Shown: piece by piece, positions 1 to 35,020 of the stretch
How the letters are laid out: each line of letters begins with the position of its first letter
How positions within the stretch are numbered: the stretch's first letter is position 1
Assembly: GCA_905233525.1 (NCBI GenBank)
Contig: CAJOEW010000038.1
Coordinates: forward strand, 1-35,020
DNA from: an uncultured Synergistales bacterium
GTDB taxonomy: Bacteria; Synergistota; Synergistia; Synergistales; Aminobacteriaceae
Length of the DNA: 35,020 nucleotides
Reading direction: 5' to 3'
Program-made: the position numbers and the translations under genes
Notes under the pieces: model-generated
Told to the model about the DNA's origin: nothing
Seen by the model: the letters and a program-made list of their open reading frames with translations, nothing else
Databases searched by the model: none

Positions 1-1040
1 ATGCAGGCAGGCCGTCAAGATTATATTATGCTTCGAGGATGACTCAAGATTTAGGGGGCGCAAAAATTTATCTCAAACGCGAAGACTTGAATCACACAGG
101 CGCTCACAAGATCAATAACGTACTCGGCCAGGCATTATTAGCCAAGAAAATGGGCAAGTCACGATTAATCGCAGAAACAGGAGCAGGCCAACACGGTGTA
201 GCAACAGCAACTGCGGCGGCATTGATGGGTTTATCGTGTGTAGTGTTTATGGGTGAAGAAGATATTATCAGGCAGGCTCTTAACGTCTACAAAATGCGTT
301 TGTTAGGTGCAGAAGTTATCAGCGTCAAGACAGGAACAGGGACTCTAAAAGATGCAGTAAGTGAAGCGTTTAGGGAATGGACATCAAGAATAAGCGACAC
401 TCATTATTGCTTAGGTTCAGTCATGGGCCCTCATCCGTTTCCTACTATAGTGCGGGATTTTCAGGCGGTTATATCACGAGAAATTAAGGCTCAAATTTTG
501 GAACTTGAAAATAAATTGCCTGATTACGTTATTGCATGTGTAGGTGGAGGCTCTAACGCGATGGGGAGTTTTTGGCACTTCATTGATGACTCTTGTGTAA
601 AACTAATCGGTTGTGAGGCAGCTGGCAGAGGCGTTAATACTCCTGATACTGCGGCGACTATATCAACTGGAAAATTAGGCATATTTCACGGTATGAAAAG
701 TTATTTTTGTCAGGATGAGTTCGGACAAATTGCCCCTGTTTATTCGATTTCTGCAGGTCTTGATTATCCCGGTATAGGTCCTGAACATGCATGGCTTCAT
801 GATATTAAACGCGCTGAGTATATACCTGTTACTGATGAAGAAGCTGTGCAGGCATTCGAGTATTTATCACGGACTGAAGGAATAATTCCGGCAATAGAAT
901 CAGCTCATGCAGTATCATACGCTATTAAACTTGCAGGTACTTTGACTCGAGAAAAAATCATTGTAATAACAATTTCAGGCAGAGGCGATAAAGACTGCGC
1001 GGCTATAGCACGTTACAGAGGAGAAAATATAAATGAGTAA
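1..1040 (+). CDS. trpB: Tryptophan synthase beta subunit, 5'-truncated by the window edge
   Basis: PLP-dependent beta subunit that condenses indole with L-serine to give tryptophan, in the cytoplasmic alpha2-beta2 complex. The reading frame is open from base 3, before any start codon, and encodes [13 protein letters not shown], the conserved region normally found some 50 residues into TrpB, so the gene begins outside the window. An internal ATG at 39 is not the true start. The PLP lysine lies in HTGAHKINN (codon 108-110). The cofactor phosphate loop GGGSNAMG, the motif [16 protein letters not shown] and the C-terminal SGRGDKD are all present. Its last 8 bases overlap trpA, which indicates translational coupling, as is usual in trp operons. 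Identity is very secure; only the N-terminus is missing. Confidence 0.97.
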
Positions 1041-1809
1041 AATAATCAATGCGTTCAGAGATCATAAAGCGTTTATAGCTTTTATCACTTGTGGAGATCC
1101 TGATATCAATACGAGCTTGAATATAATCAGAGAGGCAGCTAAGAACGGCGCGGACTTGATAGAGCTAGGCATACCATTTTCAGATCCGACTGCAGAAGGG
1201 CCAGTGATTCAAGAAGCTAACTTAAGGGCATTAACAGCAGGCATAACGACTGACAAAATCTTTGACATGGTCAGAAATTTGAGGTGTGATATAAATATTC
1301 CGCTGGTATTCATGACTTATGCAAATGTTATTTTCTCATATGGAGCTGAAAAATTTATCAAGACTTGCAGTGAAATTCGGATTGACGGCCTGATTATTCC
1401 AGATTTGCCGTATGAAGAGAAAGCAGAATTTGCGCCCATGTGTGAAAAATATCATGTAGATTTGATTTCGATGATTGCTCCGACTTCCGAAAAAAGAATT
1501 TCAATGATAGCAAGTGAGGCTCAGGGATTTATATATGTAGTGTCTTCGCTAGGAGTTACAGGAATTCGCAGCGAGATAACTACAGATCTTGACGCTATAA
1601 TTCAGGCAGTGAGAAAAAATTCAAATTTACCTTGCGCCATAGGTTTTGGAATATCGACACCTGAGCAGGCTAACAAAATGGCTCGTATGGCTGACGGTGT
1701 TATAACTGGTTCGGCGATAATCAAGATAATAGCGAAATATAAACAAGACTCACCGAAATATGTTGGAGAGTTTGTTAAATCAATGAAAGATGCTGTGCTA
1801 AATTCATAA
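1033..1809 (+). CDS. trpA: Tryptophan synthase alpha subunit
   Basis: TIM-barrel alpha subunit (258 aa, normal length) that cleaves indole-3-glycerol phosphate to indole and glyceraldehyde-3-phosphate and passes the indole through a tunnel to TrpB. The start ATG lies inside the last codons of trpB. The signature [19 protein letters not shown] spans about residues 42-60. Glu44 matches the catalytic Glu49 of the Salmonella enzyme. The second catalytic acid, Asp60 there, is Glu55 here; I recall AEGP also occurring in other anaerobe TrpA proteins. The phosphate-binding part [10 protein letters not shown] and [10 protein letters not shown] near the C-terminus are present. This appears to be the last gene of the trp operon, since an unrelated gene follows after 274 bases. 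Confidence 0.96.
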
Positions 1810-1975
1810 CTGGAGCATGAAAAAATAAAATTAAGATTCGTACTGCCCATAAATAGAATAAAACAATCCAAGGTATATAACTTTTTCGTGAACGTGTTTA
1901 ACTTGAATATTAACACGGCAATTTATAAAGCGTGGCTTGTATTATAAAACTAGTTCCGCGTAAATTCGTATCTTG

Positions 1976-1985
1976 CTTATAATTT
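1976..1985 (+). promoter_or_regulatory. Possible -10 box in the trpA to hydrogenase-regulator gap
   Basis: The 274-base gap 1810-2083 has no convincing gene. It holds a perfect TATAAT at 1978-1983, about 100 bases before the hydrogenase regulator, but no good -35 box at the usual distance (TTCCGC at 1954-1959 is poor). This may be the promoter of the regulator and hydE. No clear terminator hairpin follows trpA. Confidence 0.3.
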
Positions 1986-2083
1986 CTTTAGCGTTCTAAA
2001 TTTTTAAGACGCGCAAATTCTTTACAAGTAAAATTTCGTGCTTTAGAATGCGCTTAATTTCTAATAGGGAGGGATTTTTTCAA

Positions 2084-2326
2084 ATGGATACTCGCGTTGC
2101 AGTCATGAGCATTATTGTTGAGAACGTTCAATCAGTTGAAGAGCTTAACGCAATTTTACACGAGTACAGCGATTTTATAATAGGCCGTATGGGCTTGCCG
2201 TACAAAGTTAAGAAAATAAATATAATAAGTATTGCGCTCGACGCTCCGCAAGATGTCATATCGGCTTTATCTGGACGCATTGGAAATCTCGACGGCGTTA
2301 GCGTTAAGACAGCGTTCTCGAAATAA
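2084..2326 (+). CDS. ACT-like iron-only hydrogenase system regulator (TM1266 family)
   Basis: Small protein of 80 aa with the ferredoxin-like fold of the TM1266/ACT family, which is often encoded beside [FeFe]-hydrogenase maturation genes and annotated as putative iron-only hydrogenase system regulator. The ATG at 2084 is preferred over an in-frame ATG at 2048, because a strong ribosome binding site (GGGAGGG, 2067-2073) sits 10 bases before 2084 and would otherwise lie inside the gene. The pattern RVAVMSIIVEN at the N-terminus, then a helix with VEELNAILHEYSDFIIGRMGLP, and the ending GNLDGVSVKTAFSK, is typical of the family. hydE follows after 18 bases, which supports the hydrogenase link. 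No DNA-binding domain is visible, so how it would regulate is unknown. Confidence 0.85.
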   Translation: MDTRVAVMSIIVENVQSVEELNAILHEYSDFIIGRMGLPYKVKKINIISIALDAPQDVISALSGRIGNLDGVSVKTAFSK

Positions 2327-2344
2327 AAAAAAGCTGCTCTCAAA

Positions 2345-3388
2345 ATGAATAGGCTGATCGAAAAATTATATCTAACTCATTCGCTTGAGCTTGACGAATA
2401 TGAAAATTTAATAGCTCATCGAAATGAAAGCACAATAAAATTATTACGTGAATTGGCTGTGAAAATACGGCGTGAAATTTACGGTAATTATATTTATATT
2501 CGCGGCCTCATTGAAATCAGCAGCTATTGCAAAAATGACTGTTTATATTGCGGACTTCGTAGAAGTAATTTTAATTGCCAGCGTTACAGATTACAGCCTG
2601 ATGAAATATTATCGTGTGTGAATGACGGCTATAATTTAGGCTTCAGGACGTTCGTTTTACAAGGCGGCGAGGATAATTTTTTTACTGACGAAATTTTTGG
2701 CGGTGTTGTTCGTGAAATTAAAAAGCTATATCCGGATTGCGCAGTAACGTTATCAATCGGTGAACGCAGCTTTGAAAGTTATAAATATTTGCGTGAATGC
2801 GGTGCTGACAGATATTTATTAAGACATGAAACGGCAGATAAATCTCATTACGAAAAATTGCACCCGTCTGAAATGTCTTTTGATAACCGTATTGAGTGCC
2901 TAAAAAATTTGCGTTCGCTAGGTTATGCTGTTGGCTGCGGCTTCATGGTTGGATCGCCGTTCCAGAATTATAATAATCTTGCGCATGATTTAAAATTCAT
3001 TGAGGAGTTTAAGCCTGATATGTGTGGTATCGGTCCTTTTATTCCTCATCATGATACGCCGTTTAAAAATTATCCGGCTGGAAATTTGGAGCTTACTTGT
3101 TTTTTATTGTCAGTGATCAGAATCATTCATCCGTCTGTTTTGCTGCCTGCTACGACTGCTTTAGGCACTATAGCAAATAACGGGCGCGAGCTTGGAATTT
3201 TATCAGGTGCAAATGTCGTAATGCCTAATTTGTCGCCTGTGAACGTCAGAAAAAAATATGAGCTGTATGATAATAAAATTTGTACTGGTGAAGAGTCCGC
3301 ACAATGCCGCAATTGTTTAAATAATCGTATGAAAATGATCGGTTATGAAATTATTACTGATCGCGGCGATATGAAAAAAGTTATTTGA
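2345..3388 (+). CDS. hydE: [FeFe]-hydrogenase H-cluster maturase HydE (radical SAM)
   Basis: Radical SAM enzyme (347 aa) needed, with HydF and HydG, to build the 2Fe subcluster of [FeFe]-hydrogenase. The 4Fe-4S ligand motif CKNDCLYC gives Cys62, Cys66 and Cys69, as CX3CX2C. The segments GFRTFVLQGGED and GFMVGSPFQN match the HydE/PylB/BioB-type barrel. A C-terminal Cys pair (AQCRNC) could hold the auxiliary cluster seen in some HydE proteins. BioB is a possible confusion, but the lengths, the HETADKSHYEKLHP segment and the neighbouring hydrogenase regulator favour HydE. hydF, hydG and the hydrogenase itself are not in the window. There is no clear ribosome binding site, so coupling to the upstream gene is likely. 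Confidence 0.9.
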   Translation: MNRLIEKLYLTHSLELDEYENLIAHRNESTIKLLRELAVKIRREIYGNYIYIRGLIEISSYCKNDCLYCGLRRSNFNCQRYRLQPDEILSCVNDGYNLGFRTFVLQGGEDNFFTDEIFGGVVREIKKLYPDCAVTLSIGERSFESYKYLRECGADRYLLRHETADKSHYEKLHPSEMSFDNRIECLKNLRSLGYAVGCGFMVGSPFQNYNNLAHDLKFIEEFKPDMCGIGPFIPHHDTPFKNYPAGNLELTCFLLSVIRIIHPSVLLPATTALGTIANNGRELGILSGANVVMPNLSPVNVRKKYELYDNKICTGEESAQCRNCLNNRMKMIGYEIITDRGDMKKVI

Positions 3389-3417
3389 ATTTTAAGAATG
3401 GAGGCGGTTTTTAATCG

Positions 3418-4530
3418 ATGTTAAAACTTTTAAAGAGCATAAGAATTTTTTTATGGGTTTGTGTTTTGATCGGCGTAGGCTGTCTTGTAGGTTTTCAAGT
3501 CATGGCCAAATTAAAACAGGCTGAAGCTAATTTACGCTCGCTTGAAACTGAACAGATCACAGTTTATCCGGTTGAAGTTGAATTTGTTAAGGCTTCAAAT
3601 TATGACGTTTGGCGCAGTTATTACGGTCAAGCTAAATCAGCTCACACTCAAAATATTACGACTTATGAACGCGAAATTGTAAAAACTGTTCATGTTGATA
3701 TCGGAAGCTCTGTTAAAGCCGGCCAGACGTTAATTACATTGCAGGTTGCTGACCGAGGAGCTAAAGTTCAGGCCGGTCAAACTGCTTACGAAGACGCTAA
3801 AGCAAATTACAACAGATTGCGCCAATTAAATGCTCAAGGCGGTATCTCAAAATCGGAAGTTGATACAGCTTACACGGCCATGAAAAACGCAGAAGCCCAA
3901 ATGAAAAGCACGCAGACAACTTTACAGCGCACGACTTTAAAAGCCAGCATTAACGGTATTGTTTCAGCGCGTAATGTTGAACCAGGCGAAATAGCTGAAG
4001 CCGGCGTTCCATTGTTATCAATCGTTGATCCTAAGTCTATGGAAGCTGAATTGATGGTGTCTAAAAAAGATGTATCACGCATAAATCAAGATACTCTCGT
4101 TGAAATTTATGTGGACGGCGTAAAAAGTAATGGTGTAGTAAAACGCATAAGCCCGGAAGCTCAATCAGGTTCAGGCTTATATCCTGTTGTCGTTGGCCTT
4201 GAAGATAATTCGGGAATTTTACCAGGCACATACCTCGAAGGACGCTTCAGAGTTCAAAGCATTCAAAACGCCGTTATAATTCCTTCGAATGTCGTAATTT
4301 ACCGCGGTGATACTCAATCTGTTTATTTAGCAGATGGAAATAAAGCAAAGCTCGTCAGAATCACTACAGGCGAAGGACAAAACGGTCAAGTCGTTGTAAC
4401 ATCAGGCTTGAATGTCGGCGATGAACTGATCACCAGCGGCAATAGAGTTTTATACGACGGAGCCAGAATCAACCGCAGTTTAGACATGGCCGGAAATAAT
4501 AGTATAAATAATTTAAACGACGAAGGTTAA
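3418..4530 (+). CDS. RND efflux periplasmic adaptor (HlyD/MFP family)
   Basis: Membrane fusion protein (370 aa) that would join the inner-membrane RND pump encoded just downstream to an outer-membrane channel. An N-terminal membrane anchor covers residues about 8-28 (IFLWVCVLIGVGCLVGFQV). It is followed by the lipoyl/barrel-sandwich half-motif VDIGSSVKAGQTLITLQVAD, a helical hairpin rich in Ala, Gln and Lys (about residues 115-175), the second lipoyl half (LKASINGIVSARNVEPGEIAEAG), and beta-barrel and membrane-proximal domains. GGAGG at 3400-3404 lies 13 bases before the ATG, and a stop codon in frame at 3412 rules out an earlier start. Only 3 bases separate it from the pump gene. The transported compound cannot be told from sequence, and no TolC-type gene is nearby. 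Confidence 0.9.
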   Translation: MLKLLKSIRIFLWVCVLIGVGCLVGFQVMAKLKQAEANLRSLETEQITVYPVEVEFVKASNYDVWRSYYGQAKSAHTQNITTYEREIVKTVHVDIGSSVKAGQTLITLQVADRGAKVQAGQTAYEDAKANYNRLRQLNAQGGISKSEVDTAYTAMKNAEAQMKSTQTTLQRTTLKASINGIVSARNVEPGEIAEAGVPLLSIVDPKSMEAELMVSKKDVSRINQDTLVEIYVDGVKSNGVVKRISPEAQSGSGLYPVVVGLEDNSGILPGTYLEGRFRVQSIQNAVIIPSNVVIYRGDTQSVYLADGNKAKLVRITTGEGQNGQVVVTSGLNVGDELITSGNRVLYDGARINRSLDMAGNNSINNLNDEG

Positions 4531-4533
4531 TTC

Positions 4534-7500
4534 ATGCGCGGATTTATAAGATTTTGTATATATCACCCGGTTTTTACTGGGTGTTCTGTTGTTATATGGA
4601 TATTGTTAGGAATCTCAAGCTATTTCACTTTAGGCGTAACGTTATATCCAGATGTTGAATTTCCGTTTATTTTAGTTCGTACAACTTACACAGGCGCAGG
4701 CCCAAATGAAATCGAACAATTGATCAGTAAACCATTAGAAGACGCATTGGCTGACCTTGAAAATTTAAAAACGCTCACTACTTATTCAGTCGAAGGAACT
4801 TCAATGGTAGCTGTCGAAATGGAAGCAGGCACTAATCCGGATTTAGCATTAGTCGACGTAAATAACAAGGTTAAAGCTAAAGTCCCTGATTTGCCGGATG
4901 ATGCAGATGAACCTGTTTCAAGTAAATTTGATATCAGTGCGCAGCCGTTCTTGATAATTTCGTTCAGCTCCAACATGGAAGAAAAAATAGCTAAAAAAGT
5001 TATTGAGGACAGAATAAAACCTGTCGTCGCACGTGTTGAAGGTGTCGGACGCGTTGACGTTACAGGAGGAAAAGACCGCGAAATTCAAATCAGGCTCGAT
5101 CCTTCTGCTTTGAGCGATTACGGAATAAATTATTTACAGGTCTGTAACGTAGTTTCTTCAAATAATCAGACAACGCCTTCAGGTTATATCACTCAGAAAA
5201 AAGACGAGGTCTCATTACGTTTAATGGGTGAGTTTAACGAAGTTGAACAGCTCGAAAATATTTTGATTCCGTCTTCAAGCGGTCAGCCTGTAAGATTATC
5301 AATGCTGGGTGAAGTCGTTGACGCTGAAGAAGATCAAAGATCATTGGCACGCGCTGACGGTCAGCCTGTTGTTCAGTTAAGAATAAGCCCTCGTTCAAAT
5401 GCTGACGTTGTTGCGGCTGGTAATGAAATAAAACGCTTGATGATTCGTACAATGCGCGATTACCCTGATTTTAATTATGAATATACCTATGATGATACAA
5501 GCTTCGTAGAAAGTGCAGTTAAAAATATTATTCGCGATACAGCTATAGGAATCGCTTTAACGGCTCTCGTAATATATTTATTCTTGGGCAGGTTCTCAGC
5601 AACTTTCATAGTAGCGTTCTCAATGCCGGTCGCTTTTGCTGCTACGTTTGTTCCGTTGCAAATTCATAAATACACGCTGAATTTAATGAGTACTTTAGGA
5701 CTTGCGCTTTCAATGGGTACGTTAGTAATGAACGCGATTTTGATAATTCAGAATATTTACAGGTTCCGCGATATGGGATATAAGCCTTTTGAAGCAGCAG
5801 AAGAAGGCACTGTAGAAATTTCAATGTCAGTTTTAGCCGGCGTTCTTACAAATTTAGGAGTGTTTATGCCGGTCGCTTTGATGTCTACAATCGCAGGACA
5901 ATTTTTAAAACCTTATGCCGTTACGATCGTTTATGCCACAGTTTTTTCATTATGGGTAACAATGGCCGTTACTCCGTGTTTGGCTGCCCGCGTTAAACAT
6001 ACTGAGGGCGATAACGAAATTTCACTGATCGGAAAAATTTTAACAGGCTGGTGGAATTGGATTTTTAACGGTTTCAGAGATCTATTTTTTATAGTTCTTC
6101 ATGTCGCTATGAGATTCCCATTTTTAACGATCGTGTTTACATTGCTTGCTACTTACGGCTCTTTAAAATTGGGAGGCTTCATCGGTACTCAGTTCGTACC
6201 AACCACAGACGACGGCACTGTAAGAATTACATTAACGCTTGATAATAATTCATCAATTGAAAAAACATCGGAGCTTATTTATTACGTCGAGGATTATATA
6301 AATACCTTACCTGAAAGAAAATATATTCGTAACGTAGTTTCAACCGTTGCAGGCTCAATGCGTGATAATTCAATCAGCCAGGCTCAAATAGCTTTGTATA
6401 TGAATAACGATCCTGACAGACCTTCAACAAATTTCGTAGCAGATAAAATAAGGCCGTGGCTCTCTGAACTTCCAGGAGTGCAGGCAAGAACTTCAGCAAC
6501 GCGTCAGGGATTTGGCAACGTAATCGAAATTCAGGTTAAGGGCGAGGATTTAAACGTCCTGTATTCTGTAGCTGAAGAGATCGTAGCAAAAGGCCGCCAT
6601 GTTCCAGGAGTACGAGATTTAAATATTGAAATGGAAATGGGAAAACCTGAGCTGCAAATAAATCCAATTCGTTGGCGTTTAGCTCCGTTAGGTTTAAATA
6701 TTTCAGACTTGGCCAGCATTGTAAGAGGCTATTTAATCGGACGCGACGCAGGAAAATTCAGGCAAGGCGGTTACGAGTATGATATTAAAGCTCGTATCAG
6801 TAAAGAGAAAGCCAGCGATATATTTAATGCTCATGAATTGCCGATAATGACAGGTTATGGGCTTGTGCCTCTTGATGAAATGGCTGACTTAAAATGGAGC
6901 GACGCACCTACAGAGATAAGACGTGTTGATCGTCAGCGTGCAGTTGTTGTTACGGGCGATGTACGTTACATAACATCAGGTGAAGGAAATGCAAGAATGC
7001 GCGAAATAGTTGACAGCTTGACTTTACCTGAAGGCGTGAGCATAAACTTCGGCGGTGAACAGGAAGATATGTCCGAAAACTTTACGGAGTTAATACGCAC
7101 GCTTATTATTGCAATCGTTGTTACATATTTGGTCGTTGCTGCAATTCTTGAAAGCTGGACATATTCGCTTATGATTTTATTTACTGTTCCAATGGCTGCG
7201 ATCGGAGTCGTTCCTGCGATGTTAATATCTGATGTAAATATTTCGATATTCGCTCTGATCGGTATGATAATGCTCGTCGGAATGGTCGTTAATAATGCTA
7301 TCGTCGTCGTTGATTATGCCGAAGTCTTAAGACTCGAAGGTAAACATCCTTTTGAAGCAGTCGAAGAAGCCTGCCATGTTAGATTTAAATCTTTGTTAAT
7401 GGCTGTTGTTACGTCAGTTGTTTCGTTGATACCGCTGTTATCAAAAGGGCGAGGCTCAGAAATGAAAATACCAATAGCTATCGTCGCAATCGGTGGTTTA

Positions 7501-7629
7501 ATTGCCGGCGGTATGTTAGCAATGATTTCAGTACCGGCAGCGTATAAAACTATATGGCGTTTATGGCTCTGGTGGGATGATAAATTCGGACGCTCTGATA
7601 AAAATGAAAACAGAGACGAAAACGAATAA
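4534..7629 (+). CDS. RND-family transporter permease with an altered TM4 relay
   Basis: Inner-membrane RND pump of 1031 aa, full length for the AcrB/HAE family, with TM1 near residue 10, two large periplasmic loops and TM clusters around residues 335-480 and 860-1010. RND features seen include TTYTGAGPNEIEQLISKPLE near the N-terminus, GVGRVDVTGG in the porter domain, and GMIMLVGMVVNNAIVVVDY in TM10. In TM4 the usual acidic pair (Asp407-Asp408 of AcrB) is replaced by Met399-Asn400 (LVMNAILIIQN), and the following Glu is Gln. TM10 has Asn920-Asn921 and keeps Asp927. Proton coupling must therefore differ, or the pump may be impaired. The adaptor gene is directly upstream, so this is an exporter of unknown substrate. 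Confidence 0.93.
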   Translation: MRGFIRFCIYHPVFTGCSVVIWILLGISSYFTLGVTLYPDVEFPFILVRTTYTGAGPNEIEQLISKPLEDALADLENLKTLTTYSVEGTSMVAVEMEAGTNPDLALVDVNNKVKAKVPDLPDDADEPVSSKFDISAQPFLIISFSSNMEEKIAKKVIEDRIKPVVARVEGVGRVDVTGGKDREIQIRLDPSALSDYGINYLQVCNVVSSNNQTTPSGYITQKKDEVSLRLMGEFNEVEQLENILIPSSSGQPVRLSMLGEVVDAEEDQRSLARADGQPVVQLRISPRSNADVVAAGNEIKRLMIRTMRDYPDFNYEYTYDDTSFVESAVKNIIRDTAIGIALTALVIYLFLGRFSATFIVAFSMPVAFAATFVPLQIHKYTLNLMSTLGLALSMGTLVMNAILIIQNIYRFRDMGYKPFEAAEEGTVEISMSVLAGVLTNLGVFMPVALMSTIAGQFLKPYAVTIVYATVFSLWVTMAVTPCLAARVKHTEGDNEISLIGKILTGWWNWIFNGFRDLFFIVLHVAMRFPFLTIVFTLLATYGSLKLGGFIGTQFVPTTDDGTVRITLTLDNNSSIEKTSELIYYVEDYINTLPERKYIRNVVSTVAGSMRDNSISQAQIALYMNNDPDRPSTNFVADKIRPWLSELPGVQARTSATRQGFGNVIEIQVKGEDLNVLYSVAEEIVAKGRHVPGVRDLNIEMEMGKPELQINPIRWRLAPLGLNISDLASIVRGYLIGRDAGKFRQGGYEYDIKARISKEKASDIFNAHELPIMTGYGLVPLDEMADLKWSDAPTEIRRVDRQRAVVVTGDVRYITSGEGNARMREIVDSLTLPEGVSINFGGEQEDMSENFTELIRTLIIAIVVTYLVVAAILESWTYSLMILFTVPMAAIGVVPAMLISDVNISIFALIGMIMLVGMVVNNAIVVVDYAEVLRLEGKHPFEAVEEACHVRFKSLLMAVVTSVVSLIPLLSKGRGSEMKIPIAIVAIGGLIAGGMLAMISVPAAYKTIWRLWLWWDDKFGRSDKNENRDENE

Positions 7630-8467
7630 TATTATTAAAAAAATCGGCGATCTGGCTTTAGAAGCAATGCTCGTTGAAGTTTCAGTTACTCCTAAACCTG
7701 GACTAGTTGATAGAAATAATTCGGGCGCGCATTCTGATATGGACTATTTTACGTTTATACGGAGTGCGGCCTCGCTTCGTTCATGCTTTGAAAATTTTGC
7801 GATATTAGGCTTTAATTCGGATTATTTAAAAAATTCATGGCCTGAAATGCGTTCAATCGGTATCGAAGCAGAAAAAAAAATGTTTAATGCAACAGCCGGA
7901 ATAAATACTCACAAGGGCGAAATTTTTTCATTAGGACTTTTGAGCGCCTGTGCAGGATATTTTTATAAGCAGAACGGATTTTTTAACGCTGATGAAATTT
8001 TATGCTTATGCTCTGAAATTTGTACAGGCTTATGCGATAAAGACTTTGAACGCCTGAAAAATAATCACGATAATTTAACAAAGGGCGAAAGAGTTTTTTT
8101 ACAATACGGCCTCAAAGGTGTACGAGGTGAAGCTGAATCAGGCTATCCGCTTGTAAATAAATATGCTCTGCCGGCGTTGAAAAAGCTTTTAAATAACGAC
8201 TTTACATTAAATGACGCTCTAGCAGTTGCATTACTTGAAATAATCGCTCACAACGATGACAGCAATATAATTTCAAGACATGATTTAAAAACCTGCGAGT
8301 ATGTTAAAAATTGCGCGTCTGAAATTTTCATGAAGCTTGAAAAAAATTTTGATGTAAATTTAATTCTCGCGCTCGATCAGGATTTTATAACAAAAAATAT
8401 CAGTCCGTCAGGAAGCGCTGATTTATTGGCTGTAACGTATTTTTTGTACTCGCTCGAAAAAATTTAG
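7604..8467 (+). CDS. citG: Triphosphoribosyl-dephospho-CoA synthase family protein (CitG-like)
   Basis: CitG makes the 2'-(5''-triphosphoribosyl)-3'-dephospho-CoA precursor of the acyl-carrier prosthetic group of citrate lyase or malonate decarboxylase. Family marks are TPKPGLVDRNNSGAHSDM near the N-terminus, GINTHKGEIFSLGLL in the middle, GVRGEAESGYP and the acidic HNDDSNIISRHD near the C-terminus. Length (287 aa from this ATG) is normal. An in-frame ATG at 7577 would give 9 more residues; neither start has a good ribosome binding site, and both lie inside the pump gene, so coupling is likely. No citrate lyase or malonate decarboxylase subunit is in the window, so the client is unknown. A terminator follows immediately. 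Confidence 0.87.
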   Translation: MKTETKTNNIIKKIGDLALEAMLVEVSVTPKPGLVDRNNSGAHSDMDYFTFIRSAASLRSCFENFAILGFNSDYLKNSWPEMRSIGIEAEKKMFNATAGINTHKGEIFSLGLLSACAGYFYKQNGFFNADEILCLCSEICTGLCDKDFERLKNNHDNLTKGERVFLQYGLKGVRGEAESGYPLVNKYALPALKKLLNNDFTLNDALAVALLEIIAHNDDSNIISRHDLKTCEYVKNCASEIFMKLEKNFDVNLILALDQDFITKNISPSGSADLLAVTYFLYSLEKI

Positions 8468-8489
8468 AGAGTCGCTCCGGCTCTCTTTT
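8466..8489. terminator. Bidirectional rho-independent terminator, citG / nikO
   Basis: AGAGAG (8466-8471) pairs with CTCTCT (8481-8486) around a short G+C-rich loop. The plus strand continues with TTTT. Read on the minus strand, the same stem is followed by AAATTTTTT. It sits between the convergent citG and nikO genes, overlaps the citG stop codon, and can serve both. Confidence 0.8.
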
Positions 8490-8532
8490 GTTATTTCAAA
8501 TATTGAACAGCTCCTAATAATCCAATGAGCGC

Positions 8533-9201
8533 TCAAGGCAATTCTAAATCATTCGCTTCAAGTAATTTTTTATCTGATAAAATTTCGCTCGTAAGTCCGT
8601 CCGCCATTATAATTCCGTGATTCAAAATTATTACACGTCCGCAAATCTCATATAACATTCTTAAATCATGCGTGGCTAATAAAACCGTGTGATCAATTTT
8701 CTTTAATACTTCTATAATTCTTCGGCGCGCTCTTAAATCTAATGATGCCGTAGGCTCGTCAAGTAATAATAATTCAGGCGCTGCTATTAAAATTCCGGCT
8801 ATAGATACAATTTTTTTCTCACCGCCTGATAATTTGTGAGGTGCCCTATCGCGTAAATGTTTTATATTTAAATCCAGTAATATTTTTTCTGCTCGTTCAT
8901 GCGATTCTTTTATGTCCATTCCGGAAGCAATAAGATTAAATGCAACGTCTTCGATTACGCTTGGCATTAAAATCTGATCGTCAGAATCCTGCATTATTAA
9001 ACCTGATGTGCCGTGTAAATTTATTTCGCCTGTCTGAATCTTTAACGCTCCTGCAATTTGTAATAATAACGTTGATTTTCCGGAACCGTTCGAACCGATT
9101 AAACCGACTTTTTCACCGCGCTTAATTCCAAATGAAACGCCTTTTAATGCTTCTAAACCGTCCGGATATTTATATTTAAGATCTTTAATTTCAAGCAGCA
9201 T
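8533..9201 (-). CDS. nikO: Nickel/cobalt ECF transporter ATPase (NikO/CbiO-like)
   Basis: ABC ATPase (222 aa) that would energise metal uptake with the membrane proteins encoded just upstream. Walker A is GSNGSGKST (36-44), the Q-loop region QDSDDQILMP begins at residue 71, the signature LSGGEKK is at about 124-130, Walker B is LLLLDE (144-149), and the switch His is in ATHD. The distance from the Walker A Lys to the Q-loop Gln is 29 residues, against about 41-43 in ABC ATPases such as MalK and CbiO. It is therefore short by some 12-14 residues between GEINLHG and TSGLIMQD. This may be an in-frame loss of about 40 bases or a natural short form. The start overlaps nikQ by 11 bases. Confidence 0.88.
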   Translation of the reverse strand: MLLEIKDLKYKYPDGLEALKGVSFGIKRGEKVGLIGSNGSGKSTLLLQIAGALKIQTGEINLHGTSGLIMQDSDDQILMPSVIEDVAFNLIASGMDIKESHERAEKILLDLNIKHLRDRAPHKLSGGEKKIVSIAGILIAAPELLLLDEPTASLDLRARRRIIEVLKKIDHTVLLATHDLRMLYEICGRVIILNHGIIMADGLTSEILSDKKLLEANDLELP

Positions 9202-9862
9202 TCAAAAAAATTATTACTCCTGCATAAATTGTGAATATTAAAATATATAATACATCACGCAAATTGAATTTATTTTTAATATCCTGATTGAAACCTTTAA
9301 AGCCGCCTCGCATTTCTATAACTTGATATATCCGCTCTGAACGTTCGGAACCTCTTAATAATCCTGAAGCTATTAAATATGCGATCGTCTTGAATTTTAA
9401 TAAGCCTCGTAAATTTTTCGCTCTTAATCTCAATGACATCAACGACGCGTAAAAACGTTCACGCAGTATAAAAACTCCTCGCACCGTCATAATTATTAAC
9501 ACACGCAATTTTTCAGGCACAAACGGAATATTAAAACCTATCCTCAAAAATATTATGCATATTAAATTCATTCGTACAGTTATTAAAATTCCGGCCTCGA
9601 TTCCTGTTTTAAAATCAGGCCATGTAATTATTATTATGATCACTGCGAATAAATTTATTATATTCAGCCTGAGCAATTTTTTAAAAATATTATCTCCGAT
9701 AAAAAATAATGCTGCCGGTAAAATTGAAGCTAATATTAACGCGCGAGGATCTTTCAAAAACGAGATCACGCACGCAAATATAACAAGACAAAATTTTGAA
9801 GTGTCACTCTTGAAATCAAACGCAAAATCAGGAATAAAATGTAACGCGAAATTTTCACACAT
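9191..9862 (-). CDS. nikQ: Nickel/cobalt ECF transporter transmembrane protein (CbiQ/NikQ)
   Basis: Energy-coupling T component (223 aa) with several hydrophobic helices. The conserved cytoplasmic part includes VPEKLRVLIIMTVRGVFIL, the coupling-helix region SLRLRAKN and the second one ERSERIYQVIEMRGGF. These contact the ATPase. The protein is somewhat shorter than most CbiQ proteins. By eye the shortfall may lie between IIFLRIG and VPEKL, where a further hydrophobic turn is usual, but this is uncertain. The reading frame is intact. It lies 6 bases from nikM and overlaps nikO, consistent with one operon. Cobalt rather than nickel cannot be excluded from this subunit alone. Confidence 0.85.
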   Translation of the reverse strand: MCENFALHFIPDFAFDFKSDTSKFCLVIFACVISFLKDPRALILASILPAALFFIGDNIFKKLLRLNIINLFAVIIIIITWPDFKTGIEAGILITVRMNLICIIFLRIGFNIPFVPEKLRVLIIMTVRGVFILRERFYASLMSLRLRAKNLRGLLKFKTIAYLIASGLLRGSERSERIYQVIEMRGGFKGFNQDIKNKFNLRDVLYILIFTIYAGVIIFLNAA

Positions 9863-9868
9863 GCATAT

Positions 9869-10422
9869 TTATAAAAAATCAGGCGCGGATCTCTTTAACC
9901 ATGCTATAAAAAATAATGTAATTATTCCCTCGATCAATGCCAACGGAATATGAGCAAGTAATAATATCTCGGCCATGCTTAAAAAATTATTATCCGTCGC
10001 ATATAAAAACGTACTTAACATCAATGCACCGACCATAACTGCTAAAGCTCCGGCTAAAAATGAAAGCGCGCTTGTTAAAAACTTGTTCGTGCCATTCTTA
10101 ATTGAACGTCCGAAAATTATATATACAATCAGTCCAGGCAATGCCATATCTAAAACATTAACACCTAATACAACCAGGCCGCCGAATTGAAATAATACAG
10201 CCTGCAATAATAACGCAACAAATACCGCCGGAAATACTGACCAGCCTAAAATTATTCCCATGGGTGCAATTAAAGTTAAATGAGTTGACGCTGCACCGAC
10301 CTTTATATTTATTAACGAAGCCAGAAAAAACGCAGATGATAATAAAGCCGTTCTTACAAGCTTTCCAGATTTTAGAGCCTTCAATCCGCTGAACCTGATA
10401 AAATCCCTTCGCTAATGTGCAT
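9869..10422 (-). pseudogene. nikM: Nickel/cobalt ECF substrate-binding protein NikM/CbiM, frameshifted near its start
   Basis: The S component binds the metal through its N-terminal Met-His. The expected start MHISEGILSGSA is encoded from 10422, overlapping the end of nikL by 11 bases, but a TGA follows two codons later (10383-10381). The rest of the protein resumes in another frame (from about 10384) with ALKSGKLVRTALLSSAFFLASLI, then LLLQAVLFQFGGLVVLGVN and NMA-type helices to the end. Roughly 14 residues that normally join these parts are missing. A loss of 40 bases (2 leftover bases plus 40 make 14 codons) would restore frame and give 197 aa, a normal length for short CbiM. A start at the TTG at 10384 would lack the metal-binding end. 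As written, the gene is broken. Confidence 0.85.
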
Positions 10423-10853
10423 TTTTGGATCTCAACCTGAAAAATAAAAATATATTAAAAATTATACTCACTCCGAAAAACGCACGCATTAAAATTTCGT
10501 ATGAAGTGAAATTTTTTTCTTTGATATTTGCGATCTCAACGGCTTGATCATTTTTCGCAGGATTATTTTTATTTATTTCAATGACCGTCATTAACAACAG
10601 CGCGCCATAATCCTGAAACGTTCGGAATAAATGATACTCTGCCGTTCTCGTCTGTGCGTCCTGATTGATAAGCGAATTTATCATCTGAGGGCGAATATAT
10701 TTTAAACTCGCAATAACTCATAATTTCACCAGTCGAATAAAAAAATTCAAGCGGCACAGATTCAAGCTCTGAACGCCTATAACCTGTACCGTGAGCAAAT
10801 GTTTCTGATGAAATTGCTAAAAAAGCAAATACCAGTAAAATTTTATTTAACAT
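10412..10853 (-). pseudogene. nikL: Nickel ECF accessory protein NikL-like, frameshifted
   Basis: Small exported and membrane-anchored component found beside NikM in some nickel ECF systems. The first part (from the ATG at 10853) has a signal peptide (LLVFAFLAISSETFA) leaving an N-terminal His-Gly, then a beta-rich domain ending GRTDENGRVSFIPNVSGLW and AVVNDGH, then stop (10580-10578). The second part continues in the next frame, with EINKNNPAKNDQ, a membrane helix (FFGVSIIFNIFLFF) and a basic tail ending at 10412. Homologues have a DGMGH-type motif at the join, so a short piece (3n+2 bases) seems lost near 10578-10585. Its start overlaps nikK and its end overlaps nikM, so the operon order is clear. 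The symbol is by analogy with the NikK-NikL type of system. Confidence 0.72.
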
Positions 10854-11631
10854 TGAATAATAAAAACGCTCTCAAATTTAAATGATCGTAATCACCTTCA
10901 ACTCCTGGTAAACCGCCTTGAGCCGCACGGATTCCCCATAAACCCGGCGCTGTAATTTTTATGCTGGCTTCTCCGTTTTCAGCTTCTGTGTAATATGCGT
11001 AAGTGTTTTCAAGCTCAGGCGCAAATCCGTCATAACTTGCCCATACTGCTCCGGTGTAAGGCTGGCCGTTAAGAAGAATTTTTACTTTCATGTAATCGCC
11101 GGCTTTCACATCAGCAGGATTCGTAACAGGTATTATTTCAAGCGGATGTCCCAAAACCTGCGAATAATTTTTATCGTCGTGTGAAGCGTTAAAAATTGCT
11201 TTGGCATATTTATCATATTTATTAGCTGACAAAACTTTTAAGCCTTGTTTCTCGAGTTCAGCTCTTGCTCCTGTTTTACCGCCTTCATTAGTAACGCACC
11301 ACGATTCACCGTCTTTAACAGCCACAAGCATGATCGATCCGTCGTCATTTTTAGGCGTGACCGTGAAATTTATGCATAAATTCTTTTCGTCAGGTGTTAA
11401 TGCGCTTTCGATAAACTTACCGTCTTCGATGATACCGGCTTTCACGCGCTCAATTACTTCGACTTCTTCCGGAACTATAAATTTATGGGCGGATTGTACT
11501 GTGACTTCAAACGGCGTATCTTTTTTCATCGGCTCGTCTGATTTTGCTTTAATCGTCAATTCGTGGGCATAAGCTCCTGAATTCGCGAATATCATACCGG
11601 CAATTAAAGCACCCGCTAAAAATTTTCTCAT
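10843..11631 (-). CDS. nikK: DUF4198 periplasmic metal-uptake protein (NikK-like)
   Basis: Exported protein of 262 aa with a signal peptide (FLAGALIAGMIFANSGAYA), cut just before HELTIK, so an N-terminal His would be exposed, as in periplasmic nickel-binding helpers. The body fits DUF4198: AHKFIVPEEVEVIERV, a middle region with YAKAIFNASHDD, and LGHPLEIIPVTNPADVKAGD leading into an Ig-like domain with VWASYDGF and an ending TAPGLWGIRAA. The ATG at 11631 is chosen over one at 11667, because AGGAGG (11649-11644) lies 12 bases before it and would fall inside the longer form. It is the first gene of the nickel/cobalt ECF operon and shows no damage. Assignment to nickel rests on gene context. Confidence 0.8.
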   Translation of the reverse strand: MRKFLAGALIAGMIFANSGAYAHELTIKAKSDEPMKKDTPFEVTVQSAHKFIVPEEVEVIERVKAGIIEDGKFIESALTPDEKNLCINFTVTPKNDDGSIMLVAVKDGESWCVTNEGGKTGARAELEKQGLKVLSANKYDKYAKAIFNASHDDKNYSQVLGHPLEIIPVTNPADVKAGDYMKVKILLNGQPYTGAVWASYDGFAPELENTYAYYTEAENGEASIKITAPGLWGIRAAQGGLPGVEGDYDHLNLRAFLLFNVK

Positions 11632-11679
11632 AACGACAAGGAACCTCCTGGTAATAAAAAAATTCAACGCGCCAAAAAT

Positions 11680-11709
11680 ATCATAAGCTTGAAAAATTTT
11701 TCATGTTAA
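11680..11709 (-). promoter_or_regulatory. Candidate nikK promoter with an internal operator palindrome
   Basis: On the minus strand TTAACA (11709-11704) and TATGAT (11685-11680) are 18 bases apart, each one mismatch from consensus. The spacer holds a perfect 14-base palindrome, TGAAAAATTTTTCA (11690-11703). A palindrome between -35 and -10 is a common place for a repressor, so metal-dependent control is plausible. The motif is not the GTATGA-N16-TCATAC site of E. coli NikR. AT-rich palindromes also arise by chance. Confidence 0.5.
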
Positions 11710-11783
11710 AAATACGTGATCGGACTTTAAAATTTTAATTGCATATGTAATTTTTACGATATCGATCTTAAAAAATTCAATCA

Positions 11784-11792
11784 TGCTACAAT
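11784..11792 (+). promoter_or_regulatory. Candidate extended -10 promoter of the murC-fts cluster
   Basis: TGCTACAAT (TG-N-TACAAT) lies 44 bases before the murC start, in the divergent nikK/murC gap. No good -35 box is visible 17 bases upstream, which is tolerated when the extended TG is present. Confidence 0.4.
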
Positions 11793-11836
11793 TTCATTTA
11801 TATATTTAAAATACTGTCGAAGGAGTAGATATTTTA

Positions 11837-13192
11837 ATGAGGGTTCACTTGATGGGACTCGGAGGCGCGGGAATGAGTGCCCTTGCAAAATTATTAACAG
11901 CTTCCGGCCATGAGGTTACAGGCTGCGATTTATCTCCAAAACCTTATTATGAAACAGACAGTGTAAAATGCGACACAGGCCACTCAGCAGATCATATCAA
12001 GAAATATAATCCAGACGTTTTAATTTATACCAGCGCAGTTGATAAAGAATGTTCCGAAATAAAATACGCTCGTGAACATAATGTAAAATTGATCCCGCGC
12101 GGTTTAGCTTTAAGTAAATTATTTAACGCCAAAAAAGGAATCGGCATAGCTGGAGCGCACGGCAAAACTACTACAAGCTCAATGACCGGACTAATTTTTT
12201 TACATGCAAATTTAAATCCGACTGTTTATATCGGCGCTAATGTCCCTGATTTTGGTGATACGAACGCGATCGCAGGCAATGGAGAATTTTTTATAGCTGA
12301 ACTTGATGAAAGCGACGGATCATTTGAATTTTTCACACCGTCGACGGCTGTTATAACTAATGCTGATTGGGATCATGTCGATCATTTTCATACGCCTGAC
12401 GATTATATAAATGCCTTTGTAAGATTTGCTGACGGGCGTAAAAACTCGTTAGTTATTTGTGCAGAAGATGAAGGCGCAAATCTCGTTATCGAACGCTGTA
12501 AAAATAAATCTGCGATCATAAAATACGGCTTCGGAAAAAATTGGGACTGGTCAGCTTATGATATAAAACATATTGACGGCGGCGGCAGCATCTCAAAAAT
12601 CTCTCACGAAGGCAAATATATCGGCGATCTGAAATTAAAAGTATCAGGCGAACATAATATATTAAATGCTCTCGCTTCCATAGCTTCAGCCTACGATAAC
12701 GGTATAAAATTCGAAGAATCCATAACTATTTTGAATAGCTTCCACGGTTCAGAACGCAGAATGCAGATCAAAGGCGTTACAGATAATAAAATTTTAGTGA
12801 TTGATGATTACGCCCATCACCCTTCGGAAATTCGAGCAACGTTAAAAGCCATGCGCGAGATATATCCGGATCGCAGAATAGTCGTAATTTATCAGCCTCA
12901 TAGATTCAGCCGTACGGCTCAATTTGCTAACGAGTTCGCTTACGCTTTAGGGCTTGCTGATGAAATTTTGTTAATGCCTGTTTATTCAGCGAGTGAGCAT
13001 GAAATCCCGCATTCGACATCAAAAGAAATTATAGAGGCTGCGGAACGCGAATTATCAATGAAAATAATGCCGGTTGATTTTGATAACGCCGTTGAAGAAT
13101 TAAAAAATATTTTATATCCAGGCGACATATTATTAACAATGGGCGCAGGCGATGTATATAAAATCGGTGAGGAATTTTTAGGCTATAATTAG
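11837..13192 (+). CDS. murC: UDP-N-acetylmuramate--L-alanine ligase
   Basis: Cytoplasmic ligase (451 aa, normal length) that adds L-alanine to UDP-MurNAc with ATP hydrolysis, the first amino acid step of the peptidoglycan stem. The N-terminal Rossmann motif is GLGGAGMS (7-14) and the ATP P-loop is GAHGKTTT (106-113). It also has ELDESDGSF, the central NADWDHVDHF, GEHNILNALA, and the C-terminal domain with DDYAHHPSEI and YQPHRFSRT. The start ATG follows AGGAG (11821-11825) by 11 bases. It opens a murein and division cluster, with murB 3 bases downstream. Confidence 0.97.
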   Translation: MRVHLMGLGGAGMSALAKLLTASGHEVTGCDLSPKPYYETDSVKCDTGHSADHIKKYNPDVLIYTSAVDKECSEIKYAREHNVKLIPRGLALSKLFNAKKGIGIAGAHGKTTTSSMTGLIFLHANLNPTVYIGANVPDFGDTNAIAGNGEFFIAELDESDGSFEFFTPSTAVITNADWDHVDHFHTPDDYINAFVRFADGRKNSLVICAEDEGANLVIERCKNKSAIIKYGFGKNWDWSAYDIKHIDGGGSISKISHEGKYIGDLKLKVSGEHNILNALASIASAYDNGIKFEESITILNSFHGSERRMQIKGVTDNKILVIDDYAHHPSEIRATLKAMREIYPDRRIVVIYQPHRFSRTAQFANEFAYALGLADEILLMPVYSASEHEIPHSTSKEIIEAAERELSMKIMPVDFDNAVEELKNILYPGDILLTMGAGDVYKIGEEFLGYN

Positions 13193-13195
13193 CAA

Positions 13196-14098
13196 ATGTT
13201 AAAGCCGGAATTGTTAAACAATTTAGCCCTCAAATCTCCAGATACAATATTTGAAAATGAACCGCTTAAAAAATATTGCAGTTTAGGTGTCGGCGGTGAA
13301 GCTGAAATTTTTGCGGAGCCTGATAATCTTGATGACCTTAAAAAAATTTTCGTTTACGCTGTTAAAAATTCCCGTGTGCATATTTTAGGCGGAGGCAGTA
13401 ATTTAATATTCGCTGACGGTTTGATCAAAGGCGTAATTTTATCGACTCGCAGATTAAATAATATTACATGGCTGAATGATCGCGTTGCTGAAATTGAGGC
13501 CGGATATAAATTAGCCCAATTATTAAAAATTCTTCCTGAAAAAAATTTGGGCGGCCTTGAATTTGCAATCGGAATCCCAGGCACGATCGGCGGAGCTTTA
13601 GCAGGTAACGCAGGCACGGTTGATCACGGCGTTTGCGATCTTGTCAGTGAGATCAAAACGATTGAAAGCAATGGCGGTATAAAAATTTGGCGAGCCGGTG
13701 AATTTAAATATGCTTACAGAAAAAATTTTTTAATCGATGAAAATTATCAGCGCTTAATAATTTCGTGTACATTTGAGTTCAGGCCGGCGCGTTCAGAAGA
13801 TCCTGACGACATAAAAAAATTCATGGCCAGACGTAAAAATCAGCCGTTAGGAGTCAAAACAGCCGGCAGCACTTTTAAGAATCCAGCTAACGACAGCGCA
13901 GGACGATTACTTGATATTGCAGGCTGTAAAAATTTTTCAGAGGGAGGAGCCTGCATTTCAGATAAGCACGCGAATTTTATAGTTAATTTTAATAACGCTT
14001 CTGCGAAAGATGTTATAAATCTGATAAATAAATGCCGTGAACGTGTTTTTGATTTCAGCGGAATAAATTTAGAGCCTGAGATCAAAATAATTTCTTGA
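13196..14098 (+). CDS. murB: UDP-N-acetylenolpyruvoylglucosamine reductase
   Basis: FAD enzyme (300 aa) that uses NADPH to reduce UDP-GlcNAc-enolpyruvate to UDP-MurNAc. FAD-binding parts are HILGGGSNLIFADG (GGGSN at 65-69) and GIPGTIGGALAGNAG (about 126-140). The short form, with KYAYRKN and the catalytic Ser in AGSTFKNP, fits the type II MurB group. The C-terminal Glu is in LEPEIKII. It begins 3 bases after murC, so the two are co-translated. It supplies the substrate of MurC, encoded next door. Confidence 0.96.
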   Translation: MLKPELLNNLALKSPDTIFENEPLKKYCSLGVGGEAEIFAEPDNLDDLKKIFVYAVKNSRVHILGGGSNLIFADGLIKGVILSTRRLNNITWLNDRVAEIEAGYKLAQLLKILPEKNLGGLEFAIGIPGTIGGALAGNAGTVDHGVCDLVSEIKTIESNGGIKIWRAGEFKYAYRKNFLIDENYQRLIISCTFEFRPARSEDPDDIKKFMARRKNQPLGVKTAGSTFKNPANDSAGRLLDIAGCKNFSEGGACISDKHANFIVNFNNASAKDVINLINKCRERVFDFSGINLEPEIKIIS

Positions 14099-14105
14099 TT
14101 GAATT

Positions 14106-14885
14106 ATGCATATATTTTCATTGAGGCGGCTTTGTTTGTTAGCAATTTTGACAGGCGCGGTTTTAAGAACAGTCGATTATAAAATATGGTTTGCTCTCAG
14201 CAATTACACAATTGAAGCAGAGTCGCCAATATTAGAGCGGAGATTATGGCTGTTTTTTCCGAAGGATTGTTTAAAATTTTGGCCTTCATTCATAAAACGT
14301 TCGGAAGGTCTGTCAGAATTTTTAGAGCGCGATCTTCCTGTCAGTGTTAAAACAGAAATGCACGGCCTCGGAAATTTTATAACTCGTATTAAATGGCTTA
14401 CGCCCTGGCTTACAATTGAATGGCAAGGCGAATTATGGAACATTTCCCGCGACGGTAAGATGTGGGCGCTCAATCAGGAAGATATATCCGGAACAATCAG
14501 CAGTAATAAAATAAATCCGATCTGGAAAATTCCTGACGGTGCTAATCAGGAAAACGATATACATTTTAAAGCATCGTTAAGCGGTGTTTTTAAGTCGCCT
14601 ATTTCAACCGGAGTCATGACCGATTTTCTAGAAGAATTTCGCGGTTATGGATGGTTTGAAGCTGCTGATCGTATTGCTTGGGAACGTCGAGCCGGCCTTG
14701 ATTTATTTGTATTGTATATCTCGAACGGCGGACAGAATTTTGAAATTCTGATACAGCGCGAAAAATATTCAGGTCAAAATTTAGGCGAGATTATCAGCGA
14801 AGTTTATAACAGATTATTAAATGAAGGAGGCAGCCATACAATTGACGCTACTTACGAAGGGAAAATTGTTTTGCGCAATTTGTAG
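14106..14885 (+). CDS. ftsQ: Probable FtsQ/DivIB-like cell division protein
   Basis: A 259-aa protein with an N-terminal membrane segment (RRLCLLAILTGAVLRTV) and a long outside domain. The sequence is weakly conserved. Its place between murB and ftsA is where ftsQ usually sits. Pieces such as LTIEWQGELWNISRDGKMWAL recall the FtsQ pattern in which a value and leading 'V.DeqG..f' strand follow the POTRA domain, and the ending IDATYEGKIVLRN resembles the FtsQ ending IDLRY.dG.avR. The region after the membrane helix (residues 30-110) would be the POTRA part. FtsQ would link FtsB/FtsL to the septal machinery. The call rests on topology and position, with only weak motif support. Confidence 0.6.
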   Translation: MHIFSLRRLCLLAILTGAVLRTVDYKIWFALSNYTIEAESPILERRLWLFFPKDCLKFWPSFIKRSEGLSEFLERDLPVSVKTEMHGLGNFITRIKWLTPWLTIEWQGELWNISRDGKMWALNQEDISGTISSNKINPIWKIPDGANQENDIHFKASLSGVFKSPISTGVMTDFLEEFRGYGWFEAADRIAWERRAGLDLFVLYISNGGQNFEILIQREKYSGQNLGEIISEVYNRLLNEGGSHTIDATYEGKIVLRNL

Positions 14886-14899
14886 ACGTTTAAAATTAT

Positions 14900-14929
14900 T
14901 TGACGCAGATTATTATTCAAGGATATTAT
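14900..14929 (+). promoter_or_regulatory. Candidate ftsA promoter
   Basis: TTGACG (14900-14905) and TATTAT (14924-14929), each one mismatch from consensus, are 18 bases apart in the 133-base gap before ftsA. An inverted repeat at the expected transcript start follows. Confidence 0.5.
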
Positions 14930-14936
14930 TACGCAG

Positions 14937-14961
14937 TTTGTAACTTAGTATCTGTTACAAA
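14937..14961 (+). promoter_or_regulatory. Inverted repeat at the expected 5' end of the ftsA transcript
   Basis: TTTGTAAC (14937-14944) and GTTACAAA (14954-14961) form a perfect 8-base inverted repeat with a 9-base loop. It lies directly after the candidate promoter and 57 bases before the ftsA start. It could be an operator overlapping the transcription start or a 5' stem-loop in the mRNA. It is not followed directly by a T-run, so it is not a standard terminator for the upstream gene. Confidence 0.5.
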
Positions 14962-15018
14962 TCTTAGTGATCTGATTTTTTTATTTGAATTTGAAATAGA
15001 AAGAGGGAATTGGACAAA

Positions 15019-16386
15019 ATGCCGGGAAAATCTGATAACCTTCTGGTCGGACTGAGTATAGGTACCAGCAAGATTACGATGATAGTTGCTGAAAGAGATT
15101 CGCGCTATCCTGACGGTGTACATGTAATAGGCTTCGGTAATTCTCCGTCAAAAGGCATTAACAAAGGAGTGATAAGCAATCATACCGCAGCAAGGCAGTC
15201 CGTCGAGAGGGCATATCAGGACGCTCAAAGCATAACCGGAATTTCACCAAAAAGGCTTCGTGATACAGTTGTTGCATTTAATGCTATGGACGTTCAAACG
15301 TTTTTAACGAACGGTCTTATAACTTTAGGCGGTATTGATAGTAAACCTGTAGAGGCCGGCGAACTCGAAAGAGTCATTGAAATCGCGCGTGCAAATGTTG
15401 CATTGCCTAATAACATGTATCCGTTACACATGATACCTGTACGATATACGATTAACGGAGATATAGTCGAAGAGCCTTTAAATATGAGCGGTTCACGTCT
15501 TGAGCTTGATATGCAGACAGTGGCAGTTCCGCGCGTTCATGTTGAAAATATAAAACGCTGTGTAGAAAAGGCAGGTTTAAGAGTGAAAGGACTTGTTCTG
15601 AAACCTTTAGCTTCGTCATTAGGAGCATTATCTCAAGAGGAAATGAGCGCGGGCTGTATTTCAATCTGTATAGGCGGAGGAACTACAGGAATCGTATTAT
15701 ATGAATCAGGCCGCGTAATTGATGTGATAAGCATTCCGATCGGCGGTGATCATATAACGAGCGATCTTTCAGCTGTTATGCAGTTATCGTTATATGACGC
15801 TGAAGGATTAAAGAGACGTATATTTGATCCTAAATTCAGCGATGAGGCTTTAATGCGTGAGGGCTTTAACGTTGACCTTGCTTCAGATGTAATAATTGCT
15901 CGTCTTGAAGAATTATTTGTGGAATACGTCCAGGCCGAATTAAGCAAATATAATATGCAATTATTTCCGGCTGGCATAATTTTATCCGGCGGAGTTTCAT
16001 TTATGGCCGGAGTTGATAAAATTCTCGCTGATATACTTCGTATGCCTGTGAGACGTGTTCATGAGCCTGTATATACAATGCCGCCGAATCTTGATAACGC
16101 TGCTTTTGTGAGTTCTGCCGGAATTTTAAGATATATCAGCATGACAGAGGCAGATCCGTATTTATTTATGAGTGCTGATAAGCCGCTGCCAGGTTCAGAA
16201 GAATCAAAACAGGATCGCAGCGAAAATAATAACAGCGATAATAATTTTGAAGATAACAACGAAGAATATAATCCTGCGCAAGATGAAATTTATGATGACG
16301 ATGAAGATGAGGACGAAGATGAACAGCCTCAGCGAATCGGAGATTTTTTAAGAAAATTAGGCGATCAGGTAAAAAAATTATTCTAG
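15019..16386 (+). CDS. ftsA: Cell division protein FtsA
   Basis: Actin-like ATPase that ties FtsZ filaments to the membrane and recruits later division proteins. Early residues give LLVGLSIGTSKITMIVAE (first phosphate loop). There are SHS2-type segments with RDTVVAFNAMDVQTFL, a second nucleotide loop CISICIGGGTTGIVLYESG, and GIILSGGVSFMAGV near the C-terminus. The protein (455 aa) is longer than usual because of a low-complexity tail (about residues 390-440) of Asn, Asp and Glu, before an amphipathic end RIGDFLRKLGDQVKKLF that should bind the membrane. The ATG at 15019 is preferred over a TTG at 15010, since AGAGGG (15002-15007) is 11 bases before the ATG but only 2 before the TTG. Confidence 0.95.
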   Translation: MPGKSDNLLVGLSIGTSKITMIVAERDSRYPDGVHVIGFGNSPSKGINKGVISNHTAARQSVERAYQDAQSITGISPKRLRDTVVAFNAMDVQTFLTNGLITLGGIDSKPVEAGELERVIEIARANVALPNNMYPLHMIPVRYTINGDIVEEPLNMSGSRLELDMQTVAVPRVHVENIKRCVEKAGLRVKGLVLKPLASSLGALSQEEMSAGCISICIGGGTTGIVLYESGRVIDVISIPIGGDHITSDLSAVMQLSLYDAEGLKRRIFDPKFSDEALMREGFNVDLASDVIIARLEELFVEYVQAELSKYNMQLFPAGIILSGGVSFMAGVDKILADILRMPVRRVHEPVYTMPPNLDNAAFVSSAGILRYISMTEADPYLFMSADKPLPGSEESKQDRSENNNSDNNFEDNNEEYNPAQDEIYDDDEDEDEDEQPQRIGDFLRKLGDQVKKLF

Positions 16387-16400
16387 TTTGAAAAAAAATA

Positions 16401-16406
16401 TATAAT
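16401..16406 (+). promoter_or_regulatory. Possible -10 box before ftsZ
   Basis: A perfect TATAAT lies in the 49-base gap between ftsA and ftsZ, 30 bases before the ftsZ start. No recognisable -35 box is present 16-18 bases upstream, so ftsZ-specific transcription is only a suggestion. Confidence 0.3.
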
Positions 16407-16435
16407 TCAACATAAATAGGAGGCCGGTTAAAAAA

Positions 16436-17689
16436 ATGGATCAGGATCAATTATTCAAATTGACTACAGATACTGACATAAGGCAAAATGAAAAAATAGT
16501 CGTCTTTGGAGTCGGAGGCGGCGGCGGAAATGCTTTAAACCACATAATTGAAAGTAATGTTCAGGGCGTTGATTTCGTAGCTGCAAATACTGACGCTAGA
16601 GCATTGGATAATAATTTAGCTCCTAATAAAATAATTTTGGGTGAAACTTTGACGCGCGGACTTGGAGCCGGTGCAAATCCAAAAGTAGGAGCTGACGCTG
16701 CTAAAGAAAGTTTAGACCGCATAAAAGAATATATATCCGGTGCTGACATGTTATTCGTTACTGCTGGAATGGGCGGAGGTACTGGAACCGGTGCTGCTCC
16801 TGTTATAGCTGAAACAGCCCGTGATATGCAGGTGCTTGTTGTTGGTGTTGTTACGCTTCCTTTTGCTTTTGAAATGGCTTTACGCAGAAAAACAGCTCTT
16901 GAAGGAATTGAACAGCTTAAAAAGAATGTCGACGCTCTTTTAATTGTCGAGAATGACAGATTGCTTGACATTGCAGGCGATAAAATGCGTTTAATCGATG
17001 CTTATAAGAAAGTCGATGAAGTTTTAAGACAGGCTGTACAGGGTGTAACGGATTTGATCACGAAATCAGGTTTTGTAAATCTTGATTTTGCCGATATAAA
17101 AACAGTTCTTACAAATGCCGGCATGGCTATAATGGGAATGGGTGAAGGCGAAGGCGAAAATAGAGCTGAAATGGCCGCGCGCAATGCAATTGAATCGCCG
17201 TTAATGTCTGTTCCGTTAGAAGGAGCGACCGGAATTTTAATGAACGTTTCAACCGGAACTGAAATAACTTTACGCGAGATGTATGACGCTGCGAAAATAA
17301 TCGAGGAAACAGCCGATCCTGAAGCTCAAGTTATTTGGGGACATGTTATCGACGAGAGTTTAGGCGAAAAAGTTCATGTTACTTTAATAGCGACATTCCC
17401 AGGCAACGCAAAACCTAAAGCCCAGCCTACACCGATATCAAAATTAACAGGCCATGCAGGAAATAAAGACGCTGCTCAACAAAAAATCCCATCGCAGACT
17501 CAACCGCCTGTACCTCCTCAGCCTCAGAAGAGATCAGCTTATGACAGATACCGTACAAACAGAGCACCGCAGGGTAATTTTGAAGAAGCGCCGTTAACAA
17601 ATGCTGAAGACGATGAAAAAGCTTTTGGAGGTTTACCGAGAACGACATACGACAGGCCAAGCTATTTCAGAAGGAGTGGGAAAAATTAA
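16436..17689 (+). CDS. ftsZ: Cell division protein FtsZ
   Basis: Tubulin-like GTPase (417 aa) that forms the division ring. The N-terminal GVGGGGGNALNHI, the tubulin signature GMGGGTGTGAAP (111-122), and the T7/synergy region NLDFADIKTVLTNAGMA, which activates GTP hydrolysis in the neighbouring subunit, are all present. A Pro/Gln-rich linker runs from about residue 325. The conserved C-terminal peptide that binds FtsA is an unusual DRPSYFRRSGKN. AGGAGG (16418-16423) lies 12 bases upstream of the ATG. The next gene starts on the base after the stop codon, so the downstream SPOR protein is co-translated. Confidence 0.98.
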   Translation: MDQDQLFKLTTDTDIRQNEKIVVFGVGGGGGNALNHIIESNVQGVDFVAANTDARALDNNLAPNKIILGETLTRGLGAGANPKVGADAAKESLDRIKEYISGADMLFVTAGMGGGTGTGAAPVIAETARDMQVLVVGVVTLPFAFEMALRRKTALEGIEQLKKNVDALLIVENDRLLDIAGDKMRLIDAYKKVDEVLRQAVQGVTDLITKSGFVNLDFADIKTVLTNAGMAIMGMGEGEGENRAEMAARNAIESPLMSVPLEGATGILMNVSTGTEITLREMYDAAKIIEETADPEAQVIWGHVIDESLGEKVHVTLIATFPGNAKPKAQPTPISKLTGHAGNKDAAQQKIPSQTQPPVPPQPQKRSAYDRYRTNRAPQGNFEEAPLTNAEDDEKAFGGLPRTTYDRPSYFRRSGKN

Positions 17690-18484
17690 ATGGCACGCCG
17701 TTCAGTCAATCAAGAAATTAAGCGCAGGGGAATATTGCCGTCATTTGGAGATATAGTTTTGCCGTTCGTAGGTATTGCAGGCGTTGCATTACTTGGAATT
17801 GCAGGCTGGCATTTTTTTATCGACGGCATGAAAACATCTCCTGGCATATCGTCAACAAAGGCATATGCTGACTCGCCGGTTTTAATAGCTGAACGTGAAC
17901 TCGAAGCCGAAAAAATTGCAGAACAGCCCGCACCTGAACAAGTTACACCAGCGCAGAGCGTTCAGCCTAAATCAGAAGTATTAACAGCGCAGAATCCTAT
18001 AATGCCTTCACCGTCTGCAGCTGTTAAACCTGTTAAACAAGTTCAAACGCCGGCACAAACTGTACAGACTCAGCCTCAAAAAAATATCCAGGCTCAAAAT
18101 TTACAGCCTTCAACGAAAAAAATTACGAGCAATCCGTCTGCAGCTGTTGAGAATGTTAAAAGCGCTCCTGAAACTGTAAAAGAAACTAAGCCTGTTATTC
18201 AAGTGCCTGATCCTAAAATCAAAACAAATTACCCTTCGAATCAGCAATATAGAATTCAGGTAGGAGCTTACGGATCAAAAGAAGCTGCTAATGTCGAAGC
18301 CAAGAAATTAAGTAAAGCAGGTTTCAGGACAACGGTTTACGCAAATCCAGAATCAAAACATGTGCGAGTGTGGATTTTGGCAGGCAATTCAAAACAGAAC
18401 GCCCAAAATATTCTCGAAAAGGTCAAGCCTATGGGATATAAGACGAGTTTTATAGTTGCTCCGTCAGTTCCAAACAAGCAATAA
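17690..18484 (+). CDS. Membrane-anchored SPOR-domain protein
   Basis: A 264-aa protein with a short cytoplasmic N-terminus, one membrane helix (about residues 24-43, IVLPFVGIAGVALLGIAGWH), and a long Pro/Gln/Val/Lys-rich linker with an approximately repeated SNPSAAV / SPSAAVKPV element. A C-terminal SPOR domain follows (about 186-260: YRIQVGAYGSKEAANVEAKK, then WILAGNSKQNAQ). SPOR domains bind glycan strands stripped of peptides at the division septum. Direct placement after ftsZ, with no intergenic bases, supports a division role like that of FtsN or DedD. Which of these it resembles most cannot be decided, since linkers evolve fast. Confidence 0.88.
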   Translation: MARRSVNQEIKRRGILPSFGDIVLPFVGIAGVALLGIAGWHFFIDGMKTSPGISSTKAYADSPVLIAERELEAEKIAEQPAPEQVTPAQSVQPKSEVLTAQNPIMPSPSAAVKPVKQVQTPAQTVQTQPQKNIQAQNLQPSTKKITSNPSAAVENVKSAPETVKETKPVIQVPDPKIKTNYPSNQQYRIQVGAYGSKEAANVEAKKLSKAGFRTTVYANPESKHVRVWILAGNSKQNAQNILEKVKPMGYKTSFIVAPSVPNKQ

Positions 18485-18494
18485 AAAATAAATT

Positions 18495-19793
18495 ATGTAC
18501 GATTTCAACGACACCGAAAATTTTTTAAAAGCTCATTCATCGAACGAAATAAAGCCCGGACTTGAAAGGATTGCGAATTTATTAGACTCGCTTGGTAATC
18601 CTCAAAACAGCTGGGCTTCTTTTCATATTGTAGGCACGAACGGTAAAGGCTCAACAGGTGCTTATCTGTCATCGATTTTCAAAGAGGCCGGCTATAAAAC
18701 TGGTTTTTATTCGAGTCCGCATTTAGAGAAGCCTGACGAAAGACTTTTGATAAACGGCATTCCTTTGAGCGCTGATGACTGGTATAAAAATCTTGAGCTT
18801 GCTGCCGGAAAAATTAAAAAGAATTTTGAGCCGTCATATTTTGAATTATTAACAGCGGCGGCATTTTTATTAGCTCGTGATGAAAAAATAGACGTAGGAA
18901 TAATTGAAGCAGGTTTAGGAGGCCGGCTTGACGCTACGAATTTACTTGGTAATACGATCTGTTCGGTTATAGCTTCGATTTCAATCGATCACACTGAATT
19001 TTTAGGAGATACTCTTGAAAAGATTGCCGGAGAGAAATTTGCAGTCGTTAAAAAAAATATTCCTGCGTGTTATTCCGGTGATCCTGCGTCTTTAATTCCG
19101 TTATTTAAAAAATTTTGCTATGAGCATGGTGCGGTACCTTTTGTTATTCCTGAAAGCGTGAAGCTTGAAAATATAAATATCATGACTGAAGGCTGTACGT
19201 TTGATTTTTATTCGCCCAATCTTGAAATAAAAGATGTCTTCACGCCATTGACAGGCCGTTATCAAGTTAATAACTGCGCGTTGGCATTAAGTGCTGTGTC
19301 GTGCGTTATGGACAAATTCAGAAATTTAAACGCCGAAAAAATTAAACAAGGCATTAAAAAAACGTATTGGCCTGGACGTTTTGAAATAATTTCAAAGAAG
19401 CCGTTAATCATTCTTGACGGAGGACATAATTACGGCGGAGTATTAAGGCTTGTTGAAAGTGTCAAAGAATTGTATCAGGATAAAAAAATCGGAATAATTT
19501 ATGCGGCCATGCGTGATAAAGATTATCCGGGCTGTTTAGAATTATTCAAAGAATATTTAAATCCTGCGGTATATTTCACGACAGTACCAGGCATGAAACG
19601 GGCATTAACGCCTGACGAATTATTATCAGCCGGAAAAAAAATAAATTGGCGAAATAATCCTAGAGCTTTTGATTTACCGGAAGAGGCATTAAAAAATTCT
19701 ATCAGCGATAATAACGACGTGAATATAATTTGCGGCAGCCTGTATTTAATTGGTTATGTCCGCTCGAAAATAGATTACATAAAAAATCAGTAA
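18495..19793 (+). CDS. folC: Folylpolyglutamate synthase / dihydrofolate synthase
   Basis: Mur-ligase family enzyme (432 aa) that adds glutamate to dihydropteroate and/or extends the polyglutamate tail of folates using ATP. The P-loop is VGTNGKGST, followed by FYSSPHLEKPDERLLINGI, VGIIEAGLGGRLDATN (with the carbamylated-Lys type site downstream), SISIDHTEFLGDT, GRYQVNNCALALSA, and the C-terminal domain with ILDGGHNYGG. It starts 10 bases after the SPOR gene with no obvious ribosome binding site. Whether it has one or both activities cannot be read from sequence alone. Confidence 0.95.
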   Translation: MYDFNDTENFLKAHSSNEIKPGLERIANLLDSLGNPQNSWASFHIVGTNGKGSTGAYLSSIFKEAGYKTGFYSSPHLEKPDERLLINGIPLSADDWYKNLELAAGKIKKNFEPSYFELLTAAAFLLARDEKIDVGIIEAGLGGRLDATNLLGNTICSVIASISIDHTEFLGDTLEKIAGEKFAVVKKNIPACYSGDPASLIPLFKKFCYEHGAVPFVIPESVKLENINIMTEGCTFDFYSPNLEIKDVFTPLTGRYQVNNCALALSAVSCVMDKFRNLNAEKIKQGIKKTYWPGRFEIISKKPLIILDGGHNYGGVLRLVESVKELYQDKKIGIIYAAMRDKDYPGCLELFKEYLNPAVYFTTVPGMKRALTPDELLSAGKKINWRNNPRAFDLPEEALKNSISDNNDVNIICGSLYLIGYVRSKIDYIKNQ

Positions 19794-19866
19794 GAAAGAA
19801 CTTGACAAAAATCCGACAGCCGACAGCCATAATTCTGCCCAAAAACAGGGAACGATAGAAGTAACT

Positions 19867-20781
19867 TTGCTCGGGAGATTAGGTAATCAATTTTTTCAGT
19901 ATGCTTTTGCAAGAGCGCTGCAAACAAAATTTTATCCGGAATATAACATCGTCCTTAACTCGTACATTTTTCGCAACTGCAATGAAGAAGAAATAAAAGT
20001 CGGCTGTCGCAATCAACTCACAGATTACAATATAGTCGAATGCGGCGAAAGTTGTAGAAAGTCTCGTAATCTCAAATTCTTTCATAGAGCCTCGGTGAAA
20101 CTGATTAAACTGTACTCAAAATTTATTTCGCGTCTTGATGGCGATATCGTTGGGACGTTATTGCGTGATCTTGGAGGAATTTATGAGCGTTTTCACTCAG
20201 ATTTCGAGCCGCCTAAATTTTCAAGCTCAAAAGATATTCAGGTATTCGGAAACTTTGAGCATTATTATTATTTTGACGCGATAAGGGATTTATTACTTGA
20301 TGAATATACGCCTAAGCATGAATTACTTTCAAAAAATATAAATCTCATGAACGAGATCAAAAATACTCAATCCGTATGTGTCAGCATCAGGCGCGGAGAT
20401 TTTTTAAGCGATAAACACAAAGACGTTTTCAGCGTCTGCACACCTGAATATTTTGTAGAGGCTATGCACAGAATGCGCGCGCAAATTCCTGACTGCAAAT
20501 TTTTTATATTCAGTGATGATGTTCAGGACGTTAAAAATAATTTCAAATTTCCTTACGAAGTTGAATACGAGTCAGGCGATGATCCTGTCTGGGAAAAATT
20601 ACGCCTAATGTATTCTTGCAAGCATTTCATAATTTCAAATTCGACTTTCAGCTGGTGGGCACAATACTTAAGCCGTAATGATGATAAAATCGTTTACGCT
20701 CCTACTCCATGGCATTGGGATAAAAGAGATTATCGTGGATTATATACGCCGTGCATGAGAACGATCGAATGTAAAAAATAA
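19867..20781 (+). CDS. Glycosyltransferase family 11 (alpha-1,2-fucosyltransferase type), start uncertain
   Basis: Family 11 enzymes move fucose from GDP-fucose to a sugar acceptor, often on surface polysaccharides. Visible marks are GRLGNQFFQYAFARAL at the N-terminus, VSIRRGDF (the GDP-binding motif HxRRGD with Ser for His; RRGD at 175-178), FFIFSDD, and FIISNSTFSWWAQYLS. Length is 304 aa. No ATG or GTG is in frame. The TTG at 19867 is used here, but the frame is open upstream to 19783 and reads IEVT just before LLGRLGNQ, like the usual start of the family. The real start is therefore probably earlier, or the 5' end has been lost. It sits alone between housekeeping genes, which suggests an acquired cell-surface gene. 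Confidence 0.82.
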   Translation: MLGRLGNQFFQYAFARALQTKFYPEYNIVLNSYIFRNCNEEEIKVGCRNQLTDYNIVECGESCRKSRNLKFFHRASVKLIKLYSKFISRLDGDIVGTLLRDLGGIYERFHSDFEPPKFSSSKDIQVFGNFEHYYYFDAIRDLLLDEYTPKHELLSKNINLMNEIKNTQSVCVSIRRGDFLSDKHKDVFSVCTPEYFVEAMHRMRAQIPDCKFFIFSDDVQDVKNNFKFPYEVEYESGDDPVWEKLRLMYSCKHFIISNSTFSWWAQYLSRNDDKIVYAPTPWHWDKRDYRGLYTPCMRTIECKK

Positions 20782-20832
20782 CCGCAAGAAAAATTTTTAA
20801 ACACTCAAATTAAATAGCAGATCAGGCTTTTA

Positions 20833-20841
20833 TGATATACT
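20833..20841 (+). promoter_or_regulatory. Candidate extended -10 promoter of the rpsB operon
   Basis: TGATATACT (TG-N-TATACT) precedes a 5' leader of about 100 bases before rpsB. The -35 region is not recognisable. The position would start the transcript just before the folded leader at 20858-20934. Confidence 0.45.
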
Positions 20842-20857
20842 TGCTTGCAATTACACA

Positions 20858-20934
20858 CGCCCGTATAAAAATTCAAAGGTCTTGCATTTGTTGCAGGTGC
20901 GTTATTACGGGCGGAGGATCAAAAACCTTTGGGA
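20858..20934 (+). ncRNA. Structured rpsB leader, pseudoknot-like, covering the ribosome binding site
   Basis: Three helices can be drawn. Helix 1 pairs CGCCCGTA (20858-20865) with TACGGGCG (20906-20913), 8 perfect pairs. Helix 2 inside it pairs CTTGCA (20881-20886) with TGCAGG (20892-20897), with one G-U pair and a 5-base loop. Helix 3 pairs CAAAGGT (20874-20880), which lies inside the loop of helix 1, with ACCTTTG (20925-20931) outside it, and two G-U pairs could extend it into the GGGAGG at 20931-20936. This makes a pseudoknot that would hide the rpsB ribosome binding site. Control by S2 itself is a reasonable inference, since ribosomal proteins often bind their own leaders. I do not recognise it as a named RNA family. 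Confidence 0.55.
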
Positions 20935-20948
20935 GGTATAAATTTAAA

Positions 20949-21764
20949 TTGTCAGTAGCAAGTATGAAACAACTTCTTGAATGCGGAGTACATTTCGGTC
21001 ATCAAACCAGACGCTGGAATCCAAAAATGAAGCCTTATATCTTCACAGAACGTAACGGAGTTTATATCATTGACCTTCAAAAAACCGTTAAAGGTCTTGA
21101 TAAAGCTTACGAGTTCATTAGAACTACTGCAGCAGAAGGCGGGCGCGTCCTGTTCGTTGGTACAAAGAGACAGGCTCAGGAAACAATCAGAGATGAAGCT
21201 ACACGTTGCGGCCAGTATTATATAAATCAACGTTGGCTCGGCGGATTGATGACGAATTTCCCGACAATCAGAGGCCGTATAAATCGTATGCTTGAGCTTA
21301 GAAAATATGACGAAGAAGGAACTTGGGACGAGTTCACTAAAAAAGAAACAGCCGCCCTCAAAAAAGAACAGATTAAGCTCGAAAAATATCTCGGCGGTAT
21401 CGCTAATATGACCGGTGTACCTGATGCAATTTTCTTAATCGATCCAAGACGTGAAGAAAACGCTATTGCTGAAGCCCGTAAGCTCGGAATCCCTGTCGTT
21501 TCGATCGTTGATACAAATTGCGATCCTGAAATAATTGATTATCCTATTCCAGGCAATGACGACGCAATCAGAGCTATTAAACTCATTACAGGATTGATGG
21601 CTAACGCTGTTATTGAAGGCCGTCAGGGTGAAGATGCCGTGATCATTCCTGTTCAGACTTTGAGCGCTCCGGATATCATGACCGATGAAGAAGCAATCGA
21701 AGAACGCGAAAGATTACATGAAGAATACGACGGCAATATTGACGATGACAACTGGAGGAATTAA
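20949..21764 (+). CDS. rpsB: 30S ribosomal protein S2
   Basis: Small-subunit ribosomal protein S2 (271 aa). It carries [23 protein letters not shown] at the N-terminus, then [51 protein letters not shown] and the ending [14 protein letters not shown] with an acidic tail. The TTG at 20949 is the chosen start: GGGAGG (20931-20936) is 12 bases upstream, and the next residues [10 protein letters not shown] match normal S2 starts. An upstream in-frame ATG at 20832 would add 39 Cys- and Arg-rich residues that are really the structured leader. It is followed by tsf after 6 bases, the usual order. Confidence 0.97.
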
Positions 21765-21770
21765 ATAATT

Positions 21771-22367
21771 ATGCCAGAAATTACAGCAGCAATCGTAAAA
21801 GAATTACGCGAACGCACCGGCTCAGGTATGATGGACTGCAAAAAGGCTCTTGCTGAAACCGGCGGTGATATGGAAAAAGCTATAGACTATTTGCGCGAAA
21901 AAGGTTTGGCTAAAGCTGCGAAGAAAGCTGAACGCAATGCTAAAGACGGCAGAATTTTTCATTATGTCCATAATAATTTTAAGGTCGGCGCATTGCTTGA
22001 GCTTGATACAGAAACGGACTTTGTAGCACGCACAGATGAATTTAACGAACTTGGCCATGAGATCGCTATGCAAATAGCTGCCGCGGCTCCTTTATATGTA
22101 AAACCTGAAGACGTGCCGCAAGAAGTTCTTGACCGTGAACGCGAAATTTATAAACAGCAGTTGCTCGACGAAGGTAAACCGGCTGATAGATTAGATAAAA
22201 TTATCGAAGGCAAGCTCAGAAAATATTATGAGACTAACTGCTTGTTAGAACAGGAATATATCCGCGACGATAAGAAGAAAATTAAAGACTTGATCACCGA
22301 AATGATCGCTAAACTCGGTGAAAATATAGTCGTAAAACGCTTCGCAAGATTCGTAATCGGCGAGTAA
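21771..22367 (+). CDS. tsf: Elongation factor Ts
   Basis: Nucleotide exchange factor that releases GDP from EF-Tu. The N-terminal domain reads VKELRERTGSGMMDCKKALA. The EF-Tu contact motif TDFV is at 82-85 (in LELDTETDFVARTDEF), and the ending gives GENIVVKRFARF. At 198 aa it is the short form, with a single reduced core like that of Thermus, and not the long E. coli type. It begins 6 bases after rpsB and shares its transcript. A strong hairpin lies just after the stop codon. Confidence 0.96.
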   Translation: MPEITAAIVKELRERTGSGMMDCKKALAETGGDMEKAIDYLREKGLAKAAKKAERNAKDGRIFHYVHNNFKVGALLELDTETDFVARTDEFNELGHEIAMQIAAAAPLYVKPEDVPQEVLDREREIYKQQLLDEGKPADRLDKIIEGKLRKYYETNCLLEQEYIRDDKKKIKDLITEMIAKLGENIVVKRFARFVIGE

Positions 22368-22380
22368 TTAAATTTTTGAA

Positions 22381-22424
22381 AGATGCCCGGTGTTGAGTTT
22401 TTTAATTTGACGCCGGGTGTTTTT
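22381..22424 (+). terminator. Long hairpin with T-run between tsf and pyrH
   Basis: The core stem pairs 22386-22399 with 22404-22417 (14 pairs, four of them G-U) around TTTT, and weaker pairs extend it to 22381/22422. TTTTT follows at 22420-22424. It looks like a rho-independent terminator, yet it ends 12 bases before the likely pyrH ATG. It may limit read-through from rpsB-tsf into pyrH-frr, or act on pyrH translation. Confidence 0.7.
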
Positions 22425-22436
22425 ATGTATATAAGC

Positions 22437-23150
22437 ATGTTAGATTTTAAAAGAATTTTATTAAAATTATCTGGTGAAGTCCTCGCAGGTCAAAAACATT
22501 TCGGACACGATTTCGAGATAATAAATAAATTTGCTCTCGATCTTAAAAAAATTCATGATGCCGGCATTCAATTATCAATGGTAGTTGGAGGCGGTAATTT
22601 GATCAGAGGACGCGACATAAAAATTTACGGTGTCGATAATGTCCTGGCTGACTCTATGGGAATGTTAGGAACTGTTATGAACGCGATCGCATTAAAAGAC
22701 GCTTTGGAACGCATTAACGTCAAAACCGAAATTTTATCAGCCGTTAATATGCCTCCGATCGCAGATTTATATAATCGTGAACGCGCTATAAATTTTTTAG
22801 AGTCCGGAAAAATTGTTATATTCGCTGCAGGCACTGGACATCCGTTTTTTTCAACTGATACTGCCGCCGCTCTTAGAAGTGCTGAAATAAAAGCCGACTG
22901 CATGATCAAAGGCACTAAAGTTAATGGAATTTATGATAAAGATCCTGAAAAAAACCCTGACGCAAAATTTTTACCTGTTATAACTTATTCCGAAGCGTTG
23001 CAAAAAAATATTCAGGTCATGGACGCAGCTGCCTTTGCAATTTGCAGAGATAATAAAATTCCTGTGATCGTTACAAGCATTCAGGATAATAACTGGTCTG
23101 ACGGCCTGATCAATAAAAATATTTATGGAACGCTCGTAAAGGAGGCTTAA
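22437..23150 (+). CDS. pyrH: UMP kinase
   Basis: Hexameric bacterial UMP kinase of the amino acid kinase fold (237 aa), making UDP from UMP and ATP. Motifs are FKRILLKLSGEVLAG at the start (ATP site), SMVVGGGNLIRGR, MGMLGTVMNAIALKDALE, VIFAAGTGHPFFSTDTAAALR (UMP and subunit contact region), and KVNGIYDKDPEKNP. The start is uncertain: ATG 22437 fits the family, while ATG 22425 adds four residues and has GGGTG 5 bases before it. An earlier ATG at 22383 lies in the hairpin and is unlikely. There is no standard ribosome binding site before 22437. frr follows after 6 bases. Confidence 0.94.
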   Translation: MLDFKRILLKLSGEVLAGQKHFGHDFEIINKFALDLKKIHDAGIQLSMVVGGGNLIRGRDIKIYGVDNVLADSMGMLGTVMNAIALKDALERINVKTEILSAVNMPPIADLYNRERAINFLESGKIVIFAAGTGHPFFSTDTAAALRSAEIKADCMIKGTKVNGIYDKDPEKNPDAKFLPVITYSEALQKNIQVMDAAAFAICRDNKIPVIVTSIQDNNWSDGLINKNIYGTLVKEA

Positions 23151-23156
23151 TTTATA

Positions 23157-23671
23157 ATGGCGGACGAATTAAAAAATTTACGCGATAACATGGACAAGGC
23201 TGTATCTTTTCTTCAGAGCGAATATTTGGCAATCAGGACAGGACTTACGGAACTCCAACGCCAATTAAACAATTAGCTAATATTACTACACCTGAAAGCA
23301 GAGTCATTCAGATTGCGCCGTTCGATAAAACGAGCTTGAAAGCTATCGAAAAAGCTATACTCGCTGCAAATTTGGGTATGACTCCTCAAAATGACGGTGT
23401 AGCAATTCGTTTGACTTTACCGGAATTGACAAGAGCACGCCGCGTCGAATTAACTAAACTGCTTGCTAAAAAAGCTGAAGAGTCAAAAGTCGTGATCAGA
23501 AATTATAGACGCGATACAATTGAGCTTTTAAAGAAACAGGAAAAAAATTCGGATATCACTGAAGACGATCTGAAAAAATTTACAAAGGACGTTCAGGATA
23601 TCACCGACAATTATATTAAAAAAATCGACGAAGTTTATAAAACAAAAGAAAAAGAAGTTCTCGAAGATTGA
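23157..23671 (+). pseudogene. frr: Ribosome recycling factor, broken by a 40-base internal loss
   Basis: RRF splits the post-termination ribosome with EF-G. The ATG at 23157 has GGAGG 11 bases upstream (23141-23145) and gives 29 normal residues ending YLAIRTG. The frame then shifts and stops at 23274-23276. The rest of RRF (YGTPTPIKQLANITTP, SRVIQIAPFDKTSLKAIEKA, and so on, ending KEKEVLED) resumes in another frame from 23246. Against the E. coli protein, the 14 residues between IRTG and YGTPTP are missing. Two leftover bases plus 40 lost bases account for them exactly and would give 184 aa, the normal RRF length. As written, it cannot make RRF. A second start at 23336 would omit the conserved N-terminal half of domain I. 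Confidence 0.92.
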
Positions 23672-23697
23672 TTATAAAAATTCGGAGGTAAATCAAA

Positions 23698-24498
23698 TTG
23701 GACGAACAAGCACAGTATAATTCACCAGGCTATACGACGTTTAAAATGCGCTTTAAAAGACTTACGGGAATCGATTTAAATTCATACAAAGATCAGATTC
23801 ACCGCAGGACTCACGAGCTTATGAACAGATGGGGAGCTAAGAGCTACGAAGAATACGCCGATATGCTCAACGATGAAAAGAAGCTCAGAGAATTTTTAGA
23901 TCATCTTACGATCAACGTATCTGAATTTTTCAGGAATAAAGAACAATGGATAAAACTGCGCGATAAATTGATTCCTGATTTATTTCAAAAGCGCGGATCA
24001 AAACGCATTAAATTATGGAGCGCAGGCTGTGCCACCGGTGAAGAACCTTATTCGCTGGCTGTGTTGTCTGCTGTTTGCGGAATCGATCAAATGAATCCGG
24101 TGCTTGCTGTCGATATCGATCAGGGCGCTATTGCTACAGCTCAAAAGGCTCATTACAGAAAAGCCCAGCTCTTAAACATGCCGCCGGAATATTTAAATAA
24201 ATATTTCACAACCAGAGATAACGGCGAAACGTATGACGTAAACTCAGAAATTAAACGCCGCGTAACTTTTAAGCGCATGAACATGATCGAGGACTCTTTT
24301 GGATATAATTACGACTTGATATTATGCCGCAATGTCGTAATTTATTTCACGCCTGAAACAAAAGATAAGCTCTATAAAAAATTTTTTGACGCTCTTGCTC
24401 CTGGCGGATATTTCTTAGTTGGATCGACTGAACAGATTTTCGGCTATCAAAATATCGGTTTTGAGTCTGCCGGACCGTTTTTATACACAAAGAAATAA
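23698..24498 (+). CDS. cheR: Chemotaxis protein methyltransferase CheR
   Basis: SAM-dependent enzyme (266 aa) that methylates glutamates of chemotaxis receptors for adaptation. The N-terminal helical domain (about 1-85) includes YKDQIHRRTHELM and LTINVSEFFRNKEQW. The SAM-binding loop is WSAGCATGEEPYSLAVL (about 107-123), followed by AVDIDQGAI and the motif YDLILCRNVVIYFTPE, with GSTEQIF near the end. It starts at a TTG with GGAGG (23684-23688) 9 bases upstream, 26 bases after frr. The flhA and flhF genes further on show that the cell makes flagella. No other che genes are nearby. Confidence 0.93.
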   Translation: MDEQAQYNSPGYTTFKMRFKRLTGIDLNSYKDQIHRRTHELMNRWGAKSYEEYADMLNDEKKLREFLDHLTINVSEFFRNKEQWIKLRDKLIPDLFQKRGSKRIKLWSAGCATGEEPYSLAVLSAVCGIDQMNPVLAVDIDQGAIATAQKAHYRKAQLLNMPPEYLNKYFTTRDNGETYDVNSEIKRRVTFKRMNMIEDSFGYNYDLILCRNVVIYFTPETKDKLYKKFFDALAPGGYFLVGSTEQIFGYQNIGFESAGPFLYTKK

Positions 24499-24507
24499 TT
24501 TTTGATT

Positions 24508-24804
24508 ATGCATGAATTTCCGTTGACAAATTCCGTTAATAATGCCGTGCTGAGATTATGTGATAATTTCGGCTGGGATAAAGTTCGAAGAATTTTAATT
24601 AAAGTCGGCGGAATGCGTAAGATCAATCCTGAATTGATGTCATGTATATTCGCAATAGTGTCACGTGGAACAGCTACGGAGGGCGGACGTAAAAGCTCGC
24701 GCGAGGATTTAGATTTAAAATGTCCATTGTGCGGAAGCACTGAAATCGAAATAATATCAGGTCTGGAGCTTTCAATAGAGGCTCTGGAAGTTGAAAAGAA
24801 ATAA
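24508..24804 (+). CDS. hypA: Hydrogenase nickel chaperone HypA, missing its first zinc CxxC
   Basis: HypA helps insert nickel into [NiFe]-hydrogenase or urease. The start MHEFPL carries the nickel-binding Met1-His2, then RRILIKVGGM and CIFAIVSRGTATEG match the family. HypA normally has two CxxC pairs holding one zinc. Here only the second (CPLCGS) is present, and the sequence jumps from ATEG straight to GRKSSREDLDLKCP. The protein is 98 aa, against about 113-118 in the family, so about 17-18 residues (roughly 51 bases) seem lost in frame, including the first CxxC. Upstream in-frame codon TTG 24502 is rejected because MHE must be N-terminal. It lies 9 bases after cheR and 2 bases before pcrA. 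Zinc binding, and probably function, is lost. Confidence 0.82.
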   Translation: MHEFPLTNSVNNAVLRLCDNFGWDKVRRILIKVGGMRKINPELMSCIFAIVSRGTATEGGRKSSREDLDLKCPLCGSTEIEIISGLELSIEALEVEKK

Positions 24805-24806
24805 TT

Positions 24807-26843
24807 ATGACAAATTCACCAAATGAAATTTTAGAAGCTCTGTCGCCTAAACAACGTGAAGCGGCTGAATATGTTGACGGCCCTTTATTGGTTATAGCAG
24901 GTGCAGGAAGCGGCAAAACAAGAGTTTTAACACATAAGATCGCATGGCTGGTAGCTGAAAAAATTGCACGCCCTGAAGAAATTTTAGCTGTGACTTTCAC
25001 AAATAAAGCTGCTGGTGAAATGCGGGAACGTATAAACGATTTATTGCCTGGCGAAGCTGGAAGAATAAACGCCGGAACGTTTCACGCATTCGGATTGAAA
25101 TTTTTATTCAGAAATTTAGACGCTGCTAAAGATTACGCCGGCCTGCATGAAAATTTTACGATATTCGACCGCGATGACTGTAAGAAATTATTAAAAAAGA
25201 TCCTTGAAGAATCAGAAGCTCCGAAAAGTGTAACGCCTCAATCCGTAATTGAAATGATCTCGCGCGATTATATGATGTGGTCGCCTTTCCCTCATGATAG
25301 TCTGCTGGATCCTTTCACGTTCAAAATCGCTAAAGAGTACCGCAAACAATTACGTGAGCTTAACGCCGTCGATTTTGATGATTTAATGATATTGCCTCTT
25401 GAAATCATGCAGCACGAAAAAAATATCAAGAAGCGCGAACAAAATAATTTCAAATGGATCTTAGTCGATGAGTATCAGGATGTGAACAATCCGCAATATT
25501 TATTATTAAAAGATTTGACAGGGCGCAAAACAATTATTAACGTTGTCGGAGATCCTGATCAATCTATTTACGGCTGGCGCGGTGCTGAAATTCGTATGAT
25601 ATTGAATTTTGAACACGACTTTGACGGCGCTAAAACGATCGTACTTGATGAAAATTACAGGTCTTCAAAAACTATCTTAACGGCTTCAAACGCATTGATC
25701 CGGAATAATATAGAACGCTTTAAAAAAGATTTATTCACTCAAAAAACTGAAGGCGAAAAAATTTATAATTTATTAGCTCAAAGCGATTTTCAAGAAGTCG
25801 AATTCATAGCTAACGAGATCGAAAAATTAACACGTTTACGAGCTTATAAATATGGCGATATCGCAATACTATACCGTCAAAACGCCATGAGCCGAGTATA
25901 CGAAGAAAAATTTTTATCTGAGCAGATACCTTACAGAATTGTTAGAGGATTAGCATTTTATGACCGCATGGAAGTCAGGGACATGCTCGCAATTTTAAAA
26001 CTGGCTCTAAATCCGTCGGATATTCCTGCTTTGGAACGAGTAACAAGTTTTGCAGTAAAAGGCATGGGCGCGAAACGTCTAGTAAATTTTGAGGAATGGC
26101 TCTTAAAACCGGAACAACAGGAAATTATAAATAATCCTTCGGAATTTTGGAGCGTTGTCGCCGGCGGTGCATGGAAAATAAAAGGCGATTTGAACGAAGC
26201 CATGAAAATGTTTGCGTCTCATATGTGTGCGATAAATGAACTCGCTGATAAAGGCATAGGCGCGGCTGTTGATTACGTTATGAAAGAAATGGGCTATGAC
26301 GATTATTTAGCTAAACATGAGCCTGAAAATTATGACGAACGCCAAAAAAATGTATTGGAATTAAAATCAATAGTGCCTGAAGGAAATTTAAATGAGTCGT
26401 TAGCAGAAGCAGCTTTGTTCACTGACGCAGATACCCAAGATAATGACGAAATTATTGACGCTGTAAATTTAATGACTCTGCACGCCGCTAAAGGTCTTGA
26501 ATTTCCTGTAGTGTTTATCGTCGGAATGGAAGAGGATATTTTTCCTCATTCGCGTTCAAAAGAAAGTCAGGAAGAATTAGAAGAAGAGCGCCGGTTATGC
26601 TATGTCGGTATGACTCGCGCTGAAGAGAGATTATATTTGACGGCAGCACGTTCACGCAGATTATACGGCCATGTCGTTGAAAATAAATTCTCGCGTTTCT
26701 TGTATGAAATTCCTGACAGCTGCAAACGAGTTGATGACCGCGGCGGTAAAGTGAGAACGAGTATATTTAATTCTTACAGAAACGAACGCTCAAGGAGAGG
26801 TTATGGCGATTATTACAATAACGGGCGATATCGGAGCAGGTAA
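24807..26843 (+). CDS. pcrA: ATP-dependent DNA helicase PcrA/UvrD family
   Basis: Superfamily 1A 3'-5' helicase (678 aa) used in excision repair and replication restart. Motif Q is LSPKQREAAEYVDGPLLVIA and Walker A is AGAGSGKT (31-38). These are followed by VTFTNKAAGEMRERI (Ia), AGTFHAFGLKFL, WILVDEYQDVN (II), VVGDPDQSIYGWRGAE (III), LDENYRSS (IV), NLMTLHAAKGLEFPVVFIVG (V), and LCYVGMTRAEERLYL (VI). UvrD and Rep are close relatives; PcrA is the customary name outside enterics. The C-terminal tail is short and rich in Arg, Tyr and Asn. It overlaps coaE by 41 bases. Confidence 0.95.
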   Translation: MTNSPNEILEALSPKQREAAEYVDGPLLVIAGAGSGKTRVLTHKIAWLVAEKIARPEEILAVTFTNKAAGEMRERINDLLPGEAGRINAGTFHAFGLKFLFRNLDAAKDYAGLHENFTIFDRDDCKKLLKKILEESEAPKSVTPQSVIEMISRDYMMWSPFPHDSLLDPFTFKIAKEYRKQLRELNAVDFDDLMILPLEIMQHEKNIKKREQNNFKWILVDEYQDVNNPQYLLLKDLTGRKTIINVVGDPDQSIYGWRGAEIRMILNFEHDFDGAKTIVLDENYRSSKTILTASNALIRNNIERFKKDLFTQKTEGEKIYNLLAQSDFQEVEFIANEIEKLTRLRAYKYGDIAILYRQNAMSRVYEEKFLSEQIPYRIVRGLAFYDRMEVRDMLAILKLALNPSDIPALERVTSFAVKGMGAKRLVNFEEWLLKPEQQEIINNPSEFWSVVAGGAWKIKGDLNEAMKMFASHMCAINELADKGIGAAVDYVMKEMGYDDYLAKHEPENYDERQKNVLELKSIVPEGNLNESLAEAALFTDADTQDNDEIIDAVNLMTLHAAKGLEFPVVFIVGMEEDIFPHSRSKESQEELEEERRLCYVGMTRAEERLYLTAARSRRLYGHVVENKFSRFLYEIPDSCKRVDDRGGKVRTSIFNSYRNERSRRGYGDYYNNGRYRSR

Positions 26844-27369
26844 ATCAACAGTTTCGGATTTGTTTGCAAAATTTACCGGCTATGAAAAATTTAATGCTGA
26901 TGAAATTGCTAAAGGTCTTTGGAATTCTGACGAGGTCAAAAATTTAATCGTCTCACGCTGGGGAGATAATGCCCTAGATGAAAATAATAACGTGCGTTTA
27001 AAAATGATCGCTGAAATAATTTTCAATTCGCCTTCTGAATATGAATACTCCTGTAAAATTATTCATCCGCGCGTCATGTCAAAATTATTTGAGCTTACGA
27101 ATAATAATAACGCTGTGATTGAAGTGCCTTTATTATTTGAAGCAGGCCGGCCTGAATGGGTGAAGCTTGTTATTTTTGTGACAGCTGAATATAAAATCAG
27201 GCTTGCACGCGTGAAAAACAGAGGCTGGAATGAAAACGAATTATTACGGCGCGAAAAATTTCTATTACCTCAAAAAAAACGCATGGCCATGAGCGATATT
27301 ATTATCATGAATAATTCAGATCTTGAAGATCTTGAAGCACGAGTGAAAGAAATTATAAACGCTCTTTAA
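26803..27369 (+). CDS. coaE: Dephospho-CoA kinase
   Basis: Final enzyme of coenzyme A synthesis; it phosphorylates the 3'-OH of dephospho-CoA using ATP. It has the P-loop GDIGAGKST (8-16), the substrate Asp in FNADEIAKGLW, HPRVMSKL, VIEVPLLFEAG and the lid region RVKNRGWNENELLRR. At 188 aa it is near normal. The start ATG lies inside the end of pcrA, after AAGGAG (26792-26797), 5 bases away. It is the last gene of a tight cheR-hypA-pcrA-coaE group with a hairpin downstream. Confidence 0.94.
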   Translation: MAIITITGDIGAGKSTVSDLFAKFTGYEKFNADEIAKGLWNSDEVKNLIVSRWGDNALDENNNVRLKMIAEIIFNSPSEYEYSCKIIHPRVMSKLFELTNNNNAVIEVPLLFEAGRPEWVKLVIFVTAEYKIRLARVKNRGWNENELLRREKFLLPQKKRMAMSDIIIMNNSDLEDLEARVKEIINAL

Positions 27370-27377
27370 AATAACAA

Positions 27378-27402
27378 CAGAGGAGCATAAAAAACTCCTC
27401 TG
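27378..27402. terminator. Hairpin between the convergent coaE and gspF-like genes
   Basis: CAGAGGAG (27378-27385) pairs perfectly with CTCCTCTG (27395-27402) around a 9-base A-rich loop. T-runs after the stem are poor on both strands (AATTTAATT on plus, TTGTTATTTT on minus). It is best seen as a shared terminator for the convergent genes on either side. Confidence 0.65.
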
Positions 27403-27422
27403 CAATTTAATTAAATACTTAA

Positions 27423-28577
27423 TTATTTCACTATACCGGCGAGATCAAATACAGGTGTTAAAATCGCAAGGACTATAAAACCAACACTGACACCCAATCC
27501 CAAAACCATTATAGGCTCTAATAATGTCGAAAAACGTTCCATTCTGGCTTGAGCTGTTTCACGGCATTGATCTGAAACATTTTGTAAAGCTGCTGACAAT
27601 TCACCACCCATTTCACCAACGCGGATTACTGCTACAGTTTCTTCAGGCATTCCGATTTTCTCAAGGGCTTTATCAAATCTGTGACCGGCCTTAACCATTT
27701 CTGCAGCATCGAGCCAGCGCTGTTTGTATATATCCATTGATGAAGCCATTCGCAACGCCTGCACTAATGGTATACCGGATTTTAACAACGTGCTTATATG
27801 AGACATAACAAGAGCTAAATTTAATTGGTCGCTTATTCCCTGCATAAAAGGCATTTTAAATTTACGGCCTGTTCGTTTCATCCATAAGAATAATATTAAA
27901 AAGCCTAACACGATCCATAACCAATAGCTCGTTAAAAAATCAGACGCTGCTATTAAAATTCTCGTCGGCAATGGTAACGTCTGGTGCATGTCCGCAAATA
28001 ATTCTGAAATTTTCGGAACAACATACGTAAGCATAAAAGCTACAACACCGATTCCGACAACTGCCATAACAATTGGATAAGTCATCGCGCCTTTGATCTT
28101 ACGTTTTAAGCCGTCCTCAAGTTTAAATTGTTCGGCTGCCTCTTCTAAAACTGAGATAAGCGATCCGCTTTGTTCACCGGATTCAGCGACGCGCCATAAA
28201 CTTTCACGAAACGCGCCCGACTCAGATAAGGCCGTATGAAATTTTCTACCGCTCTCAACTTCAGCTAATAATTTTTCCAGAGCCGGCTTCATCTTTTTGT
28301 CATGAACTTGTTTTGACATAAGACGAAGACAATCAGCTAAAGGCAATCCGGATCTCAAATACGAAGCTAGACCGCGGCAGAAGAATATATGATTTTCAAG
28401 CGGCAATACCTTTTGAGATTTTATACTGCCTTTTTTCTCTTCGATCATTTTTACATCAACGACAACAATTCCGCGCTCTGTCAATTTATCAACGGCCTGC
28501 ATTGATGATCCGGCTTCAACTGTTCCTTTAGTTGATTTGCCTTTTGAGTCGTAACCTGAATAATTAAAATACGGCAT
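27423..28577 (-). CDS. Type II secretion / type IV pilus inner-membrane platform protein (GspF/PilC family)
   Basis: Polytopic platform protein (384 aa) on which pilin-like subunits are assembled. The N-terminus YFNYSGYDSKGKSTKGTVEA is the usual GspF start. Two copies of the T2SSF domain follow (about 60-185 and 260-380), each with a pattern like LASYLRSGLPLADCLRLMS / ISTLLKSGIPLVQALRMAS and VAESGEQSGSL / VIRVGEMGGEL. Membrane helices occur near 165-190, 215-235 and 355-375. No GspE ATPase, pilin or secretin gene is nearby, so it is an isolated member whose partners lie elsewhere, and secretion versus pilus cannot be decided. It is 10 bases from the DUF4432 gene and may share its transcript. 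Confidence 0.9.
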   Translation of the reverse strand: MPYFNYSGYDSKGKSTKGTVEAGSSMQAVDKLTERGIVVVDVKMIEEKKGSIKSQKVLPLENHIFFCRGLASYLRSGLPLADCLRLMSKQVHDKKMKPALEKLLAEVESGRKFHTALSESGAFRESLWRVAESGEQSGSLISVLEEAAEQFKLEDGLKRKIKGAMTYPIVMAVVGIGVVAFMLTYVVPKISELFADMHQTLPLPTRILIAASDFLTSYWLWIVLGFLILFLWMKRTGRKFKMPFMQGISDQLNLALVMSHISTLLKSGIPLVQALRMASSMDIYKQRWLDAAEMVKAGHRFDKALEKIGMPEETVAVIRVGEMGGELSAALQNVSDQCRETAQARMERFSTLLEPIMVLGLGVSVGFIVLAILTPVFDLAGIVK

Positions 28578-28587
28578 ATACTTTAAA

Positions 28588-29592
28588 TCACACTCTCTTG
28601 AAACTTAATTTTATATTATTTTTCACAACGCCGAAGCCCTCTAAAATTCTTAATTCTCCGTGTTCGCGTTCGTCCGATCTTCCCATTGTGTAACACGTCG
28701 AAGGCTCCAAACCTAAAACATATTCACCGCTGCGCATTGATTTCCATTGAGATAAACGCGGTAAAGTATCTTTTGACCATTCAAGCGAGGCTGTAATTTT
28801 TAATTCGTCATTGATGATTTCGGCTTTAGGCTCGCAATTATTTCCAGTCTCATTAAAATAAACGCATTCCGGCTCATTATCGATCGGTTGGCTGAAAATG
28901 CACTGACTTGAAATTTTATCGCGCGCGTAATCTGTTCTTGGTTTTGTTTCACAGCCGGCCGGCAAAATTAAGCGCGTCCTTTCACTCAAAAACGGCCAGC
29001 CGAAATTAACATGATACAAAATAGAATATTCAAATTTGTTCGGCGTGAGATTTTTTATTTCGTCCTCGATAAATATTTCGCTGCTCCAGACCGGAATTTT
29101 ATATTTACGCTTAATTGAAAACGCATGCCGCCATTGTTCTGTCTCACGCACTTCACCGCCGACATAAATATTTTCGTTATCAGAATAAGCAAATAAATTA
29201 CTCGCTGAATTTCCATGATAACGGCCATGCAACGGATGAAACTCATTATCGCCGCGCGTGTCCGTACATTGAGGCCCAACGTTTAATAATCCGCAGGTGT
29301 AAAGCATTCCGCCCGGAAAAGTATGATCGAAATTATCAGGAACAGGCAAAAATCTCGCTGGACTGTCGTAACCGTTTTTAGTCATGTAATTTATATTCAC
29401 GCCGCAAAATTTCAAGCGTCCCATATCTAAACCGGTATCAGCTAAAATATCAAAATCAAGTCCGCCGGCAGTCGTTACATTATAAATCACAGCACCGCGT
29501 GCATTTCCTTCATCAATGATTAAGCGCCGGACTCCGAATAATTGCGACTCGTTGCCCGTATATCTGTAAAGATCTTTAGAATTTAAATGCAT
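28588..29592 (-). CDS. DUF4432 protein, aldose 1-epimerase-like
   Basis: A beta-sandwich protein (334 aa) of the galactose-mutarotase-like superfamily, DUF4432 branch. Visible marks are VRRLIIDEGNARGAVIYNV at the N-terminus, FDILADTGLDMGRLKFCG, FPGGMLYTCGLLNVGP, the His-rich HPLHGRYHG (likely active-site His), YHVNFGWPFL, and the ending GLEPSTCYTMGRSDER. Family members are thought to act on sugars, but few are characterised. It starts 2 bases after the galT stop codon, so a role in galactose or hexose handling is a fair inference; the exact substrate is unknown. Confidence 0.85.
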   Translation of the reverse strand: MHLNSKDLYRYTGNESQLFGVRRLIIDEGNARGAVIYNVTTAGGLDFDILADTGLDMGRLKFCGVNINYMTKNGYDSPARFLPVPDNFDHTFPGGMLYTCGLLNVGPQCTDTRGDNEFHPLHGRYHGNSASNLFAYSDNENIYVGGEVRETEQWRHAFSIKRKYKIPVWSSEIFIEDEIKNLTPNKFEYSILYHVNFGWPFLSERTRLILPAGCETKPRTDYARDKISSQCIFSQPIDNEPECVYFNETGNNCEPKAEIINDELKITASLEWSKDTLPRLSQWKSMRSGEYVLGLEPSTCYTMGRSDEREHGELRILEGFGVVKNNIKLSFKRV

Positions 29593-29594
29593 GG

Positions 29595-31091
29595 TTATTT
29601 GAATACACTTCCTGCAAATTTATCGAACGCTTCAAAACCATTCGGATCACGTTTAAATACTCCGCTGTCCTTTAAAACTTGCGTGAACACATGGCCGACT
29701 TCATCACGAAGCATTTTTTTAATATTATCAGCGCCGTTTAAACCTGAATATTTTTCACGAAGCGATCTGTACCAAACGTCGTGAGCTTCAAGTTCAGAAG
29801 GTAATTTATCAGCACCGGCAGCCCATAATTCCGAAATTCTTTCAAGCGATTTTTTCAGACGTGCAGGCAAAACAGCGAGTCCCATAACTTCGATTAAGCC
29901 TATATTTTCTTTTTTGATATGGTGAACTTCTGCATGAGGGTGAAAAATTCCTAACGGGTGTTCATCGCTTGTTCTGTTATTGCGTAAAACTATATCAAGC
30001 TCATAATTTTCACCGCGTCTTCTTGCGATTGGTGTAATTGTGTTATGCGCTTCTCCGTCTGAATGAGCAAGGACTCCTACTTTTTCATCAGTCCATTCGC
30101 GCCACGCTTCAAGAATTTTACACGCAAGATCTGTTAACAAATCCGGCTCGCTTGAATTTAATCTTATTGCAGGCATCGGCCACTTAACACGGCCTGCGGA
30201 AATTTTATTATTATGAACGTCGTAAGGCTTTTCAATTTGAGCGTCAGTCATTGCAAACGTATAACGCCCTCCCTGATAATGATCATGAGATAAAATTGAG
30301 CCTCCTACGATCGGTAAATCAGCATTTGAGCCTAAAAAATAATGCGGGAATTTTTCAAGAAACGCAAATAAATTTTCAAACGTCTCACGCGAAATTAACA
30401 TAGGCACGTGATTTTTATTAAGTACTATGCAATGCTCGTTATAATAGCTGTACGGCGAATATTGAAAATACCATTGGCGGCCATGTAATTTTAAAGGTAT
30501 CAATCTCAAATTCTGCCGCGCCGGATGTCCATGATGACCGTAAAAACCTTCATTCTCGCAGCATAATAAACATTTTGGATAACCTGTTGACGGAGCGTTT
30601 TTAGCTTTAGCAATATCGCGCGGATCTTTTTCAGGCTTTGATAAATTTATCGTGATGTCCAAATTTCCGAAGTCTGTTTTAGTTTTCCAGCAGATATTTT
30701 TTGCGGTGCGTTCGGATCTTATATAGTTTGAAGCCACGCCCAAATTATAAAAATAATCTGTTGCTTCACGCGGTGAATTTTTATAAGCCTGCTCAAATTT
30801 TTCGATCACGTCTGACGGTTTAGGCGTTAATAGTCCCATTATTCGTGTATCAAGTAAATCGCGTTCGGTTTCTGTATTTTCAATAAGATTATTTTCAGCG
30901 GCGTAATCAAGAATTTCAGACAAGATACTATCAGGCGAGTTACCAAAATTTTTATTTACATCTTCAGGCTTGAAATCGTGTACATTGAGTTCGCCTATGA
31001 TTGAATTTGCTGCCCATGTAAAATCGGTATCAGAAATAAGATCGTGATCGCGTGCGAATTTTAAAAGCTCATTTATTTTCGTGTTCAGCAT
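29595..31091 (-). CDS. galT: UDP-glucose--hexose-1-phosphate uridylyltransferase, class II
   Basis: Leloir pathway enzyme that swaps UMP between UDP-glucose and galactose-1-phosphate. At 498 aa it is the longer GalT2 (Firmicutes-type) form. The active-site stretch is SILSHDHYQGGRY (His269 and His271). YPKCLLCCENEGFYG, RQNLRLIPLKLHG, HCIVLNKNHVPM and HNTITPIARRRG also match the family. AGGAGG (31108-31103) is 11 bases before the ATG. galK and galE are not in the window. A weak promoter may lie at 31126-31153 on the minus strand (TTGTAT, 16 bases, TATAAG). Confidence 0.94.
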   Translation of the reverse strand: MLNTKINELLKFARDHDLISDTDFTWAANSIIGELNVHDFKPEDVNKNFGNSPDSILSEILDYAAENNLIENTETERDLLDTRIMGLLTPKPSDVIEKFEQAYKNSPREATDYFYNLGVASNYIRSERTAKNICWKTKTDFGNLDITINLSKPEKDPRDIAKAKNAPSTGYPKCLLCCENEGFYGHHGHPARQNLRLIPLKLHGRQWYFQYSPYSYYNEHCIVLNKNHVPMLISRETFENLFAFLEKFPHYFLGSNADLPIVGGSILSHDHYQGGRYTFAMTDAQIEKPYDVHNNKISAGRVKWPMPAIRLNSSEPDLLTDLACKILEAWREWTDEKVGVLAHSDGEAHNTITPIARRRGENYELDIVLRNNRTSDEHPLGIFHPHAEVHHIKKENIGLIEVMGLAVLPARLKKSLERISELWAAGADKLPSELEAHDVWYRSLREKYSGLNGADNIKKMLRDEVGHVFTQVLKDSGVFKRDPNGFEAFDKFAGSVFK

Positions 31092-31181
31092 TTTTTTTTA
31101 AACCTCCTTTTATTTTATGAACCGGCTTATATGAAAATTTGCATTAAATACAATTTCGAAGCGTTGATAAAAAAAATATTT

Positions 31182-31799
31182 TTAATCGTCTTTCCACTCA
31201 GTTTTGAACAAGTAGATCGACCATGTTTTTTTACCGTTCCACTTATACGGCAGGGCTTGAGCTATAAAAGTTGCCGGACGGTCTTTTTTGTTCTTGATGT
31301 TATAAATTTCGCCGGTCATCGTTATCAATTTGCCTTCTTGATCGACTTCTTTTATATCAGCGTAATATATTGTGTCATCTGTCCCGATCGGTGCGTCAAA
31401 ATGAAAATTCTTACCGTCAAAAGTTATTTCCGAGCTTATTTCACCTTTTGAGACTTTACCTAAATCGATATCGAAATATTTTTTAACTGACGCAGCAACC
31501 GACGAATAAGAGATCGTATACATGGTGCCGCAATCTTTATCTTTGCATTTCTGAATCAGCTTTTTATTGTTAATAAAATTATGAGCCACTCCAAAATATA
31601 TCAGCGAGTCAATATTTTCAGGATTGCCCAAATGAAGCGTATCAGAAGCTTCACCGTCATCGATATCAAAATTAAATAAGCTGACTTCCGTAAAGTTGCT
31701 CAAAAAAATATTCATGCGGTCGCGTTCTGAAGCTGCGTATGAAACTGTCGAAAGAGATAATAAAATTACGAGCGTTAAAAATTTTTTGAAAGTGTTCAT
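31182..31799 (-). CDS. Exported protein of unknown function
   Basis: I do not recognise this 205-aa protein. It has a clear signal peptide (KKFLTLVILLSLSTVSYA, cut before ASERDR), so it goes to the periplasm or beyond. It has no lipobox Cys at the cleavage site. The mature part is rich in Asp, Lys and aromatic residues, with alternating patterns that suggest beta structure. One close pair of Cys (QKCKDKDCGTMY) could form a disulfide. AAGGAG (31813-31808) is 8 bases before the ATG. It may be transcribed with galT, whose start is 90 bases downstream. A run of T follows the stop codon on the minus strand without a strong stem. Confidence 0.75.
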   Translation of the reverse strand: MNTFKKFLTLVILLSLSTVSYAASERDRMNIFLSNFTEVSLFNFDIDDGEASDTLHLGNPENIDSLIYFGVAHNFINNKKLIQKCKDKDCGTMYTISYSSVAASVKKYFDIDLGKVSKGEISSEITFDGKNFHFDAPIGTDDTIYYADIKEVDQEGKLITMTGEIYNIKNKKDRPATFIAQALPYKWNGKKTWSIYLFKTEWKDD

Positions 31800-31905
31800 T
31801 GAAAAAACTCCTTTATTAAAATTTAAAAATCAGCCGTAATTATATAAGCTTCGTGTTTTTAGTCTTTTCGTGTAAAATACAGATTAAATCATTCTGAAAA
31901 GAGAT
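31800..31905. promoter_or_regulatory. Divergent promoter region between the exported orphan and flhA
   Basis: This 106-base AT-rich gap must serve two divergent genes. On the minus strand a perfect TATAAT (31844-31839) lies 40 bases before the orphan gene. On the plus strand TAAAAT (31873-31878) is a weak candidate for flhA. No convincing -35 boxes or sigma-28/sigma-54 type flagellar promoter elements were seen. Confidence 0.35.
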
Positions 31906-34086
31906 GTGAAGAGATTGGCAGAAGCCGCCGGCATTTCAGGGATTGACATGCGTAAGAAAGTTCAGAGCTATTCAGATATCGGTGTAGCTCTTTTAATGGT
32001 GCTTATTATCGTTATGATGGTGGTGCCTTTACCGACGTGGTTAATCGATATGCTTCTAGCCATGAATATTACATTAGGTGTTGTAACGCTGCTTGTTACG
32101 TTCTATGTAAAGAGAGCTTTAGACCTTGCAATATTCCCGACGCTGCTTTTAATATCGACGTTATTCAGATTATCATTGAACGTTTCTACAACGAGGCTTA
32201 TTTTGCTTTACGGTAACGCAGGCGAATTGATAAGCGCATTCGGAAATTTTGTTGTAGGCGGAAATTATGTCGTCGGTGTAATTATGTTCTTAATCCTCGT
32301 TATAATTCAAATGCTCGTAATTACAAAAGGTGCTGAACGTGTTGCGGAAGTTGCTGCTCGTTTTACATTGGACGCTATGCCAGGTAAACAGATGTCTATT
32401 GACGCTGATTTAAATTCAGGCTTAATCGATGAACAGGGAGCCAAACAACGCCGCCAGGACATTCAAAAAGAAGCTGACTTTTACGGAGCCATGGACGGTG
32501 CTTCAAAATTTGTAAAAGGTGACGCTATCGCAGGTTTAATAATTACAACAATAAATATAGTCGGCGGATTATCGATCGGAATTTTTATGCGCGGTATGGA
32601 TGCTGGACAAGCTGCCGCACATTACAGTTTATTAACAGTTGGCGATGGTCTTGTAGGTCAAATTCCGGCGTTATTATTATCAACGGCAATGGGTGTTATC
32701 GTTACGAGGGCTGCTGCTTCATCTGAATTAGGCCCTGATTTAATAAACGCTTTCACAAATTATCCGAGGCCGTTATATATCGCTGCTGCAATGCTTGTAT
32801 TTTTAGGAATATTGCCCGGACTTCCTACAGTTCCGTTTGCTGTGCTTGCTGCTATTGTCGGCTTTATGGGTTACAGTGTGAGCCGCGAGGCAAATATTCA
32901 AGCTATAGCCGCTGAAGAGAATGCCGCTGTTTCTGGAGCATCCACAGGAACATCAAAGGGCGCGGCCGGTGGAGCAAGTGCAGGAGCAAATGCAGGTGCA
33001 GGCGGTCAAGCTCAGGCAGAAGCCGAACAAAAATCAGAGCCTGTATCACCTGAAGACGTAATGAAATTATTAACAGTTGAACCTATGGAAGCTGAAATCG
33101 GTTATGCGATTATTCCATTGATAGATCCTTCACAGGGCGGAGATATGTTAGACAGAATAGGCACGATTCGTAAACAGATGGCGCTTGAAATGGGTATAGT
33201 CGTTCCGCCGATTCGAATCCGCGATAATATTCAGATTAAACCGACTGAATATATTTTACGCGTTAAAGGTGCTGAAGCCGGTAAAGGCGAATTACTCCCC
33301 GATCATTATTTGGCCATGAATACAGGAGGAGCCGAAGAGGATTTAATAGGCGTTCCAACAAAAGAGCCTGCGTTCGGTTTGCCTGCGTTATGGATTTCTC
33401 CGGATTTGCGCGATAAAGCTGAGTCAATGGGATATACAGTCGTTGATGCTCCGTCTGTTTTAGCTACACATTTATCGGAAGTTATCAGAAAGAACGGCGC
33501 GGAATTATTAACACGTCAGGAAGTCCAAAAATTAACGGACATGGTAAAAGAAACAGCACCGGCCGTAATAACAGAGTTGCTTGCTTCATTATCGTTAGGC
33601 GAAATTCAAAAAGTATTACAAAATTTAATTCGTGAACAGATTCCGATAAGAGATCTTGTTACGATTTTTGAAGCATTAGCCGATTACGGTAAGATGTCGC
33701 GCAGCGTTGATTTCTTGACAGAAAGAGCAAGAGAAGCATTATCAAGGCTCATATCACTAAAAATTCAAGGACCTGACGGAGTTATAACAGCTGCTACGTT
33801 ATCGCCGAATTGGGAACAAAAAATAATGTCAGGCGTTGACGGCGATTTAACAAGAGGCTGGCAATTAAATTTAGATCCTCGCGAGGTACAGAGAATGATC
33901 AACGCAATATCAAGAGCTATGGAGGATATGATCGTTAAAAATTTGCCTCCTGTTCTGCTTGTTCATCCTGATGTAAGACTTATTGTCAGGCGTTTGATCG
34001 AAGGCTCTATATCAAATATTTTCGTAGTTTCATATAACGAAATTACCCGCGGCGTTCAAATTAAAACGATCGGAATGGTTGAATAA
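31906..34086 (+). CDS. flhA: Flagellar biosynthesis protein FlhA
   Basis: Membrane core of the flagellar type III export gate (726 aa). The N-terminal half has about eight membrane helices (residues 20-320). The FHIPEP-family signature is FTLDAMPGKQMSIDADLNSG, and the cytoplasmic loop has QRRQDIQKEADFYGAMDGA. A Gly/Ala/Ser/Gln-rich linker (about 345-385) precedes the C-terminal domain that docks export substrates and chaperones (from about 390), ending with VSYNEITRGVQIKTIG. The extra linker explains why it is somewhat longer than the usual 680-700 aa. The start is a GTG at 31906; the ATG at 31948 is also possible (AGGGA 6 bases before it). flhF follows after 2 bases, the usual order. Confidence 0.96.
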   Translation: MKRLAEAAGISGIDMRKKVQSYSDIGVALLMVLIIVMMVVPLPTWLIDMLLAMNITLGVVTLLVTFYVKRALDLAIFPTLLLISTLFRLSLNVSTTRLILLYGNAGELISAFGNFVVGGNYVVGVIMFLILVIIQMLVITKGAERVAEVAARFTLDAMPGKQMSIDADLNSGLIDEQGAKQRRQDIQKEADFYGAMDGASKFVKGDAIAGLIITTINIVGGLSIGIFMRGMDAGQAAAHYSLLTVGDGLVGQIPALLLSTAMGVIVTRAAASSELGPDLINAFTNYPRPLYIAAAMLVFLGILPGLPTVPFAVLAAIVGFMGYSVSREANIQAIAAEENAAVSGASTGTSKGAAGGASAGANAGAGGQAQAEAEQKSEPVSPEDVMKLLTVEPMEAEIGYAIIPLIDPSQGGDMLDRIGTIRKQMALEMGIVVPPIRIRDNIQIKPTEYILRVKGAEAGKGELLPDHYLAMNTGGAEEDLIGVPTKEPAFGLPALWISPDLRDKAESMGYTVVDAPSVLATHLSEVIRKNGAELLTRQEVQKLTDMVKETAPAVITELLASLSLGEIQKVLQNLIREQIPIRDLVTIFEALADYGKMSRSVDFLTERAREALSRLISLKIQGPDGVITAATLSPNWEQKIMSGVDGDLTRGWQLNLDPREVQRMINAISRAMEDMIVKNLPPVLLVHPDVRLIVRRLIEGSISNIFVVSYNEITRGVQIKTIGMVE

Positions 34087-34088
34087 AA

Positions 34089-35020
34089 ATGCGCGTTGTA
34101 AATCAAATAACATTCACTGCTAAAGATGACGCTGAAGCCCTGAAACTCGCTGCTGAAAGATTAGGACGTGACGCTGTAATTTTATCCACTCAAATGATAA
34201 AAGAGGGCGGCGTGTTTGGATTATTTCAGCATTCAGTTTTAAAAGTCACTGCCGGAATTTTGGAGGACGATACACCAAAAGCCCAGCCTAAACCAAAAAA
34301 TCAGCCTCCAGCCGCAACAATGGACGAAGACACAAGACGCGAGAATTTAATAGCGTTTCAGAGGCTCATGGAATTTAAAGAGCGTTCATCAAATAAGCGC
34401 GGCGATAATGCTCCTGATCCTGCTACAGCTTTAGGTGAAGAAGGCTATAGAATTCCAGGCGATGATAATGTAAAAATTTCTAACGAAGGCTTGAGAAATG
34501 CTTACGGCTTAAAAAATCAACAGCAGTCAAAATCTCAGCAGCCCGTTCAAAATCAACAGCCTTCACAGCAAAATCAACAGCCTCAAAATTTTTATTCGCA
34601 GCCTCAACAGAATTTGACTTCTTACGGCCAGCCTGTAAATTCTGAAAATTTGTCTAATCCTGTTCAAAATCAGCCGGCTTCATTTTCAAATGATGACGCT
34701 AAAATTTTAAAAGATCAGGTCGGAGCGCTGGCTGATCGAATAGATTTTTTACTACAGCGTTTAACAGCCGTTGAAACTGGAATGAATCCGAATGCCAGAA
34801 CAAATTTTAATCCTGGTTTTCAAGCCGGTATACCTGTTAATTCAGGGCCTGAAGGTGAAATTGAAAGCCGCTTGAAAGATTCGGAAGTCGATGAAAAATA
34901 TATACGTAAGCTTTTAGCTGATTATTCTATTCAGAACCGCAGCAACGTCCAGAAAAATAAAAGGCAGTCGTTTACGAAATGGCTAGCCTCGAGGATTGAA
35001 TGTGCTGCTGATAACGGAGG
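34089..35020 (+). CDS. flhF: Flagellar biosynthesis GTPase FlhF, 3'-truncated by the window edge
   Basis: The frame is open from ATG 34089 to the window end (310 codons). The N-terminal basic (B) domain RVVNQITFTAKDDAEALKL and LGRDAVILSTQMIKEGG is typical of FlhF, as is its place 2 bases after flhA. A long low-complexity linker rich in Gln, Asn and Pro (about residues 145-205) comes next, then a helical N domain (from about 210) with EIESRLKDSEVDEKYIRKLL. The SRP-type GTPase domain is not yet reached. FlhF sets the number and site of flagella by targeting early basal-body parts to the membrane. Identity is inferred from the N-terminal domain and gene order. Confidence 0.88.
   Translation, partial: MRVVNQITFTAKDDAEALKLAAERLGRDAVILSTQMIKEGGVFGLFQHSVLKVTAGILEDDTPKAQPKPKNQPPAATMDEDTRRENLIAFQRLMEFKERSSNKRGDNAPDPATALGEEGYRIPGDDNVKISNEGLRNAYGLKNQQQSKSQQPVQNQQPSQQNQQPQNFYSQPQQNLTSYGQPVNSENLSNPVQNQPASFSNDDAKILKDQVGALADRIDFLLQRLTAVETGMNPNARTNFNPGFQAGIPVNSGPEGEIESRLKDSEVDEKYIRKLLADYSIQNRSNVQKNKRQSFTKWLASRIECAADNG

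What the first reader, a model, noticed from the sequence alone, without database searches (positions are those of the whole stretch)
20858..20948. A pseudoknot-like leader appears to hide the rpsB ribosome binding site
An 8-pair perfect helix (20858-20865 / 20906-20913) encloses a 6-pair hairpin, and a 7-pair helix joins the inner loop (20874-20880) to bases 20925-20931 directly before and into GGGAGG. The long pairings are complementary without gaps. I know of no named family with this layout; control of rpsB-tsf by free S2 is the likely role.
Basis: partly seen in the sequence, partly recalled or inferred. Interest (0 to 1): 0.7.

Follow-up and report, generated by a model that had tools for sequence, protein, structure and literature searches.

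The report
rpsB leader of the known S2 class
The folded RNA start of this ribosomal-protein gene is real and is kept by evolution, but it is a diverged copy of an already described control element (the rpsB/S2 leader, known from E. coli and other bacteria) by which ribosomal protein S2 most likely limits its own production.

Summary
Relatives support the fold: across 71 distinct Synergistaceae leaders, all seven tested P1 pairs carry double-sided changes (95% of cells paired), as do six of seven pseudoknot pairs. A covariance model from the genus finds one strong place per genome, the rpsB leader. A second model, from other Synergistaceae genera, finds rpsB leaders across the phylum (20 of 20 checked precede rpsB), in Bacilli, Clostridia, Desulfuromonadales and Fusobacteria, and in E. 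coli. The E. coli leader is Rfam RF00127 (t44), and the layout is the 'rpsB motif' of Meyer et al. 2009 (PMC2704228), so the claim that no named family has this layout is wrong. S2 autocontrol of rpsB-tsf is the best explanation, by homology, not tested here. 'Hides the ribosome binding site' is half right: the pseudoknot abuts the Shine-Dalgarno sequence but pairs only its first G. Local to this genus (and a few allies): a longer pseudoknot (7-8 bp, not about 3), a reduced upper stem, and in two species loss of the hairpin. A new member of a known kind.

The parts
20833..20841 (+). extended -10 promoter element TGATATACT; transcript start expected near 20848
   Evidence: sequence; a -10 element in 73 of 73 family leaders, extended TGn in 68
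20853..20857 (+). conserved ACACA directly 5' of P1
   Evidence: same element before P1 in most family leaders and in E. coli
20858..20865 (+). P1, 5' strand
   Evidence: compensatory changes at all 7 tested pairs
20874..20880 (+). pseudoknot, 5' strand (CAAAGGT)
   Evidence: pairs with 20925-20931; compensatory changes at 6 of 7 pairs
20881..20897 (+). P3 hairpin (CTTGCA/TGCAGG, loop TTTGT)
   Evidence: helix covaries within the genus; absent in two congeners (L003, L023)
20906..20913 (+). P1, 3' strand
   Evidence: as for the 5' strand
20913..20917 (+). SD-like GGAGG that belongs to the motif, not the ribosome binding site
   Evidence: present in all other family genera and in E. coli; eroded in many congeners
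20925..20931 (+). pseudoknot, 3' strand (ACCTTTG)
20931..20936 (+). Shine-Dalgarno sequence GGGAGG of rpsB
   Evidence: sequence; 12 nt before the TTG start
20949..21764 (+). rpsB, ribosomal protein S2
   Evidence: Pfam PF00318, E 1.4e-100
21771..22367 (+). tsf, elongation factor Ts (second gene of the operon)
   Evidence: open reading frame; identified from its sequence by eye

Best explanation
This is the Synergistaceae form of the rpsB (S2) leader. The mRNA starts about 10 nt before P1 and folds into P1, a junction and a hairpin (P3). A GGT-containing junction strand pairs with ACC just after P1 to make a pseudoknot immediately before the Shine-Dalgarno sequence. When S2 is made in excess over 30S subunits, free S2 (in E. 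coli helped by S1) binds and stabilises this structure. The 30S subunit then cannot start on the adjacent ribosome binding site, so S2 and the downstream EF-Ts are both reduced. Shown here: the fold and its conservation, its place before rpsB only, its match to the E. coli leader, the pseudoknot-SD adjacency. Inferred by homology: binding by S2, the help of S1, repression. Inferred from anatomy only: steric blocking of the SD by the locked pseudoknot.
For: Compensatory changes in P1 and the pseudoknot. One strong place per genome, always rpsB. A model from other Synergistaceae genera finds the E. coli rpsB leader, E 3e-4, which is Rfam t44; t44 finds 18 Synergistota leaders at E <= 0.01. Same architecture as the rpsB motif of Meyer 2009. 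S2 represses rpsB-tsf in E. coli through this 5' region (review PMC10931766; PMC2704228). A gene with five S1 domains is present in this genome. Conserved promoter upstream of P1.
Against: No binding or expression data for this organism. Rfam t44 itself does not match the window at E <= 10. In E. coli the ribosome binding site is reported to lie outside the operator, so direct SD blocking need not apply.
Confidence: 0.87

Rival explanations
1. The structure is conserved, but its ligand is not S2: for example S1 alone, EF-Ts, or no protein at all (a constitutive translation-tuning or mRNA-stability element).
For: Nothing here tests the ligand; S1 is reported as a needed partner in E. coli.
Against: The element precedes rpsB in every genome checked, and the homologous E. 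coli leader answers to S2 (PMC2704228 and PMC10931766).
Confidence: 0.1
2. Switching works through an alternative hairpin: the pseudoknot's 3' strand ACC pairs with GGU of the SD, so the pseudoknot frees the SD instead of blocking it.
For: The window folds this way in the minimum-energy model, and 39 of 73 leaders can form at least three such pairs.
Against: Not possible in 34 of 73 leaders, so not a conserved part; it would make S2 an activator, opposite to E. coli.
Confidence: 0.05
3. The complementarity is chance and has no function.
For: The folding energy of the window sequence is ordinary.
Against: 0 of 4,000 shuffles match it; strong compensatory change; conservation across the phylum and beyond.
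Confidence: 0.01

Closest known systems
rpsB motif (Meyer et al. 2009, PMC2704228)
   Same: Precedes rpsB; P1 capped by a junction with variable P2 and P3; junction strand pseudoknots with the 3' extension after P1; pseudoknot length varies between phyla.
   Different: Synergistota are not named there. In this genus the pseudoknot is 7-8 bp and reaches the SD; 3-5 bp are described in the paper.
Rfam RF00127 t44 (E. coli rpsB leader)
   Same: Same order of elements: ACACA, P1, GGGGT, hairpin, GTGGAGG, ACCCC. Relatives in Synergistota score up to 51.2 bits against a cut-off of 44.
   Different: The window and its genus are not detected by the model; the stem above P1 is reduced and the GGAGG after P1 is eroded in many congeners.
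S2 autogenous control of rpsB-tsf in E. coli (Aseev 2008, read through PMC10931766 and PMC2704228)
   Same: Same operon, same leader class.
   Different: Shown experimentally in E. coli; only inferred here.

Membership tests
rpsB motif / S2 leader (broad class, Meyer 2009) | Lies directly upstream of rpsB (usually rpsB-tsf) | tested here: met
rpsB motif / S2 leader (broad class, Meyer 2009) | P1 helix capped by a junction with variable P2 and P3 | tested here: met
   P1 double-sided changes at 7 of 7 pairs; P3 covaries in the genus; P2 absent, as allowed by the published description
rpsB motif / S2 leader (broad class, Meyer 2009) | Pseudoknot between the junction strand and the 3' extension after P1 | tested here: met
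   83.5% of cells paired, double-sided changes at 6 of 7 pairs; the GGT/ACC to GTT/AAC exchange recurs across the phylum
rpsB motif / S2 leader (broad class, Meyer 2009) | Homology to the experimentally studied E. coli leader | tested here: met
   model R2 from Synergistaceae finds the E. coli leader at E 3e-4; t44 finds Synergistota rpsB leaders. The window is joined to these through its relatives, not by a direct match.
rpsB motif / S2 leader (broad class, Meyer 2009) | Bound by S2 and represses rpsB | not testable with these tools
   needs binding and reporter experiments
Rfam RF00127 t44 (narrow model) | Score at or above the 44-bit gathering cut-off | tested here: not met
   No match in the window at E <= 10; one relative (G075) reaches 51.2 bits. 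The window is therefore not filed as a t44 hit, only under the broad class.

The most novel reading that the evidence does not exclude
In this genus the S2 leader has been remodelled into a compact form close to an H-type pseudoknot. The upper stem is reduced, and the pseudoknot grows to 7-8 bp and runs up to the SD. In two species the P3 hairpin is gone while the pseudoknot is kept by compensatory changes. S2 would then control ribosome access directly through the pseudoknot, unlike E. coli, where the ribosome binding site is reported to lie outside the operator.
Probability: 0.35. Interest if true: 0.45.

Novelty: new member of a known kind. Interest (0 to 1): 0.3.

Why it matters
It places the S2 leader throughout Synergistota, where the Rfam model t44 mostly misses it, and supports the view that this is one of the widespread ribosomal-protein leaders. 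The natural P3-less forms (L003, L023) suggest a minimal operator, P1 plus pseudoknot, small enough for structural work. How S2 represses is still described as unclear even in E. coli (PMC10931766).

Tried and rejected
Folding energy as evidence: uninformative. Consensus promoter and terminator scan: nothing found; the promoter was recognised instead by conservation. Direct Rfam search of the window: nothing at gathering score, only chance hits at E <= 10. The first family-wide pseudoknot count was off by one column and was corrected; one search was a malformed string. An SD-sequestering hairpin as the conserved element: rejected, possible in only 39 of 73 leaders. A second weak R1 match in the window (31685-31782, minus strand, 14.9 bits, E 0.45) is taken as chance. 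Fu 2013, Aseev 2008 and Mustoe 2019 are not held, so their content is cited only through other papers.

Full report
The observation. All three helices exist at the stated coordinates. The outer helix and the pseudoknot are fully Watson-Crick; the hairpin has one U-G pair. The pseudoknot's last base (20931) is the first G of GGGAGG; rpsB starts at TTG 20949 and tsf follows at 21771. In 4,000 dinucleotide shuffles of 20850-20940 an 8-bp helix occurs 126 times, but never together with a 7-bp downstream pseudoknot. Minimum free energy is ordinary, so comparison had to decide.

Source. The window lies in a 1.64-Mb draft genome. The closest named S2 proteins are those of rumen Synergistaceae and Synergistales drafts (86-91% identity), then Fretibacterium fastidiosum (79%). 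G015 of the same family (L058) has a contig of the same length as F. fastidiosum NC_021038 (2,728,333 bases) and the same leader, so the family is Synergistaceae.

Relatives. rpsB was located in 78 of 83 family genomes (one of these matches is below the family cut-off) and the upstream DNA was read. Nearly every leader shows the same order: extended -10, ACACA, P1 5', GGT, hairpin, P1 3', GGAGG or a remnant of it, ACC, SD. The -10 element is present in all 73 anchored leaders and extended in 68, which puts the expected transcript start upstream of P1.

Covariation. Within the genus (20 sequences, A1), six of seven P1 pairs have double-sided changes and 96% of cells pair; sliding the partners by one to three columns drops overall pairing from 90% to 30-51%. 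Across the family, strands were cut out by motif anchors and joined (A2, 71 distinct rows). P1 has double-sided changes at 7 of 7 pairs and the pseudoknot at 6 of 7, no shuffle reaches the observed scores, and every slide is far lower (pseudoknot alone). The four-pair pseudoknot core taken alone is weaker: one slid version scores as high on covariation, though not on percentage paired. Cautions: anchors were placed by hand, four leaders of one genus (g2, GGTT/AAAC) were re-registered by one base, and related sequences are not independent. The same exchange, GGT/ACC for GTT/AAC, recurs in other families of the phylum (L095-L099, L102, L103, L107, L108 against the rest). The window's own pair C20874-G20931 stands where most congeners have U-A.

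Specificity. Model R1 (genus) gives one strong place per genome, the rpsB leader: 58.4 bits, E 7.5e-12 in the window's genome. By my count, among congeners with rpsB and its upstream DNA intact, 37 of 38 have it; the exception is G046. In G048 the leader runs into rpsB with bases missing, perhaps an assembly fault. Model R2 was built from 14 leaders of other genera; P1 and the upper stem there have double-sided changes at 15 of 17 pairs. R2 finds 79 of 188 Synergistota genomes in 40 of 63 genera, one place each. All 20 that I fetched from other families lie directly before rpsB.

What it is. The E. coli rpsB leader (L078) is Rfam RF00127 t44 at 83.5 bits. It reads ACACA-CACGTATC...GGGGTGCCC...GATACGTG-GAGGCATAACCCC, element by element like the Synergistaceae leaders. 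R2 finds it at 24.6 bits, E 3e-4. t44 in turn finds 18 Synergistota leaders at E <= 0.01, one above its cut-off. R2 also finds the region just before rpsB in Bacilli, Clostridia, Desulfuromonadales and Fusobacteria: 55 of 80 loci at E <= 1, all at about the same distance from the start codon (the 80 include ten Synergistota loci). Meyer et al. 2009 describe this element as the rpsB motif: P1, a junction with variable P2 and P3, and a pseudoknot between J2-3 and the 3' extension, in Proteobacteria, Cyanobacteria and some Firmicutes. The window's leader is a diverged member; t44 itself does not match it, so membership is claimed for the broad class only.

What is local. In the genus the pseudoknot has a median of 8 contiguous pairs (G-U included), against 3 in other family genera, and a median of 11 pairs encloses it instead of 17 (rank correlation -0.70, not corrected for descent). 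It ends at or within 2 nt of the SD in most congeners, but 4-11 nt before it in most other genera. Genera g5, g8 and g11 share the long form. L003 and L023 have lost the P3 hairpin and keep the pseudoknot with exchanged bases (CAGGT/ACCTG, ATAGGTT/AACCTAT). This lies within the variation that Meyer et al. report (stems short or absent), so I do not call it a new kind.

Mechanism. S2 in excess represses rpsB-tsf in E. coli, with help from S1; how it does so is described as unclear, with the ribosome binding site outside the operator (PMC10931766). A gene with five S1 domains is present here. I therefore infer S2 autocontrol (about 0.87). Direct blocking of the SD by the locked pseudoknot is plausible in this genus but unproven (about 0.5).

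Noticed in passing
window 23151-23671: The gene after pyrH looks like frr (ribosome recycling factor) but is split between two frames: MADELKNLRDNMDKAVSFLQSEYLAIRTG ends near 23243 in one frame and YGTPTPIKQLANITTPE... continues in another, apparently with some residues missing. Since the protein is normally essential, an assembly fault or a real frameshift are both possible.
   Followed up: partly
L003 1405-1461 and L023 1405-1465: Two congeners have rpsB leaders without the P3 hairpin, close to plain H-type pseudoknots, with compensated pseudoknot pairs.
   Followed up: partly
window 20913-20917 and its counterparts in relatives: An SD-like GGAGG directly after P1 is kept in other Synergistaceae genera and in E. 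coli, although no start codon follows it closely; in many congeners of the window it has decayed (GCAAG, GAAGA).
   Followed up: partly
L060 (G046): One congener has no recognisable S2 leader before rpsB; the upstream DNA holds a different hairpin-rich sequence, perhaps an insertion or a mis-assembly.
   Followed up: no
L180, L183, L186, L194 (three Eremiobacterota and one unnamed bacterium), upstream of rpsB: These rpsB leaders resemble each other (for example ...GATGG...CCAGAAAGG before the start) but are not found by model R2; they may hold a different or strongly diverged leader.
   Followed up: no
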